DNA from: a virus
Virus record (IMG/VR): IMGVR_UViG_3300022686_000028
Span: 1 to 36,702 of that record
Strand: one strand, 5' to 3'
Length of the DNA: 36,702 nucleotides
Shown: piece after piece, positions 1-36,702 of the stretch
Layout of the letters: each line of letters starts with the position of its first letter
Position numbering within the stretch: the first letter of the stretch is position 1
Notes under the pieces: model-generated
What the model saw: the letters and a program-made list of their open reading frames with translations, nothing else
The model's database searches: none
What the model was told of the DNA's origin: nothing
Program-made: the position numbers and the translations under genes

Positions 1-114
1 GGCCACCAGATCGCGAAGGCAGCAGGGTAGATACGGCCGACATTCATCACTAGGCAAACAACAGCAGAGATCCTCGTCGATTGTGTGGCCGGGTTGGTGG
101 TATTTCCAGACCAT
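1..114 (-). CDS. Cys-rich tail-tip protein, 5' part only (runs off left edge)
   Basis: An ATG at 114 opens a frame that stays open to the window edge, giving 38 codons. It lies just past the TAG of the preceding gene (TAGTGATG arrangement), which suggests translational coupling. The visible part is unusually rich in cysteine, with a CCC triplet and a CC pair. It continues the tail-tip block. I do not recognise a family from so short a fragment, and the rest lies outside the window. Confidence 0.55.
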   Translation of the reverse strand, partial: MVWKYHQPGHTIDEDLCCCLPSDECRPYLPCCLRDLVA

Positions 115-116
115 CA

Positions 117-1049
117 CTACCCCGCCCGATATGCCATGGGAAATCCGTACAGCCCGAGCCTGGTGATCGGTGGAACTCCAGGACCAGGTTGCGGGCCGCC
201 CTCTGGGCAACACTCTACGTCGATTAGGAAGCCGCCTCGAGCGCGTTTGTATTGCACACGCGTTCCCGCGTCGATCCGGTCGCACTGATTCCAGACTTCG
301 ATCCGCCGAGGCGAAAGATCGGGCAGCAGGCTGGCGACGTAACAGCCAGCGCCGTCCAGTTCCTCAACTTCGAGAAACGTTGGTCCACCGGCGCACGCCA
401 GAGTGCCGGCCGGCGCATCAGTTTCGAGCGTTCCAACGCCGCCAGAATCTTCGAATGGCAACGTAGCCCATTCGCAATCGTGAGGGCTCATCCTGAAAAT
501 TGCAACGACGTCGCCCTCAATTACGTCGTAGTTGGCCAGGACATCCGCAATCGTGCGGGGCAGGCCGTCAGGTGCGGTAATCTCAAAGTCGCCAGTATCG
601 CCCTCGTCAATGTCCTCGAGCGCCTCAGCTACGTACTGGTCGGCTGGATGTTCGAAGATTGCCAGTTGCCCAGTATCGTCCAGGCGATTGATCCGCACGG
701 GGAACGTTTTTGCGTAGATCGGATCACAGGTAAAATTGAGCACTTCGAGCGGTCCCCGTGATCCGTCCAACGGACTATAGATCGGCGAGTCAAGTCCGGA
801 CGTAACGGTATACGCCACGACCTGGCCCTCACCCGGTGTCCAGTCGTCGCCGGCAACGGTTGCGGCCGGAATGTCATCGACAACGCGGCCGATGAATGCC
901 TTTTCGCGTATTGAATTTGCAAGTCGCCGCCGCAACTCGATAATGTCTCTTTCCTGTTTGCGTACCGTCAGCGATAGCTCGCTTATAGACTCGCGCAAAT
1001 AACGAAAGCCTGCCTCGTCGACTGTGAGCAATCGCACGTCGATTGGCAT
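117..1049 (-). CDS. Putative tail-tip / minor tail protein, 310 aa
   Basis: This is the second gene after the tape measure gene, where siphoviruses encode distal tail and baseplate proteins. Residues about 20-50 form a charged helix likely to be coiled coil (heptad-like L/I spacing around KQERDIIELRRRL). The rest looks beta-rich, with a Gly/Pro-rich C-terminal end. The ATG at 1049 directly follows the TAA of the upstream gene. Cysteines are frequent in the last third (CECCP-like spacing). No catalytic motif is recognised. The role is inferred from position. Confidence 0.65.
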   Translation of the reverse strand: MPIDVRLLTVDEAGFRYLRESISELSLTVRKQERDIIELRRRLANSIREKAFIGRVVDDIPAATVAGDDWTPGEGQVVAYTVTSGLDSPIYSPLDGSRGPLEVLNFTCDPIYAKTFPVRINRLDDTGQLAIFEHPADQYVAEALEDIDEGDTGDFEITAPDGLPRTIADVLANYDVIEGDVVAIFRMSPHDCEWATLPFEDSGGVGTLETDAPAGTLACAGGPTFLEVEELDGAGCYVASLLPDLSPRRIEVWNQCDRIDAGTRVQYKRARGGFLIDVECCPEGGPQPGPGVPPITRLGLYGFPMAYRAG

Positions 1050-2261
1050 TTACAAGAAGTCCCATAAGTGGACAGTTTGAGGACACCATCTCATAAAAAA
1101 CACGTCGGCCGGATCTCTTGAGATTATTGGCTGACCGTTGACGTCAAGCGGTACTGGTGTGGACACCGCGTAGCCGCTTTCGCCACTCTGTTGGATTGGT
1201 ACATTCGGCGCGCGGCCAGCAGGTGATATCTCGTCTGGCGAACTGCCGGCAGTGAACTTCCCGCCGAACCCGTCGTCGACTCCAGGCAATGCTAAGCGGT
1301 TGAGACCAGCGTTCTGAACGTCTTGGCACCAGCCGCACTCACGAACAAAGATCCCATAGTTTACTTCCCAATATCTGAACGTATCCTCGCCTGGGCAAGT
1401 TCTTGCACGCATCGTCCAATCAATTTCGATAAAGCCAGTTTCGGGTGCAATTGTAATTAGCGGATTCTGCCCCCAGCACGGATGCGACAATTGCACCTCT
1501 GTTTTGTTGAGGCTATCGCGCTTGCAGCGCACGTCGTTTGGATCGAACCCATCGAGGTGGTACCACCGCGTGTAAGAAACCTCGACGTCGCTCACCCGCT
1601 TTATAATTCCGGTGATCTTATCACCAGCGGTGTTGACAGGTGCAACGCATCCAAACATTCCATCGTTCACCGGGACGTCAATAATCGGATAACTGATCCC
1701 CGGCACCCTTGGAGCAATAGGCTTTAGGATCGAATCACCCTCAATCTCGAAATCCGGGCAGGCACAAGTGTCGACCGTGCAGAGCTGCTGCAGATCGCCA
1801 GCGCGATAGAGGCCGCCGAATATTGCCTTTTCCGCTTCGATGTTTCGCGGATTGCTCCGCTCACGGTATAGCGGACACCAATCTACCGGATCACAACTGG
1901 TTTCGCCTACCGGTGGTGGAGGCGGTTGCTGTCCTTGGATTTGTTCGTAATGTTCCGTGATAATGTAGCGATGCCGCTTACCGCCATCGATCGACTTGCC
2001 GCGGCCAACGTTGATCCTCTGCAGGATCGATCCACCATCTGGTTGCGTTACCGCCGACGTCGCAGCAACAGTGCCAGCTGGGATTCCCGGATACGGAGCG
2101 CCAGCAACATTTATACAATCCGATTCTACTTGGGCAGCTTCGATTAGAGCATTCGGATCGTACGGCGCATCGGTTGTGATTCGGTACCTGATAACATACT
2201 GGCGACTGGTTAGCTCTCGCGTACCTTCAACGTCGACTAGACAGCATTCGATAATCGTCAT
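1050..2261 (-). CDS. Conserved tail-associated protein after the tape measure gene, 403 aa
   Basis: The start ATG at 2261 overlaps the TGA of the tape measure gene by 4 nt (ATGA). The C-terminal third has a YWEVNYGIFVRECGW-like block, then a VPLDVNGQPI segment, and ends in a WDFL motif. This resembles a phage tail family that I associate with the position after the tape measure gene, in which a GW block precedes a 'PxxLDxxGQP' turn and a DFxxL end. The protein is Cys-rich (CDPVDWCP, CTVDTCACP), which suggests disulfides or metal binding in the assembled tail tip. The molecular function is unknown. Confidence 0.65.
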   Translation of the reverse strand: MTIIECCLVDVEGTRELTSRQYVIRYRITTDAPYDPNALIEAAQVESDCINVAGAPYPGIPAGTVAATSAVTQPDGGSILQRINVGRGKSIDGGKRHRYIITEHYEQIQGQQPPPPPVGETSCDPVDWCPLYRERSNPRNIEAEKAIFGGLYRAGDLQQLCTVDTCACPDFEIEGDSILKPIAPRVPGISYPIIDVPVNDGMFGCVAPVNTAGDKITGIIKRVSDVEVSYTRWYHLDGFDPNDVRCKRDSLNKTEVQLSHPCWGQNPLITIAPETGFIEIDWTMRARTCPGEDTFRYWEVNYGIFVRECGWCQDVQNAGLNRLALPGVDDGFGGKFTAGSSPDEISPAGRAPNVPIQQSGESGYAVSTPVPLDVNGQPIISRDPADVFFMRWCPQTVHLWDFL

Positions 2262-4141
2262 GGCAAAGTCACCTGCGCAATCGAAAGGTTGATGTCGTCG
2301 CCATCATCCTCTTGGGCAGCCAACAGATCACGCAACACCAGTTCGATTTGTGCCAGCAGTAGGTTACGGCGTTCATCCTCAGGCGCAACACGTCGCGAGG
2401 CGCCAGCGATCGCCGCGTCCAGACCCTGAATACGTTGGGCCAGTTCTCCGATGCTGCCACGCTCCGTGGCGGTTACAAACGACTGTTGCTGTCTGATCGT
2501 AGGCTGTTTTTTTGTGAGAGCAAGCGTTTCGTCTGCGAATTCGGTTTTCGCTTGCTGCAGCGCCCTCAAAATAAAATCCGCGGTGTCCTCACCAAACACT
2601 TCGATCCCTCGCAGCTTTGATATCTTTTCGAATTCCTCCCGAAACTTCTCCATCGGCGTCAACAACTGCTTGCGCATTATCTCAGCCTGCCGTTCCAGAA
2701 TCGTCACCTCATCGCCAAGAGTACCGCGTAACTTTTCCGCTGCTGTCTGCAATTCAGGAAATGCTAGATCTTCGTCGAAAAAGAATTCGAGGGCTTGCAG
2801 ATCAAGTTCTCGTTGCGCCTCCTCTGCAGCGTGCTTTGCTTGTGACGCTGCATTCCTTGCAATAAAATCGTCAAAATCAGGACGGCGCACGGGGGTATCT
2901 CGGATGTTCCCAAAAAGGATGTCCCAGGCCAGGTTTGTGCCAGTTACTGCATCGTCCAGAAAACCGATGGCTGCAGAAAAAGCATTGATGCTCGCGATCT
3001 TGGTTGGCTCGAACGTCTTCGAAACGTTGATCCCTAGCTTGTCCCACGATGCGCTTAACGTGTTGGTTGCCACGTCCAGCTCAGTCAGCTGGCGTTTAGA
3101 AACAAGATCGACGAAATCTCCGGCATTACGCAAAGCTGTTTCGAACTCTCGTATTTTTTCGGACGTCCCGATGAGTGCCTGTAATGAAGCGACAGACTTA
3201 TCAGAAAAGCCGAGATCTAGAAGCAGCTTCTTTTTCTGCAAATCAGAGGACAGTTGTGAAAAACGATCCTCGATATCGCCAATGATATTCGCGAACCCGG
3301 CGAAATTGTCTTGCGCATTGAAGACGGTTATTCCGGCTTCCTCAAACGCCTTTTTGTTTTGGATCGCCTTTGTCGTAAGATCACGCAGGACAATCGCGAG
3401 CTGCGTTCCGGCCAGGGAATCCTTAACACCTTGATCCGCAAATGCAGCTAGGACGGCAACACCCTCTTCAATTTCGATGTTAAACGCACGCAGTGCTGGA
3501 CCCGCCTTAGTTGTCAACGCCGTGGAGAATTGCTGAACTGATGCATTCGCCAGCGTGTTCGCACGTACAAGGACATCGCCGACTCGTTCGAGCTGTGCCA
3601 GGTTTTCAAGAGGATCGATGCGAACCAGGCCAAGGGCGCTTTGTGCGTCCGTAACCAAATCAACAGCCGTCGCCAAATCGAACGCACCGGCCTGAGCAAA
3701 GCGAGAAACGAACCCGATCGATTCAAGTTGCTGTTCCGCAGTCTGGCCGGCAGATGCTAAGAAAAAGAATCCGCGGGAAATCTCCTCCGCACTGGCCCGC
3801 ACGGTGAAGCTTGTTTCAATTGCCGCTCGTTTTAGTGATTCGGTAAGCGTTCCGGTAAGTGTCGTTTGGATGGCAACACTTTCAGCAAACGTTCGATTGA
3901 ACTGCTCGCCGGTTGCAATAAGATCGCTTAGAGAGCTCGTAATGAGTCGAACGCCCGCGGCCACACCCAGGCCGGTGGTAAGCGTCCGCAGGCTTCCAAA
4001 TGCAGTCGCAAGTCCAGTGCTGGTTTGCTTTCCAGTCCGGTTTAAGCTTCGTAGCGCCGCCTCATTTTGTTTGAGATCAACCCGCAGCGCTTTCCCGTTG
4101 CCAACGATCGAAACATTCAAACGAGCGATGTTCGTGGCCAT
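2258..4141 (-). CDS. Tail tape measure protein, 627 aa
   Basis: The protein sets tail length and is the chaperone client during siphovirus tail assembly. Residues about 90-300 match the PhageMin_Tail / TIGR01760 type: the SAEEISRGFFFLASAGQ block, then long Ala/Leu helices with SVQQF and ALTTKAGPALRAF segments. A hydrophobic stretch lies near residues 57-80, and the C-terminal half is predominantly helical and coiled. At 627 aa it is short for the family. The usual rule of about 0.15 nm per residue implies a tail near 90-95 nm. It directly follows the frameshifted chaperone genes, as expected. The start at 4141 has no clear Shine-Dalgarno sequence, so coupling to the chaperone stop at 4148 is likely. 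Confidence 0.9.
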   Translation of the reverse strand: MATNIARLNVSIVGNGKALRVDLKQNEAALRSLNRTGKQTSTGLATAFGSLRTLTTGLGVAAGVRLITSSLSDLIATGEQFNRTFAESVAIQTTLTGTLTESLKRAAIETSFTVRASAEEISRGFFFLASAGQTAEQQLESIGFVSRFAQAGAFDLATAVDLVTDAQSALGLVRIDPLENLAQLERVGDVLVRANTLANASVQQFSTALTTKAGPALRAFNIEIEEGVAVLAAFADQGVKDSLAGTQLAIVLRDLTTKAIQNKKAFEEAGITVFNAQDNFAGFANIIGDIEDRFSQLSSDLQKKKLLLDLGFSDKSVASLQALIGTSEKIREFETALRNAGDFVDLVSKRQLTELDVATNTLSASWDKLGINVSKTFEPTKIASINAFSAAIGFLDDAVTGTNLAWDILFGNIRDTPVRRPDFDDFIARNAASQAKHAAEEAQRELDLQALEFFFDEDLAFPELQTAAEKLRGTLGDEVTILERQAEIMRKQLLTPMEKFREEFEKISKLRGIEVFGEDTADFILRALQQAKTEFADETLALTKKQPTIRQQQSFVTATERGSIGELAQRIQGLDAAIAGASRRVAPEDERRNLLLAQIELVLRDLLAAQEDDGDDINLSIAQVTLP

Positions 4142-4147
4142 GGTTTA

Positions 4148-4953
4148 TCATAGCGTTTTGTTTGTTTTGTGTTTCCAGCTTTCCGGATAACCGTCCGGAA
4201 ATCTGGCTTTGTTTTCAGCCTTTGCAGCCGCGGCAATCTCTTGCCATTCGTCGTCAGAAACTAACTCGTCGCCGCCGTTGAATTCCTTCATCATCTCCGA
4301 GAGCCGCACCTCTTTTGACCATGGTGTTAGAGCTGCTGCGACCATCAACATGATTCTCTGGTCGGCTCTCGCCTGGCCGAGTTTTGCTAGTTTGTCTCGC
4401 CAGTCGCGCAGCCAACGGGGAGTCATGCAACGATGTAACAACGCCGGATGCACCAACGGGTAACCGAATGCCAGACATAGTTCGTAGTCCGATTCTAAGT
4501 AGGGTTTTCAGGTTCGTTTTCACCTCGTACGAACGCGGTGATGTCATCTGCTACGCGGGATAGCAAACCGCCAGGCCATTGCCGAACGAAGTCCTCGTGA
4601 CCCTTGAACAACAGCTCGCCGTTTCCGTTTGTCACCGCCGAGCAGATGACATCGGCACAATTCTCGAACCATGCTCCACGATCTTCCGCAGAGAATTTCA
4701 GGTAAGAAAACCTTGGCCATTCCTCTTGCGGTTTCGCGAGCGTCTCGTCTGGCAACAATGCCTTGTCGGCCTCGCAATCGAAATCGATCTGCGCGCGTCC
4801 GATCAGCTCCCGCCGCCGGCAGTCGATCGGTTCGAAGTCAACGGCCGCCGGTTCACGAATTGTAAGCTTCCCAATTTCGCCGCAGTCAATTTCGGTTGTC
4901 TCGACCGAGGCCAGGAAAGCTTTTTCGAATTCTTCAAAGCTGGTGATTGCCAT
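4148..4953 (-). CDS. Tail assembly chaperone, -1 frameshift product (GT-type), about 268 aa
   Basis: The 152-aa upstream frame (4495-4953) ends in TAG. The -1 frame is open from 4507 to the TGA at 4148. Slippage at the heptamer AAACCCT would join residue 151 to YLESDYELCLAFGYP and then the remaining 102 residues. That extension fits the DUF4035 / lambda T-type pattern (E-L-C-L-A-x-G-x-P, then LRDW and ARADQR). The fusion carries the part thought to bind the tape measure protein, which is encoded next. A separate start for the downstream part (TTG at 4456) would remove the conserved YELCLAFG segment, which argues for frameshifting. The sequence is seen directly; use of the frameshift is inferred from conservation of this arrangement in lambda-like and HK97-like phages. 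Confidence 0.8.
4495..4953 (-). CDS. Tail assembly chaperone, unshifted product (G-type), 152 aa
   Basis: The gene lies between the tail tube gene and the tape measure gene, the fixed place for the G chaperone in siphoviruses. The N-terminus reads MAITSFEEFEKAFLASVETTEI, followed by IGKLTIREP and an acidic body, like other phage tail assembly chaperones. Its stop TAG (4495-4497) lies 3 nt beyond the slippery heptamer, so most ribosomes would end here and a minority would shift into the T-type extension. The upstream Shine-Dalgarno sequence is weak. Confidence 0.8.
   Translation of the reverse strand: MAITSFEEFEKAFLASVETTEIDCGEIGKLTIREPAAVDFEPIDCRRRELIGRAQIDFDCEADKALLPDETLAKPQEEWPRFSYLKFSAEDRGAWFENCADVICSAVTNGNGELLFKGHEDFVRQWPGGLLSRVADDITAFVRGENEPENPT
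4501..4507 (-). promoter_or_regulatory. -1 ribosomal frameshift slippery heptamer AAACCCT
   Basis: Read on the minus strand in the G frame as A AAC CCT, this is a perfect X XXY YYZ heptamer. After a -1 slip the P- and A-site tRNAs would re-pair on AAA and CCC. The -1 frame has a TGA at 4508-4510, immediately upstream, so the heptamer is the only place where the switch can enter the T frame. The TAG of the zero frame lies one codon after it. Confidence 0.8.
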
Positions 4954-4963
4954 AGATTTTTGC

Positions 4964-5485
4964 TTACGCTACCTCGCGGCAAGTAGAGCAACTGAAATTC
5001 GCACCGGTTGGAACTGCTGCGCTCGTGCGGTAAATCTTTGACGTGCGCAATAGTGTAACTGGCGTCCTCATAAACGTGTTGCGTTCGACATTGTCGGGCG
5101 CCAGCGTCTGGATCTTGCCATAAAAGTAATGCCGTGAACCATCCGGGTACGTGAACTTGAACGCCAGACAAGCTCCAGCTGCCGCCCAGTCCTCAAGCAA
5201 TTGATACTCGGTATCTGCTGGATCAAATGGCGGTGTGAAACTCGGGTTGTCGGCTTGCAAGTCGCCGAGGTCTACCGTCGGCTGGTCGGTGTCTTCAAGG
5301 CATTGCTCGCCCGTGATAGTGTCCCAAGCTGTCGACGGTGGCTTGACGTCGAAATGACATCCAAGCGTCACCCAGTCGCCGGGCTCGCCGAGGTCAGTAG
5401 TTACAAGTGGAGGTGGCCCGCCACCGTCATCGGTACACGGCTGAACGTGAACCGTGGTCCCTTTTCCTAGTCTTCGTTCTGCCAT
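4964..5485 (-). CDS. Major tail tube protein, 173 aa
   Basis: The gene directly precedes the chaperone pair, as the gpV-like tube gene does in siphoviruses. The protein is about the expected size and beta-rich, with a YQLLEDWAAAGACLAFKFTYPDGS core. That core resembles tail tube proteins, in which a helix is followed by a strand carrying F-x-Y/F-P-D-G. The start ATG at 5485 has TGGAG about 9 nt upstream, overlapping the TAA region of the preceding gene. It carries a Cys pair at the C-terminus (CSTC). The assignment rests on size, position and the helix-strand signature. Confidence 0.75.
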   Translation of the reverse strand: MAERRLGKGTTVHVQPCTDDGGGPPPLVTTDLGEPGDWVTLGCHFDVKPPSTAWDTITGEQCLEDTDQPTVDLGDLQADNPSFTPPFDPADTEYQLLEDWAAAGACLAFKFTYPDGSRHYFYGKIQTLAPDNVERNTFMRTPVTLLRTSKIYRTSAAVPTGANFSCSTCREVA

Positions 5486-5488
5486 GAT

Positions 5489-5977
5489 TTAACTCCAATC
5501 TGGGTAAACTTCGATTTGAAACGCCTGGCCGTGCAACCCGTAGTCGCCGGCGATCCCTTGCGGAATGTAGTCGTCGTCCTGATTCTCGATCAACATATCG
5601 GCGACCTTGATCAACCCCAGATCACCGGTAAAGCTTTCGATCATCGCGGAGAATTCGTTTTCGAGAATTTCGCCGTCGGCAGGATCCTCGCTCCAAATCT
5701 CTATGTCGAGTGTCACGACATGGGGTTTTGGATCGTAGCTTTCGAGGCATCGATCACGAGACGATCCAGACTGACGGAACCAAACATAAGGCTTGATACC
5801 CTGGTCACATTGTTGTGGCGAGAATTCCGGCGCATGCTGATAGTGGATGCGATCGCCGATCACGTCCTGGATGTTCGCCCGCGCGATGTCGCGCTCGAGC
5901 TCACCAGTCGGATCGACCGACAGTACAAATGATCGGAACGCAACTGGAATCGAATATTGTTCTAGGATTTCTGGCAT
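5489..5977 (-). CDS. Tail terminator / tail completion protein, 162 aa
   Basis: The gene lies between the gp10-like gene and the tube gene, where HK97-type phages encode the protein that caps the tail tube. The sequence has an N-terminal helix, a DIEIWSEDP strand and an ENEFSAMIESF helix followed by a long edge strand. This fits the small alpha/beta fold of gpU-like terminators, although no diagnostic motif is visible. I chose ATG 5977. A GTG at 6010 would add 11 residues and lengthen the overlap with the 52-aa gene. Neither start has a strong Shine-Dalgarno sequence, and coupling is likely. Confidence 0.6.
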   Translation of the reverse strand: MPEILEQYSIPVAFRSFVLSVDPTGELERDIARANIQDVIGDRIHYQHAPEFSPQQCDQGIKPYVWFRQSGSSRDRCLESYDPKPHVVTLDIEIWSEDPADGEILENEFSAMIESFTGDLGLIKVADMLIENQDDDYIPQGIAGDYGLHGQAFQIEVYPDWS

Positions 5978-6120
5978 TCTGTCATCAGTAATTCGCTGAA
6001 CCGTTCGCACCAGTCACAGCCGCAGCCGTCAATGAATGGCTTGACTCGTCGTCGCGTGCAATCCTTTGGCTGCGATTTGATCAGTTCATCGTAACGTTGT
6101 TTCCACTCTTCCAGTGTCAT
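5962..6120 (-). CDS. Small Cys-rich protein, 52 aa
   Basis: This short frame fills the only gap in the head-tail connector block. Its ATG at 6120 overlaps the TGA of the gp10-like gene by 4 nt, and its TAG at 5962 overlaps the start of the tail terminator gene. The N-terminus is a charged helix (MTLEEWKQRYDELIK). The centre has CGCDWC, which could bind metal or form disulfides. The end-to-end overlaps on both sides are the main evidence that it is translated. The function is unknown. Confidence 0.55.
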   Translation of the reverse strand: MTLEEWKQRYDELIKSQPKDCTRRRVKPFIDGCGCDWCERFSELLMTECQKS

Positions 6121-6644
6121 CGCGTAGCCTCCGCGAGGACACGTTTTTGGTATCGTTTGGCCATGGCAGCATTAGCAGCCACTCGCGATTTGGCGATCGC
6201 CTTTGATCGAATGTTAGCCGGCCGCGAGCCAGGATGTACCTGTGGACCAACCGGCGCTAGCACGCGGCGCCCGTTAACCGATATAAGCCTGTGTGCTTTC
6301 GGCTGCATGTGCGGCCGTGTTCCCTCGTTCAGCAGGTGCCAGTAATTTGCCGGTACGATCTTTTTTCCACTGCGCGAATAATACACGCCACTATGACCGC
6401 GCCTCACTCCGATCACAGCCAAAATGTTGCCGGACGGGTAGATCTTCACCTTCCAGTTGATCGCATCGAACGCCGAACCCGTTCGGTTATGTGATCGCAT
6501 TTCTGCCCGCAAAGCTTTACGTATGACCGTGGCACCAGCACCCACCGTGGATCGAATCGCCGCCTTGTTGCGCTTCGGATCCTCGATTCTGCCGAGTTTG
6601 TTTTGCAGCTCGGCAATCCCGGTAACTGTTACACTAGCTGCCAC
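6117..6644 (-). CDS. HK97 gp10-like head-tail / tail completion protein, 175 aa
   Basis: The sequence has the HK97 gp10 family layout: VTVTGIAELQNKLGRI at the N-terminus, a basic helix with RSTVGAGATVIRKALRAEM, then YWHLLNEGTRPH, a typical loop of the family, and a basic C-terminal helix. Members join the head stopper to the tail. I chose GTG 6644 because GAGGAG lies 10 nt upstream. An ATG at 6695 would add 17 residues that lie entirely inside the upstream gene. It overlaps that gene's end by 11 nt and the 52-aa gene by 4 nt. Confidence 0.8.
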   Translation of the reverse strand: MAASVTVTGIAELQNKLGRIEDPKRNKAAIRSTVGAGATVIRKALRAEMRSHNRTGSAFDAINWKVKIYPSGNILAVIGVRRGHSGVYYSRSGKKIVPANYWHLLNEGTRPHMQPKAHRLISVNGRRVLAPVGPQVHPGSRPANIRSKAIAKSRVAANAAMAKRYQKRVLAEATR

Positions 6645-7011
6645 TTGATACGATCTCCTCGCACGTACAGATGTGCTTACGATCCGCCATGTCAACGTTA
6701 TTGAGGTGGCCGATTTCTAGCACGCGTTCATTTTTCGCCACAACGAACCGGTGGCGCAAAGTCAGGAACGGTATAAATGGAATCGTCACGCGGTGCGTTG
6801 CAGTCGGAAAAAGTTTTCTGGCAAATTCCAGCTCGCGCCCCGTGATCGTTTCGACTCGCCCGTTTACAAACGAGGTCCGCCCGTCGCACTTAACCGGCAC
6901 AAATTCTTTTTTCGGTGTGCCGAATTGATCGTCGGTCGAATCAACCTGTACCTCGATGCGCAATTTGATCTGCCGTTGCGTGGGATCGATGATTGTGTTT
7001 TGACTAGCCAT
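6634..7011 (-). CDS. Head closure / head-tail stopper protein, 125 aa
   Basis: The protein matches the small beta-barrel head-tail adaptor family (PF05521, SPP1 gp16-like) in size and pattern. A basic N-terminal strand (QIKLRIEVQVDSTDDQFG) leads to a GRELEFARKLFPTATHRVTIPF segment and a hydrophobic strand pair ending in ERVLEIGHLNNVDMADRKHICTC. The R/H-x-V-x-I-P-F and 'leIg.innvd' features are typical of the family. I chose ATG 7011. A GTG at 7020 is a close alternative. It overlaps the connector gene by 8 nt. Confidence 0.78.
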   Translation of the reverse strand: MASQNTIIDPTQRQIKLRIEVQVDSTDDQFGTPKKEFVPVKCDGRTSFVNGRVETITGRELEFARKLFPTATHRVTIPFIPFLTLRHRFVVAKNERVLEIGHLNNVDMADRKHICTCEEIVSSGS

Positions 7012-7597
7012 AGTGACCACACGATCGCAGGTTCGACTGCTGATCTAGCAACTGATCTGCCGCTTCTTTGGATACAATGCTGAGCGTTATCAGGTAGTCC
7101 GCAAATTTCAGTAACCCCTCACGCAACGTCGCCGGCACGTCGCCGAATTCCTGGTAGCCCGCTTCATACGTCAGCCTAATCTTTTTGGCGCAACCAGAAA
7201 CTCGCTCGCAGTACCATTTGTCGGCGATCGGCCAGCAGTCGCACGGATAGATCAACATTCCCGTGTCCGATTCCTGGATTCGAAAGTCCTCCTCTGCAAC
7301 CCTCGCCCAATCGTCGCAGTCCTCAGAATGGACAAATTCGGTAAGGCACAACGTCGGCGGCCTGGGCAGTTCGATCGGCTCGCACTTGTCCGGCCAACCC
7401 GTGCGAATATACTCCCAGGTCGTTTGCTGCAACGTGATCGATAGACGATCTTCCGCGTAAGCGATCACCGCCGGGATCACTTGCGATTCGATGCGCCGAT
7501 CACGCTGATCGTCGGGCCAGCCTAACCCTAGAGCGTCTTTGACGTGGTCCAGGGTTAGCAGCTGGCGTTCGGTAGTCGCAACTCGCCGTAGTTGCAT
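7004..7597 (-). CDS. gp6-like head-tail connector, 197 aa
   Basis: The N-terminal LLTLDHVKDALGLGWPDDQRDRRIESQVIPAV block, followed by AYAEDRLSITL, is the classic start of the HK97 gp6 / SPP1 gp15 connector family, which forms a ring under the portal. A later KIRLTYEAGY segment also fits, where members have a strand reading 'v.vtYtaGy'. The C-terminal helix (LKFADYLITLS) follows as expected. The start ATG at 7597 is preceded by AGGGAGG. The gene lies between the capsid block and the stopper gene, its usual place. Confidence 0.8.
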   Translation of the reverse strand: MQLRRVATTERQLLTLDHVKDALGLGWPDDQRDRRIESQVIPAVIAYAEDRLSITLQQTTWEYIRTGWPDKCEPIELPRPPTLCLTEFVHSEDCDDWARVAEEDFRIQESDTGMLIYPCDCWPIADKWYCERVSGCAKKIRLTYEAGYQEFGDVPATLREGLLKFADYLITLSIVSKEAADQLLDQQSNLRSCGHYG

Positions 7598-7606
7598 GAG
7601 ACCTCC

Positions 7607-8062
7607 CTAACAGTCGGTTGGAATCATGCACTCGATCGACTGGAGCTGTAACCCGTCGGGAACCAGTGGCTTGTTCGTGCCAACTCCTGGCGCACGGCAG
7701 TTCTGTTTGATCACGACAACCTCAACAAATTCGGACGTCGAAACGCCGGCCAGCGAAAACTGGAAATATCGCTTGGCTGGTTTGAATTCCAGCACGCGAA
7801 CAAGCTTCGAGGCCGCCGGGTTATTCAGGGGATAAAGGAACGGAGTTCGCGTAGTTGCGATCTGATCGCTACCGTCCGCTAAATCGCCATCGCTCAAAGT
7901 CTCAACAACGGCGTCCGCCGTCGCGGCGTCCTCGAAAATCATGGCGACCTGCACACTCTGGCAGCCGTCGGCGCTAAAAACGTTTGTTAGCGTCGGATCG
8001 GCCGCGAGTACAACTCGCTGGTGCTCCCACAGCTGGTAGTCGAGTTTGATATCAGTTGGCAT
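7607..8062 (-). CDS. Capsid-region structural protein, 151 aa
   Basis: The gene follows the major capsid gene and precedes the connector. The sequence is beta-rich with a FKPAKRYFQFSL segment. Proteins between capsid and connector in other siphoviruses often have a 'Y.g.KRYlR' strand of this sort and are virion or decoration proteins of uncertain role. The start ATG at 8062 has AGGATC upstream, and the stop TAG runs into the AGGGAGG of the next gene. Attribution to the virion is inferred. Confidence 0.55.
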   Translation of the reverse strand: MPTDIKLDYQLWEHQRVVLAADPTLTNVFSADGCQSVQVAMIFEDAATADAVVETLSDGDLADGSDQIATTRTPFLYPLNNPAASKLVRVLEFKPAKRYFQFSLAGVSTSEFVEVVVIKQNCRAPGVGTNKPLVPDGLQLQSIECMIPTDC

Positions 8063-8117
8063 TTTTTTGATCCTCGTTTTGTGTTTCGAAAATTAGTTAG
8101 TGACAAATTCGCTCGAC

Positions 8118-9581
8118 TTATGCAGCCTCTACCAAAAACCGGACAAAGTCACAATCGTTCACGACGCCGCCGCCGGTATAGCCACGAACAACCCAGCAGG
8201 TGCGATTCGAAAAAATGTTCGTGTCTTTTTTCGTATCCGTTGCCGGACCGTCGAGAATCAAAAATGACGAAAAGTCACCGAACACACCTGGGAAAGTGCC
8301 GTCGGTTTCGAAATCGCCAACAATCGTTTCGGAAATGTTGACGGGATGACCAAACAACGCCGGTCGCGAAGTCCCTTCGCCAACGCCTTGTGACAGCAAC
8401 GTTTGCCAAAAATAAAAGTTATCGTTGCCGTCTTTGAGTTTCAGGATTTGGCACCATGCCGTGTTAGAAAACAGCCACTGCGCACGGTTACTCGCACAGT
8501 TTGGTAACGCACACATCGCATCGATCAGCTTGTCCGGCGTCAAACCAGAGTCTGGAGTCAGGACAGGATCAGTCGACAAGCCGTTCGGGTGCAGAATCCC
8601 AAGCGGCCCCGCCTGGCCGTCGTCGTACAGATACAGAAACTCAAGGTTCTCTCGCAAGTCGCGCGTCAACTCATCCATGAGCAATCGCTCGGGATTCATC
8701 ATCGTAAACTTCAACAGCGCATCGCAAATGCCAGTGCACTGAGTCCACGGTTGCGGCCTGAATTCGATCCGGTCGCCCTCGGGGATATCGCACTTTGCTG
8801 GAGGTTCGCACTCGCAACCCTTGGCAAACGACGCCAACCGTTTAGTCAATCGTGGGATCGAGATCCCGATCGATGTCACGGTGACGACGTTGGCGATCGA
8901 GCGCATGACAACCGACTTGTCGCAGCATTTCTGCAACTCGGATGCGAACATCATCGGGTTAAGCATAAATCCGCCAGTGGCGAAATCACTCGGCCCCATG
9001 GTAGTACCGCATCCATCGTCGTTACACTCGTTCCAAACCTCATGCAGCCTGGTAACAAACACGTCGTGCCCTTGGACGTTTTTAACGGTGTCTCGCCACG
9101 CCTTACGGTACTTATCCGAATTCAGAGTTTTGCACGAAATCATTTTGCCGTCGTGCATGATCGTTTCGGAGTCGATAGGCTCGTACTGCCCTGGAGCGCC
9201 ACAGCGGAAAGTTGGAACGTTTGGCGACTGAGTCTGCCCACCGAAGTGTGGCATATTGCTGCCAAACTGTTGAGCGATCGCCTGAATGACTTCGGGCGAT
9301 AGCCCCGCTGTGCCCGATGCACCGTCGTCGCCTGGCTTCGTTCCAGGCTTGGCGTTCGAGATCAGCTTTTGCGCGTCAGCAGCAAGCTTCGCTTGCGATT
9401 CAAGCTTTGCTCGCTCGGTTTCGATTTGACCCTGGAGGTCGGTATATTCCGTCATCAAGTTGTTGATTTCGGTCACCTGGCCCTCGTCCCATTCGCCTTT
9501 TTCCTCGCGGGTTTTGTTGAGGTTTTTCAAGCGGTTGTGGACGTCGGCCTTTTTATCTTCAAGTTCGCCAATGGCTGGCAT
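8118..9581 (-). CDS. Major capsid protein, HK97 fold, with N-terminal scaffolding (delta) domain, 487 aa
   Basis: Residues 1-75 form a highly charged coiled coil (LEDKKADVHNRLKNLNKT, QGQIETERAKLESQAK) typical of the delta domain of HK97 gp5. A Gly/Pro-rich linker follows (about 78-125), where a maturation protease would cut. The remainder has capsid-fold features: a SDFATGGFMLNPMMFASELQK segment at the N-arm/E-loop junction, ENLEFLYLYDDGQAGPLGIL and a final GGGVVNDCDFVRFL strand. The partner protease and portal lie upstream. GGGGAG precedes the ATG. An intrinsic terminator lies only 23 nt before the start, which is unusual for a highly expressed gene. Confidence 0.92.
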   Translation of the reverse strand: MPAIGELEDKKADVHNRLKNLNKTREEKGEWDEGQVTEINNLMTEYTDLQGQIETERAKLESQAKLAADAQKLISNAKPGTKPGDDGASGTAGLSPEVIQAIAQQFGSNMPHFGGQTQSPNVPTFRCGAPGQYEPIDSETIMHDGKMISCKTLNSDKYRKAWRDTVKNVQGHDVFVTRLHEVWNECNDDGCGTTMGPSDFATGGFMLNPMMFASELQKCCDKSVVMRSIANVVTVTSIGISIPRLTKRLASFAKGCECEPPAKCDIPEGDRIEFRPQPWTQCTGICDALLKFTMMNPERLLMDELTRDLRENLEFLYLYDDGQAGPLGILHPNGLSTDPVLTPDSGLTPDKLIDAMCALPNCASNRAQWLFSNTAWCQILKLKDGNDNFYFWQTLLSQGVGEGTSRPALFGHPVNISETIVGDFETDGTFPGVFGDFSSFLILDGPATDTKKDTNIFSNRTCWVVRGYTGGGVVNDCDFVRFLVEAA

Positions 9582-9604
9582 GATTCTGTTTACTCCCCGC
9601 GCAC

Positions 9605-9644
9605 AAAAAAACGAGCGAGACCCCTTTTCGGGGATCTCGCTCGT
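9605..9644 (-). terminator. Strong intrinsic terminator just upstream of the capsid gene
   Basis: On the minus strand a 10-bp arm ACGAGCGAGA plus CCCC pairs across a small loop with GGGG plus TCTCGCTCGT, with one bulged base, and is followed by seven Ts. The T tract ends 23 nt before the capsid ATG at 9581. A bulged 14-bp stem plus T tract is a textbook Rho-independent terminator. Confidence 0.9.
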
Positions 9645-9730
9645 TGTACGGCGCGATACCGGTGAATTTATTAGTTCGAATTGTTCACGCGGTAGCCGCC
9701 GTCGTTGTACGCGGGAGGTCTACCTATCTG
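9645..9730 (-). ncRNA. Short leader transcript between promoter and terminator (candidate sRNA or attenuator leader)
   Basis: Initiation about 7 nt downstream of the TCTAAT box would give an RNA of roughly 120 nt ending at the terminator at 9605. The segment contains a repeated GTACAACGA motif, once in the middle and once abutting the hairpin. It also has a frame without a good start that ends in TAATAA. I see no obvious anti-terminator arm complementary to the hairpin. Existence of the RNA is inferred from the promoter and terminator only. Confidence 0.45.
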
Positions 9731-9736
9731 CAGTCA

Positions 9737-9766
9737 ATTAGAGGCACGAACCGCTCAAAGTGTCAA
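9737..9766 (-). promoter_or_regulatory. Sigma70-type promoter upstream of the capsid leader
   Basis: The minus strand reads TTGACA (9761-9766, perfect -35), an 18-nt spacer, then TCTAAT (9737-9742, five of six matches to TATAAT). It lies in the 190-bp gap between the 116-aa gene and the capsid gene, outside any coding frame, with the -10 box about 90 nt upstream of the terminator. Confidence 0.65.
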
Positions 9767-9774
9767 GGGCAGCG

Positions 9775-10125
9775 TTATAACAGCTCGAAAACACCCACAG
9801 TTACGGACGTAACCGAGTCATAGGTCCATTTGACTTTGTTGTCAGCCGGATCGTTCCAGCGACCTTTCGGCAGCGGACCGATGAGGTGCGTTTCTCCGGC
9901 CGGCACGGTTACGGCCGAATCGTGGTCGAATCCCTGGCTACAATTTGATTGTGAGTTGACGGTTACGATGATCGGGCCGCCGCCCCCGTTTGCCACCGCA
10001 ATGAACGTGTGCGCAGCGTTCGGCACATTGTTCAGGACCTCATCGCCGGCGACGTCAGCCGCCACGAGGGAACCAACCAGGTCGATCCCGCCGATCGGGA
10101 TTGTGTTACGTGTTAGAGTTGCCAT
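9775..10125 (-). CDS. Small virion-type beta protein, 116 aa (possible capsid decoration)
   Basis: The protein is rich in Val, Thr, Gly and Asp, with alternating strands (TFIAVANGGGGPIIVTV, WTYDSVTSVTVGVFELL) and a VPAGETHLIGPLP turn. This is the pattern of an Ig-like or jelly-roll decoration domain. The ATG at 10125 has a strong GAGGAGG Shine-Dalgarno sequence, consistent with high expression. It lies directly before the capsid gene, between the fibre gene and the capsid promoter. A decoration role is an inference from place, size and expected abundance. Confidence 0.55.
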   Translation of the reverse strand: MATLTRNTIPIGGIDLVGSLVAADVAGDEVLNNVPNAAHTFIAVANGGGGPIIVTVNSQSNCSQGFDHDSAVTVPAGETHLIGPLPKGRWNDPADNKVKWTYDSVTSVTVGVFELL

Positions 10126-10140
10126 GTGCGATTCCCTCCT

Positions 10141-11640
10141 CTAAGTAAACCACTCGGTTTCCGATAATCCCCTCAACACGATGCTCGCGCCAGCTGCCAG
10201 GGTAATTGATGCGTCAGTTGCCCCGCCATTTATTGAGTCACCGACGCCAGGAAAGATCTGCAACGTATTCGCGCCAGTGTTTCTGATGTAGCAGATTGAA
10301 CCCTCGGTGCAAAGGAACAGCGTAACCGCATCGTTCGTTGTCGTGACAGTTGCGACCTCGTTACGCTCGGCAATGATCGCTGTACCGCCGGCCTGGGTTT
10401 GTGTCGCACTGGCTGCGATCCCGGTGTCGGCGAGCTTCGTTCTGCCGCGGGCGGTCACGTTCTCAATATTGTGCTGGCATGGGGTTATGTACGGCTTGAC
10501 CGCGCCATTAGATTCGGAAGAGGTTAACGCTGCGTAAGTTTTTGGTGTACCGTGATTATGGTACTGACACCGATCTACAATGACCTCGGGTGTTCCGCCA
10601 GTTCCGTCTTGAGTCACGAGCACCTCACCCTCGCGTAAAACAAAATGGCCGCGATTCACAAATAGGCCGACGTCGCCAATTACCTTTATTCGGGAGTCCT
10701 GAGCGGTTGCGCCGCCAGATAAGTTGCCGTGACAGTCTTGCACGACTAAGTTGCTCATGGTCGTACCGCTCACACTTGCGTCGAGTTCAATATCAGCTCG
10801 ATCGTTTCCGGTCGAACCCTCGTTATTACTCTCAAACCAAGTGTTATAAATGTTGACCCCGTTGAACTCGTCATTGGCAGCAGCCACAGTCATCGCGATA
10901 GCCGGACCCTCGTTGCCTTCGAACCAACAATCGTGAAAGTTGTATTGTGCGCCGCGTGCCCACCCCAATGGCGAGAACGCACCATTTAGAGGGAGGTTAT
11001 TATCCCATCGACAATTTTCAAATGTGACAAGGTTGGCGGTAGTAGAGCCTGGAGTCCCCGTTGCGTCGTGTGTTGTTTTGGTGTTTTGACGAAACCATAG
11101 ATTTCTAAAGCGAGAGCCAATCGTCCAACAATAAAAGATCGGTTCCTTGAACAACGCCATTTTCATGTTTTCAAAAATCATCCGATTCCAGAATACAGTA
11201 GGCGCGTTTATCAAGCTGTTGAAATTATTCCAGTAACCATTGTTCACCCAGAATCGTCCGCTGCCAGTTCCTGATCCAACGAACGCCGAATCCCCAACCG
11301 CTACAGGCTTTATGTTTGCTTGTGGCGCGCAAAGAATGGCAATCGTCCCATCGGCACCCTTGCCTGCTGCCGCTGCTGCTGCCTGGATGTCGATGTCTTT
11401 AATGCGATGGACACCGCCAGCCGATGGACCAACCGGCGGTACCCAAATCGCATGACCGTCATCAAGAACCTTTTGCCACGCCGCGCTTTGGTCGGTTGCC
11501 GTGCCGAGTGCACTGTACTCGGCCGGATCAACCAAGTCGAAATCGTTTTCTAGTCCAGGCCCTGGCGGTCCTTGTGGTCCTGGCGGCCCTTGTGGACCAA
11601 CACCGCCGCTAGGCGAACAGCAGTCAGATTGAAAGATCAT
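10141..11640 (-). CDS. Collagen-like plus right-handed beta-helix fibre/spike, 499 aa
   Basis: Residues 15-29 are five Gly-X-Y triplets (GPQGPPGPQGPPGPG), a trimerising collagen-like stem. They are followed by a pectate-lyase-type beta-helix from about residue 60 to 370, with repeated N/D-rich rungs such as FENCRWDNN, FHDCWFEGNEG and IYNTWFESNNE. The C-terminal domain (about 420-499) is a beta cap with the TLQIFPGVGDSINGG and LAAGASIVL turns seen at the ends of phage fibres. The start is preceded by CTGGAG. The gene lies inside the head block, between the maturation protease and the capsid gene, so it may be a capsid-attached fibre rather than a tail fibre. No hydrolase active site is evident. 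Confidence 0.78.
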   Translation of the reverse strand: MIFQSDCCSPSGGVGPQGPPGPQGPPGPGLENDFDLVDPAEYSALGTATDQSAAWQKVLDDGHAIWVPPVGPSAGGVHRIKDIDIQAAAAAAGKGADGTIAILCAPQANIKPVAVGDSAFVGSGTGSGRFWVNNGYWNNFNSLINAPTVFWNRMIFENMKMALFKEPIFYCWTIGSRFRNLWFRQNTKTTHDATGTPGSTTANLVTFENCRWDNNLPLNGAFSPLGWARGAQYNFHDCWFEGNEGPAIAMTVAAANDEFNGVNIYNTWFESNNEGSTGNDRADIELDASVSGTTMSNLVVQDCHGNLSGGATAQDSRIKVIGDVGLFVNRGHFVLREGEVLVTQDGTGGTPEVIVDRCQYHNHGTPKTYAALTSSESNGAVKPYITPCQHNIENVTARGRTKLADTGIAASATQTQAGGTAIIAERNEVATVTTTNDAVTLFLCTEGSICYIRNTGANTLQIFPGVGDSINGGATDASITLAAGASIVLRGLSETEWFT

Positions 11641-11688
11641 GATCTACACTCCAGAGCCACCGTCACGCGGCGATCGTTTCCTCGGCGG

Positions 11689-12417
11689 TCATTTCTTGCC
11701 GGCCGTGCATTCCTCTTTTTTGAGCACGTTGCTAACGGACGTTGCCAACGCACTGTCGAGCAGCTGCCGCACTTGGCTGGCAACTTCGTTTTGATCAACA
11801 GGTTTTTCGAAGTCCTGATATTGGCCGAACCGTTTCATCAGCCATGGTGGCGGATCGTCGCTGCAAAGTTTCGGCGCGAAGTCAAGCCGCACCTTGATGG
11901 CTTTGGAAATCGAATCGACGAACCCTGCGGTTTTTGCTTCTTGGGCGGTGTAATACGTTTCGCCGTTAAGCTGATTCAGCCACTCTTCAGCCTTGCCGCC
12001 AACACGGTTCGCGTACAGATTCGAAATACGCTTGTCGTAGTTCGACAACTCGTTCCTGAACTGCTGCAAGTCGTCACTGTTGAATTCGCCATACAGTCCG
12101 ACGTGTGCCTTGTGTACCATGATCGCCGCGTTCTCGCTGATCTCAACACGATCTGCACCGAGCATAACAATTGTGCCTGCACTGGCCGCTAGCCCATCGA
12201 TCACCGCCACGGTTTTACCGTCGTACTGAGTCAGAATTGTGTTCATCGCGAACGCTGCATCAGCACTGCCGCCACGGGAGTTAATCCGTAACTTGACGTC
12301 ATCGCCGTTGGCGTCTCGCAGTTCCGCCAGCAGCTCTTGATCGGTTAGCCCATCGGTTACGCCCGCGGCCCTGGCTTCGCTCGGATAGACCAAGCCGTAT
12401 AATAGGATTTCTTTCAT
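11689..12417 (-). CDS. ClpP-like (S14) prohead maturation protease, 242 aa
   Basis: The fold markers are all present: LRINSRGGSADAAFAMNTIL (residues 43-62), the nucleophile Ser79 in GLAASAGT, and the catalytic His102 in MVHKAH, followed by the ETYYTAQEAKTAGFVDSI element that closes the ClpP fold. Such proteases cut the delta domain of the capsid protein in HK97-like phages. The gene lies between portal and capsid genes, the standard order. The ATG has AGGAG 10 nt upstream. The C-terminal 60 residues are an extra helical tail rich in Q and K, perhaps a scaffold-binding segment. Confidence 0.9.
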   Translation of the reverse strand: MKEILLYGLVYPSEARAAGVTDGLTDQELLAELRDANGDDVKLRINSRGGSADAAFAMNTILTQYDGKTVAVIDGLAASAGTIVMLGADRVEISENAAIMVHKAHVGLYGEFNSDDLQQFRNELSNYDKRISNLYANRVGGKAEEWLNQLNGETYYTAQEAKTAGFVDSISKAIKVRLDFAPKLCSDDPPPWLMKRFGQYQDFEKPVDQNEVASQVRQLLDSALATSVSNVLKKEECTAGKK

Positions 12418-12421
12418 CGCA

Positions 12422-14086
12422 TCATTCTCCTGTGCTTAGCACATATTGGCACACACGCGGTTCAAGCAGAGCGAGGTGACGATCGCCTAGCGCTTTTAAC
12501 CGCGCATGATCGTGTTCTTCGCGTTCGACCGCCAGAATAACTTCCTCGAAAAGTTCCTCGATCCACCCCTTGATAATGTGCGGATCGCCGTCTGGTACCA
12601 AGTCCATGGCCGCTTGCATTTTCGGGCGAATATCATCCCACGATTCACCGCTCGTGTTTGCATACTCGCGCAGCCGGGACGGATTGGCACAAAGGCGCAA
12701 GAGCTTTCTTGTGATTCGCTTCATGGCTTTTTCAGCAGCATCGTGCACAGCATTTTTAACGTTCGACACTGGCAACTGACCAGCCACTGGTTGCCCGTCC
12801 ATGTAGACGAGGTTGGACGGCATACGGAAGCGTGCCGAATTGGGCGACTGACCGGCCGGCCGTTTGAAAATGTTACGGTATTCGTCTTGCGATAATCCGC
12901 CGTTGTTCAATTCCGAGATCGCCGTGTTGACTTTCGTTTTGTGGTCGAGCCGCTTCACTTCCTCGCGGGCGAATTCATAAAAGTGGCTCTCGGTGTCTTT
13001 CTGCGGTTGCGTCAATAACTTGTCATTCGCCTCTTCTTCAAACCGCACGAACCACGGATCGATTGCGTCAAGCGCCGCGTCCGTGGCGATTTCCAGCGAG
13101 TTGTACGACTGAGCATCCTCGACACCCAGGGTAGACGGTGGCAGCCCCGCGAAGTTTGCAATCTCTCGCAAGCTGAATTGTCGACCTTCGAGCCCCTGCG
13201 TTTTGTCTGGATCTTTAGTCAGCTCTTCAATCTTGGCATCGTTGTACAACGGAAAAGTGGTGTGCGAATTGCCGATTCCTTCCACGGCTCGCTTGATGGA
13301 TTCGAGCCACTTCTCTTCTTTTTCTGGCGCCAAGCCGCGCGGATAGTAGACCACAAAAGACGGATTCGCACCCTTTTCAAAAAACCTGAACGCGAAGTCC
13401 CTGGCAACGTTCGATGCACCCACCGCAAACTTAACGTAGTCGAAAAACGGTAGCCCCCAAAGTCCGTTGTATGTCATCCCGCGAATGTGGAACACGTCGC
13501 TCTGAGAGAGCACAAACTTGACGCCGTTCTGATAGTACTCATAGATTATCGTCCCGCTTTGCAGGACGCCACGACGAGTCTCGACAGAGTCCAAAAAAAT
13601 GTACATGACCATGTTGCGAGGATCCAGCAACACGAGCTCGTCGAACCGCCGGCCAGGGGCAGACTTGATAAACGAGAACGAATTGCCAGCGGTGTAGAAC
13701 GCGTGCAGAGTTGCAGCCCGTTTCCACTCCAACGCGAGCATCGTTTTCGACGCCTTGCGCCGCACCAGGCGGTGGCCGTCGTGGCTTCGGTCTATCTCAC
13801 TGCCACCGTCAGGAAGTCGCCGCCGGCAATAGAGCGGAGTGTTTGCGACCTTACCCGTGATAAAGTCGGTAGCGCGCCACATGCCGGAATGCGTTAGGCC
13901 GTTCTGCTGGGTCACCGTGTACGTTTTCGAATCCGGATTTACAATCTGACCGTGGAATCGCTCATCGTCGATCTTGTACGGACCCTCGGTTGTTACCATC
14001 TGGTTGGAAACGGCGCTGCGCGTCGGCGTCTTTTTGGCTGCCGGCTGACGTTTCACCGTTTTCTTTCGAACCATCTTTTTAGGCAC
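12422..14086 (-). CDS. Portal protein, HK97 type, 554 aa
   Basis: The protein forms the dodecameric DNA gate. Recognisable stretches include ATLHAFYTAGNSFSFIK, VFHIRGMTYNGLWGLPFFDYVK (typical 'iiHirg...dGl.G.spi'), FEKGANPSFVVYYPRG and FSLREIANFAGLPPSTLG, followed by YNSLEIATDAALDAIDPWF. These are the hallmarks of the HK97 portal family. I chose GTG 14086 because GAGG lies 6 nt upstream and it overlaps the terminase stop. ATG starts at 14116 or a few codons inside are possible. The N-terminus is very Lys/Arg-rich. Confidence 0.9.
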   Translation of the reverse strand: MPKKMVRKKTVKRQPAAKKTPTRSAVSNQMVTTEGPYKIDDERFHGQIVNPDSKTYTVTQQNGLTHSGMWRATDFITGKVANTPLYCRRRLPDGGSEIDRSHDGHRLVRRKASKTMLALEWKRAATLHAFYTAGNSFSFIKSAPGRRFDELVLLDPRNMVMYIFLDSVETRRGVLQSGTIIYEYYQNGVKFVLSQSDVFHIRGMTYNGLWGLPFFDYVKFAVGASNVARDFAFRFFEKGANPSFVVYYPRGLAPEKEEKWLESIKRAVEGIGNSHTTFPLYNDAKIEELTKDPDKTQGLEGRQFSLREIANFAGLPPSTLGVEDAQSYNSLEIATDAALDAIDPWFVRFEEEANDKLLTQPQKDTESHFYEFAREEVKRLDHKTKVNTAISELNNGGLSQDEYRNIFKRPAGQSPNSARFRMPSNLVYMDGQPVAGQLPVSNVKNAVHDAAEKAMKRITRKLLRLCANPSRLREYANTSGESWDDIRPKMQAAMDLVPDGDPHIIKGWIEELFEEVILAVEREEHDHARLKALGDRHLALLEPRVCQYVLSTGE

Positions 14087-15860
14087 AGCGCACCTCACGA
14101 TCATCGTTGTAAACACACGTCGACGTATCGCCCGCTAACCGCAACGCGTCGACTGCCATGATCGTGGCCTGAACGCCGTCGATTTTCTTGCCTGGCTTTT
14201 TGCCGTCTTTGATCGGCTTGCGCTTGTTGCCGTAGGCTTTAACAAGATAGTTGTGGAACTGCCAGTCGAGGCATGCATTGCCAGGATGCACAATTTGCTT
14301 TTCTGCCACATGGTTTTCGAGGTCAGCCAGTGGCGCCGAATAGTAGTTCGCCGTCTGCTGTGCTGGCTCAACAACCATGTCGGTTTCCATCCAGCGAGCC
14401 AGCCAGCCGGCGCAGTAGGTCGGGTCCGCGATGATTACCGCAGTGCCGATTTTCTCAATCAGGGCATCCACCGCTGGCTGCCACGTGTCCTCGCCGCGGA
14501 TCGATCCGCCCTCGACCATGTGCAGTAGCCCCTCCTCTGCCCACTGCTCAAAGTCCGCCAGGTGTGAGTACTTCTCAGCAGCTCGCTGGGTAATCCACAT
14601 TTCCGGCCAGATGATGATCTCACCGTCCCGACGAGCCGCGAACACGGCAGCCGTTAGATCGTCGCTGTCGCTGGCGTCGATCCCCAGACCGCCGCCGAGC
14701 TCGTGCAGATCAGTCACGTCAATGCCGGGCGATCCGAGCAGCTCCCACGCCTCGCCGATGCCAGGTACCGCGCCGCGCTGCCACATATTGAGGCGCCGTT
14801 GCTTGAACGCCGACCAATCAGCAGCCGACTTTTTTTTGGCTCTCACTAGGCTCGTTTTGAATTTGCTTTCTAAAACCGTAATGCCCATGGCTGGGTTTGC
14901 TTTGCGCCAAGTTTTCGGCTTCAGCAATTCTTTTTCCGTCGCCGCTTCTTCTACGCCGTAATGCAGATAAAAGAACTGATCGTCCTCGGTTTCTCCACTG
15001 ACGACGTCGCGGCCGTACTCCCAATCGCGACGACCGTAGGTGTCGATGTCATCGCCAACCGTGGATATCTGGAACCAGAGTGAATCCGGCCGACTCGCTC
15101 CCATGTCCGCCAGCACACGCTCAAGCCGTGCATCAACGACGTGCGCTTCATCCACAATGATGGAACCGTTGAGTCCCTCCTGGCTGCGAATGTTGTCACC
15201 GCTTAGCAGCTTCCACGACGACAGCGTTTCCTCGTGATAGATCGTCCCCGTCGATTTGTTGTGCCGCGTCCGGTAGAACAGGCTCGGAGATACCGCACGC
15301 ATATTGATCGCGTTGTTGTGGATCACTTTCGCCTGCGTGCCATCGCGGGCAGCCGAGTGAACATTCTGTCCGTATTCGCCGTCGAACATGAGCAGATACC
15401 AGCCAACCGCCGCGCCGGTCGGTGTCTTTCCATTTTTTTTTGCGATCCACACGGCCGCTTTTGTGAATCGCCTGACAGCTCGGCCTCGCTCTTCGTCCCA
15501 GCGAGCCCAGCCGAACAGCCGTCGCAGCTCCAATTGCCACGTCATAAACTCGAATTCTTGGCCGTGCCAGTCACCTTCCCACAGCCGGAAATGGGTTTTG
15601 CAGGTGTTCACAAAGTGATCTGCCCACGACTTGCAGAACCAGCAACCGTTCCGGATCGCCAATTCGTCAGACGCGTTACGGCGCATCGACAAGGTCAGCT
15701 TTGTTGGCTTGGTCCCGCGCGGCTTTTTGATCTTGCGATTTCGAGGCCGCCACTTCGGCAGATCTTTGGTTTGGGCCTCGCGCAGTTCGGCGCCATCACG
15801 GGTCGCGTTGAACGTTCCCCGCCTCAATTTCTCTTCGGCGCTTACTCTCGCTCTGACCAT
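14079..15860 (-). CDS. terL: Large terminase subunit, 593 aa
   Basis: The packaging ATPase-nuclease is recognisable by a Walker A variant IAKKNGKT (139-146), Walker B SIIVDEAH (233-240), a coupling motif around QISTVGDD (264-271), and RNase-H-like nuclease acidic residues starting in GIDASDSDD (393-401), with a later IIADPTYCAGW block. It is of the phage Terminase_1 type. The N-terminal 35 residues (AEEKLRRGTFNATRDGAE) look like the beginning of P27-type small terminases. No separate small subunit gene is visible nearby. The ATG at 15860 has a weak GGGTG element upstream, inside a palindrome. Confidence 0.93.
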   Translation of the reverse strand: MVRARVSAEEKLRRGTFNATRDGAELREAQTKDLPKWRPRNRKIKKPRGTKPTKLTLSMRRNASDELAIRNGCWFCKSWADHFVNTCKTHFRLWEGDWHGQEFEFMTWQLELRRLFGWARWDEERGRAVRRFTKAAVWIAKKNGKTPTGAAVGWYLLMFDGEYGQNVHSAARDGTQAKVIHNNAINMRAVSPSLFYRTRHNKSTGTIYHEETLSSWKLLSGDNIRSQEGLNGSIIVDEAHVVDARLERVLADMGASRPDSLWFQISTVGDDIDTYGRRDWEYGRDVVSGETEDDQFFYLHYGVEEAATEKELLKPKTWRKANPAMGITVLESKFKTSLVRAKKKSAADWSAFKQRRLNMWQRGAVPGIGEAWELLGSPGIDVTDLHELGGGLGIDASDSDDLTAAVFAARRDGEIIIWPEMWITQRAAEKYSHLADFEQWAEEGLLHMVEGGSIRGEDTWQPAVDALIEKIGTAVIIADPTYCAGWLARWMETDMVVEPAQQTANYYSAPLADLENHVAEKQIVHPGNACLDWQFHNYLVKAYGNKRKPIKDGKKPGKKIDGVQATIMAVDALRLAGDTSTCVYNDDREVRCA

Positions 15861-15956
15861 TTTTTGTCACCCAGGTAACAAACGTTTCAAAAGTAAAAAA
15901 ATTCGTGATGTAGCGGGCGGTCCGGTAAATCGCGACTCGCGCAGAAAAACGCCCCC
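15861..15956 (-). other. Palindromes between HNH and terminase genes
   Basis: This 96-bp non-coding gap contains an imperfect palindrome at 15864-15881 (TTGTCACC, CA, GGTAACAA on the plus strand, one mismatch) and the nearby self-complementary AAACGTTT at 15882-15889 region. A seven-T run on the minus strand near 15895-15901 lacks a convincing upstream stem. The gap could hold a terminase recognition or operator site. Nothing else is seen in it. Confidence 0.4.
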
Positions 15957-16301
15957 CTACTCTCCTCGCCCAGTCCTCACCGAGTGGCACACCTTGCAGA
16001 GTCCAATGACGTTGCCGACGTCGAGTCTGAGCTCTGGAGACTCTTCAACTTTCTGGATGTGATGCAACTCCTTCCCTGTTCCTTCTCCGCCGAACCACGG
16101 AGTGAGGAACACGCCACAGTCTTTGCAGTGCCAATTGTCTGGATCGGCAAAGTAGCCGGCTCTGAATTTTTCCCAATCGGTATCGTAGCCTCGTTGCCTC
16201 GCTGTGCCTCTCTCTCTCTTGAGTTTGCATTCGCCTGACTTGTGGATTGTCCTACACGATTGGCATAGTCTACTACTGGCAGCAGCTGAACGAGGTGTCA
16301 T
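15957..16301 (-). CDS. HNH endonuclease, 114 aa
   Basis: The order of motifs is CQSC, then a basic linker with RQRGYDTDWEKFRAGYF, CKDC, KELHHIQKV, NVIGLCKVCHSVRTG. This is the phage HNH fold with two zinc-knuckle pairs, catalytic His in LHH, Asn in the NVIGLC turn and the final His. The 'RGY...W...R..yl' segment is standard for HNH proteins encoded beside terminase genes (HK97 gp74 class), where the nuclease assists DNA packaging. It starts inside the end of the upstream gene (29-nt overlap). Confidence 0.9.
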   Translation of the reverse strand: MTPRSAAASSRLCQSCRTIHKSGECKLKRERGTARQRGYDTDWEKFRAGYFADPDNWHCKDCGVFLTPWFGGEGTGKELHHIQKVEESPELRLDVGNVIGLCKVCHSVRTGRGE

Positions 16302-16740
16302 CTGGATCTACCGTCTCAGGCTCGTTGCCAGCCAGGCAAGTTAGCTCGGCCGGTGGTGTTGGGCATTCATTGATTCTGATGTATTGGAAGAATCTGATCT
16401 CTCTCACTACAACGCCTGCATTCAGCACCGTCAAATTTGCGAGATACCAACCAGGTGTGAGGGTATCCGCTGGTATCGTGTACACGAGTAGCGAAACTGG
16501 AGGAATGGATTGTGTGTAGAGCGCACCGTCGCTCTTTTTGTTGACTGGATACAAAGTCAAATCAACAGCGTCAGCAGCCGCAACACAATCATCTGACAAA
16601 CAAAACTGCAGATCGAACGGCTCGCAAGCTGCTGCCGTCACTTCCTGGCCAGGTTCGCACGCAGTCGCCTCTAATACGGCTACGCATTCCGCGCACGTTT
16701 CGTCACCGTTGCAGAGCGTGATTACCTTTTTGCATGCCAC
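16273..16740 (-). CDS. Cys-rich virion-type protein, 155 aa
   Basis: It uses a GTG start at 16740 with GAGGAG 10 nt upstream, overlapping the end of the spike gene. The protein has more than ten cysteines, mostly in the first 55 residues and at the extreme C-terminus (SFSCCQ). Beta strands follow (SLLVYTIPADTLTPGWYLANLTVL) in an Ig-like pattern. It lies between the spike and HNH genes and may be a fibre or baseplate accessory. I do not recognise the family. Confidence 0.6.
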   Translation of the reverse strand: MACKKVITLCNGDETCAECVAVLEATACEPGQEVTAAACEPFDLQFCLSDDCVAAADAVDLTLYPVNKKSDGALYTQSIPPVSLLVYTIPADTLTPGWYLANLTVLNAGVVVREIRFFQYIRINECPTPPAELTCLAGNEPETVDPDDTSFSCCQ

Positions 16741-16742
16741 GA

Positions 16743-19382
16743 CTACTGTGCTCCTCTGTTGCTACTGCTGAGTCCCAGTATCGCGTTGTTTGATATTCCA
16801 GGGAGGAATAAACCGGCGATCGGCACTGACGGAATACCACCAACCAACAGCGGATCACTCCCCAACCCGTTGACCTCTTGTCCCGACGCAGCTTGGAATC
16901 CTGCGAAGTCCCCCACAGGCGTGTCATTCCAGCGGAATAGATTGCTCGATTCGCCGATGAGGTTCGACGTGTACCAAATATTGTAGTCGAGGTCGTACTT
17001 GTCGGCGTTGGTTGTGTCCTGATCAAAGAAGCCGTGACCGTAGGTTGCCCAAATGCAATTGCGCATCTTGACCGCTGTTTGAACGTGGCCCGTGTTGCAG
17101 CGCCATGAATAGACTTGCGTGCCAGGGAAGAACGTCGGGTCATACAGCGGATCGGCAAAGGTGCAGTTGTAGAATTTCATCTGCCCGATCGTACCGATCG
17201 CAAACTTAATCGTTGTCAACGACGTCTGACTGTTGTGCGCCAGTTCGTCTAGCAGTGAAACCTTGCCAACGCCAGTCATACGTTCGTTAACGAAGATGTA
17301 AGGCCCACCCTCACCTAGTGCCATCGCGACAGCTTCTCGCATGTTTGTGCCAACGTTTCGCCATCGTCTGATTTGTCGGTGCATGCCGTCCCAGTTGAGC
17401 ATCTCATCCAGGATGTTGATACAGGTGTTGTCGTGCACGTTGATATCAAAGCATTCGCCGCTTGCGCTCTTCAAGTCGACGGCGTCCATCAAACCGTCAA
17501 ACGTACAACCGTGAATGTCGTACACTCGCGCGTCGTCAACGTAAATTGTTGAGCAATGTTCAGATGAGAACTGTGACGCGCCACCGGCTGGATTCTTAGC
17601 ATCGTCCCAAGGCATCAGGTCGGTGCGGTCTTTAAACACGCAATTCCTGATCATGATTTTTTCGTTTGAGTCGGCGACGATGGCTCGCGTTTGAATGCCC
17701 TCGAAATGGCAGTTTTGCACTAGCGACTCGTTGCCACGGACCGTAAGAGCGTCTTTTTGCTGCGAGGCGCCTGCGCCACAACCTTCAAACGAAATACCGT
17801 CTATGTGCCAGCGATCGCCGAGGACAAACAGGATATCTTGGAACGCATCGGGGATCTTTGCGAGCTCCACCTCCATGTCCATCACGATCATGTAAATGTC
17901 GCCCGTGTCCCAATTGTCGTCGGTTCCGCCAGTTAGTGTTGCCGTCACCGTCGTTGCGTTGTTAGCGGTGATTGTCCCGCTCGATCCGTCGGTTAGGTTC
18001 CAAAGTATTCGCCCAACGTGCTCGTCGGTTGACCAATTGGCGGTACTATCGACCAGCACGGCCGAATCATCCGAGCCGTCATGGCCCCACTGTGCAACGG
18101 TTGCTCTGACGTAGAGCTTACCCGTATCGATCGTCCAGCCGGATGAATCGTAAGGCACAAGGAGGTAGACGTCGCCGGCGTCCCAATCGTTATCAGTTCC
18201 ACCAGACAGTCCCTCCGAATGCGAAATGGTTGTCGCCGTGCTGGCCGTGATCTTGCCAAACGAGCCATCAGTCAGATTGAAAATCGACTTGCTTCGATCC
18301 TCGAATTCGCTCGCATCCCATGACTGAGTCGAATCGGTCAGCACTGATGCGCCGGACGATCCGTCGTGTGTTCCGTAATACCGCTTTGGATCCATGTGGG
18401 CCAAGTCTGCGCGGTGTGGAACCCGCTGATATTCGCCGTCGATAACCACGAACATGCACGACTGATCCGCCTCAAATGTTGGCGTCGAGTACAGGCCAGG
18501 CGTTTCGGCAACGCTTTCGTCAGTCCAGACGATGGCACCTTGCTTAAAGGCCGAAATAAGCGGCGATTCGCCATCCTCAGCAACGATCTGACCATCAGTA
18601 GCCGCAGACGTGAGCGATAGATCGCCGATCGCGTACGGCAGGATGACAGACGGCGCAGCGCGCGAGCCTTGGAACAAAATGATTTTGTCGCCCGTGGCTT
18701 CGTCCGTGCACGCATCGGCCAGGTTGCCCGGATCGAGCTCCGAGAAGTCGCCGCCGGCTGGTGCAACCTCGGGGCCAACGTAGCGCGTTCGGATCGCCGT
18801 TGGTGTCACCAAATCAGCGAGCGATCTCGGCGTGATCCAAAACTTGTCGCCGATGTCCCAATCGTTGTCGGTGCCTCCGCTCAGTGTCGCAGTGATTGTC
18901 GTAGCTGTGTTAGCGGTAATCTTGCCGGAGGAATTATCGGTGAGGTTGCGAATCTGCTGGCCGACGAAACCGTTAACCGGCCAAGACTTGGTCGAATCTG
19001 TTAGCACCGACGCATCGTCCGCGCCATCGTGTGCACCGAAGTCGTGGACAACGCCGCGCGTCTGACCGCCAGGATCGACCAGAGTGATATTGGTTGGCGT
19101 GTCGAGAGGAACCCAGACGGTGCCGTAATGTAAACCGTTATCTGGGTTGATTTCCATGGGGTCGACGAGAACACCATTGAGACGTACGGCAATATCCTGC
19201 GTCGGTCCTCCAAAATTGTGTTCGAGGCCAATCGTGTACCAGTTTGGTGTTACGCTACCGAGCTTGATCGGGTTGGGATCGAGAGGCGCCGCTTGCGGCT
19301 CTTCAATGATCAGCTCCTCTTGGTATGACGAGTACGTGAGAAGAAAACCCGCGTTCCGCACACACCGTCGATGGCAAACCAT
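16743..19382 (-). CDS. Large beta-helix tail spike with threefold inserted module, 879 aa
   Basis: The N-terminal 110 residues probably anchor the protein. Three copies of a module of about 68 residues follow (near 117-184, 338-409 and 433-500), each reading HDGxxDxSVLTDST, NLTDxSSGxITAN, TTxTATLxGGTDNDWDxGD. From about 515 to 790 the sequence is a right-handed parallel beta-helix (WHIDGISFEGC, LVQNCHFEG, IMIRNCVFKD, YDIHGCTFDG), the fold of spikes that bind or degrade surface polysaccharide. I chose ATG 19382 because AAGGA lies 10 nt upstream. A TTG at 19391 has no spaced Shine-Dalgarno sequence. This is probably the main receptor-binding protein. Confidence 0.78.
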   Translation of the reverse strand: MVCHRRCVRNAGFLLTYSSYQEELIIEEPQAAPLDPNPIKLGSVTPNWYTIGLEHNFGGPTQDIAVRLNGVLVDPMEINPDNGLHYGTVWVPLDTPTNITLVDPGGQTRGVVHDFGAHDGADDASVLTDSTKSWPVNGFVGQQIRNLTDNSSGKITANTATTITATLSGGTDNDWDIGDKFWITPRSLADLVTPTAIRTRYVGPEVAPAGGDFSELDPGNLADACTDEATGDKIILFQGSRAAPSVILPYAIGDLSLTSAATDGQIVAEDGESPLISAFKQGAIVWTDESVAETPGLYSTPTFEADQSCMFVVIDGEYQRVPHRADLAHMDPKRYYGTHDGSSGASVLTDSTQSWDASEFEDRSKSIFNLTDGSFGKITASTATTISHSEGLSGGTDNDWDAGDVYLLVPYDSSGWTIDTGKLYVRATVAQWGHDGSDDSAVLVDSTANWSTDEHVGRILWNLTDGSSGTITANNATTVTATLTGGTDDNWDTGDIYMIVMDMEVELAKIPDAFQDILFVLGDRWHIDGISFEGCGAGASQQKDALTVRGNESLVQNCHFEGIQTRAIVADSNEKIMIRNCVFKDRTDLMPWDDAKNPAGGASQFSSEHCSTIYVDDARVYDIHGCTFDGLMDAVDLKSASGECFDINVHDNTCINILDEMLNWDGMHRQIRRWRNVGTNMREAVAMALGEGGPYIFVNERMTGVGKVSLLDELAHNSQTSLTTIKFAIGTIGQMKFYNCTFADPLYDPTFFPGTQVYSWRCNTGHVQTAVKMRNCIWATYGHGFFDQDTTNADKYDLDYNIWYTSNLIGESSNLFRWNDTPVGDFAGFQAASGQEVNGLGSDPLLVGGIPSVPIAGLFLPGISNNAILGLSSSNRGAQ
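17883..18086 (-). repeat. Spike module copy 3
   Basis: This is the third copy of the 68-residue module, reading GHDGSDDSAVLVDST, NLTDGSSGTITAN and LTGGTDDNWDTGDIY. It ends directly before the beta-helix. It is closest to copy 1, and the similarity is visible at DNA level too. Confidence 0.8.
18156..18371 (-). repeat. Spike module copy 2
   Basis: This is the second copy, reading THDGSSGASVLTDSTQSW, NLTDGSFGKITAS and LSGGTDNDWDAGDVY. It has a 4-residue insertion in the last third relative to the others and is separated from copy 3 by only about 24 residues. Confidence 0.8.
18831..19034 (-). repeat. Spike module copy 1
   Basis: This is the first copy, reading AHDGADDASVLTDSTKSW, NLTDNSSGKITAN and LSGGTDNDWDIGDKF. 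It is separated from copy 2 by about 150 residues of unrelated sequence. Confidence 0.8.
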
Positions 19383-19394
19383 TTTTTCCAATCC

Positions 19395-20003
19395 TTAAAC
19401 AATGATGAACGTATCGCCGTCGTCCGGCGCTTCGGTCAGTGTATCGGTTGTGAAATGACCGCGCCCGCCCACGAGAGCGTAGCTCGTGATCTCAACAGCC
19501 TGATCCCTGAGTGAACCAGAAGTGAAGATGACCGCACGACCACGACCGCCGCGCACGTAGTGATCGGCCGTCGCCTCCGTGATGTCGTCAGCTTCGAATT
19601 CGCTGGCAGTTGGTGTAAACGCGGTATCGTCGATTGTGCCATGTACCATCGTTTCCGCAGCCGTCGTGTCTAGCGTAGAGCCCTCGGTTGTCTCTGGTCG
19701 GTAGATTTCGACCACGCGCGTAACTGGCGCCATTGCCGCTTGGGTAATGTGATAACACATTTCCTCCGTATCGTGGCCCGTGTCAAGCGTCGTATCCTCG
19801 TCCAGCAACAACGAATAAACGCCTGGCATGTTTGTGTCATCGAGCTCGGTAACTGTCGGCGTTGTCATCACCGTTGCGGTTCCACCGTCACGTGAGCGGT
19901 AAACCGTGAACGACGACAGACCCGTTTCTCTCGTTTTCAGATCCGTTGCATCGACGGCTACGAAGTAGATAACACGATCAGTTGACGCGCTCGGAATTCT
20001 CAT
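19395..20003 (-). CDS. Conserved fibre-region virion protein, 202 aa
   Basis: The N-terminal half reads IYFVAVDATDLKTRETGL, FTVYRSRDGG, MPGVYSLLLDEDTT and APVTRVVEIYRP. This block is one I recognise from structural genes of marine siphoviruses and podoviruses, beside their fibre genes. It looks like a beta-sandwich of BppU-N type. The C-terminal part (HYVRGGRGRAVIFTSGSLRD) resembles a small beta repeat. The ATG overlaps the TGA of the LamG gene by 4 nt. A role in the fibre or baseplate is inferred. Confidence 0.65.
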   Translation of the reverse strand: MRIPSASTDRVIYFVAVDATDLKTRETGLSSFTVYRSRDGGTATVMTTPTVTELDDTNMPGVYSLLLDEDTTLDTGHDTEEMCYHITQAAMAPVTRVVEIYRPETTEGSTLDTTAAETMVHGTIDDTAFTPTASEFEADDITEATADHYVRGGRGRAVIFTSGSLRDQAVEITSYALVGGRGHFTTDTLTEAPDDGDTFIIV

Positions 20004-20923
20004 GCGACAAACCCCGATTCCACTTCGTGCATACCACGCGATGCCACTTCACCGGTTTCTAACTGCGACAGTCCGCGAGGCAAAACTGATCCGCCAGGAT
20101 CTGGTTCACTGAAGAAAGCGATCCGACGCTTTCGAAACATCCTTATTGGGTTATCAAAATGCGCGCTAATTTCATAGCGAGTGAGGTTGCGGTTGTAGAT
20201 TTTCAGCGAGGCGATATCGCCATTCCAATATCCCGCGACACCCAAAGCACCGCCGATGGTCAGTGGATCAGTTGCCGCTGCAATCGCTGATGGAATGGTG
20301 CCCGAAAAGCTTGGGAAATCGAAAATACGTCCATCGCGTATCAGCTTGAGCCGCGCATTGTTGTCGGCGCCAGTACCGTCAAAACGAAATCCTATTTGCG
20401 TCCAAATGTCGGCAGGATAGACACCGCCGGCTTGGCCTGATGCTGCGCCAGCGTCAGACGGCGCCGCGGTGATAAAAACTTGGATTCCTCCACTGGTCCC
20501 CACCGATCTAAACAGCCACGCCCAGTTACGCGGGTCATCAGTGTAATCACCCAGCATCGCTATGGCGTCAGCATCATCTAATGTTGGCGCTCGCACCCAG
20601 GCGAGGACAGTCGTTTGAATTATGCCTGCCGCTTTGGGCGATGGGCCACATTCGATCCGCTCTGACGATCCGTCTAGATTCAGCGAATAACCTTGTATTC
20701 GTCGGGATGACGTGCGCCAGTTACTTGCATCCATGTTTGCGAGCGTGCCGTGATTACGTTGCCCGCTAACATCCATCAGCCGCGCGCCAGTCACGCCGAG
20801 TGGAGCCACCCAGGCGCCAACAAGACCGCGCCATAAGTCCGGCTCGATGCTTTCTGCTGCGTTGCGTGCCCAGCCAGTTGCAAAACTCGGCCGAACGTGC
20901 GATGGCGTGGAAAAAACATCCAA
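20000..20923 (-). CDS. LamG / concanavalin-like lectin-fold virion protein, 307 aa
   Basis: Residues about 35-250 show the LamG-3 pattern: LVGAWVAPLG, LMDVSGQRNHGTL, YSLNLDGSSERIECG, a long set of strands, WTQIGFRFDG, RLKLIRDGR and YWNGDIASLKIYNRNLTRYEI. The 'GdIdevriYnraLs..Ei' ending is diagnostic. Such domains bind glycans or proteins on surfaces and are frequent in virion proteins. It uses TTG at 20923 with AAGGG 10 nt upstream. No in-frame ATG occurs before the domain. The last 50 residues may be a docking tail. Confidence 0.8.
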   Translation of the reverse strand: MDVFSTPSHVRPSFATGWARNAAESIEPDLWRGLVGAWVAPLGVTGARLMDVSGQRNHGTLANMDASNWRTSSRRIQGYSLNLDGSSERIECGPSPKAAGIIQTTVLAWVRAPTLDDADAIAMLGDYTDDPRNWAWLFRSVGTSGGIQVFITAAPSDAGAASGQAGGVYPADIWTQIGFRFDGTGADNNARLKLIRDGRIFDFPSFSGTIPSAIAAATDPLTIGGALGVAGYWNGDIASLKIYNRNLTRYEISAHFDNPIRMFRKRRIAFFSEPDPGGSVLPRGLSQLETGEVASRGMHEVESGFVA

Positions 20924-20926
20924 CGT

Positions 20927-21493
20927 TTATTGCCCTTCGGGAATTGTGCCGCTCATCAGGATTGACGTTTCAATGTCGTCCGTCCCGCAAATCGTGGCAC
21001 CGGATCGGTTCACGACGACGAGTTGACCGTAGCGAAGTTTTGGCGCAAAGGTTCCGACAATCGCTTTTTGCACACCAACGAGATCCGTTGTGACGAACGA
21101 TCCTATCCAAATCATTTGCAACACGGTTTCCGCAACAGTTCCACCGCCGTCGCCCGTGTAGTCACCGTCCACGCCGTCAGGATCGCCTGGATTGCCGACG
21201 CCCACGCTACTGTTAGCTGATGGCGACCAGTAAAAATCGATAGTTTTGCCTGCCGCAACAGCCGCAAAGAATTCGATCGCAGCAATCAGCGTAAACTCGT
21301 GAGGCCGGACTGCGCCGAGGTCGACTTGATCCGAATTCATCGCTGCGCCGTCCGCAACACCACCCGTCAGGCCGAGAGAAAGATCGACTACCGTTGGTGA
21401 TCCGTCGCTCAGGTCATTGTTGCCGGTTGGTGAATAGCTCGACGATTGAAACGAGTACTCGACTTTCGTTTTCTGTAATACTTCAGTTGGCAT
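20927..21493 (-). CDS. Conserved virion protein, 188 aa
   Basis: It has the features VDLGAVRPHEFTLIAAIEF, AGKTIDFYWSPSANSS, NPGDPDGVDGDY, LQMIWIGSF and VGTFAPKLRYGQLVVVNRSG. I recognise this combination as a beta-sandwich protein found in marine phage structural clusters next to LamG and 130-aa type proteins. The start ATG has TAGGG upstream, and the stop TAA runs into the Shine-Dalgarno region of the LamG gene. The exact virion location is unknown. Confidence 0.6.
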   Translation of the reverse strand: MPTEVLQKTKVEYSFQSSSYSPTGNNDLSDGSPTVVDLSLGLTGGVADGAAMNSDQVDLGAVRPHEFTLIAAIEFFAAVAAGKTIDFYWSPSANSSVGVGNPGDPDGVDGDYTGDGGGTVAETVLQMIWIGSFVTTDLVGVQKAIVGTFAPKLRYGQLVVVNRSGATICGTDDIETSILMSGTIPEGQ

Positions 21494-21495
21494 TT

Positions 21496-21888
21496 TTAGG
21501 CCCTAGCGATTTCGACGTCGCCCTCGGTCACTATTCCAAGACCTAGTTCCTCTCCACGCGAAATCGACTCTTTGCGCAATGCAGCCAATGAGGTGATTGT
21601 GGTAGAACCCCCGCCAAAGGCATCAACGAACAAGCCAGCCTCGATACCAAACGGATTCAAAGTGCCGAGGTGCAGCAAGTCCCAAACCAACTGCTTATTA
21701 GCGGCCGTCAGCGCGTTGAACTCGGTTTTATCTATTGCGTTCAGAATTTCTGACCCGCTCATCGATGTGCGGTTTTTACTGCGATTCTTCGCGTTGAGTT
21801 CTCCGGCCGCAATCGCGTTGTCGGCATCATACGGTCCAGTGTCCGGATGACCGGCGGCCAGTTCAGCGGCAAGAGCTGCATAACTCAA
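21496..21888 (-). CDS. Conserved small phage protein of the fibre block, 130 aa
   Basis: It starts at TTG 21888 with a perfect AGGAGGA at 21897-21903, which decides the start. The pattern is MSYAALAAELA, ELNAKNRSKNRTSMSG, VWDLLHLGTLNPFGIEA, DAFGGGSTTITSLAALRKESISRGEELGLG and a final GDVEIARA. I recognise it as a conserved, functionally unknown protein encoded next to fibre or lysis genes in many aquatic phages. It is helical at the N-terminus. Confidence 0.65.
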   Translation of the reverse strand: MSYAALAAELAAGHPDTGPYDADNAIAAGELNAKNRSKNRTSMSGSEILNAIDKTEFNALTAANKQLVWDLLHLGTLNPFGIEAGLFVDAFGGGSTTITSLAALRKESISRGEELGLGIVTEGDVEIARA

Positions 21889-21901
21889 GTGTCAGATCCT
21901 C

Positions 21902-22000
21902 CTAAGTGATCTCAATCACCTGCTGGACAACAAACCAGGACATGGCAATCACAATCCACGGGATCAAATCATTTGCGAGGTTTCTTGCTCTTGCCGTCAT
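21902..22000 (-). CDS. 32-aa single-pass membrane peptide overlapping the holin-like gene
   Basis: The frame runs from ATG 22000, inside the last 32 nt of the holin-like gene, to TAG 21902. The peptide has a basic start (MTARARN) and one hydrophobic helix (LIPWIVIAMSWFVVQQVI). The Shine-Dalgarno sequence of the next gene overlaps its stop codon. The position and membrane character suggest a lysis accessory or antiholin, but it could be untranslated. Confidence 0.45.
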   Translation of the reverse strand: MTARARNLANDLIPWIVIAMSWFVVQQVIEIT

Positions 22001-22283
22001 CGGTACATACCCCCAATAGTTTCAACAACTTAAGAATGATTCCGTCTGTCACTTCGCGCCCGGCCATCGTAATAACACCGCCGGTGGCAAAAGCATAGAT
22101 TTGCTTCTCTTGCGTAACGTTTCCAAAAATCAACATCGATGTCAGCAGGCCCGTCATCGAAGCCACCCAAGCAACCGATACGCAGTGGACCACTCCCTCG
22201 TAGTTACCGTTTCGAATCGTGCGCCAAAAACCGGCGACAAAATACACCACCCAGCACGAAGCCCAAAAGATATAAATTTCCAT
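21969..22283 (-). CDS. Holin-like membrane protein, 104 aa
   Basis: Three hydrophobic segments are visible: residues about 3-20 (IYIFWASCWVVYFVAGFW), 31-54 (VHCVSVAWVASMTGLLTSMLIFG) and a weaker one near 60-75. A charged tail (DDGKSKKPRK) follows. The size, helix count and cytoplasmic basic tail fit small phage holins (LydA or holin superfamily III type), and TGLLTSMLIFG resembles that group. The start at 22283 lacks a clear Shine-Dalgarno sequence. It lies in a lysis-like block with the metalloprotease. Identification as a holin is inferred. Confidence 0.55.
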   Translation of the reverse strand: MEIYIFWASCWVVYFVAGFWRTIRNGNYEGVVHCVSVAWVASMTGLLTSMLIFGNVTQEKQIYAFATGGVITMAGREVTDGIILKLLKLLGVCTDDGKSKKPRK

Positions 22284-22393
22284 GTTGTTCGCCAGTTTCT
22301 GCGTCCACTTTTTTCATCGCTGTGTGATTACTAATTGTGGGCCACTTCACTGGCCTGATGCAGTCCCGCCGCCATCAACGACGGGATTGCTCT

Positions 22394-23032
22394 TTACCAA
22401 CGACGTGATCGCCAACGAGAACGGATACCGAATCGCCGAACTCCAGACCCAACGCTTCCGTATCCGCCACCACCGGCATCTGGTAACGGTGGTGTACCCG
22501 CAAACTGCACTGTCCGTCCTCTTACTACGTAACCAGTCGTGTAAGCTGGCCGACACACGCCGTTCGCGCAGGCCGGCGCAGCCACCGTCTTTGTCACGAC
22601 TCGTTCGACTGTTTTTGTTTTAGCCTTGGCTTTTGCTCGTTGCCGTAGCCGGAACGTACCGTCGCGGAGCTTTATAAATGTTCGCTCATTTTTGCTCAGC
22701 CAGAGCGTGCCCGGCTCAGCATTACAGGTGGTAACCTCGCACGAGTCGGCAATTCCGATCGGACGCAGGAACGCCACGATTTTGGTTCCCTCGCCTTCGC
22801 GAACGAGTCCAACCCTGGACGGATCGACCAGCGTTTGATCGGCCGGTTCCGGTTCTGGTTCTGGCTGTTCGTCGTTGGGCAATGGTGGCGTTTCGTTTGG
22901 TGGCGTTTCGTTTGGCGCAGCAAAAAACTCTGGCTGTTCTGTTGGCAGCGGTGGTCTATCTGGTGTCGTATTAGGCTGCACAGCAGCTGCGGCGACCAGC
23001 AGGACGGCAGCCGCTCCCATGATTTGTTTCAT
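22394..23032 (-). CDS. Secreted Pro-rich protein with signal peptide, 212 aa
   Basis: It starts at ATG 23032 with AGGAGA upstream; an earlier ATG at 23077 would put charged residues before the signal. Residues 1-19 (MKQIMGAAAVLLVAAAAVQ) are a Sec signal peptide. Residues 20-68 are Pro/Glu-rich with a PNETP duplication and an EPEPEPEP run. A small beta domain with CEVTTC follows, then a KAKAKTKT basic segment and CANGVCRP, a motif resembling those in secreted planctomycete proteins. It could be a periplasmic spanin-like or lysis accessory, but this is not established. The C-terminal 30 residues are Gly/Arg-rich. Confidence 0.55.
   Translation of the reverse strand: MKQIMGAAAVLLVAAAAVQPNTTPDRPPLPTEQPEFFAAPNETPPNETPPLPNDEQPEPEPEPADQTLVDPSRVGLVREGEGTKIVAFLRPIGIADSCEVTTCNAEPGTLWLSKNERTFIKLRDGTFRLRQRAKAKAKTKTVERVVTKTVAAPACANGVCRPAYTTGYVVRGRTVQFAGTPPLPDAGGGGYGSVGSGVRRFGIRSRWRSRRW
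22852..22915. repeat. Short tandem repeats inside the Pro-rich protein gene
   Basis: A 15-bp unit (TGGCGTTTCGTTTGG on the plus strand) is present twice in tandem at 22886-22915 and encodes the PNETP duplication. Beside it, near 22852-22864, a GGTTCC/GGTTCT hexamer is tandemly repeated and encodes EPEPEP. Such repeats are prone to copy-number change. Confidence 0.75.
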
Positions 23033-23138
23033 TTCGGTCTCCTTTCGTTTGGATGACTGTCTTTTGTTCGCTGACATTCTTCAGCCAGCCTGCATTCGTC
23101 GCACCGCTAGTCAAACGCAATGTGCCACACGCAATGCG

Positions 23139-24008
23139 CTACGCCGCGCGTTCCAGCCAAGTTTCCTGGATCACTCGTTGTTGGTTTATCCATTCGCCCA
23201 CAGTTTGGAGCATGAGTACCTTATCACCGTCGTCGTCGGGCGGTGGAGTCGGATCAGGATCCGGGCCGCTCGGTTTGCCGTACAGTTTTTGGATTGCTCG
23301 AATGTCGCTCGGCCCTGGTTCTTGAGTGCCGTTGATTGCGTAGTACATGATTGAGTTGGGGTCGTTGTCGTGATCGAGGCCGTCAGCGTGACCTATCTCG
23401 TGGCACATTGTCGGCCGTAAAAACGTTCGCTCGCGAGTATCCCAATTCTCAAAATCGTAGCGCTGTTCGAGCTGTACGCTACGCTTTGCGTTTGGTGGCG
23501 GAAGCATCGACCAAGCAAGCGTTCCGTTCGGACCGTCGATCCGCCGCGCATGCGCAAACACGTTTGGCGGTGTCTGCAGGTTGGGGATCCACTTCATATC
23601 GAGCTTTGATACGTCGTTCCACATCTGGCACGCTTCGAGGTAGATTGTTTTCGCTTCCTCGTGTGTCACACCAGGAAATTCCATGTCGTGCCAGACCTGG
23701 ACGTCCAAGAACGACCAGTTCGATCCGCCAGCGCCACGAATGTCCGGACAGCCACAACGACGTTGCAACATGGTTCGCGCAGTCTTGCCGCCGAATTCGC
23801 CGTCGACGATCTGCGACGTGTACCGCTGTAACGAGGCAGTCGCATCCGCAAATAAAGATGACTTATGATCTGTCACCTTCGAGCGAATAGACTCAGCCGT
23901 TCCGTCGTCAACGCACGGCCAGCGATCGGAGACGAAATGGCCGAGCTTGATAAGCAACTCAAGCTTATCGTCGAACGTCTGCGGCACGAGCTTGCGAACT
24001 AAGTACAT
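23139..24008 (-). CDS. Matrixin-type (M10) zinc metalloprotease with PG-binding-like prodomain and cysteine switch, 289 aa
   Basis: Counted from ATG 24008: residues about 47-82 resemble PG_binding_1 (SLFADATASLQRYTS, GEFGGKTARTMLQRR). Directly after comes RCGCPD (84-89), the matrixin cysteine switch (PRCGxPD) that holds the zymogen inactive. The catalytic domain follows, with zinc ligands in HEIGHADGLDH (203-213; Glu204 catalytic) and the Met-turn SIMYY (Met221). A Pro/Asp linker (about 245-262) leads to a short C-terminal helix. It lies in the lysis block and is the only peptidoglycan- or envelope-directed enzyme candidate there. I see no signal peptide, so a holin would be needed for release. 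A TTG at 24029 is a less likely start. Confidence 0.85.
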   Translation of the reverse strand: MYLVRKLVPQTFDDKLELLIKLGHFVSDRWPCVDDGTAESIRSKVTDHKSSLFADATASLQRYTSQIVDGEFGGKTARTMLQRRCGCPDIRGAGGSNWSFLDVQVWHDMEFPGVTHEEAKTIYLEACQMWNDVSKLDMKWIPNLQTPPNVFAHARRIDGPNGTLAWSMLPPPNAKRSVQLEQRYDFENWDTRERTFLRPTMCHEIGHADGLDHDNDPNSIMYYAINGTQEPGPSDIRAIQKLYGKPSGPDPDPTPPPDDDGDKVLMLQTVGEWINQQRVIQETWLERAA

Positions 24009-24012
24009 GCGA

Positions 24013-24291
24013 CTAGCCAAGACCCCCAATCAACGCGAACAGTTCTTTAAGAAACGCGATGATCTCCGGCCATTCGTCGAGGAACTTTTGAAACAACGTT
24101 CCGTCGCCTAACGCTTTCTCAACATTGTGGCGGCCGATCAATTGTTCCAGCTTGACAACTGCAGCGTCAAGCAAGTCATCATCGCGCAACGTAGCGCGGA
24201 GCAAAGCAACCTGTTCGTGATCACCCTCATGCCGAGCTTTGCGCATTTCAATGCGCGTCGCTAACCGCGCGTGCAGCCGAAATCTTTTCAT
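24013..24291 (-). CDS. Hypothetical protein in the lysis block, 92 aa
   Basis: ATG 24291 has GGAGAGGTGAT directly upstream and overlaps the end of the preceding gene, which favours it over 24327. The N-terminal third is strongly basic (MKRFRLHARLATRIEMRKARH). The middle is acidic and helical, and the C-terminus is a hydrophobic amphipathic helix (IIAFLKELFALIGGLG). It has no recognised domain. It may be a membrane-associated lysis accessory. Confidence 0.55.
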   Translation of the reverse strand: MKRFRLHARLATRIEMRKARHEGDHEQVALLRATLRDDDLLDAAVVKLEQLIGRHNVEKALGDGTLFQKFLDEWPEIIAFLKELFALIGGLG

Positions 24292-24292
24292 A

Positions 24293-24550
24293 TCACCTCT
24301 CCGGGAACTTGAATTCTTCCGTACCAATTTCTTTTGTGATTTGTTCGAGAGTCAGCCTAGCTGCGTCGTCTGCCGAGTAACCTCGATCAGCCAGGTGTTG
24401 GATCACCCAAAATAGGCCACGCTTTGCAAGCCGCAATTGCTTACCGCGTGATTTGTAAAGATTCCAAATGGCACCGAATCCCAGCTGGCTAACCAACAAG
24501 ATGGCACCGCCGATGAGTAGGCTTTGCGTTTCCAGATCTGGAAGGTCCAT
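24293..24550 (-). CDS. One-pass membrane protein, first gene after the terminator, 85 aa
   Basis: It starts at ATG 24550 with GGTGAA upstream. An earlier in-frame start would lie within the terminator. After an acidic N-terminus (MDLPDLETQ) comes a transmembrane helix at about 10-29 (SLLIGGAILLVSQLGFGAIW), a basic stretch (KSRGKQLRLAKRG) and a helical cytoplasmic tail. The topology is N-out/C-in by the positive-inside rule. It could be a second holin or an i-spanin-like anchor. It opens the lysis block. Confidence 0.55.
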   Translation of the reverse strand: MDLPDLETQSLLIGGAILLVSQLGFGAIWNLYKSRGKQLRLAKRGLFWVIQHLADRGYSADDAARLTLEQITKEIGTEEFKFPER

Positions 24551-24563
24551 GTTTTCACCACGC

Positions 24564-24614
24564 CACAAAAAAACGGCAAGCCTGGGTGGAACTGGCACCA
24601 GACTGCCGTTTTAT
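24564..24614 (-). terminator. Strong intrinsic terminator just upstream of the lysis block
   Basis: On the minus strand AAAACGGCA pairs with TGCCGTTTT. An inner arm CTGGTG pairs with CACCCAG around a short loop, giving an extended hairpin ending in seven Ts. The T tract ends about 17 nt before the ATG at 24550. The A-rich arm on the other side means it could also act on plus-strand transcription. It shares the sequence CACAAAAAAACG (plus strand) with the terminator at 9605. Confidence 0.85.
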
Positions 24615-24674
24615 TTGTGACTATTCCGCCGCACCCGCCGGCGCTTCGGTGTCGTCGATTCGCGTTGTGCTTTT

Positions 24675-24704
24675 ATTGTCGGTTGCCGTTGTCGTGGCTG
24701 TCAA
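24675..24704 (-). promoter_or_regulatory. Sigma70-type promoter upstream of the lysis leader
   Basis: The minus strand reads TTGACA (24699-24704), an 18-nt spacer, then GACAAT (24675-24680, four of six matches). It lies in the 100-bp gap between the last accessory gene and the terminator, about 60 nt before the hairpin. Spacer length and -35 box are the same as in the capsid promoter. A transcript would be about 100 nt to the terminator. Confidence 0.5.
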
Positions 24705-24716
24705 TGCGTTTCTAGC

Positions 24717-24800
24717 TCAAATCGTCCCCGTGTGCCCGTGCCACGGATGCTCCCGGTTCACGATTACCACTCGCTGGCCTGGTTCTGGTAGCTCACTCAT
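24717..24800 (-). CDS. 27-aa ORF with full start cassette (microprotein or truncated gene)
   Basis: The frame begins at ATG 24800 with the same CCGGAGGCAGCG cassette used by its neighbours and ends at TGA 24717. The product (MSELPEPGQRVVIVNREHPW, then HGHTGTI) looks like the first strands of an SH3-like small protein and then stops. The 76-aa gene at 25588 has a comparable beginning. It may be the remnant of a longer gene or a real microprotein. Confidence 0.4.
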   Translation of the reverse strand: MSELPEPGQRVVIVNREHPWHGHTGTI

Positions 24801-25081
24801 CGCTGCCTCCGGTCCGGCTGTCCCAACTCACTCTTGACTACAAATCCATCTAAATAGTCAATAATTCTCCGGCTGCTGACATACACCGTGAGTCTTCCTC
24901 GAACGCCGTTAATAATCGTTGCGTGTGGGCCGCGGCGACCGAATATCCTCAGTCGATATCCGTTATGTGATGCTGGCTCTGGCATCGACAGCAATAGCCT
25001 GTCATCGACGGAATCCTTTTTTGCATCAGGGTTTTCGAAAATCACTTTTTCAGCGGCAATTCGAAGCTGGCGGACATTCAT
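24797..25081 (-). CDS. Hypothetical small early protein, 94 aa
   Basis: It starts at ATG 25081 with GGGAGGG upstream, overlapping the TGA of the preceding gene (TGATG). The C-terminal DRRQR is encoded by the start cassette of the next gene. The protein has a helical start (MNVRQLRIAAEKVIFE) and a beta part with NGYRLRIFGRRG and GRLTVYVSSRRIIDYL. I do not recognise the family. Confidence 0.6.
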   Translation of the reverse strand: MNVRQLRIAAEKVIFENPDAKKDSVDDRLLLSMPEPASHNGYRLRIFGRRGPHATIINGVRGRLTVYVSSRRIIDYLDGFVVKSELGQPDRRQR

Positions 25082-25124
25082 CACTCCCTCCCGGTCGCTT
25101 GCCTGGTTCTGGCAGCTCGTTCAT
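25050..25124 (-). CDS. 24-aa cassette-led micro-ORF (doubtful gene)
   Basis: The ATG at 25124 has a one-base variant of the cassette (CCGGAGACAGCG) and encodes MNELPEPGKRPGGSDE, then a short tail. The first 10 codons closely match those of the 27-aa ORF at 24800 at DNA level. It lies wholly inside two overlapping genes, so it is more likely a duplicated cassette fragment than a functional gene. Confidence 0.25.
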   Translation of the reverse strand: MNELPEPGKRPGGSDECPPASNCR

Positions 25125-25341
25125 CGCTGTCTCCGGGTGGAGTTAAAAGCTGTTTAAACCGTTGCATCAAACTGTCGTACTCCTCATAGGTCATCTGCCT
25201 ACATGGAGGGTCATGGTCGCAGGGAAAAACGGTAAAATGCCCGCCATCTAAATTGCGTTTCATAGCTGGGTGTAATTTTGCGAACGACTCTGAATCATCC
25301 GCTGCACTAACGAGAAAGCAATATTTAACTGGCATACTCAT
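25081..25341 (-). CDS. Hypothetical small early protein, 86 aa
   Basis: It starts at ATG 25341 with the CCGGAGGCAGCG cassette. The body (PVKYCFLVSAADDSESFAKL, HFTVFPCDHDPPCRQMTYEEYDSLMQRF) is a small alpha/beta protein with three cysteines. The last 20 residues are translated through a cassette copy in another frame, giving PPGDSDERA. The original C-terminus may therefore have been replaced when the cassette was inserted or recombined. The function is unknown. Confidence 0.6.
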   Translation of the reverse strand: MSMPVKYCFLVSAADDSESFAKLHPAMKRNLDGGHFTVFPCDHDPPCRQMTYEEYDSLMQRFKQLLTPPGDSDERAARTRQATGRE

Positions 25342-25366
25342 CGCTGCCTCCGGGGTGCTTGCAAGT

Positions 25367-25561
25367 CTATTTGTGATCCGATGCGCATCGAGGACCGCCA
25401 CTGCAACCGACGTACTTTTGTCCGCAGGCGAGGTTCCGCATCAGGTTGTCCACGTCCTTTTGCAGTTCTCGGCGCCGTCTCCATTCGGAATACGCTTGCA
25501 TAAAACAAATGAAGCTAGAAAACAAAACGCCAAGAAGGAATCCGATTGTTAGCTCACTCAT
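25367..25561 (-). CDS. One-pass membrane protein, 64 aa
   Basis: It starts at ATG 25561 with the cassette. Residues about 4-24 (LTIGFLLGVLFSSFICFMQAY) form a transmembrane helix. A basic-acidic coiled stretch (EWRRRRELQKDVDNLMRNL) and a Cys-containing tail follow. The helix-then-coil layout fits an inner-membrane-anchored early protein, perhaps for superinfection exclusion or host interference. No family is recognised. Confidence 0.6.
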   Translation of the reverse strand: MSELTIGFLLGVLFSSFICFMQAYSEWRRRRELQKDVDNLMRNLACGQKYVGCSGGPRCASDHK

Positions 25562-25587
25562 CGCTGCCTCCGGGGTTAGTTCCACAC

Positions 25588-25818
25588 TCAGTCCCCTTCC
25601 GGCAAGGGGACGACCTCATTCTGCGCGACCCAAAAAGAACGACCATCGGTAATCCACGGGTGTGATACAGAGTATCCAGGTATTTCTGGCCGCAATTCTC
25701 GAATCACAACTACCTCTCCAATACGCCCGATAATTCCTGGCGGCGCGTGTTCACCGCCCTCGAAAATATCCCTTGCTAGTCTGCACCGATCGCCGATTGC
25801 AAGTTCCAGTTCATTCAT
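25588..25818 (-). CDS. Small SH3-like hypothetical protein, 76 aa
   Basis: It starts at ATG 25818 with the cassette, overlapping the preceding stop by 4 nt. The sequence is rich in short strands (LAIGDRCRLARDI, GIIGRIGEVVVIREL, FWVAQNEVVPL), the pattern of a small SH3-like barrel often used as a binding module. It ends in PLPEGD before a short gap and the next cassette. The function is unknown. Confidence 0.6.
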   Translation of the reverse strand: MNELELAIGDRCRLARDIFEGGEHAPPGIIGRIGEVVVIRELRPEIPGYSVSHPWITDGRSFWVAQNEVVPLPEGD

Positions 25819-26096
25819 CGCTGCCTCCGGGAATGATTTAACGCGGCAAACATTTTTTCCCGGCTACGTTTTTCATCTTGGTCGATCATCGAATGCAACC
25901 CGTCAAGGCCAACCATATCGATCACCTCACCAATTCCGACAAACGAATCTAGTTCCCCATTGCAAAGCCTAACCCAATGGCCTTCAAAACGTGTGTAGGA
26001 TTTCTCGCAGCCTGTATCAACAAGAGAAGGCTTAGCAATCGCAACCAGCCCAATGCCTAATCCGACCCTCTTCAGAAAAGATCGACGCTCACTCAT
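25815..26096 (-). CDS. Small protein with twin-arginine signal, 93 aa
   Basis: It starts at ATG 26096 with the cassette. The N-terminus MSERRSFLKRVGLGIGLVAI is a near-ideal Tat signal (S-R-R-x-F-L-K type, read here as ERRSFLKR), followed by a hydrophobic stretch and an AIA-like cleavage site. The mature part has one Cys and a helical body rich in Asp/Met. Export of a folded protein through the host Tat system is predicted. The last residues (SRRQR) come from the next gene's cassette. Confidence 0.6.
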   Translation of the reverse strand: MSERRSFLKRVGLGIGLVAIAKPSLVDTGCEKSYTRFEGHWVRLCNGELDSFVGIGEVIDMVGLDGLHSMIDQDEKRSREKMFAALNHSRRQR

Positions 26097-26364
26097 CGCT
26101 GCCTCCGGGTTGGCGAGCATGTTTTGTGGCAAGCGACATCAACATTGATTTCCACGATTGCACGGGTATTCGTATTCGTTCCATCGGCGACGTAACACCA
26201 AGCACTTCCATTGTCTCGTCGTCCAAATACACTTGCAAAATATCGACGTCGAACTGTACAGATATCGACACAACGCCATTATCATTCCAAATAAACACCG
26301 AACCTCCAGCCAGCTTGAGGTTGATTGAGTCGCCTTTATCTAATCCGATTTCAGCGTCATACAT
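26089..26364 (-). CDS. Beta-rich small early protein, 91 aa
   Basis: It starts at ATG 26364 with a cassette variant (CCGGAGGCACCG). The protein is beta-rich (SINLKLAGGSVFIWNDNGVV, ILQVYLDDETMEVLGV) and ends in QPGGSDE, again encoded by the cassette of the next gene. It has no cysteine and no membrane segment. The function is unknown. Confidence 0.6.
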   Translation of the reverse strand: MYDAEIGLDKGDSINLKLAGGSVFIWNDNGVVSISVQFDVDILQVYLDDETMEVLGVTSPMERIRIPVQSWKSMLMSLATKHARQPGGSDE

Positions 26365-26378
26365 CGGTGCCTCCGGGG

Positions 26379-26678
26379 TTAGTCCCGCGCCAAGATGTCA
26401 TTGGCGCACCCGCAAACGTAGTAAATCGGGTTTCCATATTTATCGGCGCTCGGACTTGGTTCGAGTACTTCTCCACAGTATTCACAGACGTGCCACCTGC
26501 GCAGGATTTTTTTCAGCCTTGCAACTTGGCTCGCTTTGTTTTTCTTGCTGGACTGCACCGCTGCTAGACGCTCATGGAGCTGTTCTATTGTCTCTTTCAT
26601 CTGATGGATTTTGCGGGCCTGTTTGCTGATCGTTAGCTTGTCGCCGGTTGGCCGGCCAAATGTTTCATCCATAGACAT
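26379..26678 (-). CDS. Coiled-coil plus zinc-ribbon protein, 99 aa
   Basis: It starts at ATG 26678 with TAGGAGCGAGTG, the second cassette type. Residues about 18-60 form a charged coiled coil (ARKIHQMKETIEQLHERLAAV). The C-terminal part holds CEYCGE and VCGC, a zinc ribbon, suggesting DNA or protein binding. The function is unknown. Confidence 0.6.
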   Translation of the reverse strand: MSMDETFGRPTGDKLTISKQARKIHQMKETIEQLHERLAAVQSSKKNKASQVARLKKILRRWHVCEYCGEVLEPSPSADKYGNPIYYVCGCANDILARD

Positions 26679-27092
26679 CACTCGCTCCTAGTCAGACTCA
26701 GCATATTTCGGGTGTTTCGTTTGCATGTGGCGATGCAGGTCTGTGAAACTGCGATTGCAACATGGACAAACGCCTTTTCCGATGCGGTTTTTCGTTCGAG
26801 TCAAAACACCACGTGTCGCGGATAAACTCCGCTCAGTACGTTCTCGCATCTCTCGCTGGCGTGCCGACTCGGCTTCCTGGTATTCAAGTTTTCGCTTCAC
26901 CCTCGCCAGTTCTGTTCCATGCTGCGGAAATCCCCAAGAACACGCGCAATACGGGCAGGTCCAAAACCCGCCATATCGTTGTTTTTTTCCCCAGTATTTA
27001 CGGTTGATTGCGTATGTACCGCCACATTCACCGCAATGCACAGTCTCCAGGTCTACCGCAATGTTGATAAGTGTCATCACTCGCTCCTAGTC
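26676..27092 (-). repeat. Second start cassette type, two exact copies
   Basis: The 18-nt sequence GACTAGGAGCGAGTGATG occurs identically at 26676-26693 and 27075-27092. It includes a TAG that ends the preceding gene in one case, a Shine-Dalgarno AGGAG and the ATG. Partial versions occur before 27306 (ACTAGGAG) and 29394 (AAGGAGCGACCGATG). Confidence 0.85.
26688..27077 (-). CDS. Zinc-ribbon / coiled-coil / C2H2 zinc-finger protein, 129 aa
   Basis: It starts at ATG 27077 with TAGGAGCGAGTG. Three parts are visible: an N-terminal ribbon (CGECGG and CPYCAC), a central coil (ELARVKRKLEYQEAESARQR), and a C-terminal C2H2 finger (CPCCNRSFTDLHRHMQTKH) ending in P. The finger has the F, L and H spacing of classical fingers. 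This architecture is recurrent in small phage proteins of unknown function, and DNA binding is plausible. Confidence 0.75.
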   Translation of the reverse strand: MTLINIAVDLETVHCGECGGTYAINRKYWGKKQRYGGFWTCPYCACSWGFPQHGTELARVKRKLEYQEAESARQREMRERTERSLSATRGVLTRTKNRIGKGVCPCCNRSFTDLHRHMQTKHPKYAESD

Positions 27093-27108
27093 AAAAGTTG
27101 GGCGGCCA

Positions 27109-27306
27109 TTATCCACCTGGATGTAGTCTTGCCCGTACCGCTGCGTCTTTTGCTTCGAGCAATTTGCGCAGGGCAACGGTTCGCTCGGGTCCGGGTTCAA
27201 CCATATTGCATACGCGAGTTGCGACCTCACAAAACGGTGCTGAGATTTCCTGTAAATCTTCAGACAAATGTGCGTATACAAACCATTTCAACATTCGGTC
27301 GTCCAT
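27109..27306 (-). CDS. Acb2/Tad1-like small helical protein, 65 aa (candidate anti-defence sponge)
   Basis: It starts at ATG 27306 with AGGAG upstream. The protein is a compact two- to three-helix hairpin: MLKWFVYAHLSEDLQEISAP, then EVATRVCNMVEP, then GPERTVALRKLLEAKDAAVR. The P-x-x-ER-x-x-ALRKLLEAK-x-A element is the conserved core of a common phage family and resembles the Acb2/Tad1 hairpin, whose characterised members bind cyclic oligonucleotides and block CBASS or Thoeris signalling. Family membership is my recognition from the pattern only, and ligand-binding residues cannot be verified here. Confidence 0.6.
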   Translation of the reverse strand: MDDRMLKWFVYAHLSEDLQEISAPFCEVATRVCNMVEPGPERTVALRKLLEAKDAAVRARLHPGG

Positions 27307-27382
27307 CAGTTTTTCTCCTAGTTAAACGTCCACACGCCGGGGTCGCCGGCTCCGAAAAACACATCAGAAAGTCAGTCAGCGT

Positions 27383-27400
27383 TGCGGCACTGTTGCCGCA
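27383..27400. other. Perfect 7-bp hairpin in the 142-bp gap before the Acb2-like gene
   Basis: TGCGGCA, CTGT, TGCCGCA on the plus strand forms a perfect hairpin with no T tract on either side. The gap (27307-27448) holds no convincing gene. A GTG-led 14-codon frame ends at the TAG used by the next start. The hairpin could be an RNA processing site. Confidence 0.35.
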
Positions 27401-27448
27401 CTCTCCTTCGCCCACATTCCTACTGTTCGCATCGTTCAGACTCCCTTT

Positions 27449-28150
27449 CTAGGGACACATCGGCATCAGTGCACACTGACCGCCATCAAAACGTATCGAT
27501 ACCATCTCCTCGGGATCGCAAGACAAAGAGTATTCCGCACCGGGTAGCTGTGTGATGAGTTGATGGTATTTCGGTGAGATCGTGCGTTTGTCGAGGAACT
27601 GCATTGATGGTGCGTCTGGTCCGATAGACGCGCCATTGCAGCATGGGCACACGACGCCGCCAACTTTGCCGCCGGTGCAAGACGGGCATTTGTCGAATCC
27701 AAGTCGAGTCCCATACACAACCACAGGTGTCACCCCCTCACCCTCGCACTCTCCGCACCATGTAAAGTCAATTTTTCCGTATCCGTCACAGCGCCAGCAA
27801 AAACCGTTTGGATAGCCGACGTAATTCGCTCGTGGCCAAGGGCGCCAGCGATCACCTTGCCATTTGTCCTCAAAAATCCCATCAAGAGGTGGGATGCGAG
27901 CTTCTGAATCAACGTCAATCAGTTCGGCGCACTTTTCTACGCGGATAGCCACGCGCGCATCGGTAGCCGACGCGAATCCTTTTTGCACAAATGGCTCTGT
28001 AATGTCGTATCTGTGCAACCCCTCTGGATCACAGAACTGTTGTAGCAGCTCAAAGGGGAACGGCTTGGCATCGTCAAACCACTCTGGAACCAACCGCCAC
28101 GTCGGTAGCAGCAGTGCGCTGCCAGCAGCCAGGAATGTTCTACGTTGCAT
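27449..28150 (-). CDS. Tat-signal protein with DnaJ-like Cys-rich zinc domain, 233 aa
   Basis: It starts at ATG 28150 with AAGGTG upstream. Residues 1-18 (MQRRTFLAAGSALLLPTW) are a twin-arginine signal. The middle region (about 118-175) has four CxxC pairs, CWRCDGYG, CGECEGEG, CPSCTGG and CPCCNG. This is the CxxCxGxG pattern of the DnaJ/DnaK-partner zinc domain. Flanks are unique. Combining an export signal with a cysteine-rich domain is unusual for a phage early protein. It may act outside the cytoplasm, but nothing in the sequence fixes the function. Confidence 0.7.
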   Translation of the reverse strand: MQRRTFLAAGSALLLPTWRLVPEWFDDAKPFPFELLQQFCDPEGLHRYDITEPFVQKGFASATDARVAIRVEKCAELIDVDSEARIPPLDGIFEDKWQGDRWRPWPRANYVGYPNGFCWRCDGYGKIDFTWCGECEGEGVTPVVVYGTRLGFDKCPSCTGGKVGGVVCPCCNGASIGPDAPSMQFLDKRTISPKYHQLITQLPGAEYSLSCDPEEMVSIRFDGGQCALMPMCP

Positions 28151-28153
28151 GGT

Positions 28154-28378
28154 TCACCTTTCACTCTGGTTACGTTTTTCAGCCATCTCTCCAATCGTTC
28201 TGTAGTAAGCGTCTTCTCCGGCATCCCAAAGCTTTCCGACGATCCATCCCCACAAGCAGACACGCAAGATGGACAGGACGAATGCATCTGGAAGCCAGTA
28301 AATAACGACAGCAGTTCCGACGGCAATCAAAACCCAGCAAGTAACTAGTGACTTTGAGCTTAATCTGACGTCGATCAT
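28154..28378 (-). CDS. Two-pass membrane protein, 74 aa
   Basis: It starts at ATG 28378 with GGAGG about 10 nt upstream. There are two hydrophobic helices, about residues 11-28 (LVTCWVLIAVGTAVVIYWL) and 33-50 (FVLSILRVCLWGWIVGKLW). A charged tail (DAGEDAYYRTIGEMAEKRNQ) follows. Its stop abuts the Tat-signal gene. No family is recognised. A role in the host membrane is possible. Confidence 0.55.
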   Translation of the reverse strand: MIDVRLSSKSLVTCWVLIAVGTAVVIYWLPDAFVLSILRVCLWGWIVGKLWDAGEDAYYRTIGEMAEKRNQSER

Positions 28379-28418
28379 TTGGTCGCAACCTCCTTCTCCC
28401 ACTTGGCGGGTATACTGG

Positions 28419-28853
28419 TCAGTCGCATTTCATCTCGTAGACAGGGACTTCTTTTACGCCCACTTGTTCGACCCTGCAACGCTGTCCTTCTTCGTCTGTT
28501 GGCGAAAGCAGCACAACGTCAAGTACGACAAACTTACCGAGGTTGTATTCGCGCATTGGCAACACATCGAGAACTTTGTAATCTTCGTGCGTATGTATTT
28601 TGTCAGTGTGTATTCCCTCTTTGGCAAGTTCCCGAAGCAATGGCAGCGGTTCCTTCAGGTGTTTACATACCAGCATTATTCTGACTTTCAAAGAAACCGG
28701 CGTTATTTGTTGAATATCAATCGTTGCTTTAGACTCGGCGCGAAGGATTGCATCCTCACACGAGCGAACAATGGGCCGCAGCTCCTCGGCAAGCTGGTTT
28801 AACCTCTGCACTTTCGATTGGAATTCGCGGATCGGATCGTTTTCTTCGTTCAT
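28419..28853 (-). CDS. Hypothetical early protein, 144 aa
   Basis: It starts at ATG 28853 with AAAGGAG upstream. The preceding gene's TAA overlaps this Shine-Dalgarno region. The N-terminal third is a helix pair (REFQSKVQRLNQLAEELRPIVRSCEDAIL). The rest is alpha/beta with KVRIMLVCKHLKEPLPLLREL and a C-terminal EVPVYEMKCD. No motif is recognised. Confidence 0.6.
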   Translation of the reverse strand: MNEENDPIREFQSKVQRLNQLAEELRPIVRSCEDAILRAESKATIDIQQITPVSLKVRIMLVCKHLKEPLPLLRELAKEGIHTDKIHTHEDYKVLDVLPMREYNLGKFVVLDVVLLSPTDEEGQRCRVEQVGVKEVPVYEMKCD

Positions 28854-28866
28854 TTCGATAGCTCCT

Positions 28867-29058
28867 TTAAGAATTCTCCTTCGCCCACTCCCGCAAAAAC
28901 ACGGGACGTAACACCAACACAATCTGAGGCACGTATTCGTTCGTGCCATGCACGGTAGTCCCGCAGCGCGGGCAATACCAAAATGCTTTGTCGTCGTCGC
29001 AGCCCTGCGGTATCTTTGCCTGAGCTTGGTCGCATGTTGGGCATTGGCCGGGCATCAT
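28867..29058 (-). CDS. Small zinc-ribbon protein, 63 aa
   Basis: It starts at ATG 29058, overlapping the TGA of the upstream gene by 4 nt, with AAAGGAA upstream. CPTC and CPRC pairs, about 18 residues apart, make a zinc ribbon. The rest is a hydrophobic strand and short helix. It belongs to the cluster of small zinc proteins at 28.9-29.8 kb. The function is unknown. Confidence 0.6.
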   Translation of the reverse strand: MMPGQCPTCDQAQAKIPQGCDDDKAFWYCPRCGTTVHGTNEYVPQIVLVLRPVFLREWAKENS

Positions 29059-29201
29059 GAATTCCTTTCGTCATCATCGACGTATTCTTCCTCATACCAA
29101 TCACAAGACTTGCATTCGTATCGGTATCCCCACGAGAAGCTAGAGCACGTTGCCTCTCCACCACATCTGTCGCATCGATAGGTACGATCTGAGTCGATCA
29201 T
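29055..29201 (-). CDS. Small zinc-ribbon protein, 48 aa
   Basis: ATG 29201 follows the stop of the upstream gene at 29203 and has AGGTGAC upstream. Two pairs, CDRC (10-13) and CKSC (30-33), flank a short beta segment (SFSWGYRYE) as in a rubredoxin-like ribbon. An acidic tail (YEEEYVDDDE) follows. The start and stop overlap with both neighbours, which supports a real gene despite its size. Confidence 0.6.
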   Translation of the reverse strand: MIDSDRTYRCDRCGGEATCSSFSWGYRYECKSCDWYEEEYVDDDERNS

Positions 29202-29202
29202 G

Positions 29203-29394
29203 TCACCTATCCTTCGATCGCAGGTCCGAATCGGCGGAAGGCACAGTCCCTCGGGGAGTTCGAGCGGGTCGCAAGTAGAACTCTATTCTGCACTTCTCGC
29301 ACATACGTTTGCCTTCAAGCTCACCGTAACAAAACAGCCAATGCGCCTCTGTCGACCCACAGACGTAGCAGACGTACTCGTTTTTAAGTTTCAT
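29203..29394 (-). CDS. Small zinc-finger protein, 63 aa
   Basis: It starts at ATG 29394 with AAGGAGCGACCG. CYVC (9-12) and CEKC, 21 residues later, form a treble-clef or ribbon site (EYVCYVCGSTEAHWLFCYGE, then KRMCEKCRIEFY). The C-terminus is basic and Pro/Arg-rich. The function is unknown. Confidence 0.6.
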   Translation of the reverse strand: MKLKNEYVCYVCGSTEAHWLFCYGELEGKRMCEKCRIEFYLRPARTPRGTVPSADSDLRSKDR

Positions 29395-29426
29395 CGGTCG
29401 CTCCTTGTTTGAGTCGCTCGTGCGTC

Positions 29427-29780
29427 TCACACCTGTCGCGCACACCGCGCCATCCACCGCTTGTATCCTTCGGCCATGTTGCCCGGCATCGGTTCCGGGA
29501 GCGATTCAAAATCCACCTCAGCCGCCACCACCGCGAACGACCGCGGCCGCGGTCGCAGCGTCCGCCACTCGATACCCCCGCCAGGTACCTCGGCCAGAAT
29601 GCGAGCCTCACGGGCCAGACTGTCGTTAGCTGGTGGCTCGCAGTCGTAGCACGTCCAGGATGCGTATTGCGTAGCACGCCACTGGATCGGACATTGGCAA
29701 ACTGGGCAAGATACTGTCTTATCGCTTTCTGCTGGCGATTCGATCGCGATCGCCTGGTTGTCTAGGATTTTATTGAGCAT
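29427..29780 (-). CDS. Zinc-ribbon protein, 117 aa
   Basis: It starts at ATG 29780 with AGGAC upstream. CPVC and CYDC (17 residues apart) form a ribbon near residues 25-48. A helix, a proline/arginine segment (EWRTLRPRPRSF) and a C-terminal helix (NMAEGYKRWMARC) follow. It is the first gene after the repeat-containing gap. The function is unknown. Confidence 0.6.
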   Translation of the reverse strand: MLNKILDNQAIAIESPAESDKTVSCPVCQCPIQWRATQYASWTCYDCEPPANDSLAREARILAEVPGGGIEWRTLRPRPRSFAVVAAEVDFESLPEPMPGNMAEGYKRWMARCARQV

Positions 29781-29862
29781 CGGTGTCCTGTTTGTCTCAT
29801 TTGTCTCAATGCGCCATAGCGCGCACATGTTGGTGTCCTTAAAATCCTTACGGTTACCATTT

Positions 29863-29990
29863 ACTCTTTTCCTTATTTATAAATGAGAAGGGGAATACAT
29901 AAGACATAAGGGACACTCGTTGACACAGAAAGACTTACGGCGGACACCGTATGGGACCGGGTATGGGACGCAGGCAGCCAAACGGGACAC
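29863..29990. other. AT-rich gap with short repeats (candidate replication origin)
   Basis: The 214-bp gap 29781-29994 is the longest clearly non-coding stretch apart from the capsid leader. It contains an AT-rich block with a perfect palindrome ATTTATAAAT (29875-29884). Next to it is a cluster of GGGAC/GGACA-type motifs at 29910, 29941, 29952, 29964 and 29985, with GTATGGGAC twice at 12-bp spacing (29949 and 29961). Further GGTGTCC motifs lie at 29783 and 29831. It follows the primase-helicase gene. An origin role is inferred from AT-richness, repeats and position. Confidence 0.4.
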
Positions 29991-29994
29991 GACA

Positions 29995-31752
29995 TCAATA
30001 TTCCTCATCGTCTGTCTTGATGATTCCCTCGTAGGCGTAAAATCTCTCACTCCTTGCGCCAAGCTTCCGCCGCTTGGTTTGTGGAAAAACTCTGAACACC
30101 TCTTTTCCAAACGATCTATTCGACATTTCACGGTTACCGTTCTTACGGCACCATTCGCGATAGTGCTCGTAAACGTCCTGGGAAGACACATTCGACATCG
30201 AGTTAGACTTGTAGTGTTGTTGCAGGAATTCACGCGCAGGGTTGTTATCGTTGCGATACTCTTCGAGCTCATCGACGCAGATTTGAGGGATTGTGAAGTC
30301 ATCATTTCTGCGAATTCGATGAAGTCCGCAAACCGCCCAATTGAACATGCCTGGTAGTTCGCCCTTAGCTTCCCAGAATTTCGAACGATCCATGCCCCGG
30401 ATGCGTTCCTCCTTCGTGATCACCTTCTCGAACGGAACGATCAGGATACGGCGCCAGATGCCGCTAGACTTGTCTGAGAACCGCGGTCGGTTGTTGGTGC
30501 CTATCATCAACCTGGCCGTCGGGATCGTGTCTATGCCCGGTATTCCCTTGCGGTCGAAGAACTGGGTATCGCCCGAGGTGTATGCTTTGAGGTACCCCTC
30601 GCAGATCTTATCGAGCTCACCGACGTCGGTGCAGATGTTGACTAGCTTGCCCAGTGTTTGCGACTTGGCGAAGCGATCGCCAAACACTTCGAGCGGAACC
30701 GCCGAGCAGCTATCGTTCCCGAGCATTGCCCGGATGCCGGCACAATAGACAGATTTACCGTTCGAACCGTCGCCTTCCATGATCAGAAATTTGGCGAACG
30801 TCGTGTCGTTCAAGAGCAGGTAGCCAGCCCACTCTTGCAGCAGTTGGATCCGCTCTCCGTCGCCTTCCATCACGGTGTTGAGGTACTTTTTCCAGATCGG
30901 GCAGTCTGCGTCCGGGTCGAATGCATACGGCCTGGCCGAGAGCGTGAACCAACGAGGGTCATGTGGTCGCAGCGGATTCTGCTCGCCGGCCAACAAAGCA
31001 TCCAGGTCGAGGATCCCATTATCCAGGCTTACCCAGTTTTTTTGTTCGCGATCATCGATCCAGCTGCCTCGTTCTACGTCGGAGCTGATCAGTGTTAGAC
31101 TGGCTGTTGCCTTCATAACGTTTGAAACCAGCTGATTGTTGACCTGACGGACCGGCTTTTCATCCTTGGTTCCAACGCTTTCGCGATAAAGACGAACAAA
31201 TTCCTCATCAATGGACGACCAGAGTTTTGCGTGTAGGTCGCCTCGCTTGATCGGTTTGTAGTATTTCCCCGTCCACTTGAAAAATTCGTCCCGCCAGAAC
31301 CTGATCGACCGCCCATGTTTTGTCGAGTATTTGGCAAGGTTGATTTGTGCCAGCCTGGTGGGGTCAACGTCGCTCCGATCGGCTTCAACATCGACTTCGC
31401 TTGCATCGGCCGACGATTCACACAGTGCCTCGAAGTCCGCCCAGCTGTGACCGTCGGCGAAATAGTCGCGCAAGTCCTTACCGTGGTTCTCAGTGATCGC
31501 ATAAGGCAGGATGACATTGCGAACGACGTCGACGTGTTTGGCGATCGCCTGCACCCAACGGCCGGCGCCTTCTTGCCCTGGCCGGTCGCAGTCGCGAACT
31601 ACGTTCACAATGTCGTAGCCCTTGAATGCCTCGGCCATCCAGCCAGGCTTTTCACCGGCGCCGAACGCATTGCAAACGACGGTTGCCTCTGGGTTTTTCG
31701 ACAGTGCTGCGAGCATGTCCGTCGGACCTTCGACGCTGTAAGCTGTTTTCAT
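29995..31752 (-). CDS. Primase-helicase: TOPRIM plus D5_N plus SF3 helicase, 585 aa
   Basis: It begins right at the TOPRIM domain: SVEGPTDML with Glu8, then VVRDCDRPGQEGA with Asp54 and Asp56. D5_N lies in the middle (about 230-320; WVSLDNGILDLDALL and LLQEWAGYLLL). The SF3 helicase follows, with Walker A GDGSNGKS (327-334), Walker B-like VNICTDVGELD, motif C ARLMIGTNNRPRF and arginine finger GIWRRI. A winged-helix tail (YEHYREWCRKNG) ends it. ATG 31752 lies 1 nt after the stop of the 88-aa ORF. The zinc-binding and N-terminal primase half is a separate gene upstream. It is required for phage DNA replication. Confidence 0.9.
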   Translation of the reverse strand: MKTAYSVEGPTDMLAALSKNPEATVVCNAFGAGEKPGWMAEAFKGYDIVNVVRDCDRPGQEGAGRWVQAIAKHVDVVRNVILPYAITENHGKDLRDYFADGHSWADFEALCESSADASEVDVEADRSDVDPTRLAQINLAKYSTKHGRSIRFWRDEFFKWTGKYYKPIKRGDLHAKLWSSIDEEFVRLYRESVGTKDEKPVRQVNNQLVSNVMKATASLTLISSDVERGSWIDDREQKNWVSLDNGILDLDALLAGEQNPLRPHDPRWFTLSARPYAFDPDADCPIWKKYLNTVMEGDGERIQLLQEWAGYLLLNDTTFAKFLIMEGDGSNGKSVYCAGIRAMLGNDSCSAVPLEVFGDRFAKSQTLGKLVNICTDVGELDKICEGYLKAYTSGDTQFFDRKGIPGIDTIPTARLMIGTNNRPRFSDKSSGIWRRILIVPFEKVITKEERIRGMDRSKFWEAKGELPGMFNWAVCGLHRIRRNDDFTIPQICVDELEEYRNDNNPAREFLQQHYKSNSMSNVSSQDVYEHYREWCRKNGNREMSNRSFGKEVFRVFPQTKRRKLGARSERFYAYEGIIKTDDEEY

Positions 31753-31753
31753 T

Positions 31754-32020
31754 TCAGCCGATCCATTCCTTGGCTGTTGTTGGTTGAAAAACAAACGGAA
31801 TGTGCACAACTTCCGCGTACTTACATAAGCGATCCCTCAAAGTCCTTGCGACATGTTCCGATGAGTTGCATTGTGGAGTGCCGTAGACTCTGTGAAACAA
31901 AATGCAGTCATCGACAACGAGCCACCAACAATCGTCAATTATCATTGTCAACCCGCCCCTGGGTGTTGTTGCCCGTTTGACGGGAACCTTTCTGCACATA
32001 GACAGATATTTGTCCGACAT
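31754..32020 (-). CDS. 88-aa ORF inserted between the primase halves
   Basis: It starts at ATG 32020 just after the TAG of the primase N-terminal gene (TAGGAT forms the Shine-Dalgarno element) and ends 1 nt before the helicase gene start. The protein has a hydrophobic segment (TMIIDDCWWLVVDDCILFH), five Cys and a basic helix (HVARTLRDRLCKYAEVVHIP). It carries no HNH, GIY-YIG, intein or intron signature. It interrupts what is one protein in many phages. Confidence 0.6.
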   Translation of the reverse strand: MSDKYLSMCRKVPVKRATTPRGGLTMIIDDCWWLVVDDCILFHRVYGTPQCNSSEHVARTLRDRLCKYAEVVHIPFVFQPTTAKEWIG

Positions 32021-32031
32021 GGCTTTTTATC

Positions 32032-32670
32032 CTAAGAATCGATCCGAAAATTCCCCATCAAACCCGGCTTACTGCCGTACGTCACCTTGACTTTCACCCA
32101 CTCGACTTCTTTCGTTTTTCGGCTGAACTTCGGTAGCGTCCCGCCGCTGGCGTTGTAGATCACCCATCCGCGATCCTTGCCGGCTTGGTTGCGAATAGGA
32201 AACGCGACAACAACGTGGCGTTTCCTATACTTGGCCAGTCTGCCGCCGGCAGCTTTCACCGCGGCCGGTTCTATTGGCGGTTTCGTCCGGCACCAGTTGG
32301 CAACCACGGCATCGGACCATTCCAAAAATTCGAGGCGTTCGGCAGGATCGGCTTTCGTTTTCTCAACTTTGACACCGACGTATTCCGCCACCTGGCCGAG
32401 CGACTCGCGGAAGTCCCAACCGTTCAGCCACTGCAGTGCAGCAAAGCCGTCGCCGTTTTTCGTCGAAAAACATCGGTTGCACATCAGAGCGCCCGCTGCC
32501 TGATCGATCATGCGAAAACGATCCTCACCGCCACACTTGGGGCATGGATGATGCTGGCCGTCGAGAAGATCGCCGCCGACGCCACCCAGGTGTGAGATAA
32601 TCTCGATCCACCTGGTGGCGGCAGCTGCGCGAACTAGTTCAACGTCTGGGGTTTGTCGCTTCCGTGACAC
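32032..32670 (-). CDS. Primase N-terminal half with zinc-binding domain, 212 aa
   Basis: The zinc-binding domain is HHPCPKCGGEDRFRM, then MCNRCFSTKNGDGF and ALQWLNGWDF, as in phage DnaG/gp4-type primases, where it recognises the template. The RNA polymerase N-subdomain follows (KYRKRHVVVAFPIRNQAGKDRGW). The protein stops at KPGLMGNFRIDS, where the TOPRIM domain would normally continue. I chose GTG 32670 (AAGGA 8 nt upstream). An earlier ATG would need a 148-nt overlap with the 68-aa gene. It must act with the downstream TOPRIM-helicase protein. Confidence 0.8.
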   Translation of the reverse strand: MSRKRQTPDVELVRAAAATRWIEIISHLGGVGGDLLDGQHHPCPKCGGEDRFRMIDQAAGALMCNRCFSTKNGDGFAALQWLNGWDFRESLGQVAEYVGVKVEKTKADPAERLEFLEWSDAVVANWCRTKPPIEPAAVKAAGGRLAKYRKRHVVVAFPIRNQAGKDRGWVIYNASGGTLPKFSRKTKEVEWVKVKVTYGSKPGLMGNFRIDS

Positions 32671-32840
32671 TCGGGCGGTCCTTCTGGTGCAAAGCATTTC
32701 CTCGCGTACAACCACAGGCTGTTGAGCACCGTTGGATCCAGTGCAATTCGACTGGCGTTCTGGCAGCGTAAATCGAGCCACACATGGTAGCCGTCGAAAC
32801 TGGCATAGACGCCGTCGCCGAGGTAGATGTCGTTGCTCAT
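32634..32840 (-). CDS. Conserved small phage protein, 68 aa
   Basis: It starts at ATG 32840 with AGAGGG upstream, overlapping the preceding TGA. The sequence MSNDIYLGDGVYASFDGYHV, then WLDLR, then RIALDPTVLNSLWLYAR, is a pattern I recognise from many phages and prophages (small, function unknown). That recognition shows this frame is real and shortens the primase gene that overlaps it. Confidence 0.75.
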   Translation of the reverse strand: MSNDIYLGDGVYASFDGYHVWLDLRCQNASRIALDPTVLNSLWLYARKCFAPEGPPECHGSDKPQTLN

Positions 32841-33160
32841 GACGCCCTCTTTTCTTTCACCCGTTTCACCTTCACGGTTTCATCGCCTGGCGTCCGTTCA
32901 ACTTCGATGCCGCCATGGACGTAACGGTGCATGTTGAGCTTTCGCATGGTCGCCAGGATGCCTTCGAGGTAGTATTCGTGCTTTTCCTTCCACTCTTTTT
33001 GCTGTGCTTTGGCGTCCAGTGCCTTCACCGCGATCGCGTCCAGCTCTGGGATCCCCTTGTCCTCCATGCCCGTGAGCGGTTTTTGCGACGGCGCTTTCTG
33101 CGAGGCACGTTTCGGTGCCGACTTTTTCTTGGCGGTTTTTTTCTTCTTAGCGACTGTCAT
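32837..33160 (-). CDS. Lys-rich basic protein, 107 aa
   Basis: It starts at ATG 33160 with AAAGGAAGAG upstream. Residues 1-32 are a Lys/Ala-rich tail (VAKKKKTAKKKSAPKRASQK), like histone-H1-type tails. A helical domain (GMEDKGIPELDAIAVKALDA, then coil) and a beta end (YVHGGIEVERTPGDETVKVKRVKEK) follow. I associate this type with a small phage protein found beside ERCC4-type nucleases. Nucleic-acid binding is likely and the function unknown. Confidence 0.6.
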   Translation of the reverse strand: MTVAKKKKTAKKKSAPKRASQKAPSQKPLTGMEDKGIPELDAIAVKALDAKAQQKEWKEKHEYYLEGILATMRKLNMHRYVHGGIEVERTPGDETVKVKRVKEKRAS

Positions 33161-33680
33161 TCTCTTCTTCCTTTTTCTTGACGAACCTTTTGAGATAACG
33201 AAACGTCGCAATTTCCGCATGGCGACGATTGACAGCAAAAAACCATGGTGTTCGGTAGTCCTGCATCATTGCCAAGATCGAGCTGTTGATCGTCTTAGCA
33301 ATCGTCTGAAGCGATCTAGAGCTGCCCCAGTCGGTATGGCGGCCGCCTTCCAGCAGCACATCAAGTCCGCATTCAACGATCACAATCCCCGCCTCGATCT
33401 TCGAGAGGTTTTCTAATTCCTGTTCGAACCGATCGCGCCGCCCGCCCCAGCCCAAGATCGTGCTGATGCAGTCCTCGCAGGATTTCCTTTCAACGGCCAC
33501 GAGACCCTTGTATCCGTCAACGGAATAGTCGCCCAGGCCGTGAGGATGTCGGCCGAGCGATGCGTACTGTGTTTGGACCGTCCACATGCGATCCTGGTTG
33601 GGCACGTCGCAGCGAATGCGATCGAACGTGTACGGCCAGCCTTCAGCCGAGTCGACCAGGATTGTGTGGGGGAATTGCAT
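33147..33680 (-). CDS. ERCC4-type nuclease, 177 aa
   Basis: The ERCC4/XPF nuclease motif GDx(n)ERKx3D is present: DSAE near residue 10, GDYSV (50-54), VERKSCED (63-70) and a following basic helix (RRDRFEQELENL). The IVIVECGLD strand fits the fold. The family cuts branched or flapped DNA. In phages it accompanies primase and helicase genes, suggesting recombination or repair during replication. I chose ATG 33680 (GAGG upstream). It overlaps the start of the Lys-rich gene by 14 nt. A terminator lies just before it. Confidence 0.85.
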   Translation of the reverse strand: MQFPHTILVDSAEGWPYTFDRIRCDVPNQDRMWTVQTQYASLGRHPHGLGDYSVDGYKGLVAVERKSCEDCISTILGWGGRRDRFEQELENLSKIEAGIVIVECGLDVLLEGGRHTDWGSSRSLQTIAKTINSSILAMMQDYRTPWFFAVNRRHAEIATFRYLKRFVKKKEEENDSR

Positions 33681-33692
33681 TGCAACTGCCTC

Positions 33693-33714
33693 AAAAAGGC
33701 CAGGCGTCCCTGGC
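33693..33714 (-). terminator. Intrinsic terminator just upstream of the ERCC4 nuclease gene
   Basis: On the minus strand GCCAGG, GACG, CCTGGC forms a 6-bp GC-rich stem with a 4-nt loop, then C and TTTTT. It ends about 12 nt before the ATG at 33680, the same tight placement as the terminators at 9605 and 24564. The stem is short, so it may be a weaker terminator or attenuator. Confidence 0.6.
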
Positions 33715-33853
33715 TCATTCCTCAAATGGGTTGTCGACCACTATGGCGCCCGTCGGCTATTACGTTTTTTGTGTGGACACCAACAGAGCCCCGGAATTTA
33801 TTTCATTGACGCGGTACCCCGCCGCGCCTCGGGCCTGGTGCCCATCTCCAGGG

Positions 33854-34081
33854 CTAGGCAGGGTTAGAGCCTTTACACTCGTATTCGCCGCACCACGCAA
33901 TCGCAAGTGTTACGGGCCAAATATGGCAAAATCCAAGATCTTCTGTCATTCCGTCGTCGACTTCCTGTTCTGTCGGCTCTCTTGGGACCGGTGCATTTCG
34001 CCTACAAATACCGACCGCCGGTTCGATGTTCGGCAGCCAAAACTTGCAGGTGTCGCATTGCTGAATTACGGCATTGCTCAC
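33854..34081 (-). CDS. Conserved Cys-containing phage protein, 75 aa
   Basis: It starts at GTG 34081 with GAGGAG upstream, which decides the start. It has CDTCKFW, VGICRRNAPVP and WPVTLAIAWCGEY. I recognise this arrangement in small phage zinc-binding proteins of unknown function. The gap behind it (33726-33853) holds only the terminator and no gene I can support. Confidence 0.7.
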   Translation of the reverse strand: MSNAVIQQCDTCKFWLPNIEPAVGICRRNAPVPREPTEQEVDDGMTEDLGFCHIWPVTLAIAWCGEYECKGSNPA

Positions 34082-34086
34082 GGTAT

Positions 34087-34257
34087 CTACTCCTCTTCAA
34101 CGAGCTTTGCGTAGGCCACAAGATCGGGATATTCCTCGGCCCACTCTTGCTGTAAGAACCACCGCCAGTAGTGATCTGGCACTTCCCCGAGCCGCTTGCC
34201 TTTCCATTTGCCGAACGGCATGCGGTCGTCGTCGTGTAATGTCGTTCGCTCGCCCAC
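34087..34257 (-). CDS. DUF3820-like small protein, 56 aa
   Basis: It starts at GTG 34257 with GAGG 7 nt upstream. The product reads DDDRMPFGKWKGKRLGEVP, then DHYWRWFLQQEWAEEYPDL. MPFGK.KGK...VP..Y..W is the diagnostic signature of DUF3820 (PF12843), a small protein common in phages and some bacteria. A longer frame on the same strand at 34002-34280 was rejected in its favour. The molecular role is not known. Confidence 0.75.
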   Translation of the reverse strand: MGERTTLHDDDRMPFGKWKGKRLGEVPDHYWRWFLQQEWAEEYPDLVAYAKLVEEE

Positions 34258-34261
34258 GCCA

Positions 34262-34444
34262 TCACCTCGTCATCTGCCAAATGAAATTGTGCTTACACCA
34301 ACAGTTGTATTTTGGTTTGTTGCACGTTCCGCATCTCGGGAAGTCTTCGCGCGTTGTTCCCTCGTCCGGATAGTCGTGCAGGTTGTAGTCCATGTCCCCG
34401 CTGTTGTCGTCCTGGTCGTCGTCCCATTCGTCGTCGAAGCACAT
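34262..34444 (-). CDS. Acidic small zinc-binding protein, 60 aa
   Basis: ATG 34444 follows the helicase stop (34446) by 1 nt. The N-terminal half is almost entirely Asp/Glu (MCFDDEWDDDQDDNSGD), which could mimic DNA. The C-terminal half has CGTC and CWC pairs. The end overlaps the Shine-Dalgarno sequence of the next gene. The function is unknown. Confidence 0.6.
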   Translation of the reverse strand: MCFDDEWDDDQDDNSGDMDYNLHDYPDEGTTREDFPRCGTCNKPKYNCWCKHNFIWQMTR

Positions 34445-34445
34445 T

Positions 34446-36702
34446 TCATTTGGCCCCCGTCTCGATCAGCTCGCGTAGAAACGTCTTGCGGTACTGTATT
34501 CCGGTCCGCCGGCACATGGTGTCTGCGGTTCCCTTTTTACCAATCAACAAACACAACTTTTTTGCTCGGCTGATCGCAGTGTAGATCCACGATCTGTCGC
34601 ACAGTCGCATGGCGCCTGGGTATTCGTCCAGCATTGTGATAGCGACCGGGAATTCTGATCCTTGGCTCTTGTGTGCGCTGATCGCATATGCCAAGTCCCA
34701 GCTGCAGCCAGTGCTTGGCCCATCGTCGTCGTCTTCGCTTTGCTTTCCACGTGGCACAACAACCAAGCGGTCGGGCGATTCGAGCTTAATAATCAATCGC
34801 TTCAATTCCAGCTCAACCACGCGGCCGATTTCGCCGTTGGCGACGTATGCGCGTCGTGGCTCGCCGTCCTCATCCAGGATCTTGTTCCCGTCCTCGTCGA
34901 TGATGTCCAGCTGCGTGTTGCGCGTGTTCACAACTTTGTCGTCCAGCCGGAACGGATTGCCCGGCAGCGATGGATTGCCGTTGAACTCGGCTTGCAGAAT
35001 CTGGTTGAGTTTTGTGCGAGCGAGTGGCGACTTTTTGTTGACCGGCACGATCACCTGGCAATCCCACACTTGGTCGAATCCCGAATTGGCCATCGCGTGC
35101 AGCGAGTCGATCATCTTTTGGATCTGTGCCTCGGGTGTTGGCGCGTCCAGGACTTTGAGATTGTCGCCGCCATCAACGTCGATCTTCTCGATTCCGTCCC
35201 ACGGTTCGTCGCGTCGAATCTGCTGGCACACCTGGACGATGTGCCCGGAATTGCGGCGCACCTCGGTGAGCTCGGCATACGGAATCCCCGCCTCGATCAT
35301 GTCTCGCAGCGGCGCACCGTGCCCGACCGGTGCCAGCTGCTGGACGTCGCCAACCAGGATCAACTGGCACGTGTTCCGGATCGCCTGCAAAACGCACGAC
35401 ATCAACGTGGTGTCGAGCATTGACGATTCGTCCCCCACCACAAACCGATACGGCAGCGGATTGTCGCTGTTATGTTCAAACGTCCATGCGCCGGTTTCGG
35501 ACAATTGCGAAACGGCCAGCAGCGAGTGCCAGGTACGCGCCTGCAATTTTATCCCGCACTCGTGGAGCGATTCCGTGATCCGCACCGCTGCCTTGCCTGT
35601 CGGACAGCCGACAGCCACCTTGTCGATGCCGTACTTTTTGATCGCCTGGCCGAGCAGCCTAGCCGCCGTATACGTCTTGCCGGTTCCCGGTCCACCGCCC
35701 AAGATCGCAATTTCCCGCCGCGAGACGATGCGAGCCGCGGCCGCCTGGTGTTCCGACAATCCGTCGGGTGTCGGTTCCGCGGGTGTGCCGAACGCCGACA
35801 TTACTCGCGCCCGCTTAGCGACGGTATGTTCGGCATTCGCCTTGCTGGATTCCGCCAACCATCGAATGTCGCCATCCCAACCGAGCGGCCCGTCCGCGCC
35901 GTCTGTCCACCTGGCCGAAAGCAACTTCGCACGCAGTGCTAGTCGAACGGCCTTCCCGAAGTCGACTTCCGCGCCGCCGATCTGTTCGGCCAGCGACTGA
36001 GCAATCGCCCCGTCGTAGTGCCACGTCGATCCGCTCTGGTTGCGTGCGATCGCATTCCACGCGCAGAGGGCCTGCCGCTTCATGGCCGCCGGCGGATGTC
36101 CAAGGTCGAGATACAGGGCATCGCAGCGCCCGAACCCGCAGCCACGGAACGACATCAGTAGATACGGGTTTCTGCGGATCAGCCGCGGCGCCTCATTGCC
36201 CCACGTGCGAACCGCCCGCTTTGCGGTTTCTTTCGGAAAGCCACGACCGTCCAGTAGTTCGATCAGCTCGATCGTACAGCCCTCGAGCGCGTACTTGACT
36301 CGCAACGTCGTGGCTGCTGCCTCTGCCAAATCCATCGACAGCCGCGGGACAGCCTGCGCCGCCACGTCGGGATGCTCACGCAGGATTTCGACGGCCTTGG
36401 ATTTGAATTCGTCCCACAACCGGCGAGCGATGGCCAGGCCTATTCCGTCCAGCTGTTTGAGGTAGGCGATGATTCCCGCCTGGCCGTGTGGTTGCACCTC
36501 GACAAACGTTTTGAACGCAAACTGCTTTTCGGTTTCGTTCGTTCGCTTGTTGGTGTACTCCGTCCAGTAGCCGAAAAACCGATACGTCAGCCGCGTCTTG
36601 AGATCACCGTTCTCGCTCGGCCCCTTGAGCCCGACCGGTTCCTCTTGGTCGACCGGCTGGCCAGACGCAACGATGACGTCGCCATTCGCGTTTTTGAAAC
36701 GC
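34446..36702 (-). CDS. RecD2-type SF1B helicase (5' end outside window)
   Basis: The frame stays open past a GTG at 36497 to the window edge, reading RFFGYWTEYTNKRTNETEKQ and FAFKTFVEVQPHGQAGIIAY. This resembles the N-terminal OB region of RecD2/TraA-type helicases, so the start lies outside. A helix-hairpin region (GIGLAIARRLWDEF), Walker A GGGPGTGKT (about 35673-35699), motif II FVVGDESSMLD, GDVQQLAPVGHG, an SH3-like insert, motif V ISAHKSQGSEF and motif VI YTAISRAKK follow. It unwinds DNA in recombination-dependent replication. At least 752 codons are visible. Confidence 0.9.
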   Translation of the reverse strand, partial: RFKNANGDVIVASGQPVDQEEPVGLKGPSENGDLKTRLTYRFFGYWTEYTNKRTNETEKQFAFKTFVEVQPHGQAGIIAYLKQLDGIGLAIARRLWDEFKSKAVEILREHPDVAAQAVPRLSMDLAEAAATTLRVKYALEGCTIELIELLDGRGFPKETAKRAVRTWGNEAPRLIRRNPYLLMSFRGCGFGRCDALYLDLGHPPAAMKRQALCAWNAIARNQSGSTWHYDGAIAQSLAEQIGGAEVDFGKAVRLALRAKLLSARWTDGADGPLGWDGDIRWLAESSKANAEHTVAKRARVMSAFGTPAEPTPDGLSEHQAAAARIVSRREIAILGGGPGTGKTYTAARLLGQAIKKYGIDKVAVGCPTGKAAVRITESLHECGIKLQARTWHSLLAVSQLSETGAWTFEHNSDNPLPYRFVVGDESSMLDTTLMSCVLQAIRNTCQLILVGDVQQLAPVGHGAPLRDMIEAGIPYAELTEVRRNSGHIVQVCQQIRRDEPWDGIEKIDVDGGDNLKVLDAPTPEAQIQKMIDSLHAMANSGFDQVWDCQVIVPVNKKSPLARTKLNQILQAEFNGNPSLPGNPFRLDDKVVNTRNTQLDIIDEDGNKILDEDGEPRRAYVANGEIGRVVELELKRLIIKLESPDRLVVVPRGKQSEDDDDGPSTGCSWDLAYAISAHKSQGSEFPVAITMLDEYPGAMRLCDRSWIYTAISRAKKLCLLIGKKGTADTMCRRTGIQYRKTFLRELIETGAK

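Follow-up and report, generated by a model that had tools for sequence, protein, structure and literature searches.

How can a capsid gene be expressed when a strong terminator stands between the gene and its promoter? An initial annotation raised this question for the 36,702-nt virus record IMGVR_UViG_3300022686_000028 (here called the window), which was read from sequence alone. The recognisable genes of the 36.7-kb window lie on the minus strand, as do all its regulatory features described below. The gene in question (positions 8118 to 9581, with its ATG at 9581) encodes a 487-aa protein that matched Phage_capsid (E 2e-18) and the phrog_10 major head protein (E 7e-24), indicating that what had been called the capsid gene is a true HK97-type major capsid protein gene. 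Upstream of it lie genes for a 116-aa structural protein (9775 to 10125; phrog_16194 tail protein, E 6e-14), a collagen/beta-helix protein, a ClpP-type protease, the portal, and the terminase. The gap before the capsid gene measures 193 nt and is the largest among the structural-gene gaps. The collagen-like/beta-helix protein (GPQGPPGPQGPPGP near its N-terminus) and the 116-aa protein are encoded between the protease and capsid genes (9775 to 11640), and relatives of the 116-aa protein in loci L169-L172 sit near tail genes. The tape-measure protein (2258 to 4141) showed 47% identity to that of L169-L171 over 300 residues, whereas the portal, protease, and capsid proteins showed only about 25-35% identity to their own relatives, and the genome is therefore mosaic. 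The gene at 23139 to 24029 encodes a matrixin-domain protein (Peptidase_M10, E 2e-14).

The annotation had placed the end of a T tract 23 nt before the capsid ATG, and the terminator was found exactly there. The hairpin AACGAGCGAGATCCCCGAAAAGGGGTCTCGCTCGTT (9610 to 9645) comprises 15 bp and a 6-nt loop, with a predicted free energy of -27.3 kcal/mol. With nine G-C pairs among its 15 bp and a T7 tract after it (9605 to 9611, as read from the letters, the first two T residues pairing at the stem base), it has the sequence of an intrinsic terminator. When both strands of the window were scanned, the second-best terminator reached -18.0 kcal/mol, and no other part of the genome is as structured, relative to its G+C content, as the 140-nt region around the hairpin. 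The T tract is directly followed by the motif TGCGC (9599 to 9603). Since only 23 nt separate the T tract from the ATG, no promoter fits after the hairpin, and therefore capsid message can come only from polymerases that have crossed it. No DNA copies of the hairpin were found in viral contigs. The single similar stem found outside viral contigs was a palindromic terminator between convergent genes of a Caldilineaceae contig (L173, 2540 to 2590), whose stem is nearly the same (GAGCGAGATCCC).

The promoter that had been noted upstream, TTGACA-N18-TCTAAT, is also present (9737 to 9766). It matches the sigma-70 consensus at 11 of 12 positions and begins 8 nt past the stop codon of the upstream gene; its -35 element TTGACA (9766-9761) is followed by an 18-nt spacer and the -10 element TCTAAT (9742-9737), from which a transcription start at about 9730 is predicted. 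No other sigma-70 match with at most one mismatch was found in the window (expectation about 0.17 per strand), and the promoter scored at p 0.01 against shuffles. The sole mismatch (TCTAAT for TATAAT) falls on what we take to be the most conserved base of the -10 element. Because of it, the promoter was omitted by a mechanical promoter scan, and we consider the promoter plausible rather than certain. From the predicted start, the leader up to the hairpin would be 91 nt long and the terminated RNA about 126 nt (9605 to 9730), close to the lengths of about 90 and 120 nt given earlier.

Does this layout occur elsewhere? Single-protein scans with the capsid protein and TerL yielded no close relatives. 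Distant relatives were found by a scan with a portal alignment, which gave 46 distinct loci including the window, and the capsid genes in all loci were located by an iterated profile. Of the 46, 20 carry a hairpin with a T tract that scores -18 kcal/mol or better and lies no more than 130 nt from the start of the capsid gene. Judged by the rate elsewhere on the same strand, 0.032 such hairpins per locus (about 1.5 in 46) would be expected by chance. A mechanical gene tiling gave a similar picture, with hairpins in 13/43 capsid gaps vs 16/498 other gaps. The distance from the end of the predicted hairpin to the start codon is mostly 24-53 nt, and 9 of 21 distinct leaders have TGCGC after the T tract, against a background of 0.012. 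In one subgroup, the stem is maintained via two-sided changes at 3 of 18 pairs. The start codons used are mechanical predictions, the relatives are not fully independent, and the data had already been looked at when we settled on the -18 cut and on TGCGC as the motif, so the p-values given here are only indicative.

Other hairpins were also seen. Firmicutes-type hairpins before the capsid gene are weaker and overlap the protease gene at its end; they were kept apart from the main group. Terminator-like hairpins, each with a T tract, also occur directly before the portal gene (L108, L046, L084, and others), in 28 of 92 distinct related loci vs 3 in antisense orientation. In Rhizobium/Sinorhizobium phages (L251-L253, L257), the protease and capsid genes are separated by a long hairpin that lacks a T tract and may be a relic or some other kind of element.

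The hairpins of the main group are accompanied by promoters. When the sequence upstream of the hairpin was compared with shuffles, 13 of 21 leaders had a best sigma-70 match at p<=0.05, vs 0 of 25 loci without a hairpin (Fisher p 2e-6). These promoters, for example TTGACA-17-TAGAAT in L208 and TTGACA-18-TAAAAT in L216, are similarly placed, and many overlap the end of the upstream gene. The predicted leader RNAs are mostly 70-140 nt long, with 72-139 nt the usual span among the relatives. In two isolated relatives, Burkholderia phage KS9 and Halomonas phage H4907, no recognisable promoter accompanies the capsid hairpin; a hairpin can therefore exist without a gate. Judged by its sequence, the promoter-leader-terminator arrangement before the capsid gene is a recurrent module in about 20 distantly related uncultured phages. 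This recurrence, together with the co-occurrence of promoter and hairpin, strengthens the original reading of the three elements as one unit ahead of the capsid gene. In a limited search of the literature, we found no report of such a unit upstream of a capsid gene.

The leader itself is less uniform. A direct repeat found only in the window has one copy (CGTACAACGA, 9702 to 9711) overlapping the 5' strand of a predicted outer helix P1 (9716-9705) and a second copy (9641 to 9650) at the 5' foot of the terminator hairpin. The 3' strand of P1 (UUGUGCGCGGGG, 9595 to 9606) needs bases beyond the T tract, and P1 would therefore form only in read-through RNA, where it is predicted to cover most of the ribosome-binding site GGGGAG (9598-9593). 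Together with a helix P2 (9648 to 9702), it closes a predicted three-way junction. Shuffling the upstream part gave no equally good fold in 300 trials, shuffling the downstream part gave 3 in 300, and for the P2 region alone 6 of 500 shuffles folded as well. The upstream-shuffle z was -4.2 in the window and mostly near zero in the relatives (at best -2.2); the leader structure upstream of the hairpin is not conserved there and adds little structure. For this reason, we rejected burial of the ribosome-binding site by a three-way junction as a general mechanism and treat the predicted fold as a local addition particular to the window phage, not a shared one. We likewise rejected the idea that the outer inverted repeat belongs to a mobile element or retron, as no copies and no adjoining reverse transcriptase were found. 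Neither the window nor the leaders of 12 relatives gave an Rfam match, the only yield being an unrelated tRNA in L175, and the leaders share no linear motif beyond shuffles.

If the hairpin terminates efficiently, how is it passed? Classical attenuation, one option offered by the initial annotation, was not supported. We found no competing antiterminator helix, and the terminated RNA folds to -51.4 kcal/mol vs -33.2 kcal/mol with the 5' arm of the hairpin blocked, a cost of 18 kcal/mol. The arrangement resembles attenuators and riboswitches in having a leader with a terminator between promoter and gene, but it differs from them in that the window has no competing helix, recognised leader peptide, known ligand fold, or Rfam match. 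A search for a phage-encoded antitermination factor had also been proposed. Among about 40 open reading frames of the window scanned with PHROGs, Pfam, or NCBIfam, no antiterminator gene of the Q type or another known family was detected. A 233-aa protein (27449 to 28150) from a phage family of unknown function showed a weak, sub-threshold match to anti-TRAP (E 0.0013). Anti-TRAP is a zinc-binding regulator, and the 233-aa protein is a possible antiterminator candidate by this sequence match. In 17 leaders, neither Q-type 8-bp tandem repeats nor a -10-like pause element just after the start site was found beyond shuffles. Because tandem repeats, a sigma pause, and a Q homologue were sought and not found, we do not claim membership in the Q class.

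Lambda nevertheless offers a precedent for the logic of a gate, in the combination of PR', the tR' terminator, and the Q protein (PMC4604602) and in Q-type late antitermination generally (PMC8022706). Both systems combine a sigma-70 promoter, a short leader RNA, and an intrinsic terminator ahead of late genes, the likeness on the side of the window being one of sequence. In lambda, the polymerase must be made terminator-resistant; a comparable control of read-through is what we infer here. Unlike pR'-tR', the unit of the window belongs to the head gene cluster, where it precedes the capsid gene, and it has no detectable Q homologue, tandem Q-binding repeats, or -10-like pause. Capsid control of the T7/LUZ100 type also pairs a strong terminator with the capsid gene and places a dedicated promoter immediately ahead of it. 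However, in LUZ100 it is a phage polymerase that recognises the promoter, and the terminator follows the capsid gene (PMC10134795), whereas in the window the terminator lies upstream and the promoter is sigma-70-like. Intrinsic terminators between co-directional structural genes are also found in the late operons of lambdoid phages, namely phage L and P22-like phages (PMC8022706); that of the window differs in having a promoter as partner and in recurring at one position in many distant phages. As PMC8022706 openly states, it is unknown what purpose terminators within phage late operons serve.

From this comparison and the sequence features, we propose that the unit before the capsid gene may be a transcription gate working like lambda pR'-tR', and we put the chances of this reading at about even. 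In this simplest account, host RNA polymerase would start constitutively at the sigma-70 promoter located where the upstream gene ends, make the leader of about 126 nt, and halt at the strong intrinsic terminator. Capsid would be made only by polymerases that pass the hairpin, whether started locally or further upstream, and the tail genes behind the capsid gene would likewise depend on this passage unless internal promoters exist. Late in infection, an antitermination event, as at lambda pR'-tR', would raise hairpin passage. In the window phage, the read-through RNA could in addition fold into the three-way junction that buries the ribosome-binding site. We thus infer efficient termination in vivo, regulated passage, and the existence of an antiterminator.

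A constitutive leaky terminator would look the same as a gate, and it is the main rival of this proposal. Such a fixed terminator inside the operon would always let a set fraction of polymerases pass, tuning the ratio of upstream to downstream message or stopping spurious transcription, and would need no dedicated regulator. Terminators are documented in phage late operons, where partial termination or a block to spurious transcription has been suggested (PMC8022706), and sequential read-through across phage terminators was reported in LUZ100 (PMC10134795). The pre-portal hairpins in 28 of 92 distinct related loci and the promoterless capsid hairpins of KS9 and H4907 also agree with a fixed terminator. 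What it leaves unexplained is the co-occurrence of promoter and hairpin (13/21 vs 0/25), and it gives no reason why a strong terminator would reduce the most needed message; we regard it as unlikely, though it deserves serious consideration. Alternatively, the leader might itself be the product, namely a small RNA of about 70-140 nt that ends at the terminator and has phage or host RNAs as its targets; capsid message would then come from read-through starting upstream. Such an RNA fits the presence of a separate promoter and terminator and the similar predicted sizes across phages. However, the leaders have no conserved linear motif, no Rfam match, and no conserved structure upstream of the hairpin, and the position of the unit before the capsid gene in each case examined suggests a role in cis (the search was aimed at capsid leaders). 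We therefore consider a small RNA quite improbable.

Slightly less probable still is that the hairpin hardly terminates and instead serves in processing or stability, protecting the 3' ends of the upstream message and the 5' ends of cleaved capsid message. Cleavage past the hairpin would leave most of the ribosome-binding site exposed, and the stable stem is maintained by compensatory changes; yet such an element requires neither a T tract nor a promoter, and both recur. We also considered that the collagen/beta-helix gene and the 116-aa gene were inserted as a moron cassette that brought its own terminator. Both genes do lie between protease and capsid genes, which adjoin in several other phages, and relatives of the 116-aa protein are located elsewhere, near tail genes. 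This origin is very improbable, because the promoter-hairpin layout is present right after the gene in the protease position in relatives such as L175, L193, and L196, which have no such cassette, and the G+C content of the cassette is not distinctive.

The transcription gate thus remains our preferred reading, and the presence of the same layout in about twenty phages suggests, at the level of sequence, a conserved on/off gate for making virus shells. Beyond this, we offer more tentatively, as a doubtful but real possibility, that the capsid-proximal promoter-leader-terminator represents an undescribed, widespread late-gene switch in uncultured siphophages. It would use a new kind of antitermination, by a phage protein or by the leader RNA in cis, and TGCGC would be part of the signal. 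The repeated placement of this unit ahead of the capsid gene suggests that particle production has a common decision point, and from the module one would predict that phages without a cultured model possess an antitermination factor or element that has gone unrecognised.

Follow-up and report, generated by a model that had tools for sequence, protein, structure and literature searches.

Lysis of the bacterial host by phages is thought to need an endolysin that degrades peptidoglycan, and a modular layout that joins a catalytic domain to a peptidoglycan-binding-type domain is known for such enzymes. Particle-borne enzymes that serve in penetration of the envelope are well known in general, and in the M10A family of metalloproteases latency is maintained through ligation of the zinc by a cysteine. 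A search of papers available without subscription revealed no phage-encoded matrixin with a cysteine switch. The nearest known work is on a Listeria phage-derived metzincin paired with a TIMP-like protein; this metzincin carries a Sec signal peptide, cleaves a lipoprotein partner, and sensitizes cells to lysins (PMC8235301). Karilysin of Tannerella forsythia, a T9SS-exported protein, has a 14-residue propeptide together with a signal peptide (PMC4404884), and family M10 is absent from the main text of a survey of lytic proteins of viruses from 2025 (PMC12596118). Here we describe a phage family whose members combine a matrixin catalytic domain with a full prodomain and cysteine switch, and we consider what part such a protein may play in the infection.

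Results

Sequence and predicted structure of the phage matrixin

The window, by which we mean the whole stretch of DNA that was analyzed, is a linear IMG/VR virus record of 36,702 bases. It encodes TerL, a portal protein with an adjoining ClpP-type protease, an HK97-type capsid protein, a tape measure protein, and D5-type and RecD2-like helicases; the source is a tailed phage whose genome is probably incomplete in this record. Searches with TerL and the portal protein for close relatives of this phage returned distant matches only. The C terminus of the D5-type helicase protein (positions 29995 to 31809) gave a match to the RFX DNA-binding domain (E 2e-15).

A preliminary description had placed a matrixin gene in the window, and both the gene and its identity were borne out by the open reading frame, which begins with an ATG at 24008 (an alternative in-frame TTG lies at 24029), and by a match of the product to PF00413, Matrixin/Peptidase_M10 (E 2e-14; 54.2 bits against a cutoff of 24). 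The features are collected in Table 1. PF00413 was the sole Pfam family found in the protein, and no muralytic catalytic domain was detected in it. The switch, zinc-binding, and Met-turn motifs are present as had been described, with the switch 119 residues ahead of HExGH. Comparison with the PDB by phmmer gave collagenase-3 over the catalytic part (E 2.6e-13) and proMMP-1 over residues 64 to 259, switch included (E 5e-13), and the match to matrixins is, as judged from sequence, far beyond chance. Since the proMMP-1 match is accompanied by a switch cysteine and zinc-site residues that are invariant in 39 sequences, we discount a chance origin of the motifs. By eye, no signal peptide was recognizable at the N terminus (MYLVRKLVPQTFDDKLELLIKLGHF).

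Table 1. Position and basis of assignment of features at the pro-matrixin locus
Feature	Position in window	Strand	Basis
Pro-matrixin (M10A-like metalloprotease zymogen), 289 aa	23139..24008	(-)	PF00413 match, AF2 model, proMMP structural matches
Prodomain, residues 1-90, small helical PG_binding_1/proMMP-type	23739..24008	(-)	PF01471 in homologues, model helices, VIA alignments
Cysteine switch RCGCPD, residues 84-89, switch Cys85	23742..23759	(-)	Sequence and 39-row alignment
Zinc-binding/catalytic motif HEIGHADGLDH, residues 203-213	23370..23402	(-)	Sequence and invariant residues
Met-turn SIMYY, residues 219-223	23340..23354	(-)	Sequence
85-aa protein two genes upstream of protease, one N-terminal TM segment	24293..24550	(-)	Hydropathy
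92-aa protein, hydrophobic C terminus, directly upstream of protease	24013..24291	(-)	Sequence
Pro-rich protein, signal-like N terminus (MKQIMGAAAVLLVAAAAV), directly downstream of protease	22394..23032	(-)	Sequence
104-aa membrane protein, one clear TM and two weaker hydrophobic stretches, two genes downstream of protease	21969..22283	(-)	Hydropathy

An AlphaFold2 model of the window protein, built from the 39-sequence alignment (pLDDT 84; pTM 0.79), was poorly predicted only in the C-terminal tail (residues 262 to 289) and placed prodomain helices at residues 12 to 21, 38 to 44, 51 to 63, and 74 to 79. Foldseek ranked proMMP entries first, and in VIA-align the closest matches to this predicted, not solved, structure were human proMMPs (Z 22.6 to 24.2), with alignments that begin at model residues 1 to 14 and with proMMP-2 aligned over residues 1 to 247 (Z 24.2; rmsd 2.8). 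Fourteen proMMP rows outranked the first catalytic-only entries (Z about 19 to 20), so the prodomain shares in the match and the catalytic core does not account for it alone. The comparison with M10A zymogens that had been set as a check on the original reading therefore returned human proMMPs as the best matches, prodomain included, and the model supports a prodomain packed on the catalytic domain as in proMMP zymogens.

A family of phage pro-matrixins

Searches with single sequences found no close relatives in IMG/VR viral contigs or INPHARED. A pattern composed of the matrixin active site and Met-turn recovered at least 119 viral stretches from IMG/VR (L002 to L120), mostly single-domain metzincins with neither prodomain nor switch motif; among the matches listed, the window architecture, in which a PGBD/prodomain is followed by RCGxxD, was seen in L036, L114, and L115 only. 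Viral metzincins that lack this prodomain are common in IMG/VR, often have signal peptides, and probably act outside the cell. An RCGQAN sequence in L065 was considered as a switch and rejected, as it lies only 42 residues ahead of the zinc site, which is far too close. Three further viral-contig matrixins (L012, L049, and L098) have Tat/Sec-like N termini followed immediately by a CG(V/N)-type motif and constitute a second, secreted viral type with a short pro-segment.

The family, which single sequences had not opened, was reached with an alignment of four proteins (the window protein, L036, L114, and L115), a query that recovered 80 loci, more than 40 of them full-length. Full-length relatives are present in at least 40 other IMG/VR records, from phages of about 30 to 60 kb up to about 205 kb; they have a C-G-L/C-P-D-type motif 118 to 125 residues ahead of HExGH, and no signal peptide was seen by eye in the full-length viral relatives inspected. 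The 39 relatives that were aligned are stand-alone proteins of 245 to 320 aa, and none is fused to a structural protein. Invariant in all 39 rows are Cys85, Trp98, Trp130, Leu164, His203, Glu204, Gly206, His207, Gly210, His213, Asp235, and Tyr243; Asp89 is nearly so, and the cysteine is constant within a switch context that varies (RCGLPD, RCGCPD, YCNHPD, FCALPD, and RCMTPD). The window protein is thus a member of a broad phage family and not a single odd gene. No fitting family for it exists in PHROGs or NCBIfam, and tblastn of INPHARED with two family members as queries found no match.

PF00413 was detected in every one of the 39 aligned homologues and PF01471 (PG_binding_1) in 29 of them, with a best E value of 1.4e-12; of 29 related viral records, 21 contain a single PG_binding_1 domain, at coordinates that place it inside the pro-matrixin. 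The prodomain had originally been described as PG_binding_1-like. For the window protein itself Pfam gave no PF01471 match even at E 10, and its own prodomain is, on sequence grounds, too diverged for that model; the likeness holds for the homologues and for the predicted proMMP-like fold. Sequence, homologues, and predicted fold together support the reading of the protein as an MMP-type zymogen.

In the family tree, in which several branches are long, the window protein groups with L121 (support 99/98), and a copy from a Planctomycetaceae MAG (L201) is the sister of the group from phages of about 205 kb (98/95). Relatives of cellular origin, from Actinomadura and a Chlorobiaceae MAG, are placed elsewhere. 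The L201 contig is phage-like, with HNH, TerL, and portal genes after the protease in the same order as in the window, and it was the sole full-length match in 392 Planctomycetota genomes (E 3e-83; model positions 5 to 236), which suggests that some members of the family have planctomycete hosts. Another 52 of these genomes match mainly the catalytic half. An origin from a host gene within Planctomycetota was considered; the one full-length match is on a phage-like contig, although two of the other 52 align from model position 35.

Gene neighborhoods

In the window, the protease gene separates the early region from the tail/terminase genes, in a late-region position with LamG and beta-helix proteins beside it. 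The small membrane proteins and the Pro-rich protein that had been reported around it are as claimed, the latter with a signal-like N terminus (Table 1), and none of the four neighboring products listed there has a Pfam or PHROG match. The 85-aa protein is a possible holin-like partner, the 104-aa protein a candidate holin, and the Pro-rich protein a possible envelope partner.

Similar surroundings recur among relatives. In the lineage of phages of about 205 kb, the genes at -2, -1, +1, +2, and +3 mostly encode small TM or exported proteins: ahead of the protease are proteins with two TM segments (about 120 aa) and with one (about 134 aa), and small proteins with an N-terminal TM segment follow it. 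In L121, L122, L123, L169, and L170, the protease is preceded by a family of proteins of 239 to 339 aa, and all of these loci except L169 have a homologous one-TM protein of 131 to 175 aa two genes downstream, so that a secreted partner upstream and a TM protein two genes downstream are similarly paired in the four. When genes were called with a simple ORF caller and TM segments were assigned by hydropathy, same-strand TM proteins no longer than 200 aa accounted for 48 of 92 genes at positions ±1 to 2 and for 47 of 288 farther out; with one record per lineage, the counts were 14 of 52 and 15 of 142 (P 0.006). No described holin family was found among the neighbors tested. In the records of L121 and L170 (G001 and G019) head/tail genes surround the cassette, and the L114 protease gene lies between head-tail genes.

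Several other genes near the protease were noted. L121 has a Lipase_3 gene (8160 to 8951; E 1e-14) three genes upstream of the protease, between a small TM protein and the cassette, whose product is a possible partner in outer-membrane lysis. Exported thioredoxin-like proteins are encoded nearby in three diverged phages, L121 (10924 to 11703; WCVNC), L170 (10825 to 11643; CPPC), and L172 (10042 to 10602; WCGPC); only the first is confirmed by Pfam, whereas in the other two a CxxC is visible. They might have a part in redox control of the cysteine switch. In L201, L182, and L186, a homologous exported-looking protein of 466 to 517 aa is encoded directly downstream of the protease, and small exported proteins rich in Gln/Val repeats come next in several loci. 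Beside the L122 protease, the gene at 8450 to 9067 encodes a phrog_1128 match (E 3e-13), and that at 10848 to 11660 a CMAS-like methyltransferase whose N terminus is signal-like.

Search for endolysins

None of the 52 ORFs of the linear 36.7-kb fragment has a muralytic domain, in agreement with the original statement that no muramidase, amidase, or transglycosylase is visible in the window; as the record is a linear fragment, an endolysin in the missing part is possible. The search was extended to seven muralytic-type families and M23 in 29 related viral records, which represent far fewer independent lineages: Amidase_2, SLT, GH24, M15_4, M15_3, and NLPC_P60 had no match, and CHAP and M23 had subthreshold matches only. 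In two of the 29 records, each of about 205 kb, the ends overlap, by 128 bp (98%) in one and by about 920 bp (86%; possibly a repeat) in the other. M23 was considered as a hidden endolysin of the big phages and rejected, the weak subthreshold matches being in two large proteins; one of these is similar to proteins that carry the annotation of phage RNA polymerase subunits, and for this reason its match is probably due to chance. Among the matches listed for 25 families, no muralytic enzyme appeared in the 120 ORFs scanned from one 205-kb record (G008). Trypsin-like, collagen-repeat, and Laminin_G_3 proteins are also encoded by this phage (L280 to L290).

Amidase_2 was detected in only 4 of 50 viral records used for comparison. 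A given family is thus often lacking, which makes the absence of an endolysin weak evidence; we rejected the argument that it is decisive. Nor can a wall-less host be invoked as the explanation, since planctomycetes possess peptidoglycan (PMC4432640).

Discussion

We favor, with confidence evenly balanced for and against, the reading that the phage pro-matrixin is a proteolytic, zymogen-controlled substitute for an endolysin. Family membership, the conserved catalytic and switch residues, the zymogen fold, the distribution, and the neighborhood are computational findings. Beyond these, we infer that the protein, having no signal peptide, would be synthesized in the cytoplasm and kept latent by binding of the prodomain Cys85 to the catalytic zinc; late in infection it would reach the periplasm through a holin-type lesion and be activated there by loss or cleavage of the prodomain or by displacement of the cysteine, and the active enzyme would then cut envelope proteins or peptide parts of the wall until the cell bursts. 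The peptidoglycan-binding signature kept in the prodomains of many relatives could target the enzyme to the wall. We advance only tentatively, and with some doubt, the wider proposition that host lysis in several tailed-phage lineages, with genomes of up to about 205 kb, is the work of a protease and not of a wall hydrolase, and that this protease is controlled as a zymogen by the prodomain and cysteine switch found in animal MMPs. The preliminary description had spoken of a lysis block without an endolysin, and this stands in part: the membrane and exported neighbors and the lack of an over-threshold match to eight families in 29 records favor it, but a virion role also fits, and the scarcity of Amidase_2 in the comparison records weakens the inference from absence.

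A virion-associated protease, packed as a zymogen in the tail or head, activated at the cell surface, and cutting proteinaceous outer layers on entry, is a rather unlikely alternative that accords with the position of the window gene beside LamG and beta-helix genes and with the lack of a signal peptide; the location among head and tail genes in G001, G019, and L114 suits a virion protein equally well. Against it are the stand-alone form of all 39 aligned relatives, none of them joined to a structural protein, and the enrichment of small membrane proteins nearby, which is unusual for tail genes. The absence of recognizable endolysins from many environmental phage contigs leaves room for lysis by an unrecognized endolysin, the matrixin being an accessory protease with other targets, such as host surface proteins, superinfection exclusion, defense, or processing of virus proteins. 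The prodomain-less viral metzincins, common in IMG/VR and probably extracellular, and the Listeria phage-derived pair, which only sensitizes cells to lysins (PMC8235301), are in keeping with this explanation, which we regard as unlikely: a ClpP-type protease is encoded beside the portal gene of the window phage, so that head maturation needs no matrixin, and the retention of the protein by many diverged phages, with PG_binding_1 in the pro-matrixin only, points to the wall.

It is also conceivable that the matrixin catalytic domain has been adapted to the stem or cross-link peptides of peptidoglycan rather than to proteins. The modular layout implied by PF01471 in 29 of 39 homologues would suit such a muralytic enzyme, but the catalytic fold aligns with the catalytic domains of protein-cleaving MMPs (Z about 19 to 20) and we know of no matrixin that cuts D-amino-acid peptides, and we consider this version very improbable.

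If the proteolytic lysis reading is true, phages with a conserved zymogen protease in a membrane-protein cassette and no recognizable endolysin would breach bacterial cells by an alternative route and could supply proteolytic lysins. The presence of cysteine-switch proMMPs in viruses of bacteria bears on the origin of the MMP prodomain, and a prodomain kept as a peptidoglycan-binding module would, if true, connect the wall-binding domains of lysins with the source of the MMP propeptide. Even without a role in lysis, an unannotated family found in dozens of viral records deserves a name.

Comparison with known systems

The animal MMP zymogens (MEROPS M10A; proMMP-1, -2, -3, and -9) have the same order of helical prodomain, RCGxPD switch, HExxHxxGxxH, and Met-turn, and they match the whole model at Z 23 to 24. 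The phage protein differs from them in the lack of a signal peptide and a hemopexin domain, in its Pro-rich C-terminal tail, and in being phage encoded next to small membrane proteins, and identity in structural alignment is only about 23 to 25%. Karilysin shares the MMP-like catalytic domain, with a structural match at Z 20.2, whereas the phage protein has a full prodomain with cysteine switch in place of the short propeptide and no signal peptide. Other IMG/VR metzincins have the matrixin-type active site in common with it and, among the matches listed, are mostly single-domain proteins without a switch motif. The Listeria metzincin is likewise of phage origin and affects the cell envelope and lysis sensitivity, with no cysteine-switch prodomain described in the available part of the report (PMC8235301). 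Modular endolysins with a peptidoglycan-binding domain resemble the phage family in being stand-alone late proteins without a signal peptide and, as in many of the relatives, with a PG_binding_1-type N terminus; the catalytic domain of the phage protein, in contrast, is a matrixin protease and not a muramidase, amidase, or transglycosylase.
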